A program made the translations under genes and the position numbers. From contig JAJTHM010000012.1 in NCBI GenBank assembly GCA_021297855.1, positions 1 to 57,590 of the forward strand: DNA of 57,590 nucleotides. Direction: 5' to 3'. This stretch comes from Sphingobacteriales bacterium. Lineage in GTDB: Bacteria > Bacteroidota > Bacteroidia > Chitinophagales > JADJOU01. Positions 1 to 57,590 of the stretch are shown piece after piece; positions within the stretch are counted from its first letter, which is position 1; each line of letters opens with the position of its first letter. The notes beneath the pieces were generated by a model, which saw only the letters and a list, made by a program, of their open reading frames with translations, ran no database searches and was not told the origin of the DNA.

Positions 1-2742
1 AAACTCTTTATATTTTTCTCGGTATGTTGGTGAATGTAAAACAGCGTAAATGTAATCTAGTATGTCTATTGGGGCGAATGTGTCTTTGGTTGTTTCTTTT
101 TCGTTGGTAAAAGTTAATCCTAATTTATCTGCTATTTGCTGGACTATTTCAATATTGAGATTAGGTCTACGCTCATTGGATTGAAAAGCATCGTTTGTCG
201 AACTATCAGGATAAAGGTAAAGGGGATATACATAACCCCTTTCTCTTGATTTATTAGAAACAAATGAGTCATCAACAATTTTATTAGTTATAAAAATATG
301 AGAATAGCTATCTGAAACAATTTGACGACATAAGTCTATCCCTATATTTTCACCTTTTAAAAAGTGCTGCATAACATCAACCCTCCAGCGCCAAAGCAAT
401 TTATTGTCAAAATAGGTATATCTATCATCAAAAAGTCTATATGAAATTTTTGCAAATTTTGATTCTTCGATTTTTATAGACGATTTATTATTCAAAATCC
501 ATTCAGCATAATTTTTACCTAACCCGAATTCTTTATTGAGAAAATCCTCGCTCATTTCTTTCGAAATAAATGAATTTAACCTCTCTTTCAAAATAGACAA
601 TTTTTCTTCTACAATAAAGCTATCCCCCATTGTAACTATTCCAGTTACATTTTTTGGAAATAAAGCATCAACTCTAAATCCTTTATCATATTCATCAAAT
701 CCCTCATTGTTTTTAGGTATGAAAAATAAAAATGGCTGCTCTGGTTTTAATTCTTGAAATACAATATCTTTCAACGATTTTTCAGAAAGAAAATTATATT
801 TTAAATCTCGTTTTCCAAAAATATCATAATGAAAAACTTTCCCTAACTCATTTGTTTTTTTCTTACCCGATTTAATAAAGATATTTATCGATACACCTTG
901 CATAATGTCAAACACATTCACATCTGCACTTCCATCAGGAGCGGTCTCTTTTTTCTTACTATTTCCATGAAGGTCTATGGTGTATATTTTATCAAATGTT
1001 TTAAGCAAATGCCACCGCATACCTCTAAAGGTTAAATTATCCAAAAATCCATGAGGATTGATAAATGCTAAAACACCACTTCCATTCTTTTCTATAAAAT
1101 GCTGTCCATACCGAATAAATTTAACATAATCATCATTGAGCCAATGTTTTCTTTCATTAAAATGAACGCCATCTACATATTTATAATCATCTATCAGCTT
1201 ACTTATCCATTGTCCATTATTTGAAGATATACCACTGTAAGGCGGATTTCCTATCACACACATCACAGGCGTATCTCGTTTGATTTGATTGGCTTCATTA
1301 GCTTCTGTGCTGAGCCAGTTGGCGAAGAGAGTTCCTGTATCGGGGTGACTTTCTTCTAAACTATTCGTAAGAAAAACTCTAATTCGTTGATTGGTACTTG
1401 GCTTAAACCCTGTCTCCGTCAGCAATAAATCTAACTGCAAGTGCGCCATAGCATAGCTCGCCATCAATAGCTCAAATCCATTCAAGCGAGGAATTAAATG
1501 CTGTTCTACATAGTTTGTCCAGATCCCTTGTTGTCCTTCAAATCTCTTATGGATATGCCGTATGACTTCTGCTAAAAAAGTGCCTGTACCTGTGGCAGGG
1601 TCTAATATTTGGACTTTATGAACTTCCTGTTCTATTGGGTTATTGGTTCCTTGTGCTTGGACTTTGATAGTCGTCTTGCTCGTTTCAGCCAAGCCTTGAG
1701 GTAAATTAAATTCAGATTTGAGAATGTCATCTACTGCGCGCACGATAAAATTCACTACTGGAGCAGGCGTGTACCATACGCCACGAGCCTTTCTTAGTTT
1801 AGGGTCGTATTCGCTTAGGAAATCTTCGTAGAAGTGAATGATAGGATTTTCCATCTTAGTTTGCTTTCCGTAGTTTTTAAGCAATTCCTCCACATTACAG
1901 GCTAGAAATAATTCTACCAGACTCTCTACTATCCATACAATTCTATCATCCAAGTCCAGCCCTGCTATGTATCCAAAGAGTTTTTTAAGAAAAGGGTTTG
2001 ATTTAGGTATGAGTTCATAAGCTTCTTGTCGGCTAAATGTAGGCAAGGTAGGATCGTGCAATCGAGCACAGAACATACCATAGACAATCGTCTGCGCATA
2101 GACATCGGCAAATCCTTGAGGCGTAATATCATGTATCAGAATATCCTTAAATGCCTTCATTTGGTCTTTAAGGGTGCTATTCTCATGATTTATTTCATCC
2201 GAAACAAGAGCCCTACCTATGACATCAGATAGCAGACGAGCCTTTCCAGCCATCATCTCTGCTAGTTGCTTAGAACTCTTAATCGTTTGACTAATATGCA
2301 CACAGAAGTCCTTAATCAGGTTTTCAAAGGCTATGAAATTTTCTGCTCTGGCTAAAACGCCTTTATCAGTTAGTTCTCCTATAGAAATACTTGTCACAAA
2401 CTTTCCTTCTCGGTATAAATGAAAATCGAGATAATCTGTAAAAATAAGATTAGGAAGAGAAGCTTTGTAACGGTCGAATTGTTCTTTATTGCCCGTTTTC
2501 TTTTCCCCTTTCAAATCCTTATCCCCTATGTCTTTAGCCTCGATAAAACCTACAGGAATATCCCCACGAGTCAAAATATAATCAGGAGCTCCGCAAGATT
2601 GTCTTTTAGGTTCATTAGTGGCTCTTATGTCAGGAACTATGCTTTCTATTAACTGCTCTAGCAAACCTCGAAATGTATGTTCCGTAGCATTGCCGAGTTT
2701 GAATTTTTGGTTTATGTTTTCGAGGTAGCTCTGAATAGTCAT
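1..2742 (-). CDS. Fused restriction-modification enzyme (type IIG / ISP-like N6-adenine), 3' end off window
   Basis: This frame is open from ATG 2742 to base 1 (914 codons), so the C-terminus lies outside the window. Residues 53-70 show a PD-(D/E)xK nuclease signature (PD54...E68-A-K70). Around residue 380 is the SAM-binding motif DPATGTGTF, and near 498-501 the catalytic NPPY motif of N6-adenine methyltransferases. The last visible part (APIDILDYIYAVLHSPTYRE) matches the C-terminal domain of type ISP-like enzymes, which carries target recognition. Only about 300 residues separate nuclease and methyltransferase and I see no Walker or DEAD-box helicase motif, so a single-chain type IIG enzyme fits better than a true translocating type ISP. 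It would cut unmodified foreign DNA and methylate host DNA by itself. No separate specificity or methylase gene is visible beside it. The recognition site cannot be read from sequence. Confidence 0.88.
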   Translation of the reverse strand, partial: MTIQSYLENINQKFKLGNATEHTFRGLLEQLIESIVPDIRATNEPKRQSCGAPDYILTRGDIPVGFIEAKDIGDKDLKGEKKTGNKEQFDRYKASLPNLIFTDYLDFHLYREGKFVTSISIGELTDKGVLARAENFIAFENLIKDFCVHISQTIKSSKQLAEMMAGKARLLSDVIGRALVSDEINHENSTLKDQMKAFKDILIHDITPQGFADVYAQTIVYGMFCARLHDPTLPTFSRQEAYELIPKSNPFLKKLFGYIAGLDLDDRIVWIVESLVELFLACNVEELLKNYGKQTKMENPIIHFYEDFLSEYDPKLRKARGVWYTPAPVVNFIVRAVDDILKSEFNLPQGLAETSKTTIKVQAQGTNNPIEQEVHKVQILDPATGTGTFLAEVIRHIHKRFEGQQGIWTNYVEQHLIPRLNGFELLMASYAMAHLQLDLLLTETGFKPSTNQRIRVFLTNSLEESHPDTGTLFANWLSTEANEANQIKRDTPVMCVIGNPPYSGISSNNGQWISKLIDDYKYVDGVHFNERKHWLNDDYVKFIRYGQHFIEKNGSGVLAFINPHGFLDNLTFRGMRWHLLKTFDKIYTIDLHGNSKKKETAPDGSADVNVFDIMQGVSINIFIKSGKKKTNELGKVFHYDIFGKRDLKYNFLSEKSLKDIVFQELKPEQPFLFFIPKNNEGFDEYDKGFRVDALFPKNVTGIVTMGDSFIVEEKLSILKERLNSFISKEMSEDFLNKEFGLGKNYAEWILNNKSSIKIEESKFAKISYRLFDDRYTYFDNKLLWRWRVDVMQHFLKGENIGIDLCRQIVSDSYSHIFITNKIVDDSFVSNKSRERGYVYPLYLYPDSSTNDAFQSNERRPNLNIEIVQQIADKLGLTFTNEKETTKDTFAPIDILDYIYAVLHSPTYREKYKEF

Positions 2743-2873
2743 TTGTAAAAGAGGTCTTTTAGTGTCGTAAAGATACAAAAATTTGCAGTTTATGCTATAC
2801 GATTCACAGTCTTCCGAAATTTAGGATTTTCTAAAAGTCAAATAACTAAGACTTCAAAACACTGTTTTTCCCT

Positions 2874-2881
2874 TACCTTTG
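2874..2881 (+). promoter_or_regulatory. Putative -7 promoter box
   Basis: TACCTTTG matches the Bacteroidota -7 consensus TAnnTTTG and lies 19 bases before the start codon of the PH/SHOCT gene, implying a very short leader. No clear TTTG -33 element is visible at the expected distance. Confidence 0.45.
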
Positions 2882-2900
2882 TCCTAAAATAATTGCAAAA

Positions 2901-3563
2901 ATGCTAGACAATTTCAAAAAATTTCTCAACGAAGAACAAGACCCAGCTGCCGTGGAAAAGGTAACGGACAAACTCAAAGGGATTATTATGAATGGTGAGT
3001 CTCTAGAGTATATTGCTGTACAGAAAAAACCCGCAGTGAATATTTCTCCAGATTGTGTAGCGCTAACCAATAAGCGGATTATCTTTTGTCGTCCGAAGAA
3101 TCTTGGTTTCTCCATGGACTTTTCAGACTATGTATGGAAAGATGTCATTGACTGTAAGCTGAAAGAAGAACTACTAGGCGCCATATTTTCTATCAATACC
3201 ACCAAAGGAAGCGATAGCCTCGATTATCTGCCAAAAGCCCAAGCACGAAGACTTTATGCCCTCGCCCAGGAGCAGGAAGAGACTCAGCGAGAACTTCGCA
3301 GACAGATGGAGCTTGAAGAAAAACGAGCGGCTTCGGGAAGTATTCAAGTAAATTCTAATCCTACAGTCACTTCACCAGAACCAGTATCGCCGGCGATTAT
3401 TACACCAGAGCCTATAATTGAGCCTTTAGCAACTATTGTAGAGGAAAAGAAAGAAGATGATATCACTGCGGCTTTGCAGAAACTAAAATCTCTTTTCGAA
3501 AATCAACTTATCTCTCGAGAAGAATACGATGCTAAAAAAGCAGAAGTATTGAGTAGAATTTAG
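2901..3563 (+). CDS. PH-domain and SHOCT-domain protein
   Basis: This 220-aa soluble protein has no signal peptide. Residues about 1-115 resemble bacterial PH-like domains (YokE type), with the pattern 'VALTNKRIIFCRPKNLG' typical of the family's central strands. Residues about 130-180 are a Glu/Arg-rich coil and a Pro/Glu/Thr linker. The final 33 residues (ITAALQKLKSLFENQLISREEYDAKKAEVL) are a clear SHOCT domain, a short helical module thought to mediate oligomerisation. The precise function of such proteins is unknown. It is probably monocistronic, with its own -7 box just upstream. Its stop codon overlaps the stop of the convergent transporter gene by four bases. Confidence 0.8.
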   Translation: MLDNFKKFLNEEQDPAAVEKVTDKLKGIIMNGESLEYIAVQKKPAVNISPDCVALTNKRIIFCRPKNLGFSMDFSDYVWKDVIDCKLKEELLGAIFSINTTKGSDSLDYLPKAQARRLYALAQEQEETQRELRRQMELEEKRAASGSIQVNSNPTVTSPEPVSPAIITPEPIIEPLATIVEEKKEDDITAALQKLKSLFENQLISREEYDAKKAEVLSRI

Positions 3564-4501
3564 TATTGAGTAGGCTTATCAAACATACGATTTAATGCCT
3601 TCTCGAAAAAGGGCAAAAACCAAACAAAGATCAGTACGCCACCTATATTGAATAGCATATGGGAATTGGCAACGGCTCGTTCGATACTGACTCCCACGCT
3701 TAGTTGCTTGACCAAGTTTAGAAATGGACCAAAAAGAAGCAATCCTGTGATAATAGAGACTAGATTGAATGCTAAATGAAACATCCCTGTTTTGACAGCT
3801 TCACGATTACTTTTGATAGTAGCCAGAAGCGTATCACTGCACGTTCCTAGTTCTGCGCCTAACATGACGGCTATGCTGCCAGCCAAACTCAGCATACCCT
3901 TTTTTGCCAAGATGATTGTCATTCCCACGGTTGCAGAGGATGACTGTATCACTAGTGTGACTAACGCTCCGATCAAAGCGCCTATGTAAGGATTTTCTGT
4001 TTTCTGAAGCCACAGCATAAACTGAGGAGAATCACGCAAAGGCTCTACGGCTTTTTCCATGGTGAATAAGCCGAAAAATAAAACCCCAAAATATAAAATC
4101 ACTTTGCCTGTATTATTTACTTTCTCAGACTTCGCTGCGAGCAATAGTATAAATCCAATAAGCAATAAAACAGGAGAGTATTTGCCTATATCCATAGCGA
4201 TGATTTGGCTGCTAAATGTAGTGCCAATATTGGCTCCGAGTACGATGCCCATGGCCTGTCGAAAGGTCAATAATTTCGCATTGACAAAAACAATAGTAAT
4301 GATAATCACGGCAGATGAAGAATCTAAAAGCATAGTGACAATCGTTCCTGTGAGCACGCTAAAAATGGTATTGGATGTGAATTTTAATATCCAAGCCTTG
4401 GCATTTTCGCCCATAGCGGCTTGAATCACTTCGGATAGACTATGAACTGCAAAAAGGAAAAGCACCAACCCAGCCAGGATAGCTAAGACTATTTCATACA
4501 T
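3560..4501 (-). CDS. Na/Pi cotransporter family membrane protein (short form)
   Basis: The protein is 313 aa and almost entirely hydrophobic, with about eight membrane segments. It has the two inverted-repeat signatures of the Na/phosphate cotransporter family (PF02690): 'LLDSSSAVIIITI' in the first half and 'IQSSSATVGMTIIL' in the second. These QSSS-type motifs line the substrate path in SLC34/NptA proteins. It is shorter than the common bacterial form of about 550 aa and lacks the C-terminal PhoU-like domain, so whether it carries phosphate is inferred from family only. Start ATG 4501 gives a membrane helix at once. It converges on the PH/SHOCT gene, with no recognisable terminator between them. 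Confidence 0.85.
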   Translation of the reverse strand: MYEIVLAILAGLVLFLFAVHSLSEVIQAAMGENAKAWILKFTSNTIFSVLTGTIVTMLLDSSSAVIIITIVFVNAKLLTFRQAMGIVLGANIGTTFSSQIIAMDIGKYSPVLLLIGFILLLAAKSEKVNNTGKVILYFGVLFFGLFTMEKAVEPLRDSPQFMLWLQKTENPYIGALIGALVTLVIQSSSATVGMTIILAKKGMLSLAGSIAVMLGAELGTCSDTLLATIKSNREAVKTGMFHLAFNLVSIITGLLLFGPFLNLVKQLSVGVSIERAVANSHMLFNIGGVLIFVWFLPFFEKALNRMFDKPTQY

Positions 4502-4740
4502 GGACTCTTAAATTTTTATATTAAAATTCAAAACTAGACGGATTGCCTTTTGTCGAATATTAAGAAAAAGTAAAGTCTAATAAAAATAGGAGAATAAAAA
4601 AGTACTTACGATTTGACAGAATTTCACAGTGCAAAGGTCTATGAAATATTACGGGGGTGAGTTTAAGCTATTGTTGTGAAATTGTTATGTCGCCGGTTTA
4701 ATTTAATATTGAATAAATTTCATTTTAAAAACATCGCATT

Positions 4741-4771
4741 TTTGTTATTGAATTTAGTTTTATTATTTTTG
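4741..4771 (+). promoter_or_regulatory. Bacteroidota-type promoter for the DUF998 gene
   Basis: TTTG at 4741-4744 and TATTTTTG at 4764-4771 are separated by 19 bp, matching the -33/-7 consensus of Bacteroidota sigma factors. The box lies 57 bp before ATG 4829. The rest of the 327-bp gap 4502-4828 is AT-rich and holds no other feature I can recognise. Confidence 0.6.
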
Positions 4772-4828
4772 ATAGACTAATTCAAAGAATTCATAAGTTC
4801 CTTTAATATTTCTTTTTACATTATAAAT

Positions 4829-5383
4829 ATGCAATTAATAAAAACGAGTTATCATCTCATTTCAACAGGACTTTTCATATTTGCTATTATTCTTGCTCAC
4901 ATTTTTTCGGTTAATCCTTATGACTGGACTAGGAATACGATAAGTGATCTTGGCGCTCAGGCTTATGATAAAAAACTAATCATGCAGCTGGGTTTTTTGG
5001 CATTTGGACTCATTTTGGTTTTTGGAATTTTACTCCAGGGTTTATCTTGGAGAACGTTACCTATTCTCATCTACGGATTATGTATAGCACTTACTGGTGT
5101 TTTCTGCACTAAACCTTTCTTTCCTACTGAGCATTATTCAGAGCTTGAATCAAGAATTCATTCTACCCTTGCTCAGCTGGCTGGTGTAGTATTTACCTTA
5201 GGGATTTTGATACATATATTCTATGCATCTAATAAAACAGAAAAATGGCTGCACGTTCTTTTTTTTACTTTGGTTATTTCATTATCTGCTTTCTTTGGAC
5301 TCTTTAAAACCTATCAGGGTATTCTCCAAAGATTATTATATCTGACTAGTTTTTTTTGGTTGGTGAAATTTTATAGACCATAA
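4829..5383 (+). CDS. DUF998 family membrane protein
   Basis: This 184-aa protein has about six predicted membrane segments. The motif 'NPYDWTRNTISDLGAQAYD' after the first helix is the hallmark of the DUF998 family (a conserved SDLG at the membrane face), and 'FPTEHYSELESRIHSTLAQ' matches the family's conserved His-containing loop. The function of the family is unknown. The gene stands alone between a divergent transporter and a convergent giant cargo gene, and has a good promoter at 4741-4771. Confidence 0.75.
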   Translation: MQLIKTSYHLISTGLFIFAIILAHIFSVNPYDWTRNTISDLGAQAYDKKLIMQLGFLAFGLILVFGILLQGLSWRTLPILIYGLCIALTGVFCTKPFFPTEHYSELESRIHSTLAQLAGVVFTLGILIHIFYASNKTEKWLHVLFFTLVISLSAFFGLFKTYQGILQRLLYLTSFFWLVKFYRP

Positions 5384-5407
5384 TGTTTCATTGCTTTTTA
5401 GGTTTCA

Positions 5408-5438
5408 TAAAAAAAACCTCGACAATAAATGCCGAGGT
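5408..5438 (-). terminator. Intrinsic terminator of the 1610-aa cargo gene
   Basis: On the minus strand a CCTCG...CGAGG stem (5417-5421 with 5433-5437) is followed by a run of eight or more T, 24 bases after the stop codon of the cargo gene. There is no T run on the plus strand side, so it acts on the minus strand. Confidence 0.75.
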
Positions 5439-5462
5439 CTCGAGAAAATAAAAAAGAAAATG

Positions 5463-8400
5463 CTATTTCACAATTTTTTGAGTGTAGATGTTCCCTTGAT
5501 TATCTGTTAGATTTAAGTGATAAATTCCATCCACTAGTTTGGATACATCTATTTTATTATCTACTACCTTACCTTGAATGATTTTCATTCCTAGTTGGTT
5601 GAATAATTCGAAGTCGGTCATTATACCTCCATTTTCTATGTAGAGTGTCGTCTGGACAGGCATAGGATAGAGTGCTAATTTATCTAGGGCGGCAGTCTGA
5701 ATAGATACTGGTGGAGGTGTTACAGCTTTACACACGATTATTTTGATATTATCGCTCGCACTGTTCTTACAACCTTTTGCATCCGTTACTTCGTAAACTA
5801 TGGTGTAGTTACCTATACCGCTATTTTTAGGAGAAAAAGCAGAGATGACGCTATTGTTTAATTTAAAACTACCACCCGCTGGCAATGCTCCTGAGAAATT
5901 TAAGTTGACAATCGTATCGCATATACTATCTATTGGTAAACTAAAAATCACAGTTGGCAATGGATTTACCACTACATTGATTGCATTTGAAGTTAAAGAG
6001 CAACTAGGGTTCACCGTGCTAACTATGGCATTATAGTTCCCTGAATTTTTAGCAACAAAACTAGAATCTGCAGAACCAGTTGTCGTATTATCTTTAAACC
6101 ATTGATAAGTAACATTTGATTGCGACGCTGCTTTGAGTCGTACGCTATCTCCTTGGCAGAATTCAGTATTACCCGCTGCTGTAATCGTTTTATTGAGATT
6201 CGTAAAGCAAGTTTTTAATTTATAAATAGAAAGCGTAGAAGAAACTTCATTTGCCAATATCACCCAATCTTGTCCATCTGGTGATTCCGCAGCAGGAATA
6301 TGGATGATACCTTCAGCGCCATTATCCCCGGCATAAGTTGCTGTATTTCTCGTGTTTTTATAATCTTGGAAAACCGGTGAAGCTGGATTGGTTACATCGT
6401 ATACCATACATCCACCAATTCGTTCTAGCGCTATAAAAGCATAAGTATTGTTTCCGATTTTAGCCGTAGCCACTCCTTCTGGTTCTGGTCCTTTGTCATC
6501 GCTTCGGTTCTTTCTTGTATTATTTGCATTACTCGCATTGAATATAGCAGCGAGGGTTGGGTGCTTCGCTATCAACCATTCCATATCAGAACCTCCGTCC
6601 CAGACTAGAGCTCCAGTGGTGGAATTGAAAATAGAAACGGAACGCGAACCGAAGGTATGTATTTCGTCAAAATCACCATCGTTATCTGTATCTCCAGAGG
6701 CAGTGGTTATATTTAATCTACCTATGTTGGCTTTCAATTCTTGGCGATTTGGAAATCTAACACTATCTAGAATGTAAGTCGCATCACTTATTCGTTTTAT
6801 TTCACTATATGCATTATATTCTCTTGCATCGCCCTCATTCGCCGTAATGATATAGTTCTGTCCACCTACATTGAAATTGGCTATAGCATCTGGCATATAA
6901 ACACCTTTCACTGGCCATTGGGCTATATGAATATCACTACCTTGATCACTCGCATCTAAAGCACCTGCTCCTGTAGCAAAATCTTTTGTGCCAAGAGCTC
7001 GTATCTCTATAATTTGTTTTGAAATTAAGTTCACGATAACTATGGCGTTGTTTTCCTGACAAGCTACTTGGGCTAAAGAATCTCCAGGCAATACGGTCAC
7101 ATATTCGGGCTCCATATTGTTAGAAACCGTTGCGCTCGGTCCAAAAATTCTTATACCACTGGCTCTCAGAGTAGCTAGCTGACTATCAAAGCTAGTAAAA
7201 TCCAATGTGGATACATTGCTATTGGTCACTGCACTGATACCTCCTGAAATATCAACAATGGATACAGTACCATTCGGGTCAGCTGTATAGGTAGTATTCG
7301 GTTCGCCTTCATTGGCAGTCAATACCTGCGTTCCTGCGTGATTGAATGTAATCATATCGGGCATAGCGCCTACATCAACTGAAGAGACGAAGGTTCCAGC
7401 CGTATCCATAAAGACCACTTTCCCATTTGCTTGTGGATTCGTGTTCTCAATAGCTAAAGCTATTTTACCATCCTTAGCTGCTACCGAGTTGATATTTCCA
7501 TAAGTAGATAAGCTGATAGATCGAATCAAGCTTGGAGAAGAGGGATTGGTAAAGTTGACTATGTCTAATTTATTACCAATAGAATTCGCGATAAACAATC
7601 TTTTGGAGAGTTGGTCATAGGCTACAATTTCAGCGGAGTTAGAGCCAGTAGCGCCATTGCTAAATGAAGTCATATGCTCGAGTTCTACATATTTCTGTGC
7701 AGTGAGGGCTTGCTTGTCTTCATCTTGTATAAATACAGTATGATGATTGTTTAATGAATCTGCCAGTTTAGCATTGACTAGATTTTTCATTTTCACAACA
7801 AAATATTCTGAGAATTCAGAAGTATTATCATTTGTGATTTGGAAAGTCAAAGTATCATTTCCATTTTGCGCACTATCCCACTGAAACATCATACTAGCTG
7901 GTGGCGTATAATCTGTTCCATTTGTCGCTGTAGCTAATGAAAGAATTTCAAGTTGTGCACTTGCTGCTTGGTTATTCGCACCGTTGAGTTGAGCTATGAT
8001 TTTGACTTCACTCGTCGTTTCATTGACTGTTGTTCGTGTGCCGACAAATGAAATCAATCCGTTAGGTATAATAACTATAGGTGGCGGGTAAATTCCAGAA
8101 CTAGCGCGAATGACGCCTACAGTTGGCTGAGGAGTTATTGTATTGAGCGGTATATTCCAGTTCGTTCCTATATTATTATCATTGGTAGCGGCATTCAATT
8201 CAAAAGAGTAGGCATATACTCCTGATAGCGCTCCTGGCCAGCCATTATTTCCTACGAAATAGTTGACAGAATCCACGATTTGATTCAAGGAATTTCTAAT
8301 TACTAAAATATCATCGCTAGAACCTAACCCTGCGGTTAATGCATGTGCGGTATCTATTTTTAAATGAAGTTTGGCAGTAGAAGGAGCTGTAGAGAACATT

Positions 8401-10295
8401 CTCACTCTACCTGGGTGTAATGTGTCCACTGGAAAATTTCCACCTGTACCATTAGTCCATCTCAATCCTCCTAGGTTCACAATAGTAGAACCAGCATTAT
8501 AGACTTCGATAGATTCTACATCGTTCGGTGAATGGATAATTTCGGTAATTACGAGATTAGGCATCGACTGATTCCAAATCAAACTCATCGTATTGGATAC
8601 ATTGGAAACATTGGAGAAGTTCTTGACATTATTGACCGTCAAAGTATATGGTAGTCCATCGGAAAGAGCCGAATGGAAAATCAATGCGGTATCACCACCA
8701 GCATTGAGTTGAATCGAATCAATCGTCAAGGTTGGAGCTAACACATAATTCCCAACGGTCTTAGCAGAAGCCGAAGTGACCATTTGATTAAATCTGACCC
8801 AGGTTCTATTATTAGCTGTTTGTCTAAAAGCGGTTATTTGCGGAGCTGGATTGACTGGCGGTGGGGGATAAATGCCTGGTGTAGCTAAGATAGTGCCGCT
8901 CGAAGAAGCTATAATATTGTTTGGCACTTTCCAGTTGACACCATCATTGTTATCCTTATTTGCAGAATCTAGCTCAAATGAATAAGCATGAACACCAGTC
9001 GGAGCAGCAGGCCAGTTATTCGTTCCTACGAAATAGTTGACTGTATCTACAATTTGATTCAAGGTATTTCGTATGACCAATTGATCATTGGTAGAACCAA
9101 GACCTGCCCCAAGAAGATAGAATGTTTTACCATTCAGTTTTGTGGAAGCTTTAGTAGTTGCTGTAGAAAACAAAATGGTGGAGTCTTTGGCAAGCATCAG
9201 ATTAGGAAAATTTCCAGAAGTGCCATCTGTCCATCGAAAGCCATTAAGATTAATCGCTGCTGTATCTGCATTGTAGACTTCTATAAATTCCATATCATTA
9301 GGTGAGTGGGCCACTTCTGTGATCACTAATTTCGGTAGGGAGCCATTATGTAAGATGGTAAATGTAGCGGTATCCATCGTATTTCCGCTAGAGTCTTTAA
9401 GCCTAAAAACTTTTACGGTATAGTTTTGTCCATTCACCAAACTAGCATGGGTAAGGAAAACTGTATCTTTGCTGGCACTTAGACTAGCAGCAGAAACTGT
9501 CAATGCAGGTGTAAATGAATAATTAGCTGTTACACTCACTTGCGTATCGCGCATTTTCTCATTGAACTTGATATAGGATTGTGTACCAGAGTTCACTCGC
9601 ATCAGCTGTGCAATAGGTTTGGTTGTATCAGATCCTGCACTAGTACCTTTTACGGTAAACATATCGAGTCTCCATGAGCCTGTCGTAGCGTATGAACTGG
9701 TACTGGTCGCTGCTACATAATTGCCTGTTGTAGGACTAAATGCCGATACGATTCTAAATGCAGCATGAGAATCATTATTGAGAGCCGTGATACTGGTGAA
9801 ATTATAGATTCTATTATTCGTCCATATATCGCCAGCCGTGGTGCTGTCGGTAGCGAAATCAACCCATACAGGGGATCCGACTGTTACATTGGTTGTGTAT
9901 TGCACCGTAAAAAATCGAGACCCTGTATTACTATGTCTTAGGTCGAAATTGATTTGAATATTTTGATAACCCGCAGTCGAAACAGCAAATTGATAACCCG
10001 CAGTCTTGTTGCCTGCTCCCGAAGCGGGGAAGGTCGTCAAACCATAGCCTGTATTGTCAGTGGTTGCTGGATCAGAAGAGCCTCCATTGGAAGTCCCTGA
10101 AGCAAAGCTTGATACTACTCCACCTATCACAGAACTAGTGCCACTTCCTGTGCTAGGAGTCGAGCTACCAGTGCTGGTAGAGGCATCTGCTGGATTAGAA
10201 TTGAAGTTCCATTGAGTGATCGTGGTCTGGGCTTGAATAGCCGTAAAACCGAACAGTAGGGTGAATACTGCTAAATTAAGTCTAGTTTTTATCAT
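5463..10295 (-). CDS. Giant T9SS-secreted protein: two lamin-tail modules, choice-of-anchor I propeller, sorting domain
   Basis: The protein has 1610 aa. Residues 1-22 are a signal peptide ending AIQA-Q. Residues 23-220 form a Ser/Thr/Gly-rich beta domain. Then come two copies of an Ig-like plus lamin-tail-domain module: LTD1 from about 321 ('LVITEVAHSPNDMEFIEVYN') and LTD2 from about 578 ('LVITEIIHSPNDVESIEVYN'). Residues about 745-860 are Calx-beta-like. From about 870 to 1360 is a choice-of-anchor I propeller ('LTANEGEPN', 'ITANEGDAREYN', 'DKGPEPEGVA'). Ig/PKD-like repeats follow, and the last 75 residues are a type A T9SS sorting domain (ALYPMPVQTTLYIENGG ... DGIYHLNL ... QKIVK). It should cross the inner membrane by Sec and the outer membrane by the T9SS, whose GldKLMN core is encoded downstream in this window. 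The propeller family is linked to phosphatase-like or adhesive surface proteins, but substrate and activity are unknown. A -7 box lies at 10392-10385 and a terminator at 5438-5408. Confidence 0.9.
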   Translation of the reverse strand: MIKTRLNLAVFTLLFGFTAIQAQTTITQWNFNSNPADASTSTGSSTPSTGSGTSSVIGGVVSSFASGTSNGGSSDPATTDNTGYGLTTFPASGAGNKTAGYQFAVSTAGYQNIQINFDLRHSNTGSRFFTVQYTTNVTVGSPVWVDFATDSTTAGDIWTNNRIYNFTSITALNNDSHAAFRIVSAFSPTTGNYVAATSTSSYATTGSWRLDMFTVKGTSAGSDTTKPIAQLMRVNSGTQSYIKFNEKMRDTQVSVTANYSFTPALTVSAASLSASKDTVFLTHASLVNGQNYTVKVFRLKDSSGNTMDTATFTILHNGSLPKLVITEVAHSPNDMEFIEVYNADTAAINLNGFRWTDGTSGNFPNLMLAKDSTILFSTATTKASTKLNGKTFYLLGAGLGSTNDQLVIRNTLNQIVDTVNYFVGTNNWPAAPTGVHAYSFELDSANKDNNDGVNWKVPNNIIASSSGTILATPGIYPPPPVNPAPQITAFRQTANNRTWVRFNQMVTSASAKTVGNYVLAPTLTIDSIQLNAGGDTALIFHSALSDGLPYTLTVNNVKNFSNVSNVSNTMSLIWNQSMPNLVITEIIHSPNDVESIEVYNAGSTIVNLGGLRWTNGTGGNFPVDTLHPGRVRMFSTAPSTAKLHLKIDTAHALTAGLGSSDDILVIRNSLNQIVDSVNYFVGNNGWPGALSGVYAYSFELNAATNDNNIGTNWNIPLNTITPQPTVGVIRASSGIYPPPIVIIPNGLISFVGTRTTVNETTSEVKIIAQLNGANNQAASAQLEILSLATATNGTDYTPPASMMFQWDSAQNGNDTLTFQITNDNTSEFSEYFVVKMKNLVNAKLADSLNNHHTVFIQDEDKQALTAQKYVELEHMTSFSNGATGSNSAEIVAYDQLSKRLFIANSIGNKLDIVNFTNPSSPSLIRSISLSTYGNINSVAAKDGKIALAIENTNPQANGKVVFMDTAGTFVSSVDVGAMPDMITFNHAGTQVLTANEGEPNTTYTADPNGTVSIVDISGGISAVTNSNVSTLDFTSFDSQLATLRASGIRIFGPSATVSNNMEPEYVTVLPGDSLAQVACQENNAIVIVNLISKQIIEIRALGTKDFATGAGALDASDQGSDIHIAQWPVKGVYMPDAIANFNVGGQNYIITANEGDAREYNAYSEIKRISDATYILDSVRFPNRQELKANIGRLNITTASGDTDNDGDFDEIHTFGSRSVSIFNSTTGALVWDGGSDMEWLIAKHPTLAAIFNASNANNTRKNRSDDKGPEPEGVATAKIGNNTYAFIALERIGGCMVYDVTNPASPVFQDYKNTRNTATYAGDNGAEGIIHIPAAESPDGQDWVILANEVSSTLSIYKLKTCFTNLNKTITAAGNTEFCQGDSVRLKAASQSNVTYQWFKDNTTTGSADSSFVAKNSGNYNAIVSTVNPSCSLTSNAINVVVNPLPTVIFSLPIDSICDTIVNLNFSGALPAGGSFKLNNSVISAFSPKNSGIGNYTIVYEVTDAKGCKNSASDNIKIIVCKAVTPPPVSIQTAALDKLALYPMPVQTTLYIENGGIMTDFELFNQLGMKIIQGKVVDNKIDVSKLVDGIYHLNLTDNQGNIYTQKIVK

Positions 10296-10384
10296 TTGAG
10301 TGAATTTTAAAAATGCGAAATTAACCGCTCCAAACGGAGCCTGCGTTAAGCTAATATTAACCTATGATTACTAAATTGTAAAGC

Positions 10385-10392
10385 CAAAGTTA
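10385..10392 (-). promoter_or_regulatory. Putative -7 promoter box for the cargo gene
   Basis: On the minus strand the sequence is TAACTTTG (TAnnTTTG consensus), about 90 bp before the start codon of the giant cargo gene. No convincing -33 TTTG is visible. Confidence 0.4.
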
Positions 10393-10469
10393 TTTGGGGG
10401 TTATAGCGTTTTAGAATAGTTTATACTTTAACTAAACCGGACTTGATTAAATTTGCTCAAAACAATTTT

Positions 10470-10787
10470 ATGGACGATCAAAATCAACAACAAATAGAAA
10501 TAGATATATCGCAAGATATGGCCTATGGGGTGTATTCTAATTTAGCTATTATTTCACATTCCCCTACAGAGTTTGTGACAGACTTTATACAATTGACACC
10601 TAATACTCCCAAAGCCTTCGTGCGCTCAAGAGTCATTATTGCCCCTGAAAACGCCAAACGTTTTCTCCGAGCTTTACAAGATAATGTGAAGCGATATGAA
10701 GACAGCTTCGGAAGAATCAAGGATAGCGATACCCCACCTGTATATCCGAATACATTCCAAGGCGGTGGACCCCCTACTTCTGTATAA
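10470..10787 (+). CDS. DUF3467 domain-containing protein
   Basis: This 105-aa cytoplasmic protein belongs to DUF3467, which is widespread in Bacteroidota. It has the typical core 'YGVYSNLAIISHSPTEFVTDFIQLTPNTPKAFVRSRVIIAPENAKRFLRALQDNVKRYE' and a disordered Pro/Gly tail. A longer reading from TTG 10443 would add nine residues. I chose ATG 10470 (MDDQNQQQ) because the family normally begins with a short polar stretch before the core. The function is unknown. A strong hairpin (10802-10848) follows the stop codon and separates it from the VWA gene. Confidence 0.85.
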   Translation: MDDQNQQQIEIDISQDMAYGVYSNLAIISHSPTEFVTDFIQLTPNTPKAFVRSRVIIAPENAKRFLRALQDNVKRYEDSFGRIKDSDTPPVYPNTFQGGGPPTSV

Positions 10788-10801
10788 TATAAATTTAAAT
10801 G

Positions 10802-10848
10802 CTAAGTTTTAAGTGTTGAGTAAATTTTTAAAATGACTTAAAACTTAG
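10802..10848. repeat. 13-bp perfect inverted repeat between genes
   Basis: CTAAGTTTTAAGT (10802-10814) and ACTTAAAACTTAG (10836-10848) form a perfect 13-bp stem with a 21-nt loop. Degenerate copies of the same wording (GTTGAGT / AACTCACAAC / CTTTAAAACT) continue to 10867. There is no T tract, so it is a small palindromic repeat or an mRNA-stabilising stem rather than a clean terminator. Confidence 0.6.
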
Positions 10849-10873
10849 AACTCACAACTTTAAAACTGACAAA

Positions 10874-12919
10874 TTGGTTCATCCTTCACTTTTATGGGCT
10901 CTTCTACTTCTGGCTATTCCAGTCATAGTTCACCTATTCAATTTGAGGAAGTATAAAAAAGAGTATTTTTCCAATACAAGTTTATTAAAGACCATACTCA
11001 GTGAAACTCAGAAAACGTCTAAGCTAAAAAAGCGTTTGCTGCTAGCTTCTCGATTACTAGCTATGTTTTTTATTATCATGGCTTTTGTGCAGCCCTTATT
11101 TAATGCCAAGCAAGCTGGGACAGGAAGTGGACAGCCTATCGTAAGTATTTATATAGATAATTCTTTTAGTATGGAATCTCCAGCAGGTCAGCTGAAAGCG
11201 CTCGATGATGCTAAACAAAAAGCGGTGGAAATTATAAAGTCTACTGAAAATCAAGGTCTATATCAGATTTTATCGAATGATTTCAATGGGAATCAATTGC
11301 AACTATTGCCTTATGCTGAGGCTAGAGAGGCTATACGAACTATAGAAATTAGTTCGAACAGAAAAACAGCCAATGAAATCTGGGAAAAGCAAATCAAAAC
11401 AACCAGTTCGAATCATTCTGAAAGAAAGGTTTTTTATTGGTTGAGCGATTTTCAGAAAAACCAGTACAATAAATTAAATCATATCACAGATTATCCTCTG
11501 ACCTGTATCCCTATCATACACAATGAAAAGCGAAATATTTACATTGACACCGCATTTATTTATTCACCAGCCATAAAAGCAAATCAGGATATTAAAATTA
11601 TCTATCGCATTCGAAAATCTGCTGACGATAAATCTGATAAATCGCTCGTGACATTGACGGTAAATGACGCAGTCAAATCAAGAAATGAAGTGGTATGGAA
11701 GGATAAAACCACCATCACAGACACCTTAATAGTAAAGTTAGTTTCCCAAGATTGGCAATTCTTAAAATTGAATATCTCAGACCCATCTGTCTCGTTTGAC
11801 AATGAATACTTTTTTTCATTTTATTTGACCCCTAAGCCTTATATCACCTTGGTGAGTAATGGTGCAGATCAGAAGTTTATCACGAATTCGCTCAAAGCAG
11901 ATGACAATTTTGATGTGCACGGCTTTGGTAGTCTCGATTTGTCGGCAGAAGAGGTTAAAAATTCGAATCTCATCGTTTTAAATCAGCCGAGTCAGTGGAA
12001 TAATTCAGAAAAGGTCAATGAGTGGCTAAAGGCGAATAAACATGTAGCTATTTTCTTACCAGCCGATGCTAATTTACCTGCTTATAATCAAGGGTTGACT
12101 GCTATTGGAGTACAATCGCTGGCTGAGTGGAGCCCAACCTCAGTGCGCATGAAACAGTTCAATCTTCAAGACCCTACGTTGCAGAATATTTTCACCCAAA
12201 TAGATAAACTCAGCGATTTGCCCAGTTTCTCTTCCTATTATATATTGAGTGGATATTCTCCTCGGGCGAAGGAGGTTTTAATTTCTTTCGATAATGGCGC
12301 TCCCTTTCTCATTAAATATAGTCGCTTAGGCGAAGGGAGTATTTATCTTTTCACTGCAAATATTTCTTCCTCTAAGTCTGATTTTGTTTTTAGCTCCATT
12401 TTTGCACCATTAATGTACAAACTGGGCTCTGCAGCGGCAAGTTTTCAATTGAATTCTTACTTTATCGGATCCGACAATAGTATTTCCATTCCGGTGGAAT
12501 CGAATTCGAAAGACAATGTTTTCAAGATTACTGGAAAGGATGTGAACGTCATACCTCCGCAGCGAAAAATTGGCAATACCCTCCAATGTCAATTGCATGA
12601 GTCAATAATGGAAAGTGGGTTTTATAGCGTTGAAAATTCAGATGGAGTGAAAATATATCAACTAGCACTCAATCATAAGAGAGGAGAGAGTGAAATGGAG
12701 TTTATGGATGCAGGGGAGATTGCGAATGCCCTTGGATATAAGAATCTGGAGATCGATAGTGGCAATTCAAGTTATTTGAAAAGCTTAAAAGCTATTAGCG
12801 GCGTGAATCTTTGGAAGTTATGGGTTATATTAGCATTATTATTTTTATTGTCTGAAATGGCCATTATCCTTTTTTGGGATAAATTTTACAGCCAATATCT
12901 GCAGTCTAAATCCAGCTAA
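10874..12919 (+). CDS. BatA/VWA-like membrane protein
   Basis: This 681-aa membrane protein has an N-terminal BatA (aerotolerance regulator N-terminal, PF07584) domain: two membrane helices at about 5-22 and 57-76 around the basic loop 'FNLRKYKKEYFSNTSLLKTIL'. Next comes a von Willebrand A-like region with a DxSxS metal site in 'IYIDNSFSME' (about residues 92-101), a long periplasmic beta-rich part, and a final helix at about 650-670. The role of such proteins is unproven; relatives sit in Bat operons tied to stress tolerance. The only usable start is TTG 10874, since no in-frame ATG or GTG lies upstream and the product then begins 'MVHPSLLWALLLLAIPV' as the family does. It is eight bases from the next gene, so they are probably co-transcribed. 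Confidence 0.8.
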   Translation: MVHPSLLWALLLLAIPVIVHLFNLRKYKKEYFSNTSLLKTILSETQKTSKLKKRLLLASRLLAMFFIIMAFVQPLFNAKQAGTGSGQPIVSIYIDNSFSMESPAGQLKALDDAKQKAVEIIKSTENQGLYQILSNDFNGNQLQLLPYAEAREAIRTIEISSNRKTANEIWEKQIKTTSSNHSERKVFYWLSDFQKNQYNKLNHITDYPLTCIPIIHNEKRNIYIDTAFIYSPAIKANQDIKIIYRIRKSADDKSDKSLVTLTVNDAVKSRNEVVWKDKTTITDTLIVKLVSQDWQFLKLNISDPSVSFDNEYFFSFYLTPKPYITLVSNGADQKFITNSLKADDNFDVHGFGSLDLSAEEVKNSNLIVLNQPSQWNNSEKVNEWLKANKHVAIFLPADANLPAYNQGLTAIGVQSLAEWSPTSVRMKQFNLQDPTLQNIFTQIDKLSDLPSFSSYYILSGYSPRAKEVLISFDNGAPFLIKYSRLGEGSIYLFTANISSSKSDFVFSSIFAPLMYKLGSAAASFQLNSYFIGSDNSISIPVESNSKDNVFKITGKDVNVIPPQRKIGNTLQCQLHESIMESGFYSVENSDGVKIYQLALNHKRGESEMEFMDAGEIANALGYKNLEIDSGNSSYLKSLKAISGVNLWKLWVILALLFLLSEMAIILFWDKFYSQYLQSKSS

Positions 12920-12927
12920 AGTATCTA

Positions 12928-14142
12928 TTGTTGAAAGTCCTGTTATACATAGCATCTCGATATTTGTTTTTCAAAAATAAAAAACAAGCGATTAATGTAT
13001 TAAGTCTGATTACTATGCTTGCCATGGCATGTGGAGCAGGAGCATTGATAATTATTCTGTCTACGTTTAATGGTTTCGAGAATCTATCTACAAGTCTGCA
13101 AGAGAGTTTCCAACCCGATCTTACTATAAGTTCTGGTAGGAATAAGCACTTTATAATCTCGCCTGAAATATGGAATACAGTAGCTACACATAAGAATGTC
13201 TCTGCTCTATCTATGGTCTACGAAGACAAGGTCTATATCAAATACAGAGATAAAGATATACTCGCTACGATGAAAGGGGTAGATGGTTTTTATTTTCGAA
13301 CCAATGCAGTCCGAGATTATATGGTAGCTGGAGATACGATATTGGAAAATGAAAATTATAGTTTTGCTATTGTAGGAATGGGTTTGGCGCAGAAATTAGG
13401 TATAAATTTAAATAACCAATTCGAGCAGATAGAGGTTTTTAGTCCTAAGACTGGCTTAGGTGGGACTACAATGCTTGATAATTTTGAGCGCTCTTTTATC
13501 ACACCTGGAGGAGTATTTAGCGTTTATCAAGAATATGATGACAAATACATTCTTGTACCACTTTCGTTTATATATTATCTAAAATCATTAGATGAGAATC
13601 ATATTACGTCCTTAGAAATTAAGCTAAAAAATCCTTCAGAAAAATCAACACAGCGGGAGATTGAAACTATCTTAGGAAAAGGGTTTAATGTGAAAAATAA
13701 ACTAGAACTCAATGCTACCTTTTATAAAATTTCTCAGATTGAAAAAATGATAACCTTTTTTATATTGGTTTTTGTATTGATTATATTGTCATTCAATTTT
13801 ATAGGCTCACTTACCATGCATATTATGGAAAAGGAGGCTGATATTAGCATGCTCCACTATCTTGGATTAAAATCAAACGATATCTTCAAGTTATACATGA
13901 TTTATGGTATACTCCAAGGAATGTTAGGAGGTTTGATTGGTTTAGCTTTAGGCCTTATTATTTGTATCGTGCAGTATTATTTTGGAATCATATCCTTACC
14001 CGGCTCAGGGACTTTTGTTATTCAAGCCTATCCAGTGATGATTTACTGGTCGGACTTAGCTTTCATTTTGATTATTTTATTTGCTGTATCTGCACTAGCC
14101 TCTGTTTTCCCTGCGTTGAAGGCGAAAAAAAGTCTTGGTTAA
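12928..14142 (+). CDS. LolC/LolE-type ABC transporter permease (FtsX family)
   Basis: This 404-aa inner-membrane permease has the MacB/LolC plan: helix 1 at about 20-45 ('INVLSLITMLAMACGAGALIIILSTFNGFE'), a periplasmic core domain of about 220 residues, then three helices forming the FtsX domain (about 275-400). The 'IILSTFNGFE' stretch is characteristic of LolC/LolE, which release lipoproteins from the inner membrane together with the ATPase LolD. No ATPase gene is adjacent. The start is TTG 12928 or the directly following TTG 12931; no ATG is available. It lies eight bases after the BatA-like gene and ends at a bidirectional terminator. Confidence 0.85.
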   Translation: MLKVLLYIASRYLFFKNKKQAINVLSLITMLAMACGAGALIIILSTFNGFENLSTSLQESFQPDLTISSGRNKHFIISPEIWNTVATHKNVSALSMVYEDKVYIKYRDKDILATMKGVDGFYFRTNAVRDYMVAGDTILENENYSFAIVGMGLAQKLGINLNNQFEQIEVFSPKTGLGGTTMLDNFERSFITPGGVFSVYQEYDDKYILVPLSFIYYLKSLDENHITSLEIKLKNPSEKSTQREIETILGKGFNVKNKLELNATFYKISQIEKMITFFILVFVLIILSFNFIGSLTMHIMEKEADISMLHYLGLKSNDIFKLYMIYGILQGMLGGLIGLALGLIICIVQYYFGIISLPGSGTFVIQAYPVMIYWSDLAFILIILFAVSALASVFPALKAKKSLG

Positions 14143-14199
14143 TTATATCACTTATTAAGACTCATTGATTTATTAACCATATCAATAGGTATAAAACAA

Positions 14200-14226
14200 A
14201 AAAGACCACCTAAGGGTGGTCTTTTT
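14200..14226. terminator. Bidirectional intrinsic terminator
   Basis: AAAAGACCACC pairs with GGTGGTCTTTT around a TAAG loop, with A runs on one side and T runs on the other. It serves both the LolC/E-like gene (plus) and the PpiD-like gene (minus), which converge here. Confidence 0.85.
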
Positions 14227-14245
14227 ATATAATGAAACTTAGTGC

Positions 14246-16354
14246 TTAAAATACATTAACTCGATTATCATCTATTTTGAATCTATTCAAGACAGCCTCA
14301 AATAATCCTCTAACCTCTTTGAAGCCTTGACCAAGTTGTGTCTTAGTTTGTAACTCTTCAGCTGGCCCCATTGTAGAAGGATTCGCTTTTGTCACCATAA
14401 TTCTGTATACCCCTCCAGAACCTTTTATAGGTTTTGAAATTTGATTAGGTTGCATGCCTGAAGCCACTGTGACTACTGCTGGTTCTGGCATATTGCCCAG
14501 AGTAGATTTGCCATAAGAAAAATTCATTGAAGTATCTACTGTCACTTTATTTTTGGAGGCTACTTCTTCCAATGTTTTTCCGCTCATTTTCTCAGCAATC
14601 AGCTTAAAGGCTTTTTCGTTTTTCACTATAGGAGTTATGTCGTCCAAGACATCTTCCATTTCAATATCATCTCTAGACCTAGAGCCTAAGTGGCCGCAAT
14701 AGACATAATTGTTCCCGACTTGCATCATACTAGAGACATCTCCACTTTTCCCATTAAATGCCCAGCGAATCACTTCTTTTGGATTTCCCTCAATACCCTC
14801 TAGCGTTTTACTCTCTTTATTTACATAAGTAGCTTTAAACTTAACATCTGGATTGGTTTTTGCTACTTTTTCTAATTGCTTAGCATTTTTACACTTTTGA
14901 ATGTATTGCATAGCTTTACTCAAGGTAGCTTGTTGAGTTTCTGTAGAAGGTACATACGGCATAGAAATTTCTCCTAACTGCACAGCAGGAACTCTAGCGG
15001 GGAAGGTAAGTACTTTAACGATTTTCACAGCTCCTTCTCTCTCTGAGATGGTTTTAAAATGTCTTGTGGTGGCACCGTGCCAAAATATCTCAGGATTATT
15101 GCTTTTGTCTGCTCTGGCCAACCACACAGGTGGACTCTGACCTCTATCAGCGGAAAAATTTGCAGCAACTTGATCGAAATCCATATTGAGCGTATCCACC
15201 ATTTTGAAGATACTATCAATCAATTTGTAACGCTGAACTTGAGCTTCTTGCGTCTTGACATCTTGAAAAGATATTATGATTGTTTTTACCAAAACTGAGT
15301 CAGCAATGTTCTTTTTTGAGAGAACTCTAAAGGCCTTGACATCATTCTTATCTATATAAGGACCAATTATGGTTCTAGGTGCCGCAGAAAACATTTCAGA
15401 AATTTTTGGGTGCTCGCCAAGTTGATCCGCAGTATAGAGCATCGTATTAAAGCCTCCATTGTCACCATAAGCTCTTAAAAAGGTTGTGTCATTTGTGGTC
15501 GTTCTCATCTCTTCGATTCTGGCATTGAATTTGGCGAAAATTTCTGCAGAGTCAGCGATTGAAGGCTTAACATCGAAAGATGCTAAAGCTAATTTTACAG
15601 TAGGTACTAAGGCAGTAAATTTATTCTTATTTTTTTCAAAATAATCTTCCAATTCACTATCTTCTACTTTTATTTTTTCAATATCTACTGTATTATAAGG
15701 AACAACTACATACTTTATGTCGCGACTTGTTCCAAATAATTTTATATCATAATCACTCTGCCATTTTGGTACATAGAGCGCATTATTGATTATCTGGTTG
15801 AATTTATTTACCTTTCTATTTTCCATTACCTCTTCTGCAAAAGCATTCCATTGCTTTTCTCGGGTTCCCGGTGGAGTGCCAGGCTCATCCTGTTTGATCG
15901 TTTTTAGGAAATTCTCAAATAGCATTGGGTCAAACTGTCCCATTTGATTCCTAAAAGCAGGTATCTGCTGGAAGGCTGGATCGATATTCTGGCCTCTTGT
16001 TATTTCTAGAATCTCTTTATCTGAAATAGCTAAACCTAAATCAGAAAGCATTTTTGTTAGGGTATTCTTTTTTATGAAATTGGAGAAAATTTGGTCTCTC
16101 AATTGGGTAGATTCTTCTTCTGTTAGATTTTGACCAGCTTTTTGAAGTTTCAATTCGGCTTCTTTTTTATCATACTCTTTCTTGTAATCATCATAAGATA
16201 AAGTCTCCCCATTTACTTTTCCTATATAATTGTCTCTAGCAGCAAGACTGCTAACACTCGGGCTAATATCCTGATATAGAAATGCGATAATACAGAAGGC
16301 AATAATCCCAAAAATGATATAGGCTCTTTTTTGAATCGTAGAAATTACTTTCAT
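14246..16354 (-). CDS. PpiD-like periplasmic foldase (SurA N-terminal / PPIase)
   Basis: This 702-aa protein is anchored by one N-terminal helix (about residues 11-29, 'AYIIFGIIAFCIIAFLY'). It then shows the SurA/PpiD N-terminal chaperone arrangement ('IGKVNGETLSYDDYKKEYDKKEAEL ... LRDQIFSNFIKKNTLTKMLSDLGL') and a central rotamase-like region (about 340-450). PpiD assists the folding of exported proteins at the periplasmic face of the Sec translocon. The parvulin core is divergent, so true proline isomerase activity is uncertain while the chaperone role is likely. The gene is monocistronic with a -7 box at 16452-16445 and a shared terminator downstream. Confidence 0.85.
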   Translation of the reverse strand: MKVISTIQKRAYIIFGIIAFCIIAFLYQDISPSVSSLAARDNYIGKVNGETLSYDDYKKEYDKKEAELKLQKAGQNLTEEESTQLRDQIFSNFIKKNTLTKMLSDLGLAISDKEILEITRGQNIDPAFQQIPAFRNQMGQFDPMLFENFLKTIKQDEPGTPPGTREKQWNAFAEEVMENRKVNKFNQIINNALYVPKWQSDYDIKLFGTSRDIKYVVVPYNTVDIEKIKVEDSELEDYFEKNKNKFTALVPTVKLALASFDVKPSIADSAEIFAKFNARIEEMRTTTNDTTFLRAYGDNGGFNTMLYTADQLGEHPKISEMFSAAPRTIIGPYIDKNDVKAFRVLSKKNIADSVLVKTIIISFQDVKTQEAQVQRYKLIDSIFKMVDTLNMDFDQVAANFSADRGQSPPVWLARADKSNNPEIFWHGATTRHFKTISEREGAVKIVKVLTFPARVPAVQLGEISMPYVPSTETQQATLSKAMQYIQKCKNAKQLEKVAKTNPDVKFKATYVNKESKTLEGIEGNPKEVIRWAFNGKSGDVSSMMQVGNNYVYCGHLGSRSRDDIEMEDVLDDITPIVKNEKAFKLIAEKMSGKTLEEVASKNKVTVDTSMNFSYGKSTLGNMPEPAVVTVASGMQPNQISKPIKGSGGVYRIMVTKANPSTMGPAEELQTKTQLGQGFKEVRGLFEAVLNRFKIDDNRVNVF

Positions 16355-16444
16355 TTTGTCTAATTTGTTTTTATTTTAAATTGCAGAGTATCAATACTCT
16401 ATTTTATTTTTAATAGTTATAGGCTATTAATTTTTACAAGAGCG

Positions 16445-16452
16445 CAAATATA
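16445..16452 (-). promoter_or_regulatory. Putative -7 promoter box for the ppiD-like gene
   Basis: The minus strand reads TATATTTG (TAnnTTTG consensus), about 90 bp before the start codon of the PpiD-like gene. The -33 region is a T run without a clear TTG. Confidence 0.45.
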
Positions 16453-16522
16453 TAGGAAAAAAATTATTTGTTGATGATAAAGGCATAGCTGAGACGCTTC
16501 CTTTTTAAAATATTGATATTCT

Positions 16523-17248
16523 TTATTTTAGAAAATTGAGGGTTTGAATAAGGTCTATCTTCATTTGGTCAGATTGTATGGTTGGATATGTAAAGTCATC
16601 GATCTTTTTCACTGGCACGATCCCTCGAATAGCACTTGAAATAAATACTTCTTCTATGAGTTTTAAATCATCCCAATGCAATTTCTTCTCAATAATATTA
16701 TATTTTGACATCAAATACCGACGAAATACTCCGTTGACTGCCCCTGAACTTAGAGGTGGCGTATAGAGTTTGTTATCTATGAAATAAAAAAAATTGGACA
16801 AGGAGGTTTCGACTATATCTCTTTTCTCATTCAAAATAATCGATTGAAAAGCTCCACTTTGATGGGCGAATTCTATAGAGTCTTGGTATAAATGATGGTT
16901 TTCATATTTCCATCTAGATAGGGTTTCTTGAGGCTTGGTATAGTGAGGATAAATAACAAGGGAGATGGATGGATAGTTTTGAAATGAATAGGGATGGGTT
17001 AACTGTGATTCAATCGTGTCAATATGAAGATTATCTTCGTGAATTTTGAATTTCAACCTAAATTTTCGTTCACTACTGTCGTGGATAGCCTCTCTCAGCC
17101 TAATATCCAGTTCATCCAATTTTATTGTAAATTCGATATGGAGAACGTGTGCAAGTTCAAGGATTCTTTCTAAATGAAGATTGAGGAAGGGAAATCGGTC
17201 GCCAATATACAATATAGACTCAAAGAAAACCATTGAATTAGTAGACAT
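16523..17248 (-). CDS. Aminotransferase class IV (PabC/branched-chain type)
   Basis: This 241-aa protein has the fold-type IV PLP enzyme layout. The lysine in 'SRWKYENHH' (about residue 121) sits where the PLP Schiff-base lysine of the family lies. 'ILNEKRDIVETSLSNFFYFIDNKLYTPPLSSGAVNGVFRRYL' is the conserved N-E...ETS.SNIF...TPPL...GI.R segment. 'EEVFISSAIRGIVPVKKID' closes the active site. Candidates are 4-amino-4-deoxychorismate lyase (folate) or a small branched-chain aminotransferase; the sequence does not decide. It overlaps the upstream O-antigen polymerase gene by 11 bases, so it is translated from the same mRNA, though a role in polysaccharide synthesis is not implied. Confidence 0.8.
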   Translation of the reverse strand: MSTNSMVFFESILYIGDRFPFLNLHLERILELAHVLHIEFTIKLDELDIRLREAIHDSSERKFRLKFKIHEDNLHIDTIESQLTHPYSFQNYPSISLVIYPHYTKPQETLSRWKYENHHLYQDSIEFAHQSGAFQSIILNEKRDIVETSLSNFFYFIDNKLYTPPLSSGAVNGVFRRYLMSKYNIIEKKLHWDDLKLIEEVFISSAIRGIVPVKKIDDFTYPTIQSDQMKIDLIQTLNFLK

Positions 17249-18683
17249 TTTCTTCTGTAAGCTGCTGTAATTTAACTAGGATAGCTAAATAGATAAAGAA
17301 TAAAGAGCCATTTTTACTGGTTTCTATAATATCATTGAAGAACAAAATGACAATAAATATACCTATACTAGCTGCCAAGGCTGCGAGCAGAGGCCTCATA
17401 TCACCAGACTGCTTGTTATGATAGGTTTTTTGAATGATGTAGAGCACAAATCCAAGGAAGACAATAAATAAGAATAATCCTACGAGACCCTGCTCACACA
17501 ATAATAGCCAGAAATAGTTGTGACACGAAAGGTTCAGCGTATTATCGCTGACCCAAGTTTTGAAATACATGACAGAATAAGGCTTATAGGTATTGGGGAA
17601 ATTATTTGGACCGTAGCCCGCTATAGGCCTTTCCTGATACATTCTGAATACACTAATCCACATATTGAGGCGCTCCATGCTCGAAGCATCTTTGCCGTAA
17701 AATGTAGAGATTAGGTGATCTTTAAACTCGTCGTGCATTACAGTGGTATTATAATCAGGGGCTAGTCTAAGATAAAAATAATCATCGGAGAAAACGAATA
17801 GAGCGCCTGTAACGACAAGAACTGCCAGAATGTACCCCAGAACTAATTTTCGTATCTTTAATAAAAAGACAAAGGCCAAACCTCCAATCAATGCTAGGTA
17901 ACAAGCACGGGTATATGAAAAATAAATAGCAATAAGTAAAAATGGTATGCTGAGATTAAGCAAGGTTCTGGTTAAAGACCCTTTAGGATACCATTTTCTA
18001 GCGATATAAACGAAAGGAAGAAGCAGGGTCATTGTGGTCGCATAAATGACATGATTATCGTAAAATGGCAGGGAGTATTGATTAGTAAATTCAAAGCTAA
18101 ATCCCCCCATTATTGTCCGCAGAAAACTAAACAAAGCTGTAATCAATACAGGAATATATATTATCCAAAAAATCTTTTTAATATCCGCTAGGGAGCGTAT
18201 CATATAATAAGTAAAAATAAAGAAAGAGGTGATATACCAGACTTTGGCTGCCACATATTTCACCGATATAAGAATGTGAACGGCCTGTATGGTGGCAATA
18301 ATAGACCATACCCACATAGCAAATAGCCCCCAAAATATCTTATGATTCCATAGATAGGTTAAAAACTTAGGTTTGTAAACCAACCACATTATCCAAAAGA
18401 TGGCTGTGAGCCCAATACTTATAAATTCAGTAGGGAAGTCTGTAGATAATTTCTTATTAAAATCAAGAGTAATAGAAAAGGCGATACTGAGCAGAAGCAG
18501 CCAATACAAAAACCGATAGTGGTAGAGAACGATAAATAGAAATATGAAAAAAAAGGGTAGGGCTATAATCCAATACTTCTCTAGCTGAATCGCTGAGATT
18601 AGAAATAGAATAAATAGAAAGAGAAGACTATTAAGTATATTCTTCTCTTTAGTCGTTTTAAGATTTTGGATGAGTCCTGTCAA
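17238..18683 (-). CDS. O-antigen ligase/polymerase family protein (Wzy/WaaL-like)
   Basis: This 481-aa protein has about 11-12 membrane segments and a large periplasmic loop (about residues 300-390). The loop carries the family pattern 'SSMERLNMWISVFRMYQERPIAGYGPNNFPNTY ... SCHNYFWLLLCEQGLVGLFLFI' (R...W, G.G.N.F, HN...L.E.G). Such proteins polymerise or ligate lipid-linked polysaccharide at the periplasmic face of the inner membrane. Which of the two cannot be told from sequence. It sits three bases after the Wzz-like gene, and that pairing favours a Wzy polymerase. Confidence 0.85.
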   Translation of the reverse strand: MTGLIQNLKTTKEKNILNSLLFLFILFLISAIQLEKYWIIALPFFFIFLFIVLYHYRFLYWLLLLSIAFSITLDFNKKLSTDFPTEFISIGLTAIFWIMWLVYKPKFLTYLWNHKIFWGLFAMWVWSIIATIQAVHILISVKYVAAKVWYITSFFIFTYYMIRSLADIKKIFWIIYIPVLITALFSFLRTIMGGFSFEFTNQYSLPFYDNHVIYATTMTLLLPFVYIARKWYPKGSLTRTLLNLSIPFLLIAIYFSYTRACYLALIGGLAFVFLLKIRKLVLGYILAVLVVTGALFVFSDDYFYLRLAPDYNTTVMHDEFKDHLISTFYGKDASSMERLNMWISVFRMYQERPIAGYGPNNFPNTYKPYSVMYFKTWVSDNTLNLSCHNYFWLLLCEQGLVGLFLFIVFLGFVLYIIQKTYHNKQSGDMRPLLAALAASIGIFIVILFFNDIIETSKNGSLFFIYLAILVKLQQLTEENVY

Positions 18684-18686
18684 TTC

Positions 18687-19541
18687 TTATAAGGATTTTC
18701 TAATATAAGAAACCTGATTGACCACCACTGTGCTCAATAAGGAGAAGAAGAATCCTCCTAAAATCGATAAAACCACAATGAGCCAGCGAACAGGTTTGGA
18801 TTTTTTCTCTGCAGCCGCGGCTCTTTCCAAAATGGTGATAGAGGAAAATTTATCGTTATTGGACACTTTGTATTGGGTGAGGGCTTCACTCAACTGTTTG
18901 ATTTCAGAAGTCAAATTATCTTTATTGACTGCATCGGAGGCATTCTCTAGCTCATTATTTTTATTCTTTAGCTCGGCATCTAGCATGCGAATAATTTTCG
19001 TTTTGCCTTCTGTCACTGGCTTAGTAGCTATTTCATCAATCTTTAATGCTATATCATTGACCATTTGAGCACATTTTTCTTTATCTGTATCGATTAGTGT
19101 TATCTCAATCGCATCCTTATCATTTTTCAAAGCATGATAATTATCTAAAAATTCCTCCTTTACTTTTGTGTAGAGGTATTTTTCGTCTTTTGCAAACTTA
19201 TAGTGTGTTTTAAGGTCATATTTATTGATAATATAATCAATAACTTCAGAGGAGTTCGCTACCTGTAGGATTCGGCTGGCATCATACTTATTGCCAAAAT
19301 AAGAGAACTCGGACTGTCCTTGTTGCTGACCAAATATAATATTTCTATCTGCCATAGTCATACTGATGGGGTAGAGGATGGTTCTTGACTTGAAATATTC
19401 TGGAAGTAGGAGAGAAACTGCTATGGAGGTTATGGCGCACAGGATGGTAAAATAAAAAATCTGCTTTTTATATTGATTCCAAATACGAACTAAGTCGATG
19501 AGTTGATAATCGTGTAAAGGTTTTAAATTGGTATCTTGCAT
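18687..19541 (-). CDS. Wzz-like polysaccharide chain-length determinant
   Basis: This 284-aa protein has two membrane helices (about residues 33-52 and 254-275) flanking a coiled-coil periplasmic domain, the classic Wzz/polysaccharide copolymerase layout. 'YKKQIFYFTILCAITSIAVSLLLPEYFKSRTILYP' is the N-terminal Wzz signature and 'AAAAEKKSKPVRWLIVVLSILGG' the proline-rich segment before helix 2. No tyrosine-kinase domain is fused. It would set chain length for the Wzy-like polymerase encoded three bases downstream. It is the first gene of a three-gene minus-strand operon. Confidence 0.85.
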   Translation of the reverse strand: MQDTNLKPLHDYQLIDLVRIWNQYKKQIFYFTILCAITSIAVSLLLPEYFKSRTILYPISMTMADRNIIFGQQQGQSEFSYFGNKYDASRILQVANSSEVIDYIINKYDLKTHYKFAKDEKYLYTKVKEEFLDNYHALKNDKDAIEITLIDTDKEKCAQMVNDIALKIDEIATKPVTEGKTKIIRMLDAELKNKNNELENASDAVNKDNLTSEIKQLSEALTQYKVSNNDKFSSITILERAAAAEKKSKPVRWLIVVLSILGGFFFSLLSTVVVNQVSYIRKSL

Positions 19542-19617
19542 GGGTTTTAGTTAAAATGAATAGAGAACGAATATAGCAGAATATTATTTTGATAACCTAA
19601 AATTTCTCACCAATGAA

Positions 19618-19923
19618 TTAAAGGAGTTCAATCGATGGATCCCAAAAGAGATTTGTGAAATTTTGAATCCGATCCTCTATAATTTGAATACCTTCAGACT
19701 CCAAAAGTTCCTGCATCATTGTTTCTGATTCAAAATGGTGCTTGCCAGTTAGAATACCATTTCGATTGACTACCCTGTGCGCGGGTAGATTTGGATGAAA
19801 CTTGTGGCTCTCATTCATGGCATAACCAACTAATCTAGAGCTGTTTGCAGCACCAATTAGCCTAGCTATGGCTCCATAAGTGGTCACCCTACCTAGAGGT
19901 ATTTGAGCTACAGTATCATACAC
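19618..19923 (-). CDS. Alkyltransferase-like protein (MGMT DNA-binding domain, no active-site Cys)
   Basis: This protein of at least 101 aa contains the C-terminal DNA-binding domain of O6-alkylguanine-DNA alkyltransferase: 'IPLGRVTTYGAIARLIG', the arginine-finger region and 'NLPAHRVVNRNGILTG'. The active site PCHRV reads PAHRV (about residues 48-52), so the acceptor cysteine is replaced by Ala. It should be an ATL protein, which binds O6-alkylguanine and hands it to nucleotide excision repair instead of repairing it itself. GTG 19923 is the only standard start. However, the in-frame codons upstream read FFQRV before the YDTV, as relatives do, without an ATG, GTG or TTG before the stop at 19996-19998. 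The annotated start may therefore be too short. Confidence 0.8.
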   Translation of the reverse strand: MYDTVAQIPLGRVTTYGAIARLIGAANSSRLVGYAMNESHKFHPNLPAHRVVNRNGILTGKHHFESETMMQELLESEGIQIIEDRIQNFTNLFWDPSIELL

Positions 19924-20020
19924 CCGTTGAAAAAAAACCGACTGGTTAAGTTTTTTATCTATACTTTTGAGGCTCTTTTTGATATTTTTATTTCTTTAAA
20001 CCCCACAAAAATAACAAAAT

Positions 20021-20653
20021 ATGAAAAAAACTCTTGTTCTAAGTCTTATAAGTTTGCTTTCTGTTGCTCTTTGTGCACAGTCCAGTCTATATTATAACCC
20101 TAATGAACAAGCGGATAAAGATTGTGACAATTCATTGATTACCACGTTTTCTAGATATTTTACAAAGAAGGAAGAACCAAAGAAAGAGCCTGTGAAAAAT
20201 ACAAGCTTCACATCTATGGCATCAGATTTTTACTCCAACACGGTAGATAATGTAATTTCAGTGGGTAAAACTTTTTTGGGAATACCATACAGATGGGGAG
20301 GGACTACTGAAAATGGGTTTGATTGTAGTGGTTTTATAAGACATATATTCGATTGGTTCGGAGTCAGATTGCCGCGCACCTCTAGAGAAATGGCTCATGT
20401 GGGATCCTATGTCAGTAGAAATGAACTTCAGAAAGGTGACTTGATTTTTTTCTCTGGTAGAAATGTCAATAGTGGCGTAATAGGTCATATTGGTATTGTC
20501 GTAGAGGTGACAAGTGAGGCTGTTAAAATGATGCACTCTTCCTCCTCAAAAGGGGTTCATATAGAAGAACTTGATAAGAGTGAATATTTCAGCAAGCGAT
20601 ACATGACTGCGCGCAGACTGCCACTGAATGAAATGCAGTCTAATAAGAACTAA
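20021..20653 (+). CDS. Secreted NlpC/P60 peptidoglycan hydrolase (C40 peptidase)
   Basis: The protein is 210 aa with a signal peptide (about 1-20, 'LSLISLLSVALCAQS'). Residues about 82-195 form an NlpC/P60 domain: 'GIPYRWGGTTENGFDCSGFIRHIF' with the catalytic Cys at about 101, 'GHIGIVVE' with the catalytic His, and 'MMHSSSSKGVHIEEL' with the third polar residue. It would cleave D-Glu-diaminopimelate type bonds in cell-wall peptides. It begins a plus-strand run of closely spaced genes reaching 22880. Confidence 0.9.
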   Translation: MKKTLVLSLISLLSVALCAQSSLYYNPNEQADKDCDNSLITTFSRYFTKKEEPKKEPVKNTSFTSMASDFYSNTVDNVISVGKTFLGIPYRWGGTTENGFDCSGFIRHIFDWFGVRLPRTSREMAHVGSYVSRNELQKGDLIFFSGRNVNSGVIGHIGIVVEVTSEAVKMMHSSSSKGVHIEELDKSEYFSKRYMTARRLPLNEMQSNKN

Positions 20654-20676
20654 TATATTACAGGCTTTCTTAGTTC

Positions 20677-21414
20677 ATGTTTGATTTTGACTATTTAAAA
20701 GGGTCAAAGGCCTTGGCTTTGCTACTAGATCCTGATAAAACAGTTATTGACAGTTCATGGGTAAAAATTATCCAAGAAGCAAAACCAGATTTAATACTTA
20801 TTGGAGGCAGCCAACCTTTTGCTTTTAGTTTATTAGATTCTATGGTTAATATCCTCAAGGAAAACTTGAGTGTACCCATCATAGGATTTCCAGGAGCCGT
20901 TGATCAAATTCATCCTAAATACGATGCATTGTTAGCCCTGTCAGTTGTTCAGAGCACCGATCCTAATTTCATTTTAGCTCCAATTTTTCAAGTAGCAGAC
21001 CTAGTAGCGGAACTATCTATGCCGTCCTTTTTCACGCCGTATATTATTTTAGGAACTACTGGCCATACTGCAGTAGAGAGAGTATTGGATAAAAAAATTA
21101 TCTCATTGTCCGATGCGGAAATAGTTAAATCCTATATGTTAGGTTTAAAAATTATACGTCCTGCTTGTGTGTATTTAGAGGCTGGTAGTGGCTCCAGCCA
21201 AGTATTAAGTTCGAATTATGTAAAAATAGCCAGTGATATCTTGATTCATTCTTATGTATTCGCTGGCGGTGGAGTGCGGAGTATCCATCATGCTATGGAA
21301 CTATGGCGCGCTGGTGCCGACTGTTTGGTGGTCGGAAATTGGATAGAAGAATCTCCACATGCCTTAATGGAGCTTGCCAGGGCCAGAGACTTTGCAAATT
21401 CCTCATCGAACTAA
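20677..21414 (+). CDS. Geranylgeranylglyceryl / heptaprenylglyceryl phosphate synthase family (PcrB/GGGPS)
   Basis: This 245-aa TIM-barrel enzyme has the family motifs 'ALLLDPDKT', 'LILIGGSQ', 'YIILGTTGHT', 'RPACVYLEAGSGS' (binds the glycerol phosphate) and 'FAGGGVRSIHHAMELWRAGADCLVVGNWIEE' (phosphate loop). The family transfers a polyprenyl group to sn-glycerol-1-phosphate, making archaeal-type ether lipids. The Bacteroidota form is group II, with a long-chain prenyl substrate known in some members. The product in this organism is unknown. It lies 23 bases after the NlpC/P60 gene. Confidence 0.88.
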   Translation: MFDFDYLKGSKALALLLDPDKTVIDSSWVKIIQEAKPDLILIGGSQPFAFSLLDSMVNILKENLSVPIIGFPGAVDQIHPKYDALLALSVVQSTDPNFILAPIFQVADLVAELSMPSFFTPYIILGTTGHTAVERVLDKKIISLSDAEIVKSYMLGLKIIRPACVYLEAGSGSSQVLSSNYVKIASDILIHSYVFAGGGVRSIHHAMELWRAGADCLVVGNWIEESPHALMELARARDFANSSSN

Positions 21415-21447
21415 ATTGAAAATTATTTTGTTTGTACAATTCTAGTA

Positions 21448-22566
21448 ATGATTTTCAACGTATACAAAACCATAGAAGAAGTCGGAGAATCCAAATGGGA
21501 TACGATGGTTTCAAAGCGATTTTTTCTCTCCTATAGGTATTTGAAAACGCTTGAATTAGCATGCCCGCAGCTCAGCTATAGATATGTCTTAGTCTATGAT
21601 AATAATGCCTTTGTCGGCTTATTTTATTTTCAGATAATCCCTTTTAGTGGAGAATCTTTGAGAAATTATTTGCCAACCTCCAATAGAATATTTAAAGGCT
21701 TTTACGATTATACTTTGGCCAAAGTCCGTACCGATTTGTTGGTTTTAGGGAATGTCATATTTACTTGTGAAAATGGGGTCCTAATTAGCGATAAATATAA
21801 ATCTTTTGCCGAAGGATTGATCTCTGACACCATAGTCAAGGTTATAGAATCTATGGATAGAAAGCCCCTAGGAACCATGATTTCAGAAAGTATTAAAACC
21901 GTTTCTAGCACATTATTTTGTCCCAAAAGGTTTCACCCATTTCATGTGGAGGATCGAATGGAACTTAATCTTGAGGGTATGAATTCTTTCGACGACTATT
22001 TAAATAAAATGCAGTCTAAGTATCGATTGCGGGTGCGAAAGGTGATTGATTTAAACAAGGAGACTCGGGTTTTAGATATTGATAAGGAAAATTTCTATGA
22101 CTATAGGAGTCAAATAGAAACACTATTTCTGAATGTTTTAACTAATTCGAAGTTTAAATTAACTACTATTTCTGTGGATTATTTTCATCAATTTCTCAAG
22201 AGTTTAGACAGATTTAAAATGAAAGGTATCTTTATTGGGGAAAAAATGGTGGGCTTCGTGACCTATTTTCAACTAGATACTATTGTCGAAGTGCATTATG
22301 CAGGTCTGGATTATCAATTTAATCATACGCATAAGATTTACAATTATATTTTAGTAAAAATGGTTCAGACAGCTTATCAAGCATCAGTAGGCAAAGTTTG
22401 TTTTGGTCGCACAGCACAGGAGCTAAAGAGTACCTTAGGAGCTCACCCATTTTCTACTTTAAGCTCACTAAAAATAAACAATTCATTTCTCAATATTTTT
22501 ACGCCAATTTTCCTTCGGGCTATGGTTCCTGAACTTTGGACCCCACGGTCACCCTTTAAACTCTAA
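21448..22566 (+). CDS. GNAT / FemAB-like acyltransferase
   Basis: This 372-aa soluble protein has no signal peptide. The second half (about residues 180-340) has the FemAB/peptidoglycan-biosynthesis-like GNAT layout: 'NKMQSKYRLRVRKVIDLNKE', 'GIFIGEKMVGFVTYFQLDTIVEVHYAGLDYQFN' (strands 4-5 of the GNAT core) and 'VCFGRTAQELKSTLGAHP'. The donor could be acyl-CoA or aminoacyl-tRNA; I cannot tell. It lies between the GGGPS-like gene and the MazG-like gene, five bases before the latter. Confidence 0.65.
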   Translation: MIFNVYKTIEEVGESKWDTMVSKRFFLSYRYLKTLELACPQLSYRYVLVYDNNAFVGLFYFQIIPFSGESLRNYLPTSNRIFKGFYDYTLAKVRTDLLVLGNVIFTCENGVLISDKYKSFAEGLISDTIVKVIESMDRKPLGTMISESIKTVSSTLFCPKRFHPFHVEDRMELNLEGMNSFDDYLNKMQSKYRLRVRKVIDLNKETRVLDIDKENFYDYRSQIETLFLNVLTNSKFKLTTISVDYFHQFLKSLDRFKMKGIFIGEKMVGFVTYFQLDTIVEVHYAGLDYQFNHTHKIYNYILVKMVQTAYQASVGKVCFGRTAQELKSTLGAHPFSTLSSLKINNSFLNIFTPIFLRAMVPELWTPRSPFKL

Positions 22567-22571
22567 AGAAT

Positions 22572-22880
22572 ATGACAATAAATGATGCTCAAAAATCAGT
22601 AAATGAATGGATTATAGAATTAGGAGGTGGGTATTTTGACGTATTGACAAATACTGCGATTTTAATGGAGGAGGTCGGAGAATTAGCTAGAGTAGTTTCT
22701 AGAACGGATGGGATGCAAAAGAAAAAAGAAGGAGAGGTGCTAAATTATGGCGAAGAATTAGCAGATATTCTTTGGGTTATTTTATGTCTTGCAAATCAAA
22801 AAGACGTGGATTTGACCCAAGAGTTGCACAAGAGTTTTGTTAAAAAAACAAAAAGAGATAGTAAAAGGTTTATAGACTAA
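22572..22880 (+). CDS. MazG-like nucleotide pyrophosphohydrolase
   Basis: This 102-aa all-alpha protein has the metal-binding pattern of the MazG/dUTPase superfamily: 'LMEEVGELARVV' (ExxE) and 'YGEELADILWVILCLA' (ExxxD). This size is the single-domain MazG-like form (RS21-C6/dCTPase relatives), which hydrolyses (d)NTPs to monophosphates to clean the nucleotide pool. It is the last gene of the run starting at 20021; a new promoter follows. Confidence 0.85.
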   Translation: MTINDAQKSVNEWIIELGGGYFDVLTNTAILMEEVGELARVVSRTDGMQKKKEGEVLNYGEELADILWVILCLANQKDVDLTQELHKSFVKKTKRDSKRFID

Positions 22881-22901
22881 GCATTTGGACGGTAAAAAAA
22901 A

Positions 22902-22931
22902 CTTGTGTTTTATAAAATAAATCTATCTTTG
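22902..22931 (+). promoter_or_regulatory. Promoter of the OmpA-like porin gene
   Basis: A TTG at 22903-22905 and TATCTTTG at 22924-22931, 18 bp apart, match the Bacteroidota -33/-7 consensus. The box is 47 bp before ATG 22978, leaving an A-rich leader typical of highly expressed genes in this phylum. Confidence 0.65.
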
Positions 22932-22977
22932 CAGCGAAAATTTAGAAAAAGAAAAAATTAAAATTAAATATTTCAGT

Positions 22978-24906
22978 ATGAAAAAAACACTATTATTTCT
23001 AACATTAACTGCTGCGTCTATAGCTACTGTAGCTCAAACAGCAAGCAATCGTTGGAACATCGGAGCTGGTATCGGCTTCACAGATTTCGTTAACCCAATC
23101 AACAAGCAGTTTTTGATGGTGGACAAATGGAGAGGTAATGCTAACCTTAACATTCAAAGATACTTAGGAAAGTCTTTCGACGGTAGATTGAATGTTGGTT
23201 TTGGAGAAGCTTTCTATCCAGTTGCGCTTAACCAAGCATTTGCTAATCAAACTGTTCCGTCTAATTTTGACCAAGCTCAAAAAGGAAGAATGGCTTATGA
23301 GAATTCTTCATTTTTTGATGGTGGACTAAACTTAGTTTACAAGTTCGCGAATGGTTATATTATAAAAGAAGACGCTTTCATTCAACCTTATTTATTTTCA
23401 GGTGTTGGTATCAACTCTATCAATAAAATAGGAACTCAAAACGGAAGTAACTTAGGAGGTGCAGGATCTGATCAAATCAATCCATACATTCCAGTAGGTT
23501 TTGGTTTAGGTTTCAATCTTAGTGATAAATTTAATGCTGCTGCTGAATACGGTTATAAAGTAGCTTTAGGTGAGTCTTATAGCTATGGTAGCTCTGCTTT
23601 CAGAATTGGTTATAACTTCGGTGGTGGTGCTGCTGCTGCTCCTGCTGCTGGCGCTGCTAGTACAGAAGAAACAGCTATCAACGCTAGCTGGTGTAATAAC
23701 TACAACTGGAAAGTTGGAGTTGGAGCAAATTTCAATAGCTTTGAAGCTGTTCAAAGAGCTCAGAATTTTATCTTAGAAGATTACACAACTTCTTTAGGTA
23801 TCAACCTAACTAAGTATGTATCAAGATTCTTTGATGTAAGAGCTGGTTTAGGCTTTGGCAATGTATTCTACCCAATTCAAAAGGGTGCTACTCAACCACA
23901 TGATGGAGATAATTGGAGTGGAACTAAAGGTAATACAAGCTATGGTAGTGCCCAAATGATTGACTTCAACCTTCAACCAGTCCTTAAGTTCGCCAATGGA
24001 TCTTGGATGAGAGAAAATGCAATCTTTGCTCCTTATGTATATGCTGGTCCTGGTGTAAACTATATTACGTCAATAGGCAACTGGAATGCTGCTCCAATAG
24101 TTGGTAATGCAAACCAAAAAACCTATGGTACTGATGATGTTAATTTTCACATTTCGAGTGGTCTAGGTTTCAATTTCAGAACTTCTGATAGATTCTCTGT
24201 ACAAATTGAAGGAGGAAGAAACTGGAAATTGGATAATAGTTATTCATACAATCAAGCTGCTATCAGAGGAGTTTATGCTTTAGGAAATTGTGCAGGTACT
24301 GCTCCTGCTAAGCCTAAGGTTTCTACTGAGGCACCAAAAGTTGTAGATTCTGATGGAGATGGTATTCCTGATCTTACAGATGAGTGTCCTTATGTACCAG
24401 GTAAACCAGAAATGTTTGGTTGTCCAGATTCTGATAATGATGGAATTGGTGATTCAAGAGATAAGTGTCCATTCGAAGCTGGTCCAGCTTCTAATAATGG
24501 TTGTCCTGAAGTAGCTAAAGTAGAGGAGCCTGTAAAAGCTGCAGAGCCTACCAAAACTGCAGAGCCTACCAAAACATCAACTAGTAAGACTAAGAATGTT
24601 GTAGGTAACTATGAAATATTCTTTACAGGTTGTAATACATTGGCTCCAGGTCAAGTAGAAACACTTCAGCAAATAGCTACTATGCTTAAGTCTAATCCTA
24701 ACTACACCTTAGAAATTGGCGGTAACACTGCAAAAGGTGGATCTAAGTCTTGCGCTCTACAAAGAGCTCAAAAAGTTGCTCAGTTGTTAAGAATGAAAGG
24801 AGTAAACGTAAGCAATGCTAAAGTTACTTCTTATGGTGACTCAAGACCTAAGTATAACAGTGGTCAAGATAACAGAGCAGATGTTCAAATCTACTCTTTT
24901 GAATAA
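22978..24906 (+). CDS. OmpA-family outer-membrane protein with two barrel-like repeats and TSP3 repeats
   Basis: The 642-aa protein has a signal peptide (1-20, 'TAASIATVAQT'). Two related outer-membrane-barrel segments follow (about 22-215 and 238-440). Each has 'WNIGAGIGF/WKVGVGANF', 'FDGRLNVGFG/FDVRAGLGFG', an 'NLVYKFANG/QPVLKFANG' strand and a 'Y.FSGVGIN/YVYAGPGVNY' strand, so they arose by duplication. Residues about 459-512 are thrombospondin type 3 repeats ('DSDGDGIPD', 'DSDNDGIGD'), which bind calcium. After a Pro/Glu/Thr linker comes an OmpA C-terminal domain (about 542-642). The usual TD..G of the peptidoglycan site reads NTAKGG here, so cell-wall anchoring may be weak. Codon use is strongly biased, as in abundant proteins. 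A terminator follows at 24931. Confidence 0.85.
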   Translation: MKKTLLFLTLTAASIATVAQTASNRWNIGAGIGFTDFVNPINKQFLMVDKWRGNANLNIQRYLGKSFDGRLNVGFGEAFYPVALNQAFANQTVPSNFDQAQKGRMAYENSSFFDGGLNLVYKFANGYIIKEDAFIQPYLFSGVGINSINKIGTQNGSNLGGAGSDQINPYIPVGFGLGFNLSDKFNAAAEYGYKVALGESYSYGSSAFRIGYNFGGGAAAAPAAGAASTEETAINASWCNNYNWKVGVGANFNSFEAVQRAQNFILEDYTTSLGINLTKYVSRFFDVRAGLGFGNVFYPIQKGATQPHDGDNWSGTKGNTSYGSAQMIDFNLQPVLKFANGSWMRENAIFAPYVYAGPGVNYITSIGNWNAAPIVGNANQKTYGTDDVNFHISSGLGFNFRTSDRFSVQIEGGRNWKLDNSYSYNQAAIRGVYALGNCAGTAPAKPKVSTEAPKVVDSDGDGIPDLTDECPYVPGKPEMFGCPDSDNDGIGDSRDKCPFEAGPASNNGCPEVAKVEEPVKAAEPTKTAEPTKTSTSKTKNVVGNYEIFFTGCNTLAPGQVETLQQIATMLKSNPNYTLEIGGNTAKGGSKSCALQRAQKVAQLLRMKGVNVSNAKVTSYGDSRPKYNSGQDNRADVQIYSFE

Positions 24907-24930
24907 CCCCTGAATTAAACTGAAATAATT

Positions 24931-24964
24931 AAAAAGCCGCTCAATTTTTGAGCGGCTTTTTTTG
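24931..24964 (+). terminator. Intrinsic terminator of the OmpA-like gene
   Basis: AGCCGCTCAA (24935-24944) pairs with TTGAGCGGCT (24948-24957) around a TTT loop, followed by T7. It lies 28 bases after the OmpA stop codon. Confidence 0.9.
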
Positions 24965-24991
24965 TGTTATACGTTTGAAGTCAATTTTACT

Positions 24992-24999
24992 TACTTTTG
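24992..24999 (+). promoter_or_regulatory. Putative -7 box for the VWA gene
   Basis: TACTTTTG fits TAnnTTTG and lies 18 bp before the chosen GTG start (25017), just after the OmpA terminator. TTTG at 24974-24977 is closer than the ideal -33 spacing. Confidence 0.45.
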
Positions 25000-25016
25000 C
25001 AGGATATAAATTATTT

Positions 25017-27089
25017 GTGATACAAATTGAAAATTATTTCCTTCTCTTTTTATTTGCGCTACTCGCAATTTCGATAACTTACTATTTTCTGAGAAATCAG
25101 GCACTAAATATTAGATGGGTAAAACTTGTCATTGGAGGCCTTCGATTTTTGTCCTTGTTTACATTATTAGTCCTACTGCTGTCTCCGATATTGAAATGCA
25201 CCAAAACAAAATCAATCAAGCCAAAGGTTGTTGTTCTTTTCGATAATTCAAGGTCAATTAGGAGTGTGACTCCAATGCCACAAAAAAGAGAGTTGAACAA
25301 AATAATTGAAAGTATAGAAAATACAACTCAGGACATTGTAGTCAAAGTATTTGATAAAAAAGTAAAACCTTTAGATTCTCTGAATCAATCTGGAAGTCGC
25401 ACAGATATTTACTCAGCCATAAATTCAGTTATTTCTAAAAATCTAGATGACCATCTAACTAGAATTATTTTAATAACGGATGGCAATTATAATGAAGGGA
25501 ATAATCCAGTCTTTATTAATAATAAAGCTATGATTCCAATCGATGTCGTCCTCATGGGAGATACTGTGAGAGTAAGCGATTATAAAATTGAGAATCTGGA
25601 GTTTAATAATCTTATGCTACAAGATGAAACTAACCCGCTAAACGTAATAGTTTCCGCTTATGGCACAAAGAGCAATGAGGCCAATATAGTATTGGAAGAA
25701 ATAACATCGTCGGGAGCAAAGTTAATAAATCAATCTAAAATCAAAAGCAACTCTAATTTTTTTAGTCAGTCTATTCAGTTTAAATTAGTCAATTTAAGTA
25801 AAGGGAAACACTACTATAGAGTAACTATAAAATCAAATCTAAAGGAAAGGAACCTAAGAGATAATAATCGCGAATTTTCTATCGAGGTTATAGATGGTGC
25901 AAAGCAAGTCGAAATATTATCAAGCTTTCCACATCCTGATTTAACTGCTTTAAAATCTTGGCTAATAGCCAATAAAGGTTTTAAGGTAAATCTAAATGTT
26001 TCAGAATCTAATTTATCATTTTCGGAAAAGTCGGACTTAATAGTTTTCTATCAGCTGCCAAATCAACATAATAATGGTAGAGCATTATTTGAAAAGGCAA
26101 GGTCATCGGGAAAGTCTGTGCTATTCGTGTTGGGGTCAAAATCTGACTACTCTATGTTTAACCTACTACAGCAGTGCTATAAGGTCAATTTGTCGGGGAA
26201 TATATCTCAAGACTACAGCGCAAGATTGAATTCTAGCTTCTCTAAATTTTATCTAAAAGATCCTTCACAGGAAATATTCCAAAACTATCCTCCACTTTCC
26301 AATAACTTGTTGACCATCGAATCCAAATCAGAGGCCAGCCATCTACTTTTGTCGAGACTTGGAAGAATAGATTCCGAGCAGCCTTTGATCTCATTTTCAA
26401 ATCAAGATAATATGCAGATAGGATTAATAGCTGCAGAAAATTTATGGAAATGGAGAGTCGCCAATTATCAAACTAAGAAAAATTTTTATGAAACACAGGA
26501 TTTGATGGATAAAATCATTAACTACTTAGCTATAAAGAAAGATAAAAAACAGCTAGTCATTAATATGTCTAATGATAATATTCCAGAAGGTGATAATTTT
26601 ACAATTACAGCAAATACATATAATGAACTATACCAGCCCAAAAGAGCAACAAAAATTAAATGCATTATACAAGGTGGAGGACAAGTTAATAAAACATACG
26701 ATATGCTCCCACTTGAAAGCAGCTATTCTCTCAGCCCAAAGGATTTAAAAGCTGGACGCTATAAATTCGAAATTTTGGCAGAGCTTGGAGGTAAAGTTAT
26801 TAGAGACCAAGGGGACTTTACTATTTACAAAGACGATCTAGAAGACATATACTCTCCTGCCAATTATGACGACATGCACAATCTAGCCTTAAAGAGCGGG
26901 GGCAATTTTTTCATGTGGAAAGATAGAATGAATCTAAAGCAATTTTTGAAGCCTGAGAGCGATATCAAGGTCAAGCTTGTAGAGGAAACGATTCGTTTAA
27001 AGGCAAACGACTTGTTATATTTATTGCTGTTTATTCTTCTTTTATTATCCGCCGAATGGCTTCTGAGGAAATATTTCGGATTAAATTAA
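25017..27089 (+). CDS. VWA-like membrane protein (BatA/B-like architecture)
   Basis: This protein of about 690 aa has two N-terminal helices ('YFLLFLFALLAISITYYFL' and 'GLRFLSLFTLLVLLLSPIL') and a VWA-like domain with the DxSxS site in 'VVVLFDNSRSIR' and a 'LITDGNYNEG' strand. A long beta-rich periplasmic part follows, and a last helix near the C-terminus ('LLYLLLFILLLLSAEWLL'). A longer frame opens at 24948, but that start lies inside the OmpA terminator and upstream of the promoter box. GTG 25017 is therefore the better start, giving MIQIENYFLL. The architecture is the same as that of the BatA-like protein at 10874, so the two are distant paralogues. The function is not known. Confidence 0.75.
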   Translation: MIQIENYFLLFLFALLAISITYYFLRNQALNIRWVKLVIGGLRFLSLFTLLVLLLSPILKCTKTKSIKPKVVVLFDNSRSIRSVTPMPQKRELNKIIESIENTTQDIVVKVFDKKVKPLDSLNQSGSRTDIYSAINSVISKNLDDHLTRIILITDGNYNEGNNPVFINNKAMIPIDVVLMGDTVRVSDYKIENLEFNNLMLQDETNPLNVIVSAYGTKSNEANIVLEEITSSGAKLINQSKIKSNSNFFSQSIQFKLVNLSKGKHYYRVTIKSNLKERNLRDNNREFSIEVIDGAKQVEILSSFPHPDLTALKSWLIANKGFKVNLNVSESNLSFSEKSDLIVFYQLPNQHNNGRALFEKARSSGKSVLFVLGSKSDYSMFNLLQQCYKVNLSGNISQDYSARLNSSFSKFYLKDPSQEIFQNYPPLSNNLLTIESKSEASHLLLSRLGRIDSEQPLISFSNQDNMQIGLIAAENLWKWRVANYQTKKNFYETQDLMDKIINYLAIKKDKKQLVINMSNDNIPEGDNFTITANTYNELYQPKRATKIKCIIQGGGQVNKTYDMLPLESSYSLSPKDLKAGRYKFEILAELGGKVIRDQGDFTIYKDDLEDIYSPANYDDMHNLALKSGGNFFMWKDRMNLKQFLKPESDIKVKLVEETIRLKANDLLYLLLFILLLLSAEWLLRKYFGLN

Positions 27090-27154
27090 GTTATTTATAT
27101 ACCTTTTATGAAGAATTATAATTGAATTATACCTCTGACATAGGAGAATTATAT

Positions 27155-28855
27155 ATGAAGTGGATTTTATTAATCATTTTAATTACAATTGGCAACCTCA
27201 ATTTTTCTTTTAGTCAAGGTATAGGTCAATCAGATACCAGTTCTTCGAAAGTTGGGAGAGGGCTATTAGATGAGAGACTCATACGACAGCGTCAAAATTT
27301 GATTCGGCAGGGATATATTTTTACCTCGCTTGATACAACTAATACAAATCGCGATAGCCTAACGCAATGGCAGTTGATTTCTCACCAGCGATTTGATAGT
27401 CTGATTTTAGAAGTAATCTACGATGTTAAGAATCAAGAAAAATATCCAATTAAAGGCCATTCATTGTCTAAGATACAATTTAAATTAGATGATCTTATAA
27501 ACCAAGAGATACAAAGAGGATATTTAAAGGCGAATTATCAATTTGATACTTTAATAATAGCGAGTAATACTGTGTCAGTTAGGTATCAGATTCGATTGAA
27601 CCGCAAATATGTCATTGACTCTATTCAAATCCATCGAACCTCCAATACGCTAAATATTCAGTTCGTTCAGAGTTATATTAATAGGTATTTTAAAGATAAA
27701 AGTAATTTCGATTGGAAGGCAATTGTCAATCAGTTGAGATATTTTGATTTTCTAGAATTGGAGAAAAACCCTGAATTTACAATTCTTGATACCACGGCTA
27801 TTCTAAACCTATACCTCAGAGAGAGGAAACTCAACCAAGTTAATGCCATATTAGGAATCCTCCCTAATGCATATAACAGCGAGCAAGTTGAATTTACTGG
27901 CGACGTCAAATTATCGCTTGTGAATTTATTTAAGCGAGGTGTAGCATTCCAATTGAACTGGCAAAAGAATTTAGATAATAGTCAGTTTCTTTATTCTAAG
28001 GTAAATGTCCCTTTTATACTGAATACAAAGCTTGGAGCAAGTGGTATTTTTAATATAGAAAAATTTGACACCTCATTTCTAAGGGTTCAATATCAATTGG
28101 GATTAAATTACCATATACAGTCTAATCAAATTCTAACCTTCTTTTACAGAAAAAATATAAGTACGATATCTGGATTTAATCAAATAGAGGTGTTGAATGG
28201 CAGATTGCCAGCCTATTTAGATTTTAGTACCAATGAAATTGGACTTGGTTATAGTTTATATAGATTCAATAGACCTTTATTTACTAGAAAGGGATGGTCG
28301 CTTGAAACGAATTTTATGGCGGGCAATAAGATCACAACTGTGAATTCGAAAATTGCAGACTTGAAAGATGGTAGCGGGGAATCTATGGCCAAATTGTATA
28401 ATGGAACCCCTCTATCTCAAATCACCTTATCTATTTTAGTAGATATGACTAAGTATACACCGCTTGGAAGTGAATTTGTTCTGAAGACAAGACTCGATTC
28501 CAGGTCGTGGATTTCAGAGACTATTAGCACAGGAGAAATGTATTATATAGGAGGAAATAAACTACCTCGAGGCTTTGACGATAATAGCTTTATCGTACCT
28601 TGGTATGTTAGTTTCAGCAATGAACTTCAATATTATCTTTCAGAATATTTTTATTCTAATATTTTTGTAGACGTAGCTACAATGAAGAATCGTATAAATA
28701 ATGATGTTGTTTCGCCAATTGGCTTGGGTGGGGGGTTATCATTCAAAGCCTCTGATAATATTTTCCGTATAAATATTGGAACTGGGTATCTGGGTGAATC
28801 CAAGTTCTCATTGGGAAGCATGAAGGTTCATATAAGTTATGCCAGTGTTTTTTAG
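27155..28855 (+). CDS. Omp85/TamA-like outer-membrane barrel protein
   Basis: The product is 566 aa from ATG 27155, which has an AGGAG Shine-Dalgarno-like sequence 8 bases upstream (27142-27146), rare in this phylum, and directly precedes a signal peptide (MKWILLIILITIGNLNFSFSQ). A longer frame from 27122 would bury that signal peptide. Residues about 70-220 resemble POTRA-like alternation of helix and strand ('IQRGYLKANYQFDTLIIASNTVSVRYQIRLNRKYVIDSIQIHR'). The C-terminal 300 residues are amphipathic strands ending 'FSLGSMKVHISYASVF', with 'GGNKLPRGFDDNSFIVPW' resembling the (V/I)RG(F/Y) loop of BamA/TamA proteins. It probably inserts or exports outer-membrane proteins or lipids. Its end overlaps the DUF4271 gene. 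Confidence 0.7.
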   Translation: MKWILLIILITIGNLNFSFSQGIGQSDTSSSKVGRGLLDERLIRQRQNLIRQGYIFTSLDTTNTNRDSLTQWQLISHQRFDSLILEVIYDVKNQEKYPIKGHSLSKIQFKLDDLINQEIQRGYLKANYQFDTLIIASNTVSVRYQIRLNRKYVIDSIQIHRTSNTLNIQFVQSYINRYFKDKSNFDWKAIVNQLRYFDFLELEKNPEFTILDTTAILNLYLRERKLNQVNAILGILPNAYNSEQVEFTGDVKLSLVNLFKRGVAFQLNWQKNLDNSQFLYSKVNVPFILNTKLGASGIFNIEKFDTSFLRVQYQLGLNYHIQSNQILTFFYRKNISTISGFNQIEVLNGRLPAYLDFSTNEIGLGYSLYRFNRPLFTRKGWSLETNFMAGNKITTVNSKIADLKDGSGESMAKLYNGTPLSQITLSILVDMTKYTPLGSEFVLKTRLDSRSWISETISTGEMYYIGGNKLPRGFDDNSFIVPWYVSFSNELQYYLSEYFYSNIFVDVATMKNRINNDVVSPIGLGGGLSFKASDNIFRINIGTGYLGESKFSLGSMKVHISYASVF

Positions 28856-29681
28856 AATTCTATTCATAGTCCTATTTTCAATCTCTTCGGTTTGTTCATC
28901 TGCCAAAGAGGATATTTTATTGCAAAGAATTTACAAGTACAATAAAATAGAACAAAGAAAAGTGATTGTTGACTCTAATCTTATCAGCTATAATTTAAGG
29001 TTTGTAAATAAGAACAAACCCTATCAAAGCAATGTTCAGATAATTCAGAGTAGAATCATACCAGTTTATAATTATTCTTTTTTTTGGTTACTTATAACAC
29101 TTTTCTTTTTTTCTATGATGCGATACCTTTCAGGGGCGAGCTATAGAGACCTTTTAGCTAGTTTTTTTTCTATGAAGGATCGAAGTTTATCTCAAAATAG
29201 TTTTTTGAAAAATCTACTTCTGGCGTGTACGTTTATCCTGCTACTTAGTTACTCTCTATTTCAAGTTTTATTGAGATTTTCTAAGCAGGAATATTCTAAT
29301 TTTATATTTTTTAAAATTATTCTTTCTTGTGTGATTATTTTATTTTATAAATACGTTTTATTTCAACTCGTGACATATGTTTTCAATTTTCGAAGTAAAA
29401 TTTCAGAAGTGCGATTTATAATTTTCGACTTTATGTATATTTTTGTGTTCATAAGTTTGCCACTTCTTTTTTTCTCAACCTTACTAAATTTAAATTTAGC
29501 AAAGTCAATACTAGTAGGTATTTTGGCGATTTTTATTTTACTAATTTTATTTTTGTATTATAAAGTTTTCAATTTAAATTCTCACTTATTAACACGCAAT
29601 GTTTTTAAAGGTATGATTTATTTTTATGTAGTTGAAATTATTCCAATACTTTTGCTTCTAAAGTATTTAAAACTTTTATAG
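28839..29681 (+). CDS. DUF4271 family membrane protein
   Basis: This 280-aa protein has an N-terminal signal-like helix, a short periplasmic part and about six more membrane helices from residue 80 onward. Its pattern fits DUF4271, a Bacteroidota-only family often encoded beside hemD-type uroporphyrinogen-III synthase genes; here HemD lies just downstream after the H1-like ORF. The function is unknown. Base composition is very T-rich and Phe-rich compared with its neighbours. The start overlaps the Omp85-like stop by 17 bases, so the two are translated from one mRNA. Confidence 0.65.
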   Translation: MPVFFRILFIVLFSISSVCSSAKEDILLQRIYKYNKIEQRKVIVDSNLISYNLRFVNKNKPYQSNVQIIQSRIIPVYNYSFFWLLITLFFFSMMRYLSGASYRDLLASFFSMKDRSLSQNSFLKNLLLACTFILLLSYSLFQVLLRFSKQEYSNFIFFKIILSCVIILFYKYVLFQLVTYVFNFRSKISEVRFIIFDFMYIFVFISLPLLFFSTLLNLNLAKSILVGILAIFILLILFLYYKVFNLNSHLLTRNVFKGMIYFYVVEIIPILLLLKYLKLL

Positions 29682-29714
29682 TTTAATATATTTTTAACTT
29701 TAAAAAAAACAACA

Positions 29715-29978
29715 ATGGCTAAAACAGTTAAAAAAACAACAGCAAAAGCAACAGTAAAAAAAGCAGCGCCTAAAAAGGCAGTTGCAAAGAAAACAGTTGC
29801 AAAAAAAGCAGCGCCTAAAAAAGCAGTTGCAAAGAAAACAGTTGCAAAAAAAGCAGCGCCTAAAAAAGCAGCTGCAAAGAAAACAGTTGCAAAAAAGGCA
29901 GCTCCTAAAAAAGCAGTTGCAAAAAAAGCAGCAGCTCCAAAAAAGGCGGCAGCTCCTAAAAAAAAAGTAAGCAAGTAA
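29715..29978 (+). CDS. Lys/Ala-rich histone H1-like protein (possibly N-terminus of HemD by -1 shift)
   Basis: The product is 87 aa made almost only of Lys, Ala, Val, Pro and Thr, in imperfect repeats of 'KKAVAKKTVAKKAAPKKA', like the C-terminal tails of histone H1 and bacterial HC2/AlgP proteins. Such tails bind nucleic acid non-specifically. The ORF ends right after an A9 tract (29958-29966). A -1 shift there enters a frame that stays open for 26 codons (29966-30043) and leads in frame into HemD. It is either a small separate basic protein or the N-terminal arm of a HemD split by an indel or frameshift. The repeats make the opposite-strand and other-frame ORFs here artefacts. Confidence 0.7.
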   Translation: MAKTVKKTTAKATVKKAAPKKAVAKKTVAKKAAPKKAVAKKTVAKKAAPKKAAAKKTVAKKAAPKKAVAKKAAAPKKAAAPKKKVSK

Positions 29979-29990
29979 AAGAAGATTCTA

Positions 29991-30032
29991 AAGTAGCATC
30001 TTCTAAGCAAACTAAATTAGAAGATGCTACTT
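29991..30032 (+). promoter_or_regulatory. 16-bp perfect hairpin just before hemD
   Basis: AAGTAGCATCTTCTAA (29991-30006) and TTAGAAGATGCTACTT (30017-30032) are perfectly complementary with a 10-nt loop. With small bulges the stem extends to ATTCT/AGAAT. It ends 11 nt before ATG 30044 and has no T tract, so it is more likely to act on translation, mRNA decay or frameshifting than as a terminator. Confidence 0.7.
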
Positions 30033-30043
30033 CAGAATTGAAA

Positions 30044-30805
30044 ATGCCAAAAAGCATAAAGAGAATTCTTGTTTCCCAACAAGAACCTCAAGGAGAAAGG
30101 TCTCCGTATCATGAAGTCAGTAAAAGACATAACTTTAAAGTCGACTTCATTCCATTCTTAAATGTGGAAAGTATTACTTTAAGAGAGTTTAGAAAATTCA
30201 AAATAAATATTCCTGATTATACTTCTGTAATTTTTAATAGTAAAAATGCCATTGACTATTTTTTTAAATTATGTGATGAAATAAGACACAAAATGCCTCA
30301 AGAGGCAAAATATTTTTGTTCGTCAGAACAAATAGCTTTTTATCTTCAAAAATATATTCAATACCGAAAAAGAAAAGTTGTATATGCTAATGGAACCTTA
30401 GCAGATTTCCAAACAATATTATCTAAACACAAAGCAACGGAAAAGTTTATTATGCCATGCTCATCTGTCGGCATTGGACAATTGTCCATCTTTTTAAAGG
30501 CAAATAAATTCGATTTTACGGAGGCTATTATGTACAAAATGGTACCAAATCTTGATATTAAAAAACGCAATTTTGACTATGATTTGGTCGCCTTCTTCAA
30601 CATAGAAGGGGTAAAAGCCTTTTTCACTTTATTTTCTGATTTTAAACAAGGTCGAACCATTATTGGAGCCTTTGGAGATGCCACTCAAAAAGACCTAGAA
30701 AGTAGAGGATATAGAGTTTTGGTGAAAGCTCCTAAAGGCGAAATTAAATCAATGGTAATGGCTATTGAGCAGTTGTTTAAAGATAATCCAGGATTAGCAA
30801 GGTAA
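30044..30805 (+). CDS. hemD: Uroporphyrinogen-III synthase
   Basis: The product is 253 aa from ATG 30044 (TTG 30038 is an alternative two codons upstream). It begins with the Bacteroidota HemD signature 'IKRILVSQQEPQGERSPYHEVSKRHNFKVDFIPFLNVESI', followed by 'YTSVIFNSKNAIDYFF', 'KFIMPCSSVGIGQLSIFLKANKFDFTEAIMYKMVPN', 'FFNIEGVKAFFTLF' and 'IIGAFGDATQKDLESRGYRVLVKAPKGEIKSMVMAI', the two-lobed fold of the family. It closes hydroxymethylbilane to uroporphyrinogen III in haem and corrin synthesis. The reading frame is open upstream of the ATG to the A9 tract and continues the H1-like ORF by a -1 shift, so the true N-terminus may be much longer. Confidence 0.85.
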   Translation: MPKSIKRILVSQQEPQGERSPYHEVSKRHNFKVDFIPFLNVESITLREFRKFKINIPDYTSVIFNSKNAIDYFFKLCDEIRHKMPQEAKYFCSSEQIAFYLQKYIQYRKRKVVYANGTLADFQTILSKHKATEKFIMPCSSVGIGQLSIFLKANKFDFTEAIMYKMVPNLDIKKRNFDYDLVAFFNIEGVKAFFTLFSDFKQGRTIIGAFGDATQKDLESRGYRVLVKAPKGEIKSMVMAIEQLFKDNPGLAR

Positions 30806-30878
30806 TTTTATTTTATTGATTTACAGTATGATATATAATTGAGAGAAAATATTAAAAAAAAATTAAAATAAAATTGTT

Positions 30879-30886
30879 TACATTTG
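30879..30886 (+). promoter_or_regulatory. Putative -7 box of the gldKLMN operon
   Basis: TACATTTG fits the TAnnTTTG consensus, in the 146-bp gap between hemD and gldK and 66 bp before the gldK ATG. The -33 region is A-rich without a clear TTTG. Confidence 0.45.
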
Positions 30887-30951
30887 CGTTATGAACAAAA
30901 GTTTGTGGAAATCCATAAACCTATTTAATTTTAAAGGAAAATCAAATCTAA

Positions 30952-32223
30952 ATGAAAAGATTAAGTTTTTTTGAAAGTGTGTTATGCATATTATGCGTTG
31001 CTAGTTTATTTGTGTCATGCGGTGGTGGTAGTTCTAACGGTCAATTGACCGGTGTTCAACATAGACCAGGATGGCGCACAGAGATACCTTATGGTATGAC
31101 TACTGTTCCAACAGGAACCTTAGTTTTAGGCTCGAGTGATCAAGATGTAACGTTCGAACTAACAGCAAGACCAAGACAGGTGACAATCGGTGGTTTCTAT
31201 ATGGACGAAACTGAGATTACAAACAATGAGTACAGACAATTTGTTCAGTATGTGATTGATTCAAATGACAGAACTATTCTACAGCTATTTGTGCAGAATA
31301 ATAACGCGGAAGAGGTGACTGCAGGCAACCCACCAATTGATTGGAAAAAGAAGATTAATTATAAAGACCCTGAAGTGAATAATCAGTTGAGCGCAATGTA
31401 TCTATCTCAAGATCAATGGATTAACGGTAAGAGAGAATACGATTTATCTAAACTAGTTTACAAATACGACTATTTATCTTATAAGTCAGCAGCTAGCTCC
31501 AAAAATAGTAGAAATAAGGATAGAAGACAACACGTTAAGCAGAAACCAGTAACTGTTTATCCAGACACATTAGTGTGGACGAGAGATTTTACATACTCCT
31601 ACAATGAACCTTTCACAAGAAATTATTACTCACATCCAGCTTTTGACAATTATCCATTAGTTGGAGTGACCTGGGATCAGGCGAATGCTTTTAGCTATTG
31701 GAGAACAAATATGTGGAATCAGTATAGAACATCTAGAGGAAGACCCGAAGTAGAAGTTTTCAGATTACCTACAGAATTTGAGTGGGAATATGCAGCGAGA
31801 GGTGGAAAGAAAAATACACCTTATCCTTGGGGTGGTCCATATACCAGAAATCATAAGGGCTGCTTATTAGCTAATTTCAAACCTACAAGAGGAAATTACC
31901 AAGAGGATGGTGGGTTTAAAACCGTGCGAGTAGATTCTTATTTTCCTAATGATTATGGTTTATATAATATGGCTGGAAATGTATCTGAGTGGACCGTATC
32001 AGCATATTATGAAAATACATATTCCTTTGTGCACGACCATAATCCGGACATCAAATACGATCATACTAAATTAGACAATGAGACCATGAAGAGGAAAGTA
32101 ATACGTGGAGGATCTTGGAAAGATGTTGCATTCTTTATTCAAAATGGTACTAGGATATATGAGTATGCAGATTCTGCCAAGTCATATGTGGGATTCAGAT
32201 GTATTACATCAATGTTAAAATAA
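30952..32223 (+). CDS. gldK: GldK, T9SS outer-membrane ring lipoprotein
   Basis: The protein is 423 aa. Its N-terminus is a lipoprotein signal with the lipobox LFVSC (Cys 23). The rest is a formylglycine-generating-enzyme-like (SUMF1) domain: 'GFYMDETEITNNEYRQFVQYV', 'YPLVGVTWDQANAFSYWR', 'FRLPTEFEWEYAARGGKKNTPYPWGG', 'YNMAGNVSEWTVSAY', 'KVIRGGSWKD' and 'YVGFRCI'. GldK/PorK forms the periplasmic ring under the outer membrane together with GldN. The order K-L-M-N directly downstream confirms the identification. An insertion rich in Lys/Ser (about residues 165-205) interrupts the domain, as in other GldK proteins. Confidence 0.95.
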   Translation: MKRLSFFESVLCILCVASLFVSCGGGSSNGQLTGVQHRPGWRTEIPYGMTTVPTGTLVLGSSDQDVTFELTARPRQVTIGGFYMDETEITNNEYRQFVQYVIDSNDRTILQLFVQNNNAEEVTAGNPPIDWKKKINYKDPEVNNQLSAMYLSQDQWINGKREYDLSKLVYKYDYLSYKSAASSKNSRNKDRRQHVKQKPVTVYPDTLVWTRDFTYSYNEPFTRNYYSHPAFDNYPLVGVTWDQANAFSYWRTNMWNQYRTSRGRPEVEVFRLPTEFEWEYAARGGKKNTPYPWGGPYTRNHKGCLLANFKPTRGNYQEDGGFKTVRVDSYFPNDYGLYNMAGNVSEWTVSAYYENTYSFVHDHNPDIKYDHTKLDNETMKRKVIRGGSWKDVAFFIQNGTRIYEYADSAKSYVGFRCITSMLK

Positions 32224-32274
32224 AAATTTTATAATTCAATCAATTAACTTATTAAATTTAAATAATAAAAGAAA

Positions 32275-33102
32275 ATGGCAAGAAAAGTAGGTGGATTTAA
32301 GAAGATTGTAGCAATGGCATATGGTATTGGAGCAGCTATTGTGATTCTAGGAGCACTATTTAAAATTATGCACTGGCCTTATGCTGATGAAATGCTAATT
32401 GCTGGTATGGGAACAGAGGTATTGATTTTCTTGATTTCAGCATTCGAACCTACGTATGAAGAATATCAGTGGGAAAGAGTTTATCCACACCTTATGGATG
32501 AAAGTTCCATTGAGGTATTTAAAGGCGAAGGTGGTTATAACGAAGGTGGCGCTTATGGTGCAGGCGGCTCTGGTGCTGCAGGAGGTTCTCTAATGGCTCT
32601 AGACAATGCTTTATCCAAAGCTACTTTCGACAATGATATGCTCAATAGACTAGGAGAAAATCTTGAGAAATTAAGCAATAATATCGGTTCTATGAATAGT
32701 GTAGCAGATGTAGCTAATGCTACAGAAGGTTATAGTGAAGCTGCTAGAAATGCTTCCATATCTATGGTCACACTGCAATCTGTTTTTGAGAAAAGTGCAG
32801 AAAGTGCTAAGAATTTAGCGATTTCAACTGCGGGAACGCAGGAATATCAAGAGCAAATCCAGTTGGTAACCAAAAATCTAACACAGCTGAATTCGATCTA
32901 CCAAATCGAGCTACAAGATGCCAATAACCATATTAGAAACCTAAATAGATTTGTAGGGAACTTATCTGAAGCTATGGAGAGTTTGGAGTCGACTAAAAAC
33001 GATGCTTTGAATTTGAAAGATAACATGAATGCCCTTTCTAAGAGCCTAAGTTCATTAAACAATATATACGGTGGTATGCTCACAGCTATGCGTACTGCAT
33101 AA
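32275..33102 (+). CDS. gldL: GldL, T9SS inner-membrane motor protein
   Basis: The protein is 275 aa with two N-terminal membrane helices at about 12-30 and 37-60 ('MAYGIGAAIVILGALFKIMHWPYADEMLIAGMGTEVLIFLISAFEP'). The Lys/His/Trp between them and the Glu in the second helix belong to the proton-driven motor shared with GldM. A glycine-rich linker (about 82-103) leads into a long coiled-coil cytoplasmic domain with Asn/Leu/Ser heptads. It uses the proton-motive force to power type IX secretion and, where present, gliding. It lies 51 bases after gldK. Confidence 0.95.
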   Translation: MARKVGGFKKIVAMAYGIGAAIVILGALFKIMHWPYADEMLIAGMGTEVLIFLISAFEPTYEEYQWERVYPHLMDESSIEVFKGEGGYNEGGAYGAGGSGAAGGSLMALDNALSKATFDNDMLNRLGENLEKLSNNIGSMNSVADVANATEGYSEAARNASISMVTLQSVFEKSAESAKNLAISTAGTQEYQEQIQLVTKNLTQLNSIYQIELQDANNHIRNLNRFVGNLSEAMESLESTKNDALNLKDNMNALSKSLSSLNNIYGGMLTAMRTA

Positions 33103-33159
33103 AATTGATTAATTGAGGATTGAAAATTATTATTAGGTAAAAGAAAAAAGAAATAGAAA

Positions 33160-34755
33160 ATGGCATCAGGCAAGTTATCACCACGTCAGAAGATGATCAA
33201 TATGATGTATCTCGTATTGACAGCACTCCTTGCGATGAATGTGTCAAAAGAGGTTATCAATGCGTTCAAAAATGTAAATGAGAGTATTGGAAATTCAATG
33301 AGGATATTAAGTTCAAAAAATACTACAACTTATGAGTCTTTGAAAATAGCAATAGAAGATCCTCAAACCAAAGTTAAAGCTGAAATTTGGAAACCAGTGG
33401 CTGATGAAATAGCGAAGGCTTCTAGTGATTTAATTAACGATATTGAATCATATAAATTAGAAATTAAGAAAGCTTCAAAATTAGAGAAAGATGAAAACGG
33501 AGATGAGAAATACAAATTCGACAATCTGGATGCTGGAACCAGAATTATGATTAAGGGAAAAAAAGGCATTCAGATATATGATAAGGTGAATGCCTATAAG
33601 AAGAAAGTGATTGAAATTCTGAATAGTGCAAATATTACCGACCCCGATGCTAGGGCTAAACATTTATTAGCGGTTAAAGAATTTGAGAAATCGCTGCCTT
33701 TAGATTTAAGAATTCCTAAAAAAAATTCTTACGGAAAGCCTTATCCAGCTGGTGGAGAGGGTTGGGCTCAATCGAGTTTTTATATGACTCCATCAATCGC
33801 TGGGGTAACTGTGTTAACTAAAATACAAAGTGATATTAAAAGTTCGGAGGGTCAACTTTCAGAATATTGTCTAACGCAAATAGGTAAAGTAAAGTTAGTA
33901 TTTGATAAATTTGCCACGGTGGCTTCTGCAAATACTACTTATTGTATGCCTGGGGAGGAGATTGAAGTCTCTCTAGGAGTTGGGGCTTTCAATGATCAAG
34001 CTAAACCAACTTTTACCGTTAATGGATCTCCAGTTGCACTTGGCTCTGATGGTAAGGCTATCTATAAAACCAAGGCTCAAGGAGAAGGAGAGAAGACATT
34101 AAATTGCGGTTTCTCATTTTATACCCCAGACGGAAAACAAATGACGGAAAATAAAACTATTAGATATACAGTAGGAAGGCCTTCTGGTGCCGCCTTAATG
34201 TTAGATAAAATGAATGTATTCTACATTGGTTTGGATAACCCTGTGACGGTATCATCAGGAACTGGGGATGAAAAAACTACCTTATCTGCAAGTGGAGGTG
34301 GTGTCTCATTAAATAGAACTGCACCAGGGAAATATATTGTAAGAGCGACTACTGTCGGTGAGTCAACAATAACGGTTTCTGATGGTAAACAAAATACACC
34401 ATTTAAGTTTAGAGTGAAACGCGTACCAGATCCGTTAACTACTATTGGAGGAACTATAAAGAGTGGAAAATTGCCGAAAGGAACACTACAGGTTCAGCAA
34501 GGTGTAAAAGCTATTTTAGAAAACTTTGATTTTGACGCTAAATTTACTGTAAATAGCTTTGATTTTACCTATGTACCTAAAAATGGTGATTTAAGAGAAG
34601 GAAAATGCCAAGGAGATAGATTTAGTCAGGATTGGATTAGTGCAGTAAATGGTTGTAAACCTAATGATGTATTTTTGATTGAAAATGTAAAAGTAACTGG
34701 TCCAGACGGCTCTCAAAGAAAGATTAGTGGAATGTCTGTACAAATTAGAATGTAA
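33160..34755 (+). CDS. gldM: GldM, T9SS periplasm-spanning motor protein
   Basis: The protein is 531 aa. The N-terminus carries the only membrane helix ('MINMMYLVLTALLAMNVSKEVINAF', about 11-35), which pairs with GldL. The long periplasmic part contains the helical D1 domain with 'NANITDPDARAKHLLAVKEFEKSLP'-like sequences and three Ig-like domains (about 215-530). The last ones include 'PTFTVNGSPVALGSDGKAIYKTKAQG' and 'FDFDAKFTVNSFDFTYVPKNGDLREG'. GldM transmits motion from the inner-membrane motor to the GldK/N ring. Its length is normal for the family. Confidence 0.95.
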   Translation: MASGKLSPRQKMINMMYLVLTALLAMNVSKEVINAFKNVNESIGNSMRILSSKNTTTYESLKIAIEDPQTKVKAEIWKPVADEIAKASSDLINDIESYKLEIKKASKLEKDENGDEKYKFDNLDAGTRIMIKGKKGIQIYDKVNAYKKKVIEILNSANITDPDARAKHLLAVKEFEKSLPLDLRIPKKNSYGKPYPAGGEGWAQSSFYMTPSIAGVTVLTKIQSDIKSSEGQLSEYCLTQIGKVKLVFDKFATVASANTTYCMPGEEIEVSLGVGAFNDQAKPTFTVNGSPVALGSDGKAIYKTKAQGEGEKTLNCGFSFYTPDGKQMTENKTIRYTVGRPSGAALMLDKMNVFYIGLDNPVTVSSGTGDEKTTLSASGGGVSLNRTAPGKYIVRATTVGESTITVSDGKQNTPFKFRVKRVPDPLTTIGGTIKSGKLPKGTLQVQQGVKAILENFDFDAKFTVNSFDFTYVPKNGDLREGKCQGDRFSQDWISAVNGCKPNDVFLIENVKVTGPDGSQRKISGMSVQIRM

Positions 34756-34778
34756 TTAACAATTAAACTAGTATAAAT

Positions 34779-35630
34779 ATGAAAAAGTTATTGTTTGTTT
34801 GTTTCTCATTATTTTTGAGTTTCTCCTATGCTCAAACGGAAGGTGGCGAAACTGCACCACTCGATGAGTTAGAAGAAAAACTGGATGGCGCTTATGAAAA
34901 AGTAACGCTAAAAGAAAGAGAAGTAATCGCTTATGATCATTTAAGAGAAGCGGATATCAAATGGAAAAAACGTGTATGGCGAGTGCTTGATTTCAAAGAA
35001 AAGCTAAACCTGCCTTTTGCTCATCCTAAAATGGGATTGGTAAATATTATTCATGAGGCTGCTAAGAAAGGAGAAATTGAAGTGTACGCTGCGTCTGATG
35101 CAGGTGAGGTATTTAAAGAACCTATGAATGTTCAGGATGTAGCTCAAATTGGATCTTCTGTAGACACGGTGACAAGAATTAACTTTGAGACAGGGCAGGA
35201 AGAAAGAGTGGTGACTGCAAATACATTCAACTCGGAAACAGTTAAAAAATTAAGAATCAAGGAAGATTGGTTGTTTGACATTGAGACTTCAACAATGGTA
35301 GTGAGAATAATGGGAATGAGTTTCATGCGTGAAAAATATAGTGAGGAGAATGGAGAGTATGTGGGTGATGTTCCTATGTATTGGGTTTACTATCCAGATG
35401 TTCGAAAAATTCTAGCTACTAATCAGGTTTACAATATTAAGAATGACGCGAATACCACTAGCTGGGAAGATATTTTTGAAATGAGATATTTCAATAGCTA
35501 TATTATGAAGGAATCAAACGTATTTGATAGAAGAATTGATGCTTATGCTACTAATTTAGATCTTTTGTATGAGTCTGATAGAATTCACAATGAAATAAGA
35601 GATAAAGAAAGTGATTTCTGGGAATACTAA
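34779..35630 (+). CDS. gldN: GldN, T9SS ring protein
   Basis: The protein is 283 aa with a signal peptide (about 1-18, 'LLFVCFSLFLSFSYAQ'). The body shows the GldN/PorN pattern: 'VIAYDHLREADIKWKKRVWRVLDFKEKLNLPFAHP', 'IKEDWLFDIETSTMVVRIMGMSFMRE', 'PMYWVYYPDVRKIL' and 'SWEDIFEMRYFNSYIMKESNVFDRRI'. It joins GldK in the periplasmic ring. It is the last gene of the operon, with a strong terminator at 35651-35681. Confidence 0.95.
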   Translation: MKKLLFVCFSLFLSFSYAQTEGGETAPLDELEEKLDGAYEKVTLKEREVIAYDHLREADIKWKKRVWRVLDFKEKLNLPFAHPKMGLVNIIHEAAKKGEIEVYAASDAGEVFKEPMNVQDVAQIGSSVDTVTRINFETGQEERVVTANTFNSETVKKLRIKEDWLFDIETSTMVVRIMGMSFMREKYSEENGEYVGDVPMYWVYYPDVRKILATNQVYNIKNDANTTSWEDIFEMRYFNSYIMKESNVFDRRIDAYATNLDLLYESDRIHNEIRDKESDFWEY

Positions 35631-35650
35631 GAATTATCTCTAAAATTTTT

Positions 35651-35681
35651 AATGCACCGCAATTGCGGTGCATTTTTTTTT
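35651..35681 (+). terminator. Terminator of the gldKLMN operon
   Basis: TGCACCGC (35653-35660) and GCGGTGCA (35665-35672) form an 8-bp stem with an AATT loop, flanked by AA and followed by T9. It lies 20 bases after the gldN stop. Confidence 0.9.
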
Positions 35682-35702
35682 ATGTTAATATGAATTTATA
35701 TA

Positions 35703-35710
35703 TATATTTG
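35703..35710 (+). promoter_or_regulatory. Promoter -7 box of tRNA-Gln
   Basis: TATATTTG matches TAnnTTTG and is 18 bp before the mature 5' end of the tRNA. Confidence 0.5.
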
Positions 35711-35728
35711 CACTTCCATTTTTTGGAC

Positions 35729-35799
35729 TGACCGATGGTGTAACGGTAACACAACTGTTTTTGGTGCAGTTTTTCAAGGTTCGAATCCTTGTCGGTCAA
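35729..35799 (+). tRNA. tRNA-Gln (anticodon TTG)
   Basis: The 71-nt sequence folds as a cloverleaf. The acceptor stem TGACCGA pairs with TCGGTCA, followed by discriminator A. The D arm is GTGTAACGGTAACAC. The anticodon stem ACTGT/GCAGT holds the loop TTTTGGT with anticodon TTG. The T arm is CAAGG-TTCGAAT-CCTTG. CCA is not encoded. The 3' end (from 35788) is copied again 133 bp downstream. Confidence 0.95.
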
Positions 35800-36060
35800 C
35801 GTTTTAGATTAAGACTGCTATATAGCAGTCTTTTTTTATGCGATAGCGGTTAGTTTTTGAAGGTTCCCTGCCTGTTCTGCGAACAAGCAGACAGGGAATC
35901 CCTGCCTGATGGCAGACAGGCTTGTCGGTCAACGTTTTAGATTAAGACTGCTATATAGCAGTCTTTTTTTATGCGATAGCGGTTAGTTTTTGAAGGTTCC
36001 CTGCCTGTTCTGCGAACAAGCAGACAGGGAATCCCTGCCTAGTCGGCAGACAGGCTTGTC
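35788..36060 (+). repeat. 133-bp tandem duplication beginning in the tRNA-Gln 3' end
   Basis: Copy 1 (35788-35920) and copy 2 (35921 to about 36053) are almost identical. Each starts with CTTGTCGGTCAAC (the tRNA T-stem/acceptor 3' end), then has a terminator hairpin AGACTGCTATATAGCAGTCT followed by T7. A GC-rich palindrome follows (TTCCCTGCCTG ... CAGACAGGGAA) and then a smaller one (CCTGCCT...GGCAGACAGG). They differ by a small change near 35908 and 36041 (GATG against AGTCG). A degenerate third CTTGTC start is at 36055. The palindromes resemble REP-like intergenic repeats of environmental Bacteroidota. Confidence 0.85.
35811..35838 (+). terminator. Intrinsic terminator of tRNA-Gln
   Basis: AGACTGCTA pairs with TAGCAGTCT and is followed by T7, 12 bases after the tRNA. 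A second identical copy lies at about 35944-35971 inside the duplicated unit. Confidence 0.85.
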
Positions 36061-36200
36061 TGTTGACAAACAGGGCTGCGCTTCATCCGCCAGAGGCGGA
36101 CGCTAATGACCAGAGACCTCGTCATCCTGAGAACCTGTGCTGACCTAAGCGTCAGAATGCAGGAATCTTTACATAGTTTGGTGTAAGCAAGCGTACTAGC
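36061..36200. repeat. GC-rich REP-like intergenic stretch
   Basis: After the tandem duplication the sequence stays GC-rich, with short palindromes (TCCGCCAGAGGCGGA at 36087-36101) and phrases of the kind found in dispersed Bacteroidota repeats (GTCATCCTGAG ... GCAGGAATCTTT). A 75-aa minus-strand frame over this region is not a believable gene. The last 30 bases before 36228 are AT-rich and hold the likely promoter of the serine operon. Confidence 0.5.
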
Positions 36201-36227
36201 ATATTTTTTTATATCTATATTTGAGCT

Positions 36228-36881
36228 ATGAATATAGTTTTCGATTTTGATAGTACCATTGTTCAAGCGGAAGGGTTAGATGTTTTGGCCGAAATTTGTT
36301 TTGAAGGAAACATCCAAAAAGTATTGGAAATTGAAATGCTGACTAATTTAGCTATGTCTGGTAAGCTAAGTTTGAAGGATTCTCTTTCTGAACGTATTAA
36401 GAGTTTGAACCCAAATAAAAAACATATTAAACTACTGCAAGACATATTGGTGACCAAAATATCTCCTTCTATAAATGCTTTGAAGCCTTTGTTCGAAAAT
36501 TCTAAGGTAGATCTTTTCGTCCTATCGGGGGGATTTATGGAATATGTTTTACCAGTTTGTGTTCATATTGGTTTTTTGCCTTCCCACATTTTTGCAAATA
36601 AATTTATATATAGAAATGATTTAATTATTGGCTTGGATGATTCAATACCTTTATCAAATTCTCTGGGCAAAGTTGTTTCAATTAAAAATATGGGTATGAA
36701 AAGTCCAATTTATTTGATTGGGGATGGCTATACTGATTTGGAGACAAAGCTAAATGGAGCAGTTGATTATTTTATAGCGTATACTGAGACAGTGCATAGA
36801 GATAATGTCGTCGATCAAGCAGATTTTGTATGTAAAAATTTTAATGAAGTAATGAACCTAATATATGAGTCTAAAATATAG
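36228..36881 (+). CDS. serB: Phosphoserine phosphatase (HAD, SerB-like)
   Basis: The 217-aa HAD phosphatase has motif I 'FDFDSTIVQAEGLD' with Asp6 and Asp8, motif II 'FVLSGGFMEYV', a motif III lysine ('LGKVVSIK', matching the SerB G-K) and motif IV 'YLIGDGYTDLE'. These match SerB-type phosphoserine phosphatases, which complete serine synthesis. Placement directly before SerA- and SerC-like genes strongly supports this over other HAD substrates. It overlaps the next gene by 17 bases. Confidence 0.85.
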   Translation: MNIVFDFDSTIVQAEGLDVLAEICFEGNIQKVLEIEMLTNLAMSGKLSLKDSLSERIKSLNPNKKHIKLLQDILVTKISPSINALKPLFENSKVDLFVLSGGFMEYVLPVCVHIGFLPSHIFANKFIYRNDLIIGLDDSIPLSNSLGKVVSIKNMGMKSPIYLIGDGYTDLETKLNGAVDYFIAYTETVHRDNVVDQADFVCKNFNEVMNLIYESKI

Positions 36882-38091
36882 TTATCCAAAGGAAAAAATA
36901 AAGGTATTACTCTTGGAAAATATTCACAGCGATGCGTATGAAATGTTTGCTAGTAATGGATTTCAAATAGATTCTAGGTCAGAGGCATTGAGCGAGGAAG
37001 ATTTATGCAAAATTATACAAGATATACATATATTGGGTATTCGGTCTAAAACGCACGTCAGTAATAAAGTTGTAAAATCAGCTAATAAACTTTTATGTAT
37101 TGGAGCATTTTGTATTGGCACGAATCAAATAGACATATCCGCTTGTAATCAAAGAGGAATCGCTGTATTCAATGCCCCATATAGCAATACACGTTCTGTC
37201 GTAGAGTTGGCTTTGGGTGAAATCATTCTCTTGATGAGAAATGTCATCAATAAGAGTCAAGATTTACATCTCGGAAAATGGGATAAGACTTCGGAAAATA
37301 GTTTTGAAGTGCGTGGCAAAACTCTAGGGATAATTGGTTACGGCCACATTGGGTCGCAATTATCCGTTTTAGCAGAAGCCATCGGAATGAAAGTATTATT
37401 CTATGATATTATAGATAAGATGCCTTTAGGCAATGCTCAATCGTCTGATATCAATGAATTATTGCATCAATCAGATGTTGTCAGTTTGCATATTGATGGT
37501 AGAAAAGAGAATCATCAATTTATAAATGCAGATTATTTAGATAAGATGAAAGAAGGAAGTATTTTTCTAAATCTTTCTAGAGGATATGTGGTCGATTATT
37601 TCGCCCTGAAAGAAGCTTTATTATCCAGAAAAATAATAGGTGCGGGTATAGACGTGTTTCCAGATGAGCCTAAATCTAATGGGGAAAACTTTCACTTCAT
37701 TTTACAAAATATACCCAATGTGATTTTGACTCCGCATATTGGAGGGAGCACGGAAGAAGCCCAATCGCTCATAGGGCGTTTTGTGCCTAACAAGATATTA
37801 AATTTTATTAATAACGGCAGTACGGACGGTTCCGTAAATTTTCCTTCAGTTCAGCTCCCTACTCAAAATAATCAACACAGGATTCTTCATATACATAGAA
37901 ATGTACCAGGAATTTTGGCTAAAATTAATCAAGTAATTGCCTCGAATGAAGTTAATATTACAGGGCAATATCTAAAAACAAACGAAGAAATGGGCTATGT
38001 CATTATGGATATCGAAGGCGAGTATCCAGATTCTTTTTTTGGAGAATTAAAGTCCGTAGAACATACAATTAAATGTAGAATTTTATATTAA
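36865..38091 (+). CDS. serA: D-3-phosphoglycerate dehydrogenase
   Basis: The 408-aa protein has a 2-hydroxyacid dehydrogenase fold. The NAD site is 'GIIGYGHIGSQLSVLAEAIGMKVLFYD' (about 151-177), the catalytic Arg lies in 'IFLNLSRGYVVDY', the Glu in 'GAGIDVFPDEPK' and the His in 'VILTPHIGGSTEEAQ'. Residues about 335-408 form an ACT regulatory domain ('HRILHIHRNVPGILAKINQVIASNEVNITGQYL'), which usually gives serine feedback inhibition. The size matches the E. coli-like short form. It oxidises 3-phosphoglycerate to 3-phosphohydroxypyruvate, and is the middle gene of the serine operon. Confidence 0.92.
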   Translation: MSLKYSYPKEKIKVLLLENIHSDAYEMFASNGFQIDSRSEALSEEDLCKIIQDIHILGIRSKTHVSNKVVKSANKLLCIGAFCIGTNQIDISACNQRGIAVFNAPYSNTRSVVELALGEIILLMRNVINKSQDLHLGKWDKTSENSFEVRGKTLGIIGYGHIGSQLSVLAEAIGMKVLFYDIIDKMPLGNAQSSDINELLHQSDVVSLHIDGRKENHQFINADYLDKMKEGSIFLNLSRGYVVDYFALKEALLSRKIIGAGIDVFPDEPKSNGENFHFILQNIPNVILTPHIGGSTEEAQSLIGRFVPNKILNFINNGSTDGSVNFPSVQLPTQNNQHRILHIHRNVPGILAKINQVIASNEVNITGQYLKTNEEMGYVIMDIEGEYPDSFFGELKSVEHTIKCRILY

Positions 38092-39156
38092 ATGCAAACG
38101 AAGTATTTTACAGTAGGACCATCAGCTATCTATCCAAGTGTATCGGAATGGAATACTGAATTTTATCAATTGGGCTTTGGGTCTATTTCTCACAGGAGTC
38201 AGACTTTTGAGAATATCTATCGAAATTTAGAAACTCAATTGCGTTTACTGATGAATATACCCACCACGCATGCTATTTTAATAGCGAGTTCGGGATCAGA
38301 GATTATGGAACGCATCTTGCAGAATTGCGTGCGGAAGGAAAGTTTTCATTTTGTCAATGGTTCGTTTTCGAAAAAGTTTTATGAATATGCTTTGCGTTTC
38401 GGGTTGAATGCAAATAAAGTGGAAGTTGAATACGGCAATGGATTTGCTGAGATACCTAAAATTTCAACAGAGGCAGAATTAATCTGCATTACGCATAATG
38501 AAACGAGCACAGGAGTTAAGACATCGGAAGAATTTATCCATCAGGTGAAGCGTCAATATCCAGATAAAATCTTAGCTGTCGATACGGTGAGCTCAGCTCC
38601 TCTAGTTGAATTGGATTTCTCATTAGTCGATATTTGTTTTTTATCTAGTCAGAAAGCTTTTGGCTTGCCTGCTGGATTAGGGATATTTATTATAAATATG
38701 AATTTAGCTCAGAGATTAGCTGGCGAGGAAATAAATTTAGGAAAGGGCGCACACAATATATTAGCAGATTATTTGTCGAACTATGCAGTTTTCCAAACAC
38801 CATCTACTCCTAATGTTCTAGGAGTTTATCTAATGTCAAAAGTAGCAGAGACTATGAATCAAATTGGCAGAGAACAACTCATCTCTGAACTATTGATAAA
38901 AAAGAAGAGACTTCATCATATTTTCAACAACAACTCATATTTAAAATTAGTCAATGGAAATGCGCAGGGTTCTGATACAGTCATAGTCGCTGAGTTTTTA
39001 AAAGAGAAGACTTTGGTTATGGATTTATTAAAGTCAAATCAAATTGTTTGCAGTTCTGGCTATGGAAAGTTTAAGGATACGCAGCTAAGATTTTCAAATT
39101 TTCCAGCGAATACCATAGAGGATATATTGTATTTGGAGAAAGTTTTACATTCCTAA
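38092..39156 (+). CDS. serC: Class V aminotransferase, phosphoserine aminotransferase-like
   Basis: The 354-aa PLP enzyme has the opening 'YFTVGPSAIYPSV', 'GFGSISHRSQTFENIY' and 'AILIASSGSEIMERIL'. The PLP pocket is 'LICITHNETSTGVKTS' and 'LAVDTVSSAPLVELDFSLVDICFLSSQKAFGLPAGLG', with the Schiff-base lysine at about residue 188 in SSQKAFG. Class V includes SerC and alanine-glyoxylate/serine-pyruvate aminotransferases. The operon with SerA and SerB makes SerC function the best inference. Its ATG follows the serA stop with no gap. Confidence 0.85.
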   Translation: MQTKYFTVGPSAIYPSVSEWNTEFYQLGFGSISHRSQTFENIYRNLETQLRLLMNIPTTHAILIASSGSEIMERILQNCVRKESFHFVNGSFSKKFYEYALRFGLNANKVEVEYGNGFAEIPKISTEAELICITHNETSTGVKTSEEFIHQVKRQYPDKILAVDTVSSAPLVELDFSLVDICFLSSQKAFGLPAGLGIFIINMNLAQRLAGEEINLGKGAHNILADYLSNYAVFQTPSTPNVLGVYLMSKVAETMNQIGREQLISELLIKKKRLHHIFNNNSYLKLVNGNAQGSDTVIVAEFLKEKTLVMDLLKSNQIVCSSGYGKFKDTQLRFSNFPANTIEDILYLEKVLHS

Positions 39157-39190
39157 GTCGCGTACAATAGGCTCTTAACTTTAATTAACA

Positions 39191-39225
39191 TTGTTATGCG
39201 TGCATATATTATGCACGCATAACAA
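39191..39225. promoter_or_regulatory. 15-bp perfect palindrome, probable MarR operator
   Basis: TTGTTATGCGTGCAT (39191-39205) and ATGCACGCATAACAA (39211-39225) are exact inverted complements around ATATT. The site ends 8 bp before the -7 box of the marR promoter and covers where the -33 element must lie. A repressor bound here would block RNA polymerase. Its position before a MarR gene suggests autoregulation of the fatty-acid operon. Confidence 0.8.
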
Positions 39226-39232
39226 AATGTAT

Positions 39233-39240
39233 TATCTTTG
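39233..39240 (+). promoter_or_regulatory. Promoter -7 box of the marR-beta-oxidation operon
   Basis: TATCTTTG matches TAnnTTTG exactly and ends only 4 bases before ATG 39245. Since transcription in this phylum starts about 5-7 nt after the -7 box, the mRNA would be leaderless or nearly so. Confidence 0.65.
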
Positions 39241-39244
39241 CCAT

Positions 39245-39688
39245 ATGAATAAAACGGTAACAATTGATTATTTACTCAGAACTACTTGGAATGCGGTAGT
39301 TAAGATGTACAATGACGAGGCAGCCCAATTTGATTCAACGATGGTAGTAGGTTTCACTTTACTTTCCATAGATCCTAAGGAGGGTTCTCCTAGCATGTCG
39401 CTCGGACCTAAGATGGGTATAGAGTCTACCAGTCTCTCGCGCACATTGACCAAATTGGAAGAGGCAGGACTGATAGTAAGAGAAGCAAATAAATCAGACA
39501 AGCGAAATGTCATTATAAAATTAACAAAGAAGGGACTTGAAATGCGAGATGTATCTAAGAATTATGTATTGGATTTTCAAAGAAAAGTAAATGAAGCATT
39601 ATCTGAAAAAGAACTCAATCAATTGATGAAATCACTCAATAAGATTCATAAAATTGCCCAAGAACAGATTCAATTAAACGGAGAATAG
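39245..39688 (+). CDS. MarR-family transcriptional regulator
   Basis: The product is 147 aa from ATG 39245 (MNKTVTIDYLL). A longer frame from TTG 39191 would start inside the palindrome and upstream of the promoter, so I reject it. The winged helix-turn-helix is at about 45-110: 'SMSLGPKMGIESTSLSRTLTKLEEAGLIVREANKSDKRNVIIKLTKKG', with the wing Asp-Lys-Arg typical of MarR. It should dimerise and bind the 39191-39225 palindrome. As first gene of a beta-oxidation operon it probably senses fatty acids or acyl-CoA; the ligand is inferred. Confidence 0.88.
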   Translation: MNKTVTIDYLLRTTWNAVVKMYNDEAAQFDSTMVVGFTLLSIDPKEGSPSMSLGPKMGIESTSLSRTLTKLEEAGLIVREANKSDKRNVIIKLTKKGLEMRDVSKNYVLDFQRKVNEALSEKELNQLMKSLNKIHKIAQEQIQLNGE

Positions 39689-39746
39689 AAAATATCCATT
39701 AAGATATAGAGCGATTATTTAAAATTCATCACTAAACATTATTCAA

Positions 39747-42131
39747 GTGCGTACAATAAAGAAAGTAGCCGTATTAGGTTCGGGGGTCATGGGATCCAGA
39801 ATCGCCTGTCATTTTGCCAACATTGGATTGCAAGTGCTCCTTTTAGACATAGTGCCAATGGATTTAAAGGAAGAAGATAGTAAGAATCCCGCTAAGCGAA
39901 ATAGTCTAGTCAATGCAGCTTTGCAGGCAGCGCTGAAGTCTAATCCTTCTCCTATTTATAAGGCATCTTTTGCTTCTAGAATCAAAACTGGAAATTTTGA
40001 TGATAATTTAGTTGAAATAAAAGAATGCGATTGGGTTATTGAAGCGATTGTGGAGCGGCTAGATATCAAACAACAATTGTTTGAAAAGGTAGAGCAATAT
40101 AGAAAACTAGGGACACTCATTACATCCAATACTTCGGGAATACCTATCAATATGCTGATTCAGGGTCGAAGCGATGATTTTAAAAAATATTTTTGCGGAA
40201 CTCATTTCTTCAATCCACCACGATATTTAAGATTGTTTGAAATTATTCCTTCAGCATATACAGATAAGGAAGTGATTCAATTTTTTGAATATTATGCCGA
40301 TAAATTTTTAGGCAAGACGCCTGTTTTATGTAAAGATACACCCGCCTTTATAGCGAATAGAGTTGGGGTATTTTCGATGGCAGCTATTTTCAAATTGCAA
40401 CTAGAAATGGGACTTTCCGTTTCAGATATAGATGGATTGACCGGAACTCTTATAGGTAAACCGAAATCAGCAACGTTCCGCACAGCTGATGTGGTAGGTT
40501 TGGATACACTTATAAAAGTAGCGAAAGGAGTGTATGAATATTGCCCGAATGACTTAGCCCGTGATACTTTCCGAGTTCCAGCTTATGTTCTAAAAATGGA
40601 GGAAAACAAATGGTTGGGAGATAAGACGGGACAAGGCTTTTACAAAAAGGCAGTTATTGATGGTAAGAAAGTGATCTTAGAATTAGACTTAAATACATTA
40701 GAATATAAAGCAAGTGAAAAAACAAAATTTGCTTCTGTAGGGGAAGCGAAAATGGTGGACTCATTGCGAACTCGATTGAAGATTCTTGCCAAAGGTAAAG
40801 ACAAAGCTGCAGAGTTTCTCAATAAGCTAAACTATTCTATTTTTGATTATGTATCGCATCGAGTTCCAGAAATTTCCGACGAATTATTTCGCATAGATGA
40901 TGCTATGAAGGCTGGCTTCGGCTGGGATATTGGTCCTTTTGAACATTGGGACATTTTAGGTGTAGAAAGCGTTTTGACTTTGATGAAAGAAGGTGGTCAT
41001 CAACCGGCTGCATGGGTGGAAGAAATGCTAACCTTAGGAAATACTTCATTCTACAAAATAGAACATGGTATTCAATATTATTATGATATTCCTAGTAAGT
41101 CGTATAAAGTAGTTTCAGGTAAAGAAAGTTTTATTATTCTAGATTATAAACGTGGTGAAACTCCAATATTTAAAAATACGGGTTGTACGGTGCATGATAT
41201 AGGTGACGGAGTGCTATGCGTGGAGTTTAGAACGAAGATGAATACGATAGGTGGGGAAGTTTTGGAAGGTATCAATAAAGCAATCGATATAGCAGAGGCA
41301 GAAGGATGGAAAGGGGTAGTGTTGGGAAATAATGCGCCTAATTTCTCCGCAGGAGCTAATCTCGCTATCGTCCTGATGCAGGCAATCGAACAAGAGTGGG
41401 ATGAGCTAAATTTTGCAGTACGACATTTTCAAAATACAGTCATGCGTCTGCGCTATAGTTCTATTCCAGTTGTAGCTGCTCCTCATGGCCTGACACTAGG
41501 TGGAGGTTGTGAAATGTCTATGCATACGGATGCTTGCATGGCAGCCGCAGAGACGTATATAGGTCTCGTAGAAGTGGGAGTAGGTGTGATTCCTGGAGGA
41601 GGAGGTTCTAAAGAATTCGCTCTTAGACTCTCCGATAGTTTCGGCGCGGAGGATACATGGATCCCAAAATTAAGTGAGCGATTCACAACGATAGCTACAG
41701 CCAAAACAGCTACATCTGCTTATGAAGCATTTGATATAGGAATTTTTGATCATAATAAAGATTTCGTCGTGGTGAATCCAGATAGAGCCATATCCGCTGC
41801 AAAAGAGAAGGTACTAGAGTTGTATAATGCTGGATACACTAAGCCTGTGATGCGTGAAGACATTTTGGTTTTAGGAAGAACAGGCCTAGCTGCACTTTAT
41901 GCAGGTATAGCTTCTTTTCAAGTTGGAAGATATGCCAGTGCGCACGATGCATTGATCTCGAAAAAATTGGCTTATGTTCTGTGCGGAGGAGATTTATCCG
42001 AGCCTACACGAGTCAGCGAACAATATCTTTTAGATTTGGAAAGAGAAGCCTTTTTGTCCCTCTGTGGTGAAAAGAAAACCCTAGAAAGAATGCAGAGTGT
42101 ATTGACATCAGGAAAACCATTGCGAAACTAG
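39747..42131 (+). CDS. 3-Hydroxyacyl-CoA dehydrogenase / enoyl-CoA hydratase (FadB-like fusion)
   Basis: The 794-aa two-function enzyme starts at GTG 39747. It begins with the NAD site 'VAVLGSGVMGSRIACHFANIG' (about 7-27), then 'VIEAIVERLDIKQQLFEKVE', 'TSNTSGI', 'CGTHFFNPPRYLRLFEIIP' and 'VLCKDTPAFIANRVGVF', all of the hydroxyacyl-CoA dehydrogenase. A crotonase domain follows at about 480-690 ('GNNAPNFSAGANL', 'PVVAAPHGLTLGGGCEMSMHTD', 'LVEVGVGVIPGGGGSKEFALR'). The domain order is dehydrogenase first, hydratase last, the reverse of E. coli FadB. It carries out steps two and three of beta-oxidation. Confidence 0.92.
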   Translation: MRTIKKVAVLGSGVMGSRIACHFANIGLQVLLLDIVPMDLKEEDSKNPAKRNSLVNAALQAALKSNPSPIYKASFASRIKTGNFDDNLVEIKECDWVIEAIVERLDIKQQLFEKVEQYRKLGTLITSNTSGIPINMLIQGRSDDFKKYFCGTHFFNPPRYLRLFEIIPSAYTDKEVIQFFEYYADKFLGKTPVLCKDTPAFIANRVGVFSMAAIFKLQLEMGLSVSDIDGLTGTLIGKPKSATFRTADVVGLDTLIKVAKGVYEYCPNDLARDTFRVPAYVLKMEENKWLGDKTGQGFYKKAVIDGKKVILELDLNTLEYKASEKTKFASVGEAKMVDSLRTRLKILAKGKDKAAEFLNKLNYSIFDYVSHRVPEISDELFRIDDAMKAGFGWDIGPFEHWDILGVESVLTLMKEGGHQPAAWVEEMLTLGNTSFYKIEHGIQYYYDIPSKSYKVVSGKESFIILDYKRGETPIFKNTGCTVHDIGDGVLCVEFRTKMNTIGGEVLEGINKAIDIAEAEGWKGVVLGNNAPNFSAGANLAIVLMQAIEQEWDELNFAVRHFQNTVMRLRYSSIPVVAAPHGLTLGGGCEMSMHTDACMAAAETYIGLVEVGVGVIPGGGGSKEFALRLSDSFGAEDTWIPKLSERFTTIATAKTATSAYEAFDIGIFDHNKDFVVVNPDRAISAAKEKVLELYNAGYTKPVMREDILVLGRTGLAALYAGIASFQVGRYASAHDALISKKLAYVLCGGDLSEPTRVSEQYLLDLEREAFLSLCGEKKTLERMQSVLTSGKPLRN

Positions 42132-42196
42132 AGACGCGATTAATCGCTTCTATACAATCGCGTCTATACAATTGCGTCTATACAATCGCGTCATAA
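42131..42196. repeat. Short tandem and inverted repeats between fadB-like and thiolase genes
   Basis: Three imperfect units of CAATCGCGTCTATA (from 42155, 42169 and 42183) form a tandem array, and AGACGCGATT (42133-42142) is the inverted complement of AATCGCGTCT (42156-42165). The GC-rich wording contrasts with the AT-rich surroundings and is typical of dispersed small repeats in this phylum. Confidence 0.65.
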
Positions 42197-42214
42197 CAAC
42201 AAAAAAACAAAAAA

Positions 42215-43390
42215 ATGGAATCATATATAGTATCAGGATTTAGAACAGCCGTAGGAAAGGCCAAAAGAGGTGGTTTTCGATTTACCACCCCCGTAGATTT
42301 AGCAGCGAATGTGATCAATCATATTTTGACTCAGATGCCGCAATTAGACCCTACGAGAATCGATGATCTCATCGTAGGAAATGCTGTGCCTGAGGCAGAA
42401 CAAGGCTTGCAAATGGCGCGTTGGATTTCACTGCGATCCAATCTTCCTGAATCTGTAGGAGGTGTTACGGTCAATAGATATTGCGGGTCAGGAGTAGAGA
42501 CTATTGCTATGGCTAGTGCAAAAATAAAGGCGGGTATGGCAGATTGTATTCTCGCTGGTGGCGCTGAGTCCATGAGTTTGGTTCCCACGACAGGATATAA
42601 AATAGCACCTAATTATGAGCTCGCCATTACGCATCCAGATTATTACATAGGTATGGGATTGACTGCAGAAGAAGTCGCGGAGAAATATGGAATCTCAAGA
42701 GAAGATAGCGATGCCTTTGCATTTCAATCGCATCAAAAAGCTATGAAAGCGATTCAAGATGGAAAATTTAAGGATGAAATCGTTCCTATAGAAGTAGAAG
42801 AAGTTTTCTACAAAGATGGGAAAAAACAAAGCAAAAAATATATAGTGGATACGGACGAAGGACCTCGTGGAGATACAACGGTAGAAGCTTTGGCTAAGTT
42901 GAAACCTGTGTTTAAAATGGGTGGACAGGTGACTGCAGGCAACTCTTCGCAGACGAGTGATGGTGCGGCATTTGTTATGGTGATGAGCGAACGAATGGTC
43001 AAAGAATTGAATCTGACACCTTTGGCAAGAATGGTTACAGCTACGACTGTAGGTGTGGATCCGCGTCTTATGGGTATAGGTCCTGTGGCTGCTATTCCTA
43101 GAGCATTGCAGTTGGCAGGATTAAAAATGTCTGACATCAATTTGATAGAGTTAAATGAAGCCTTTGCCGCACAATCATTGGGAGTTTTAAAAGGATTGCC
43201 AGAGTTAAATCCTGAAATTATCAATGTCAATGGAGGTGCACTGGCATTGGGTCATCCGTTGGGCTGCACAGGTACCAAATTGACGGTGCAGTTGATGAAT
43301 GAAATGCGCAGACGAAAAAATAAATATGGAATGGTGACCGCATGTATAGGTGGTGGACAGGGAATAGCAGGGATATACGAATTGTTATGA
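42215..43390 (+). CDS. fadA: Acetyl-CoA C-acyltransferase (thiolase)
   Basis: The 391-aa thiolase has an active-site nucleophile in 'NRYCGSGVETIAMA' (Cys about 90), His regions 'NEAFAAQSLGV' and 'NVNGGALALGHPLGCTGTKL', and the second catalytic Cys in 'VTACIGGGQGIA' (about 377). It performs the last step of beta-oxidation, releasing acetyl-CoA. It lies in the operon between the FadB-like gene and the acyl-CoA dehydrogenase. Confidence 0.92.
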   Translation: MESYIVSGFRTAVGKAKRGGFRFTTPVDLAANVINHILTQMPQLDPTRIDDLIVGNAVPEAEQGLQMARWISLRSNLPESVGGVTVNRYCGSGVETIAMASAKIKAGMADCILAGGAESMSLVPTTGYKIAPNYELAITHPDYYIGMGLTAEEVAEKYGISREDSDAFAFQSHQKAMKAIQDGKFKDEIVPIEVEEVFYKDGKKQSKKYIVDTDEGPRGDTTVEALAKLKPVFKMGGQVTAGNSSQTSDGAAFVMVMSERMVKELNLTPLARMVTATTVGVDPRLMGIGPVAAIPRALQLAGLKMSDINLIELNEAFAAQSLGVLKGLPELNPEIINVNGGALALGHPLGCTGTKLTVQLMNEMRRRKNKYGMVTACIGGGQGIAGIYELL

Positions 43391-43490
43391 CGTTATGTAA
43401 GAACGCGCCTAGAGGCGCGTTCCTACAAGACGATAGGCGCGTTCCTGCGGGACGGGAGGCGCTTTCCTACCAAGCGCGTTCGTTCCGAAT
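43391..43490. repeat. GCG-rich repeat cluster in operon spacer
   Basis: The phrase AGGCGCGTTCCTAC or a variant recurs three times (near 43411, 43434 and 43458), and AACGCGCCT AGAGGCGCGTT (43401-43420) is a palindrome. The copies differ slightly. This looks like a small palindromic repeat element that has multiplied within the transcribed spacer. Confidence 0.65.
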
Positions 43491-43518
43491 CATTTAAATA
43501 AATTATAAATAAACATAT

Positions 43519-45333
43519 ATGGCAACAACAGAAACGAAAAAGACAATATTAAAAGGCGGTGAATTTTTGGTGAAAGAGACCGATCCGCAAGATTTATTTA
43601 TCATAGAAGATAGAACAGACGAGCAGCAGGCATTTATCTACGCCGCCAATGAATTTATCGATAAGCGAATCGCCCCAAATTATGATGCTATAGAGCATAA
43701 AGAATTTGATAAGGTAGTGACCCTTTTGGAAGAAGCTGGAGAATTGGGGTTGCTCGGCATGGGTATTCCAGAAGAATATGGTGGCATGGGTGCAGACTTC
43801 AATACAGATTGCCTAGTTTCCGAAGGATTTGGAAGATCTCAATCATTCAGTGTGGCTTTAGCAGCGCATGTGGGAATCGGCACATTGCCTATTTATTATT
43901 ATGGTACAGAAGCCCAGAAAAAAGAGTGGTTGCCAAAACTGGTCAGTGGGCAAGCAAAGGCTTCTTATTGCCTCACAGAGCCTGGTTCTGGTAGTGATGC
44001 CTTGGGCGCAAAATCAAAAGCTGTATTGAGTGAAGACGGCAAAGAGTGGATGATTGATGGGCAGAAAATTTGGATAACCAATGCAGGCTTTGCCGATGTA
44101 TTTACTGTGTTTGCACAAGTACAAGAAGATGCGCGATTAGAAAATAAAAAAGGTTTTACAGGTTTTATTGTTCCAAAAGGAGTCGCAGGCTTGAGCTTAG
44201 GAGCAGAAGAACATAAGATGGGCATCAATGGCTCATCTACTCGTCAGGTATTTTTTGAGAAGATGCGAATTCCTGTAGAAAATGTTTTAGGCGAAATAGG
44301 TCAGGGACATAAGATTGCATTTAATGTATTGAATATTGGTAGAATTAAACTGGGATTATTATCCATAGGAGGTTGTAAGCAAGGTGTAGTTTCTGCTTCT
44401 AGTTATGCCCTCGAGCGTTCTCAGTTTGGAATTCCTATCGCTAAATTCGGAGCTATCAAACATAAACTCGCAGAGATGGCTGTTCGCATTTATGGTCTTG
44501 AAGCCATAGCGTATCGCACTACGGGGTTGATTACGGAGAAAACAAAAGAGCTTATTGATGGAGGACTAGATAAAGCAGAAGCTAAGATTGCTGCTGCCGA
44601 TGAATATAGTATAGAAGCCGCTATCCTGAAAGTATATGGTAGTGAGGTAGGTGATTATGTCAGTGATGAAGCAGTGCAGATTTTCGGAGGTATGGGTTAT
44701 AGCGAAGAGACTTCCGTTAGCCGTGCGTACAGAGATAGCCGTATCAATAGAATCTTTGAAGGAACTAATGAAATCAATCGACTCCTGGCAGTCGGTACGA
44801 TTATCAAACGCGCAGTAAGAGGTAAAATCAATGTGATGGGTCCCGCTATGGCTATCCAGCAAGAGTTGATGTCTGTGCCGAGTTTCGAGAGTGAAGAAGA
44901 AACGACTTTATCCAAAGAATTTAATGCCATAAAACAAGCCAAGAAAGCTATTCTCATGATCGCTGGCAGTGCAGGGCAGAAATATGGAGAGAAGATACAG
45001 AAAGAACAAGAAATCATGATGTATCTAGCGGATATGTTGATCGAAGTATTCGTGGCAGAGAGTGCTCTTGCACGTACAGCCAAACTCATCTCCGTCAAAG
45101 GCGAAGAAACTTGCGCTCTTCAAATCGATGCGACCAAAATCCTCATCAATGATATGGTGGACAAGGTCAATATCTATGGAAAGAATGCGATAGCTTCCCA
45201 CGCCGAAGGCGATATGGCGCGCATGATGATGATGGGTCTTAAGCGATTCACTAAATACGAACCTTATAATACTATCGCTGCTAGAAGAAGAATAGCTGAT
45301 AAAGTGCTAGAAGGGAAGGGGTATTGTTTTTAG
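43519..45333 (+). CDS. Acyl-CoA dehydrogenase
   Basis: The 604-aa flavoenzyme has an N-terminal helical domain, the FAD/substrate motifs '[18 protein letters not shown]' and '[17 protein letters not shown]', and '[37 protein letters not shown]' with the catalytic Glu in FEGTNE at about residue 413. A C-terminal extension of about 150 residues beyond the usual 380-400 gives the very-long-chain (VLCAD-like) layout. It does the first beta-oxidation step. It ends the MarR-FadB-FadA-AcdH operon; no terminator is evident before the R-M island. Confidence 0.92.
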
Positions 45334-45414
45334 GAATTTAATATAAATTTTAATTTACAGATAATCAGAGAATTAAATTAATAACATTAAATTTTTAGCT
45401 AAATTTTAAAATTT

Positions 45415-45449
45415 GTCCGTAAATTTGTCCGTGTCCGCAAAAACGTCCG
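45415..45449 (+). repeat. Four GTCCG direct repeats with 12/6/12-bp spacing
   Basis: GTCCG occurs at 45415, 45427, 45433 and 45445. The offsets are 12, 6 and 12 bp. The first pair shares TTTGTCCGT and the second pair GTCCGCAAA. The last copy ends 3 bp before the start codon of the methyltransferase, whose N-terminal domain resembles a recombinase arm-type DNA-binding domain. The array is therefore a candidate binding site for it. Confidence 0.75.
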
Positions 45450-45452
45450 CAA

Positions 45453-47678
45453 ATGATAAATGTAAAATTCTATTTAGATAAAGCTGATAAAAGTAAAAAG
45501 TTTCCTATTCATCTTGTTATAAGACAAAAAGATATCCAAGTCAAGGTAGCGACAGGGGAGAAAATTTTTAAAAAAGATTGGGATAATAAAAATCAAGTTG
45601 TTAAGGATTCAGAGTATACTTTTAGGTCTATTAATAAGTTCTTATCTTTTCTAAAACAAGAGGTTGAAAAGTATTTTAATTCTGTACCTCATTCTCAATT
45701 TACAGATAAAAAAGTCAAAGAGAAGATTTTATCTTTAGTAAATAGTCGCAAAGTTAATACCGATGTAAAAATGGTTTGCGAAGATACATTTGAGTATGAA
45801 AGAAAAACAAAAATAACTTTTGTAGATTTATTTGCTGGTGCTGGTGGATTTAGTGAAGGTTTTTTGCAAGCCGAACACGGAAATAAATGTTACGATTTTT
45901 TATTAGGTAGTGATATTAATGAGAATTGCGAATTAACACATCTTGCTCGATATAACTATCAACTTGGAATGGATGCAGAGTTTTTGCGTCAAGATATTAC
46001 AGAACCTGATTTTTTAGATAATCTTTTAAAGAAGGTTAAGGATCACCCAATTGATGTTGTTTGTGGAGGACCACCTTGTCAAAGTTTTAGTTTAGCGGGT
46101 AAGCGTAAAAAATTTGATAAAAAGGATGATTTGTTTGCCCACTATTTAAATGTAATTAGGGTTCTTCGTCCCAAGTATTTTGTAATGGAAAATGTAAAAG
46201 GTATTCTTACAAAAGAGGGTGGAAAAATAAAAGAAATGATTTTACAAGAAATCAAATCAATAGTGGATTTGAAAGAATTTCATAAAATTATTCATTTTTT
46301 AGCAAAGCTTAAAAAAGCAGAAAAAGTAAAGGCATTTACTTTAGATTGTTACAATTTGAGGATGCAATTTGAATCAGCCAATGAAAAAGAGCTGGAGAAA
46401 TTGAGAGAAAATTATATTCAGATTATTGAAAATAAATTTCGTGTATTGACGCCTAAAATTGCTGATTACAAAACAAGTAAAACAGATATTAGTATTAATA
46501 CTATTCGTCACGGATTCAATTTATTAAAACGGAGTAAAGAGCTATCATATGTGAGAAAGAAAGTTATTTTGGAAAAGGCTCACAGTGATTTGGATAATGA
46601 TTTTTTTGCTGAAAAATTTGATTCTTTTTTAACTTCAATAGAGTCGGATTCAATTATTGAGCAAATCCATCAGGCTTTTAATAATTTAAATCCAGTAAAG
46701 GCATTTCAAAATGAAATAGCTGAAATAATTGGGGCTTTAGAAATCTATAATTACTCTTTCGAGGAATGTATTCAAGGGCTTAAACCTTTTGTTAAGGATT
46801 TAAAAGCAGAAGCAGAATTTGAAGAGATATTGTCGCATATTAGATTATACAATATTGACCAACCATTTGTGGCATTAGCTTCAAACTATGGAGTTCCACA
46901 AAACAGAGAAAGAGTTTTATTCATTGGCTGCCGCAAAGACCAGAAATTAGTTCAAGTGGTTCCACCAACAGTTAGCGAAAAGGAAAAAGTCACTGTTTTT
47001 GAAGCATTATATGATTTGGATTTTGTGGGCAATGATGATGAGAAATTTGATTATGAAAAAGTTGATTTAAAAGCAAAGTACAACGGTTCAACTCAAAAAA
47101 TGCAATCGCTAATAAAGAAAAGGACTATTGATGGAAAACCTGAAGAGAAAAAAGGCTTAACCTATGCTGAATGGTCTAAAAAGGGAAGATTGAACGGTCG
47201 ATTTACTAATGCCAAAAATCCTTTTTACGTTAGGAATTTTGAAGAATTGGAAAATACTTTGTCTCATATTGTTGCTCCATTGCACAATCATAAAACAAGT
47301 AAACAAAATGATGATGTGATAAAAAGACTGGGTGTGATCTTAAATACTGGCGATTACGATTTAGCAAAAAGAGAATTAAAAAAAATCGGCCTAGATTCTG
47401 AAAAAAGGAATTACAATGTTTTAAAAGCCGATTCGCAAAGTCCAACTGTAATGACGATTGCTGACGACTATATTCATTTCTCTAATCCAAGGGCTTTAAC
47501 AGTCCGTGAGATGGCACGTTTACAATCATTCGATGATTCTTTTGTGTTTCAAGGAAAGCGTTCGACTGGTGGAAGTAAAAGAAAATTTGAAGTTCCGCAA
47601 TTTACTCTAGTTGGAAATGCAGTTCCACCTTTAATGGCTAGAGCAGTTGCTTTAGAAATTCTAAAAAATATTGATTAA
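45453..47678 (+). CDS. DNA cytosine-5 methyltransferase with N-terminal recombinase-arm-like domain
   Basis: The protein is 741 aa. Residues 1-100 ('INVKFYLDKADKSKKFPIHL ... KVATGEKIFKKDWDNKNQVV') resemble the arm-type DNA-binding domain at the N-terminus of Bacteroidota tyrosine recombinases, but no recombinase catalytic domain follows. From about 122 the C5-methyltransferase motifs appear: I 'FVDLFAGAGGFSEGF', IV 'GGPPCQSFSLAGKR' (catalytic Cys about 209), VI 'ENVKG' (about 246), VIII 'QNRERVLFIG' (about 483), and the end motifs IX/X 'RALTVREMARLQSF' and 'VGNAVPPLMARAVA'. About 230 mostly helical residues lie between motifs VI and VIII, far more than usual. It methylates cytosine to protect DNA from the neighbouring endonuclease. 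The sequence is AT-richer than the flanks and probably horizontally acquired. Confidence 0.88.
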   Translation: MINVKFYLDKADKSKKFPIHLVIRQKDIQVKVATGEKIFKKDWDNKNQVVKDSEYTFRSINKFLSFLKQEVEKYFNSVPHSQFTDKKVKEKILSLVNSRKVNTDVKMVCEDTFEYERKTKITFVDLFAGAGGFSEGFLQAEHGNKCYDFLLGSDINENCELTHLARYNYQLGMDAEFLRQDITEPDFLDNLLKKVKDHPIDVVCGGPPCQSFSLAGKRKKFDKKDDLFAHYLNVIRVLRPKYFVMENVKGILTKEGGKIKEMILQEIKSIVDLKEFHKIIHFLAKLKKAEKVKAFTLDCYNLRMQFESANEKELEKLRENYIQIIENKFRVLTPKIADYKTSKTDISINTIRHGFNLLKRSKELSYVRKKVILEKAHSDLDNDFFAEKFDSFLTSIESDSIIEQIHQAFNNLNPVKAFQNEIAEIIGALEIYNYSFEECIQGLKPFVKDLKAEAEFEEILSHIRLYNIDQPFVALASNYGVPQNRERVLFIGCRKDQKLVQVVPPTVSEKEKVTVFEALYDLDFVGNDDEKFDYEKVDLKAKYNGSTQKMQSLIKKRTIDGKPEEKKGLTYAEWSKKGRLNGRFTNAKNPFYVRNFEELENTLSHIVAPLHNHKTSKQNDDVIKRLGVILNTGDYDLAKRELKKIGLDSEKRNYNVLKADSQSPTVMTIADDYIHFSNPRALTVREMARLQSFDDSFVFQGKRSTGGSKRKFEVPQFTLVGNAVPPLMARAVALEILKNID

Positions 47679-48616
47679 AGTCCGAAATAAGATAAAGGAT
47701 TATTTCCTGTCAAATGAGGAATTGCTGCTCTAATATCTGTTCTTAATGTTGTTCTTGAGCCAGATTGAAAATTATTTGTAAAAATTTCTTTTAAAGATTT
47801 TGCAACATTTTGAACAGTTGGTTGGCCCCAATAATTTCCGCCCGATAAATTTGTTACTCGTTTAACTGCAACACCATCGGGTTTATAAACAGTATTTTGA
47901 TTAGAAGGAACTGTAACAAATGAATAAGTAAAGCTTTGAGCATTTTGGATATTGTAACCATTTTTACCTATTGTTATGTTTCTTCCACGAAAACCGCCAG
48001 CAGAATAAATCATATCCCAAAGCATTGGAACTTGTGCGTTATCATTCCAATTTGTTTTGCATTGAATAATACCTATCTCAAATTGATGAAAGTCTCTTGC
48101 AGATATATAATTTGAAAAGTCAATGTTGAACTTGTTTCTAATGATTGAAGGAATTTGAACTCCATTATTGTCAAGCACATTCAATTGTGCAATATCAGTA
48201 TTGTATTCAGGTAAATTTGGAAAAATAATTATGGTAATATCTGATTCTGTATTACACGCAAAATTACCATAATTTACTGTGATTGCATCTTGTATGGACT
48301 TCGGTACTAAACTCATTTTTTTAATAGCTACAATTCTGCTCCCGACACAACAAAGGTTAATATACCAACAAACTAATGATTCCCAAGCTGTTCCTCCTGC
48401 TGACAATTCACCTTGTCCCCTTCCGCCACCACCTGTAGATTTAAAAATATCAGATAGGTGATCACCTAAATTAATAATTTCATTTTCACTGTAATTATTG
48501 CCTAGTAGCCTATTGATTTCAGGATGCCAAGTCTGCCAGCAATTTTGAAATGTATTTGTTTTGAAAATATTCTCAATAGCTAATTTTCTAAATTGGTCTG
48601 GAATGGTATTATACAT
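47675..48616 (-). CDS. Type II restriction endonuclease (PD-(D/E)xK), partner of the C5 methyltransferase
   Basis: The 313-aa protein has no recognisable family name to me. A plausible PD-(D/E)xK core is 'NTESDITIIIF' followed later by 'QFEIGIIQCKTNWNDNAQVPMLWDMIYSAGG' (Glu, then Q-C-K as the E/Q-x-K). 'GGGGRGQGELSAGGTAWESLVCWYINLC' in the first third looks like a conserved core helix of restriction enzymes. It converges on the methyltransferase gene with a 4-base overlap of the stops, a common R-M arrangement. The cognate sequence is unknown. No control (C) protein gene is visible. Confidence 0.75.
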   Translation of the reverse strand: MYNTIPDQFRKLAIENIFKTNTFQNCWQTWHPEINRLLGNNYSENEIINLGDHLSDIFKSTGGGGRGQGELSAGGTAWESLVCWYINLCCVGSRIVAIKKMSLVPKSIQDAITVNYGNFACNTESDITIIIFPNLPEYNTDIAQLNVLDNNGVQIPSIIRNKFNIDFSNYISARDFHQFEIGIIQCKTNWNDNAQVPMLWDMIYSAGGFRGRNITIGKNGYNIQNAQSFTYSFVTVPSNQNTVYKPDGVAVKRVTNLSGGNYWGQPTVQNVAKSLKEIFTNNFQSGSRTTLRTDIRAAIPHLTGNNPLSYFGL

Positions 48617-48701
48617 ATTTTCTTAAATTTAAATTAATGTTATAAAATTGTAATATTTATTCTAATTGAATGATTTTTTCCTTAATGCAAATTTGTATAT
48701 A

Positions 48702-49328
48702 TCAATTTACCCACATCCTATTCACCCTCTCTACCTCCACTTTTTTCTCAAAAACATTTGTCATATTAAAAATCACTTTTGGTTGTGTGGGGATAAGCGT
48801 ATTCCAGATAAGCATGCCGGAAGGGGAGAGGTGGGTTTTGAGTTGAGTCCAGTAGGCTAGGTTGTTTAAGAATTCAGGGCATTGATTGTCGAGGAAAAGA
48901 TCGACTAGAATCAAGTCATAGTTCGACTCTAAATGAGCCAAGTTCTCCGCTGAATCGGAGTGAAGTTGAATGTTTTCTAAATCATAATATTTATCCAGCC
49001 AAGTGAAGACTTGAGGGTTGTTTTCATAAGCCGTGATATTTTCTGTGCAGTTTTTCGCTTGTAGCAGTTCGATGACACTTCCCAGTCCGAAACCTAAAAC
49101 TAGAATATTTTTATAGGTCTTTTTATAGACGCCTAGCTGATGAAAGGCCTGATGAAAGGCTTGTTTCAGTCCTTCGTTCGATTGATTGGCATTGGTGGAA
49201 TTGAGGATGAGTTTGTTTTTTGATAGAATTAATTCTAGGTAATAAGGCTCGTGACTTCTTTCGATGGTTATTGGATAGAAATAACTAGCTAGTTTGAGAA
49301 GTAAAGGAAAAGATTTTTTTAATTTCAT
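48702..49328 (-). CDS. SAM-dependent methyltransferase, spermidine-synthase-like fold
   Basis: The 208-aa protein has the Rossmann motif I 'NILVLGFGLGSVIELL' (about 74-89), 'ENITAYENNPQVFTWL' (the acidic ribose-binding residue) and 'YDLILVDLFLDNQCPEFL' (about 134-151), where polyamine synthases have D.F.D. It lacks the N-terminal tetramerisation domain and full polyamine pocket, so it is a spermidine-synthase-like methyltransferase of unknown substrate. It is separated from the R-M island by 85 bp and is the first native gene on that side. Confidence 0.7.
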   Translation of the reverse strand: MKLKKSFPLLLKLASYFYPITIERSHEPYYLELILSKNKLILNSTNANQSNEGLKQAFHQAFHQLGVYKKTYKNILVLGFGLGSVIELLQAKNCTENITAYENNPQVFTWLDKYYDLENIQLHSDSAENLAHLESNYDLILVDLFLDNQCPEFLNNLAYWTQLKTHLSPSGMLIWNTLIPTQPKVIFNMTNVFEKKVEVERVNRMWVN

Positions 49329-49581
49329 AAAATAGCCACGAATTCACGAATTTTCTTTAAAGGACTGACTTTTAAACGTAAAGTTGATAAAGGTTTTCGC
49401 AAAGTAATCAAATGAATTTCAAATTGTCGCATTTTCAAATAGACCTATCACCACATCTTCACATCAACTCATTATCATATCAAAATCATTTTCAATCCCA
49501 ATAGCTATCCGGACAATTTGAAGCATCATCATATCATCATATCGTCAAATCTTCACATCAACTCATCTTCACATCATCACA
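49329..49581. repeat. Repeat-rich intergenic stretch
   Basis: It begins with ATAGCCACGAATTCACGAATT (49332-49352), a wording common in dispersed Bacteroidota repeats. Further on TTCACATCAACTCA occurs at 49458-49471 and 49552-49565, and a shorter CACATCAACTCA at 49578-49589, with CATCATATC-type triplet repeats between. The last unit runs into the 3' end of the YciO/TsaC-like gene. I see no gene in it. The repeat spacing is too irregular for CRISPR. Confidence 0.6.
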
Positions 49582-50199
49582 TCAACTCAAAAATTCCCCA
49601 GCACCTTCTCGCATGATTTCATAAGGCGACTGTGTCAAATCTACAATGGTCGTTGGTTGTTCACCGCATATACCGCCGTCGATGATTAAATCTACTTTGC
49701 CGTTGTAAAAATCAAATATTTCCTCGGCTGTAGTCGCATAAGGACTGTCGTGTTCTATTTGAATACTAGCTGAAAATAATGGTTGATCCAGTTGTTTAAT
49801 CATTTTGATCACCAATGGATAATGTGGAATACGAAATCCAATCGTCTTTTTATTGTGTTTAAATATTTTACTGGCTTCTTTATTCGCCTCGAGGATAAAG
49901 GTAAATGGACCGGGTAGGTATTGTTTGAGAATGCGAAATTCAGCATTGGAAACTTGTTTGGCAAATTCACTCAAATGACTATAGTCAGAACATACGATAG
50001 AGAACTCTGCTTTGTCTTCTTTGACGCCCTTGAGTTGACAGATGCGTTTAAAAGCTTTTTCGCTATGAATTTTGGCACCTAGCGTGTACACGCTATCTGT
50101 AGGATAGATAATGACGCCATCCTTTTCTAAAACATCTATTACTTGCTTAAGACCTCGCTCATCGGGTCTTTGGGAATCTATGCGGAGGAGTTTAGTCAT
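49582..50199 (-). CDS. Threonylcarbamoyl-AMP synthase family (Sua5/YciO/YrdC)
   Basis: The 205-aa protein matches the YrdC-like fold: 'IYPTDSVYTLGAKIHSEKAFKRICQLKGVKEDKAEFSIVCSDYSHLSEFA', 'YLPGPFTFILEANKEASKIFKHNKKTIGFRIPHYPLVIKMIKQL' and 'DLIIDGGICGEQPTTIVDLTQSPYEIMREGAGEF'. The family makes threonylcarbamoyl-AMP for t6A37 of ANN-decoding tRNAs. Length and the TDSVY.LG motif are closer to the YciO subgroup than to TsaC. Its start codon overlaps the ancestral stop of the PIN gene by 8 bases. Confidence 0.82.
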   Translation of the reverse strand: MTKLLRIDSQRPDERGLKQVIDVLEKDGVIIYPTDSVYTLGAKIHSEKAFKRICQLKGVKEDKAEFSIVCSDYSHLSEFAKQVSNAEFRILKQYLPGPFTFILEANKEASKIFKHNKKTIGFRIPHYPLVIKMIKQLDQPLFSASIQIEHDSPYATTAEEIFDFYNGKVDLIIDGGICGEQPTTIVDLTQSPYEIMREGAGEFLS

Positions 50200-50257
50200 T
50201 ATTTATATGGGTTAAAAATTCACTAAGATTGACTACATTCACTTGAGGAAAGTCTAA

Positions 50258-50602
50258 TTATTTTAAAATATGAAAGTGCTTGTCATTGGTTACTAAATAG
50301 TCATCATTGCTAGAAATAGCTAAATCTACAAATTTGTTATCACTGGAATCTATTTGAATAAGATCCCATTTAAAATAGGGTTCTTGAAAAACTACATTAG
50401 TTGAATTTAAAGGTCGACATAGAACATATTCGGCAGTGTCTTCGCTGTAAAATTTAGTTAGTACTTCTCTATATTCAAGATAAATTTCATTGCTGATAAC
50501 CCAATCAAATTTTAACTCTTGAAAAACTAAATATAAATTATAGGCTGGTCGCTTTCTATTGATCGATTCTAATAAATAATTAGTATCTACAACTACTTTC
50601 AT
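50258..50602 (-). CDS. PIN-domain toxin (VapC-like), C-terminus cut by an in-frame TAA
   Basis: The 114-aa protein has the PIN fold: 'VVVDTNYLLESI' (Asp6), 'LEYREVL' (Glu), 'DNKFVDLAI' (Asp) and 'DYLVTNDKHF' (Asp), the usual metal-binding acidic set. Such proteins are Mg-dependent RNases of type II toxin-antitoxin modules. After ...HILK the TAA at 50260-50258 stops translation, but the same frame goes on for 22 codons reading LDFPQVNVVNLSEFLTHINND, like the family's normal ending, to a TAA at 50194-50192. This looks like a recent nonsense mutation. All visible active-site acids precede it, so activity is possible. It overlaps its antitoxin by ATGA. Confidence 0.78.
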   Translation of the reverse strand: MKVVVDTNYLLESINRKRPAYNLYLVFQELKFDWVISNEIYLEYREVLTKFYSEDTAEYVLCRPLNSTNVVFQEPYFKWDLIQIDSSDNKFVDLAISSNDDYLVTNDKHFHILK

Positions 50603-50811
50603 GTATTTTCTAAGAATTCTTCGTAATCTTTATCCGTAATTCCTTTTTCTAAAACCACTCTATCTACCCCTTCAAAAATCATTTTATCATAGTAATCTAG
50701 AAGTAATTTTCGAATATCAATAATATGCTGTTCGCTCAAGGGTCTATTAAACATCTTTAATAGCATAAGTTGAACATCATTTAATTTGGTAAGTTCATTT
50801 ACTGTACTCAT
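50599..50811 (-). CDS. Antitoxin-like partner of the PIN toxin
   Basis: The product is 70 aa from ATG 50811 (MSTVNELTKLNDVQLMLLKMF). A TTG at 50820 would add three residues. It is a small acidic helical protein with the tail 'DRVVLEKGITDKDYEEFLEN', the kind of region that wraps around a toxin. I recognise no named family. It overlaps the PIN gene by 4 bases (ATGA) and precedes it, the usual order of antitoxin then toxin. Confidence 0.7.
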   Translation of the reverse strand: MSTVNELTKLNDVQLMLLKMFNRPLSEQHIIDIRKLLLDYYDKMIFEGVDRVVLEKGITDKDYEEFLENT

Positions 50812-50842
50812 ATTCTTCAAGTTATTGCAAATTTATAAAAAA

Positions 50843-51292
50843 CTAATTATTTTTACTAGCAAAGTAGTCTTCCTTTTCAAACGCTTGCCATTGTTTGACG
50901 ATTCGCTCGGGTATAGGTATGGTCTTCTGATTTTTCAAATCGTAGAATACTTGTGTGGTCTGACCTGTAGCAGCCAATTTTTCTATGCCATTGCGCTCAA
51001 AAGTGATGGCATAATGAAATTCAAAACTCTTTTCACCTACGTTTGTCGTGCGAAGATAGACTTTGATATCACCGGGATAAAAAATGGGTCGCAGATAATC
51101 AACTTTGACCGAAGCTATGATATACTGGTCTTGATTCCAGTCCCAGTTATTGACATCTCTATTGTAGTAAAATCTCGAGGTTTCAAAATAGGTGAGATAT
51201 ACGGCATTGTTTACGTGTCCAAACTGATCTATATCCCTCCATCGGAGCTGTATAGTGGTATGAAAATTAAATGGTGCGAGTTGGGGAATCAT
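50843..51292 (-). CDS. Acyl-CoA thioesterase (hotdog fold, 4HBT family)
   Basis: The 149-aa hotdog protein has 'LRWRDIDQFGHVNNAVYLTYFETSRFYYNRD' with the catalytic Asp of the 4-hydroxybenzoyl-CoA thioesterase family (D.FGHVNN..Y). 'VDYLRPIFYPGDIKVYLRTTNVGEKSFEFHYAI' and 'AATGQTTQVFYDLKNQKTIPIPE' complete the fold. It hydrolyses acyl-CoA thioesters; the chain length is unknown. It lies downstream of a structured intergenic region (51300-51560). Confidence 0.85.
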   Translation of the reverse strand: MIPQLAPFNFHTTIQLRWRDIDQFGHVNNAVYLTYFETSRFYYNRDVNNWDWNQDQYIIASVKVDYLRPIFYPGDIKVYLRTTNVGEKSFEFHYAITFERNGIEKLAATGQTTQVFYDLKNQKTIPIPERIVKQWQAFEKEDYFASKNN

Positions 51293-51333
51293 TTGAGTTT
51301 ATTAGGTGCAAGGTATAAAGTAATACCAATAGC

Positions 51334-51560
51334 GGTTTTAAAATGGTCCAACCCATTTTAAAACCTTGCTATGGTAAATGCCGTAGCTGTATTTGTTTAG
51401 TGCAATGAGCCATGCGACATTGGACTATTACTAATACGCTTACGGTATAATATGTATCAATGTCGTTTAGTTAGTGTTTGATTCGTGGGGACACGAACCA
51501 TTGCAGTTCGCCATGCTGCTTGTCTCATGCAGCATTCGTATTTCTTATCTAAACGACATT
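51334..51560. other. Structured non-coding region with nested and competing hairpins
   Basis: The arms GGTTTTAAAATGG (51334-51346) and CCATTTTAAAACC (51353-51365) form a perfect stem. AATGTCGTTTAG (51459-51470) is the exact inverted complement of CTAAACGACATT (51549-51560). CGACATTG (51415-51422) can instead pair with CAATGTCG (51458-51465), so the two folds exclude each other. Inside are TTCGTG-GGGA-CACGAA (51482-51497) and ATGCTGC...GCAGCAT (51513-51535). No ORF is believable here. It could be a small non-coding RNA, a riboregulator, or a decayed IS200/IS605 or REP-type mobile sequence. Confidence 0.5.
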
Positions 51561-51573
51561 ATATTATGTATTT

Positions 51574-53988
51574 TTATTTGCTCAAAAGAATGTTCAATTT
51601 ATCTAAAGTATGATTCGGTTCTGCAAAAGGATATTCCTTAATCGCTTGTTCAAAAATTTGCGGTTGCTTCTCTTTGATTTTTTTCAAGTACTCAATGCTA
51701 TTTCCTTTGATGCTAGGGTGAAAATAAAGTGCCCCTTGAATCAAAGACTTGGCTATGTCTAAATCCATAACTTCTTTTTCCATAAGAAAAGTAATCGCAG
51801 GCACTCGCGAGCGAAATTCATTGCTCTCGGAGGCTAAGAATTTCAATTTATCTAGTGAAGCCGCATGTTGTTCTTTCATGCTACTATCGCCAAAAATGGT
51901 CGAATGGTAAAGGTAGTTCAAGTTATTCATTATACCATTTTGTCCTTCAATGCTCTTAAGCCACAAAGTCTTTTCGTTTGGATACAATTCTATTAGCTTG
52001 ATGACAGCGTATTCCACATTCACATAGGACGAATCCTTAAGTCGATCGATTAATAGACTTTTCAGTGTCTCATCTTTGAAATGAACAGACTTAATTGTAT
52101 TACGTCTAACTTGCACATGTTGATCAGTGAATCCATGGATTAAAAGATCTTTGGCGATTTCATCACTATCGCTTTTCGCCACCTGCTCTATAATTTCATT
52201 ACGAATGAGCGCTGATTTTTCTTTGTGGTACACATTGAGAAATGTTTTATTTTTCTCTGTCCAAGCAGTGGCTCTTAATTTTTCTATAGCCTCTAATCGG
52301 CCAAATGTTTTGTTACTATTTTCAGCTATTTCCAATAAGACCTTGGTGTCATAATCGTAACTTACTTTGCGCAGAAACTCCATATTCTCGTCCAATAAAA
52401 CAAAGGTGACTACTGCATTTTGATTTAGTGGAATGATGAATGTGTCATTGGTATTTTTTAACTCTGTCTTCGTATGTTGCCCTGTGCCATTTTTGTAGTA
52501 AATAGAAAGTGTCATTGGTAGGCGAAAATTGCCTACAGTGGCATCTAGGTTTTGAATTTGCTTAGTGGTTGCTATCAAGTTTTTTCCTTGAATAGTATAG
52601 TTGAAACTAATCACTGGCTCACCTCCTCTACGGACCCACTGATCAAAAAACCATTTTACATTACGACCTGTGGCTTCATAAATGGAAGCCACCAAATCGC
52701 TCGTCTCTACGTTTTGATGATAAAATCTTTTTAAATAGTAGGCTATTGATTTTCTATAATGGTCATTTCCTAATTCATTGCGAAGCATATCGAGCACAAA
52801 ACTTCCCTTGGGATAATGTCTTGAAGATCCTGCTGCTGTGTGAGCTACAGGCAGTGAGTTTGATTTTCCAGCATTAAATGAAGCTTCCAAATCTCCTTTT
52901 CGTATCCAGTCAAACATATCATCGCCTTTCAAGTATTGAAGAAATTTTTTAGAATAGTGTGAGGCAAAACTTTCGTGTAACCAATGATGCGGTCCACTGC
53001 GTTCGGTGATTAAATCTCCAAACCACTGATGAGCCAATTCATGTGCGTTGACTGCCAAATAACCTCGTTCTTGCTGGCCTCGCCAATCTTGGTGCATGTA
53101 ATCTGCGAATATGGTCGAGGAAGTATTTTCCATAGCCCCATAGAGAAAGTCTTGAGTCGGTACATTTCTGTATATTTTTCCCCACGGATAGCGCACTTTG
53201 ATTTCATCTTCAAACCAATCCATCATCACCTCACTATGCTGATAGGTAGGTTCGAAATATTCAGGCTTGTCATGATAGTAGTATTGTTCTAAAGTGATAC
53301 CACCCTTAGATTTTTGATTTTTAAATTTATAATCCCCCGCGGCAATCATCGTGAGATAGAGTGCGTGCGGATGATCTAGTTTGTATGTCCAAGTTTTAGT
53401 TTTATCTGCGTTTTGAACTGTCGAAACTAAATTTCCATTGGATACTACAGGATATTGATCATTAAAAGTGACTTTGGTTGTCATGCGAAGTAGATTCGCC
53501 ACATCGTCAATGCCTGGAATATAATGTCTATTGTCTATTCCTTGTCCTTGAGTCCAGATCTGTCGATAGGCTTTGGTATTGGGATTATTCCAATTGAGAA
53601 AATACATTCCTCGCAGTGGATGACAACTATAATCTATAACCATAGAATTTGTGTCTGGTCTTGATTTAGGAAGGAATACAGTTATCCCTGCGCTATCCGT
53701 TCTGAATTTGACGGATTCTTTATTGATGATAATGCTATTTACATTGAACTTGATTGCATCAAAGAAAAAACTATCAATCTCTTTTCTCAGATTGACAAAT
53801 TTATAATTGGCTTTACCTTCTACCTTGCCTTCTTTCTCTTTTAAACGAACCTCTAATACTAAGTCATAGGGCTTTATATTTTTCTCGCGTGTCGTGCCTT
53901 GGTCGTAGTGATAACAGGTGGGTTCTTGTGCGGATAAATGCACTGTAAAAAAAGTCGCGATGACTATTGATCTAAATTTAAATTTCAT
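51574..53988 (-). CDS. M1 family aminopeptidase
   Basis: The 804-aa secreted or periplasmic metallopeptidase has a signal peptide (about 1-20, 'FRSIVIATFFTVHLSAQ'). The zinc site is 'NAHELAHQWFGDLI' (HELAH at about 315-319) followed by 'WLHESFASHYS' with the third ligand Glu. The exopeptidase motif 'YGAMENTSST' (about 282) is GxMEN. The C-terminal half resembles the HEAT-like helical part of aminopeptidase N. It removes N-terminal residues from peptides. No T9SS sorting domain is seen, so it is probably periplasmic. It is spaced two bases from the upstream barrel gene. Confidence 0.92.
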   Translation of the reverse strand: MKFKFRSIVIATFFTVHLSAQEPTCYHYDQGTTREKNIKPYDLVLEVRLKEKEGKVEGKANYKFVNLRKEIDSFFFDAIKFNVNSIIINKESVKFRTDSAGITVFLPKSRPDTNSMVIDYSCHPLRGMYFLNWNNPNTKAYRQIWTQGQGIDNRHYIPGIDDVANLLRMTTKVTFNDQYPVVSNGNLVSTVQNADKTKTWTYKLDHPHALYLTMIAAGDYKFKNQKSKGGITLEQYYYHDKPEYFEPTYQHSEVMMDWFEDEIKVRYPWGKIYRNVPTQDFLYGAMENTSSTIFADYMHQDWRGQQERGYLAVNAHELAHQWFGDLITERSGPHHWLHESFASHYSKKFLQYLKGDDMFDWIRKGDLEASFNAGKSNSLPVAHTAAGSSRHYPKGSFVLDMLRNELGNDHYRKSIAYYLKRFYHQNVETSDLVASIYEATGRNVKWFFDQWVRRGGEPVISFNYTIQGKNLIATTKQIQNLDATVGNFRLPMTLSIYYKNGTGQHTKTELKNTNDTFIIPLNQNAVVTFVLLDENMEFLRKVSYDYDTKVLLEIAENSNKTFGRLEAIEKLRATAWTEKNKTFLNVYHKEKSALIRNEIIEQVAKSDSDEIAKDLLIHGFTDQHVQVRRNTIKSVHFKDETLKSLLIDRLKDSSYVNVEYAVIKLIELYPNEKTLWLKSIEGQNGIMNNLNYLYHSTIFGDSSMKEQHAASLDKLKFLASESNEFRSRVPAITFLMEKEVMDLDIAKSLIQGALYFHPSIKGNSIEYLKKIKEKQPQIFEQAIKEYPFAEPNHTLDKLNILLSK

Positions 53989-53990
53989 TT

Positions 53991-54599
53991 TTATTTTTTA
54001 TTAAATGCTGGCATGTATAATTTTAATCCAAGTTGCGCACTAAAATTGTTTATTTCTACTTCTCCACCTATGTGTTGGTATCTGCCAATAATAGAAATGG
54101 CTGCCATTTTAGTTAATTGAGATTCAAAACCTGCACCTAAATGGTAGGCAATCTTTACATCCCTAATATTTTTTGATAAGTCTATTTTATTACTTAATCC
54201 TACACTAGGAAAAAAACTGAAACTTATTCCTAAATCACCAATCAACTTTAAATTACCTTGCGATCTTAATCTTAAGGTAATTGGTACATCAAATTGAGAA
54301 TAAGAATAAACTATATTCCTCGGATTTTTTGGATCAACTATGTCAAATGAAGCGTAATTGAATTCAATGACCAACGCAGAACTTTTACCTAATAATCTTT
54401 GGTATTCTATACCAAAAGGTTGACTGCTTGACTCCATTGGGTTTAGGGAAGTGTCCGAAGTGAATTTGTAAGTTGTACGTTGTAACCCCGTCTTTATACC
54501 TAGGCTATATCTTGATTCCGCTGAATCATTATTTTGCGAGATCCCTTTTATACTGAAAAGCAAGAAATAAATAATTAAAAAAATGGAGTTGGATTTCAT
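53991..54599 (-). CDS. Outer-membrane beta-barrel protein (porin-like)
   Basis: The 202-aa protein has a signal peptide (about 1-22, 'FLIIYFLLFSIKGISQ'). The rest is alternating amphipathic strands ('YSLGIKTGLQRTTYKF', 'LVIEFNYASFDIV', 'FDVPITLRLRSQGNLKLIGDLGISFSFFPSVGL', 'YHLGAGFESQLTKMAAISIIGRYQHIGG', ending 'SAQLGLKLYMPAF'). This is the eight-strand PorT/OmpX-like barrel pattern common in Bacteroidota. The function is not known. It precedes the M1 peptidase gene in the same direction by two bases, so they are likely co-expressed. Confidence 0.75.
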   Translation of the reverse strand: MKSNSIFLIIYFLLFSIKGISQNNDSAESRYSLGIKTGLQRTTYKFTSDTSLNPMESSSQPFGIEYQRLLGKSSALVIEFNYASFDIVDPKNPRNIVYSYSQFDVPITLRLRSQGNLKLIGDLGISFSFFPSVGLSNKIDLSKNIRDVKIAYHLGAGFESQLTKMAAISIIGRYQHIGGEVEINNFSAQLGLKLYMPAFNKK

Positions 54600-54656
54600 T
54601 TGATTAAATGAATTAATGGAATCTTTACGTTGAGTTAATTTATATAATAGATCTAA

Positions 54657-54875
54657 TTATGCAGGAATTTTTTTCAGTTGATTGTAAATATCTCTTGCTG
54701 GCGTATAGTCTTTTCTAGGAGACTGACTTCGCTTATCCAATTCCTCAACAAATTCAGGAGTGAAAATGTGGTCATAGTCTTCATTGTCAATAATATGAAC
54801 GTTTTCTAGTTCATCTATTAAACTCTTAAAAAAAGCTAATTTGTTATCAGCAACATCTATAATTAACTGAGCCAT
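54657..54875 (-). CDS. Small protein, antitoxin-like
   Basis: The 72-aa acidic protein has 'LIIDVADNKLAFFKSLIDELENVHII' at its N-terminus, similar in style to small antitoxin-like proteins of Bacteroidota, and a polar Ser/Arg/Pro tail. No toxin gene adjoins it, so it would be an orphan. A TATATTTG -7 box lies at 54899-54892 on the minus strand, 17 bases before the ATG, which supports it as a real gene. Confidence 0.55.
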   Translation of the reverse strand: MAQLIIDVADNKLAFFKSLIDELENVHIIDNEDYDHIFTPEFVEELDKRSQSPRKDYTPARDIYNQLKKIPA

Positions 54876-54891
54876 ATGTTTATGTTTTCTA

Positions 54892-54899
54892 CAAATATA
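54892..54899 (-). promoter_or_regulatory. Putative -7 box for the small antitoxin-like gene
   Basis: The minus strand reads TATATTTG (TAnnTTTG), 17 bases before ATG 54875. TTGTTG lies somewhat closer upstream than the ideal -33. Confidence 0.45.
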
Positions 54900-54929
54900 A
54901 GAAAAAATTAGGCAACAATTAAATGGAAA

Positions 54930-55961
54930 TTAAAAACTCACCCAACCCTGCGCTTTCAAGTCATAAAGGCTTCCCCCGCGCGTTTGAAGCTTCATTCCTT
55001 GACTAGCTTCTGTGATTTCTCCTATGATGGATATGCCCTCGTTTTGTTCTATGGCTGCCCGATGTTTGGAGTCTATGGTAAATAATAATTCATAATCTTC
55101 GCCTCCACTCATGGCGCAGACTGTGGGGTCGAGATTGAATTTCATAGCTTGTTCATAGGCCATCTGGTCAATAGGAATTGACTTTTCCTCTATGATACAA
55201 CCCACCTTAGATTGACTGCATATATGCATCAATTCACTACTCAGTCCATCACTTATATCGATCATAGAGTGCGGAAGAATATTTTCCGCGTTCAAAAATT
55301 CAATAATATTTTTCTTCGCCTCGGGTTTGAGTATTTGCTGGATTAAGTATGTATTCGACTCGTTGATTTCAGGCTTCATATTCGGGTCTTCGAGGTAAAC
55401 TTGTTTCTCTCTGATAAGAATTTGCAAACCAAGATACGCCGCTCCTAAATTTCCAGTAACACAGATGAAATCGCCGACTTTTGCGCCATTTCGATAGACG
55501 ATTTTGTTTTCTTCCGCTTCACCAATAGCGGTAATAGAAATAACAAGTCCTTTCAATGAACTAGTGGTGTCTCCACCGATGACATCTATCCCATAATGTT
55601 CACAAGCTAAATATATCCCAGCATATAATTCTTCTAAGGCCTCAACAGAGTATCGATTGGAAACCGCTAGACTCACTGTGATGTGTTTTGGCTTACCATT
55701 CATAGCATAGATGTCAGAAACATTGACTACTACTGCCTTGTATCCAAGATGCTTTAGTGGTGTATAGCTCATGTCAAAATGAATATCCTCGACTAAAAAA
55801 TCGGTAGTGATGAGAGTTTTTAAACCATTGTTTTGAATGACTGCGCAGTCATCGCCTATGGATTTCAGTGTATCTGATGTTTTCTTCTGATCTCTAGTCA
55901 AATGCTGTATCAATCCAAATTCGCCCAATTGGCTTATTTCTGTTCGCTTTTTTGTGGTCAT
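54930..55961 (-). CDS. thiL: Thiamine-phosphate kinase
   Basis: The 343-aa protein shows the ThiL/PurM-like fold: 'LGEFGLIQHLTRDQ', 'SIGDDCAVIQ' (metal and ATP site), 'LITTDFLVEDIHFDMSYTPLKHLGYKAVVVNVSDIYAMNGKPKHITVSLAV', 'GIDVIGGDTTSSLKGLVISITAIGE', 'CVTGNLGAAYLGLQIL', 'MIDISDGLSSEL' and 'CAMSGGEDYELLFTI'. It phosphorylates thiamine phosphate to thiamine diphosphate, the last step of vitamin B1 synthesis. It is transcribed alone or with upstream genes. A REP-like hairpin is upstream at 55979. Confidence 0.93.
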   Translation of the reverse strand: MTTKKRTEISQLGEFGLIQHLTRDQKKTSDTLKSIGDDCAVIQNNGLKTLITTDFLVEDIHFDMSYTPLKHLGYKAVVVNVSDIYAMNGKPKHITVSLAVSNRYSVEALEELYAGIYLACEHYGIDVIGGDTTSSLKGLVISITAIGEAEENKIVYRNGAKVGDFICVTGNLGAAYLGLQILIREKQVYLEDPNMKPEINESNTYLIQQILKPEAKKNIIEFLNAENILPHSMIDISDGLSSELMHICSQSKVGCIIEEKSIPIDQMAYEQAMKFNLDPTVCAMSGGEDYELLFTIDSKHRAAIEQNEGISIIGEITEASQGMKLQTRGGSLYDLKAQGWVSF

Positions 55962-55978
55962 TTATTTAGGTTATATTT

Positions 55979-56030
55979 GCCACTAAGGCACTAAGTTATT
56001 TGTTTCTTAGCGTCTTGGTGCCTTTGTGGC
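55979..56030. repeat. REP-like imperfect palindrome
   Basis: GCCACTAAGGCACTAAG is followed after a short T-rich loop by CTTAGCGTCTTGGTGCCTTTGTGGC, an imperfect inverted repeat with a long stem. The wording is common in intergenic regions of Bacteroidota. It lies between thiL and the endonuclease/phosphatase gene. Confidence 0.65.
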
Positions 56031-56036
56031 TATAAA

Positions 56037-57083
56037 TTACTTTAATCTAAAATTAATCTTTACTGGTTGATGGTCGGAATACTTAAATCCTATATCTACA
56101 CCATTACAAGTGCTAGCTTCGATGTTTTTTGACAACCAAAAAAAGTCAATTATGGTGATAAATGTTTTATCTGCGATATAGGGTTTGTTATTTTTTCGAT
56201 TGGTAGCTGTCGTCGCATCATAAATCCATTTACCACCATCTGTTAGTGGTTCTACATTAGTTTGGAAATAGTCTCCTTCTTTGCCATTTGCTAATGCATT
56301 GTATTTAAAATCAGGCGGGCATTGATTCCAGTCGCCTCCACAAATGATGTAGTTGCCTTTTTTATCTTCTGTATCTAAAATAGATTTCAAATACTTCATC
56401 TCTTCCTTTTTTAATTTACCTGAATCATCATACGCGCTGTTGTGCACATTGATGGCCACAAGATCTTTGCCATTGGCTAGTTTGAAATACTGAATCAGAA
56501 GACATCTGCGAAGGAAAAATAGTTGTTTAGGAAACCCAAAATGTCCTGGTAGTTGATGCCGTTCTACTTTATATGGCTCAAATTTGGCTAGTGAAAGCAA
56601 GCCGCTATTTACTTTGCCCATAGGCTCTGTCCAGGGTTGGGGGATATAATTGACCTTATAGTTAAAAGCGAAATGTGAAAATGGATTTGATTTATGCACT
56701 TGTGCTTTGATAAATGAAACTTGGTCTAAATAATAACTTCGCTTAGAATGCGAATCAACTTCTTGAAGCAAAATAAAATCTAACGCAGTATCTTCTATGC
56801 TATTGACGATTCCATCAAAGTATTCATTGACTACTTTTTCCTCAGGATTCATCATTTTGCCACCATCATAGAAGAAGTCAGCCTCAGCGCCTAAGCCAGC
56901 GTAACCTATATTCCATATCATGGCTGAAAACGAATCCTGTTGTATAACGGGAGCTTTTTCATTGGAATAGATAAGCTCTACCATAGGTGGGTCATAATAG
57001 GTCACCTTAGCATAAACGATGCATCCAATGACATAACCCAAAGGTATAAGGAACAAGAATCCCAAAATTTTCCAATAACTCAT
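56037..57083 (-). CDS. Endonuclease/exonuclease/phosphatase family protein, membrane-anchored
   Basis: The 348-aa protein has an N-terminal helix (about 5-27) placing the rest outside the cytoplasm. The EEP fold motifs are 'MIWNIGYAG' (Asn), 'DFILLQEVD' (Glu), 'LVAINVHNSAYDD', 'YIICGGDWNQCPPDF' (Asp/Asn) and 'YSDHQPVKINFRL' (catalytic Asp-His). The family hydrolyses phosphodiesters in nucleic acids, lipids or inositol phosphates. The membrane anchor makes a DNA-repair role unlikely, but the substrate is unknown. Confidence 0.85.
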   Translation of the reverse strand: MSYWKILGFLFLIPLGYVIGCIVYAKVTYYDPPMVELIYSNEKAPVIQQDSFSAMIWNIGYAGLGAEADFFYDGGKMMNPEEKVVNEYFDGIVNSIEDTALDFILLQEVDSHSKRSYYLDQVSFIKAQVHKSNPFSHFAFNYKVNYIPQPWTEPMGKVNSGLLSLAKFEPYKVERHQLPGHFGFPKQLFFLRRCLLIQYFKLANGKDLVAINVHNSAYDDSGKLKKEEMKYLKSILDTEDKKGNYIICGGDWNQCPPDFKYNALANGKEGDYFQTNVEPLTDGGKWIYDATTATNRKNNKPYIADKTFITIIDFFWLSKNIEASTCNGVDIGFKYSDHQPVKINFRLK

Positions 57084-57145
57084 AATTAGAATTTTGGTAA
57101 AAATACTAACTTAGTTTGAATACGACCAATGAAAATAGAAAGTGT

Positions 57146-57590
57146 CTAGTTATAAAACAGAGACTTAATCTTCAGGAGTTCCTTTAGATGTTTACCATAA
57201 TAATAATTTATCCATACTTCACAAAAAATTATGACAAGAATGATGGCTAAAGAAGTAAAAAATACTATCATCCAAAGCATAGGTGTAGTAATGGTATCTA
57301 TAAAGGCAAAACTATGCTTGAATCTATATAAGAGAACCGCTGGAACTAAAAAAACGACCATAGTATAGTTATAGCTACGATATAAGTTAAGAGCTACTTT
57401 AGATTCGGCAATAAACTCAACAAGATGCATAAAAGAATTAGATGCTTGCACAAGTCCATTGTTATAAATTCTATAAAATAGAAAATGATAGAATAATGTG
57501 GTAAGCACAGCTAAATTCAATGCTACATATATGAAGAGTTGAATTGTTTTGTTTTTTATTGGACTCAAAATTGGAAATGCAATGAGTAGA
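57146..57590 (-). CDS. Integral membrane protein, 5' end probably off window
   Basis: Four hydrophobic segments are visible ('LFIYVALNLAVLTTLFYHFLFY', 'NYTMVVFLVPAVLLY', 'MLWMIVFFTSLAIILVIIFCEVWI' and a partial one at the edge). I recognise no family. TTG 57568 could start a 140-aa product, but the frame is open to the right edge and reads hydrophobic residues (LLIAFPIL) before it. The true start is therefore probably outside the window. Confidence 0.5.
   Translation of the reverse strand, partial: LLIAFPILSPIKNKTIQLFIYVALNLAVLTTLFYHFLFYRIYNNGLVQASNSFMHLVEFIAESKVALNLYRSYNYTMVVFLVPAVLLYRFKHSFAFIDTITTPMLWMIVFFTSLAIILVIIFCEVWINYYYGKHLKELLKIKSLFYN

What the first reader, a model, noticed from the sequence alone, without database searches (positions are those of the whole stretch)
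45453..47678. Cytosine-5 methyltransferase fused to a tyrosine-recombinase arm-like domain
The N-terminal ~100 residues (INVKFYLDKADKSKKFPIHL ... TGEKIFKKDWD) have the look of the arm-type DNA-binding domain that begins Bacteroidota integrases, yet the rest is a complete C5 methyltransferase with motifs I, IV, VI, VIII and X. An integrase DNA-binding module on a modification enzyme would give it a second, site-specific DNA contact, or mark capture of a methyltransferase by recombination into an integrase gene. I do not know a described precedent.
Basis: partly seen in the sequence, partly recalled or inferred. Interest (0 to 1): 0.75.

Follow-up and report, generated by a model that had tools for sequence, protein, structure and literature searches.

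The report
Methyltransferase with borrowed integrase DNA-binding arm
A bacterial DNA-methylating enzyme carries, at its front end, the DNA-gripping arm of a virus-type integrase, and the matching grip sites lie over its own promoter, so it probably uses the borrowed arm to switch its own gene down; the same design recurs across many Bacteroidota with interchangeable DNA-cutting partner enzymes.

Summary
Confirmed and extended. The ORF at 45453-47678 is a 741-aa C5-cytosine methyltransferase whose first ~80 residues are a true integrase arm domain: PF17293 scores above its cut-off on the N-terminus, in 58 of 60 relatives, and hhalign against real integrase arms gives 99.5%, E 3e-23. About 80 relatives (58-92% identical) occur across Bacteroidota, with the arm under purifying selection.

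Directly before the ATG lies a conserved array of GTCCG direct repeats, 12-bp spaced, with the Bacteroidota -7 promoter element TAAATTTG inside the first pair. Bacteroidota integrases with this arm also carry 12-bp-spaced repeats before their ATG, of different sequence, and arm and repeat similarity covary.

Best explanation: an integrase arm and its arm-type sites were captured together and serve as autorepressor and operator, doing by a different fold what the helix-turn-helix of M.SsoII does. The convergent gene 47675-48616 is a PfoI-like CCGG-family nuclease; relatives carry MvaI/BcnI or EcoRII-C nucleases, distributed as if at random on the methyltransferase tree. Target inferred CC(N)GG-type. 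Binding and repression are inferred, not shown. New variant of a known kind.

The parts
45414..45449 (+). Putative operator: four direct repeats (TGTCCG 45414-45419, TGTCCG 45426-45431, TGTCCG 45432-45437, CGTCCG 45444-45449), spaced 12/6/12 bp; arm-type-site-like
   Evidence: Repeat finder; conserved upstream of the relatives: first pair in 75 of 77 upstream regions, 1.86 bits per column against 0.45 in the flank. Only these two repeat pairs match at <=1 mismatch in the 3.1-Mb genome
45420..45427 (+). TAAATTTG, exact Bacteroidota -7 promoter element TAnnTTTG, lying between repeats 1 and 2
   Evidence: Exact TAnnTTTG in 69 of 75 relatives and TTG 19-20 nt upstream (-33) in 52 of 75. Consensus from PMC2483708 and PMC4747536. 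The window copy itself has no clear -33 TTG (read)
45453..45692 (+). Integrase-type arm DNA-binding domain, residues 1-80 of the MTase
   Evidence: PF17293, hhalign against integrase arms, predicted beta-beta-beta-alpha fold, pLDDT ~90, dN ~0.04-0.08 with dS >1.5 against close relatives
45693..45797 (+). Linker with helix (model residues 85-103) between arm and MTase, residues 81-115
   Evidence: Model; the fusion point coincides with where the core-binding domain starts in integrases
45798..46259 (+). C5-MTase catalytic part, residues 116-269, motifs I, IV, VI
46260..46877 (+). ~200-residue insertion between motifs VI and VIII (residues 270-475), no known domain
   Evidence: Pfam scan of this stretch has no significant match; motif spacing
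46878..47678 (+). C5-MTase C-terminal part with motifs VIII and X and the presumed target recognition region, residues 476-741 plus stop
47675..48616 (-). Convergent partner gene: putative PfoI-like CCGG-family Type II restriction endonuclease, 313 aa
   Evidence: No Pfam or PADLOC match; model pLDDT 79, pTM 0.85; best structural match PfoI 6eko, Z 14.9 over 231 residues, next AgeI 8.9, Ecl18kI 8.8, PspGI 8.6; E79...E124xD126...K187 in the order of PfoI's E113...E167xD169...K187; same pairing in 16 relatives

Best explanation
It is a self-regulating C5-cytosine methyltransferase of a Type II restriction-modification cassette. Its N-terminal domain is an integrase arm domain, captured together with the arm-type repeats that lie upstream of such integrase genes. 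The arm binds the GTCCG direct repeats, one monomer per repeat, next to and over the -7 promoter element; as enzyme accumulates it covers the promoter and represses its own gene, and the downstream nuclease gene as well where the two are co-oriented. The C-terminal part methylates a CC(N)GG-type site against the partner nuclease. Shown by computation: arm homology, conserved operator-like array, promoter element inside it, paired nuclease. Inferred: that the arm binds these repeats, that binding represses, and the methylation target.
For: Arm homology. Conserved repeat array immediately before the ATG in nearly all relatives while flanks are unrelated, even where dS is >1.5. TAnnTTTG embedded in the first repeat pair in 69 of 75, TTG at the -33 spacing in 52 of 75. 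Bacteroidota integrases with the same arm have exact 8-mer direct repeats at 12-bp lag in 20 of 64 upstream regions, against 0.0 in shuffles and 1 of 183 upstream regions of neighbouring genes. Arm similarity and repeat similarity covary among integrases (Mantel rho 0.57, 0 of 2000 permutations), and the integrase with the best arm match (L097) also has the most similar repeat, TGTCAGTAAATGTGTCAGTAA. In its own genome only the operator's two pairs match at <=1 mismatch. Precedents: IntS of prophage KplE1 represses its own gene from sites in attL, with arm site P'1 overlapping the -10 box (PMC2951348); M.SsoII represses its own gene through its N-terminal domain (PMC6100179; HTH: PMC3978073). 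Partner nucleases of three kinds, MvaI/BcnI, EcoRII-C and PfoI-like, all belong to families with CCNGG-type known targets (PfoI, EcoRII; MvaI/BcnI from general knowledge).
Against: No binding or expression data. The window copy lacks a clear -33 TTG, so its promoter strength is uncertain. The convergent nuclease gene has no such array upstream, so in this arrangement only the MTase would be under direct control. In one lineage an insertion element seems to lie between array and gene (L014, L092), so the link is not absolutely required. Fold search against PDB did not recover integrase arm structures. The arm/repeat covariation can partly reflect shared ancestry.
Confidence: 0.76

Rival explanations
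1. The arm mainly targets or tethers the methyltransferase, for example to keep it at its own locus or at specific sites so that these are modified first; transcription control is incidental.
For: An arm domain is a site-specific DNA contact, and the array lies beside the R-M locus in nearly all relatives.
Against: The -7 element sits exactly between repeats in 69 of 75 relatives, which tethering does not need; no further arrays in the genome.
Confidence: 0.1
2. The array and arm are relics or working parts of mobility: the repeats mark the edge of a mobile cassette and the arm helps an integrase in trans to move the R-M unit.
For: Homology between loci starts at the array and ends at the MTase stop (window 45405-47678 against L008, L009, L011, L012); the cassette sits in different neighbourhoods; the repeats resemble integrase arm sites.
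Against: No catalytic recombinase domain in the protein; no matching array at the other end was seen; purifying selection on the arm and the conserved promoter geometry are explained without it.
Confidence: 0.08
3. The array is an operator for some other host or phage regulator, and the arm domain has a different role such as dimerisation or protein contact.
For: Binding of the array by the arm is not shown.
Against: Array and arm co-occur across organisms of different families; integrases with the same domain have same-geometry repeats in the same place.
Confidence: 0.05
4. The N-terminal match is a weak or spurious Pfam hit.
For: Whole-protein score 22.3 is just under the 22.6 cut-off; PDB searches found no arm structure.
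Against: 58 of 60 members match, best E 2.4e-11; hhalign E 3.1e-23; integrases recovered by the MTase-arm profile.
Confidence: 0.01

Closest known systems
M.SsoII / M.Ecl18kI (and M.EcoRII, M.MspI, M.ScrFIA, M1.LlaJI) self-regulating C5 methyltransferases
   Same: C5-MTase with an added N-terminal region; for M.SsoII it binds a regulatory site at the promoter and represses its own gene; CCNGG-type target (PMC6100179, PMC3978073)
   Different: M.SsoII uses a helix-turn-helix on a 15-bp palindrome; here an integrase arm fold and 12-bp-spaced direct repeats. No Pfam HTH match
Arm-domain tyrosine integrases of Bacteroidota (IntDOT-like; PF17293)
   Same: Homologous N-terminal arm domain; direct repeats of the same 12-bp spacing just upstream of the start codon
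   Different: The recombinase core-binding and catalytic domains are replaced by a C5-MTase; repeat sequence differs (GTCCG)
IntS of prophage KplE1 (negative integrase autoregulation)
   Same: Represses its own gene from sites in attL that overlap the promoter; arm site P'1 overlaps the -10 box (PMC2951348)
   Different: There it is an integrase acting with core-type sites and the TorI factor; here the arm is detached from any recombinase
PfoI restriction endonuclease (T|CCNGGA), CCGG-family
   Same: Partner nuclease model matches PfoI best (Z 14.9) and has the E...ExD...K order
   Different: About 10% identity; the R-x-K-E recognition motif is not evident; target not tested

Membership tests
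PF17293 Arm-DNA-bind_5 domain | Profile score above curated cut-off | tested here: met
   27.4 bits on the N-terminus (cut-off 22.6), 22.3 in the whole protein; 58 of 60 relatives match
PF17293 Arm-DNA-bind_5 domain | Three-stranded sheet followed by a helix | tested here: met
   Model E3-8, E17-25, E28-38, H57-77
PF17293 Arm-DNA-bind_5 domain | Match to a solved arm-domain structure | tested here: inconclusive
   No convincing PDB match for this small domain
PF17293 Arm-DNA-bind_5 domain | Binds arm-type DNA sites | not testable with these tools
   Needs a binding assay; candidate sites 45414-45449
Tyrosine recombinase / integrase | Core-binding and catalytic domains | tested here: not met
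   No Phage_integrase or SAM-like match in the protein, unlike L097, L099, L117
C5-cytosine DNA methyltransferase | Motifs I, IV (PCQ), VI (ENV), VIII, X in order | tested here: met
Self-regulating MTase of the M.SsoII type | N-terminal helix-turn-helix domain | tested here: not met
   No HTH match up to E 10; the arm fold is found instead
Self-regulating MTase of the M.SsoII type | Regulatory site at its own promoter, distinct from the methylation site | tested here: met
   By sequence only: conserved array over the -7 element; binding not tested
Self-regulating MTase of the M.SsoII type | Repression of its own transcription | not testable with these tools
   Needs a reporter assay
Type II restriction-modification system | Adjacent restriction endonuclease gene | tested here: met
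   PfoI-like here; MvaI_BcnI, EcoRII-C or others in relatives
CCGG-family restriction endonuclease (PfoI) | Fold and E...ExD...K active-site order | tested here: met
   Predicted fold Z 14.9 to 6eko; E79, E124xD126, K187 conserved
CCGG-family restriction endonuclease (PfoI) | R-(D/E)R or R-x-K-E recognition motif after the catalytic lysine | tested here: inconclusive
   Window has K187-TNWND; no clear arginine counterpart

The most novel reading that the evidence does not exclude
An integrase arm domain and its arm-type DNA sites were captured as a working pair and turned into a repressor-operator switch for a restriction-modification system; this operator-plus-methyltransferase block is the constant core of a Bacteroidota cassette onto which unrelated CC(N)GG nucleases are swapped almost freely.
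Probability: 0.7. Interest if true: 0.8.

Novelty: new variant of a known kind. Interest (0 to 1): 0.7.

Why it matters
It shows that arm domains, thought of as parts of integrases, can be detached and reused as transcription regulators along with their binding sites. It adds a second, unrelated DNA-binding fold to the known trick of a methyltransferase repressing its own gene, again in an enzyme with an apparent CC(N)GG-type target. It gives a directly testable operator for control of restriction-modification in Bacteroidota. It also suggests that 12-bp-spaced repeats just upstream of Bacteroidota integrase genes are a general, readable signature of arm-site specificity.

Tried and rejected
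PDB fold and sequence searches with the arm model and profile gave nothing convincing; absence there is not evidence. RNA structure around the start codon: z -1.0, no sign of a riboswitch-like leader. Array pattern in viral contigs: 12 exact 17-mers, with no arm-like ORF starting downstream, taken as chance. Arm-MTase in phage and plasmid collections: no record covers 80% of the query; the listed hits start at query residue 95 or later, i.e. MTase domain without the arm. The nearest plasmid homologue (Stenotrophomonas, 40%) has a GHKL-type neighbour, so it is not the same system. The resemblance of GTCC...AAATT...GTCC to the M.SsoII operator AGGACAAATTGTCCT is regarded as coincidence: palindrome against direct repeat, HTH against arm. 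Short arm ORFs (~125-225 aa; L111, L126, L131, L134, L138-L140) look like truncated integrases, not stand-alone regulators.

Full report
Observation. The 741-codon frame at 45453-47678 is intact and carries the C5-methyltransferase motifs in order (Pfam E 2.9e-51). Residues 9-77 match Arm-DNA-bind_5 (PF17293): 27.4 bits with a cut-off of 22.6 when the N-terminus is scanned alone, 22.3 in the whole protein. Because one borderline hit is weak evidence, I collected relatives. A scan of reference genomes gave 149 confirmed loci, of which the best 80 were kept, 58-92% identical where full length (nearly all are), and where titles are informative all from Bacteroidota. 58 of 60 N-termini match PF17293. 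A profile of these N-termini finds tyrosine integrases in other genomes, best E 2.3e-14, and profile-profile comparison with 14 integrase arms gives 99.5% and E 3.1e-23. The predicted fold is three strands and a helix, pLDDT ~90 in that part. In the integrases checked, the core-binding domain begins at residue 103-111, which is where the methyltransferase begins here, so the fusion is a clean domain swap.

The family is old and under selection. Seventy-seven intact coding sequences of 735-762 aa were compared; within the arm dN is about 0.04-0.08 against close relatives while dS is above 1.5. In 149 genomes of the class the next methyltransferases are only 39-47% identical over part of the domain, in frames of 252-467 aa, so the arm carriers form a distinct family. 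The enzyme also has a ~200-residue insertion between motifs VI and VIII with no known domain.

Just upstream of the ATG stand four direct repeats, TGTCCGTAAATTTGTCCG-TGTCCGCAAAAACGTCCG. The array is present in nearly all relatives, usually with four copies (61 of 77) and sometimes with only the first pair (12 of 77), at 1.86 bits per column against 0.45 in the flank. Between the first two repeats lies TAAATTTG, the exact Bacteroidota -7 element TAnnTTTG (PMC2483708, PMC4747536), in 69 of 75 relatives; in 52 of 75 a TTG stands 19-20 nt further upstream, the -33 position. The window copy has the -7 but no clear -33. In its own 3.1-Mb genome only these two pairs match the pattern with at most one mismatch, and the long form occurred in 2 of 296 genomes of the phylum.

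Link to integrases. I took the upstream regions of 64 Bacteroidota integrases (some truncated) that carry this arm. Exact 8-mers repeated at a lag of 12 bp occur in 20 of them, against 0.0 expected from dinucleotide shuffles and 1 of 183 upstream regions of neighbouring genes. The repeat sequence differs between integrases, and similarity of the repeats follows similarity of the arms (Mantel rho 0.57, 0 of 2000 permutations), with the caution that shared ancestry contributes. The integrase with the best arm match, L097, also has the most similar repeat, TGTCAGTAAATGTGTCAGTAA. The simplest reading is that arm and arm-type sites were inherited or captured together.

Mechanism. Arm domains bind arm-type sites, and in prophage KplE1 the integrase represses its own gene from the attL region, one arm site of which overlaps the -10 box (PMC2951348). 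Methyltransferases that repress their own genes are known: M.SsoII and M.Ecl18kI do so with a helix-turn-helix, and M.EcoRII, M.MspI, M.ScrFIA and M1.LlaJI are also listed as self-regulating (PMC6100179, PMC3978073). I therefore propose that the arm occupies the GTCCG repeats, covers the -7 element and shuts down transcription when enough enzyme has accumulated. Occupation of the repeats and repression are inference; the homology, geometry and conservation are shown.

Partner nucleases and target. In the window the convergent gene 47675-48616 has no family match, but its model fits PfoI (T|CCNGGA) best, Z 14.9, followed by AgeI, Ecl18kI and PspGI, and it keeps PfoI's unusual E...ExD...K order. 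Most relatives have instead a co-oriented MvaI/BcnI nuclease (Pfam E 6e-74 for the one scanned), two have EcoRII-C, others GmrSD-type or unassigned genes. MvaI/BcnI, EcoRII and PfoI act on CCWGG, CCSGG or CCNGG-containing sites, so a CC(N)GG-type target is likely. On the methyltransferase tree the nuclease type changes 29 times, against 27.9 in shuffled labels: the partner is exchanged freely. The window enzyme is 92% identical over the methyltransferase part to L008, whose partner is MvaI-like, and DNA homology to that locus runs from the array to the end of the gene (window 45405-47672), whereas loci with the same nuclease align through it as well. HhH-GPD glycosylase genes, plausible repair partners for deaminated 5mC, adjoin several loci.

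Comparison and verdict. By function it works like M.SsoII; by membership it is not of that type, since the HTH was not found and the operator is a direct repeat. It is a member of the C5-MTase family and carries a bona fide PF17293 domain, but it is not an integrase. I found no description of this architecture in the paper library, but REBASE and InterPro were not available. I rate it a new variant of a known kind, interest 0.7. The main uncertainty is experimental proof of binding and repression, and, in the convergent arrangement of this window, how the nuclease itself is controlled.

Noticed in passing
L008-L087 and window 47675-48616: The nuclease partner of the arm-MTase is shuffled almost at random on the MTase tree (29 changes, shuffled mean 27.9): MvaI/BcnI, PfoI-like, EcoRII-C, GmrSD and unassigned genes.
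   Followed up: partly
Integrase loci L097, L099, L101, L115, L117, L120-L122, L142, L147 and others: Bacteroidota arm-domain integrases carry 12-bp-spaced direct repeats just upstream of their start codon, with sequence following the arm type; possibly a general signature of their arm-type sites.
   Followed up: partly
L014, L092, L194 (G394 C10 and C76): In one lineage an insertion element with TGTCTCGTCCT ends seems to separate the operator array from the MTase start codon; contig breaks prevent proof.
   Followed up: no
window 45405-47678 against L008, L009, L011, L012: Homology between loci in different neighbourhoods starts at the repeat array and stops at the MTase stop codon, as if the array were the left edge of a mobile unit.
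   Followed up: partly
window 46260-46877: ~200-residue insertion between MTase motifs VI and VIII, without a known domain, conserved in the family.
   Followed up: no
L028, L034, L041, L051, L054, L055, L062, L085, L087: An HhH-GPD DNA glycosylase gene of ~220 aa adjoins the R-M cassette in several loci, a plausible T:G repair partner of the cytosine methylase.
   Followed up: no
L011, L012, L037, L049, L064, L074, L075: Two unassigned genes (~380 and ~360 aa, the first with a weak GmrSD_N match) follow the MTase and often precede an MvaI/BcnI nuclease.
   Followed up: no
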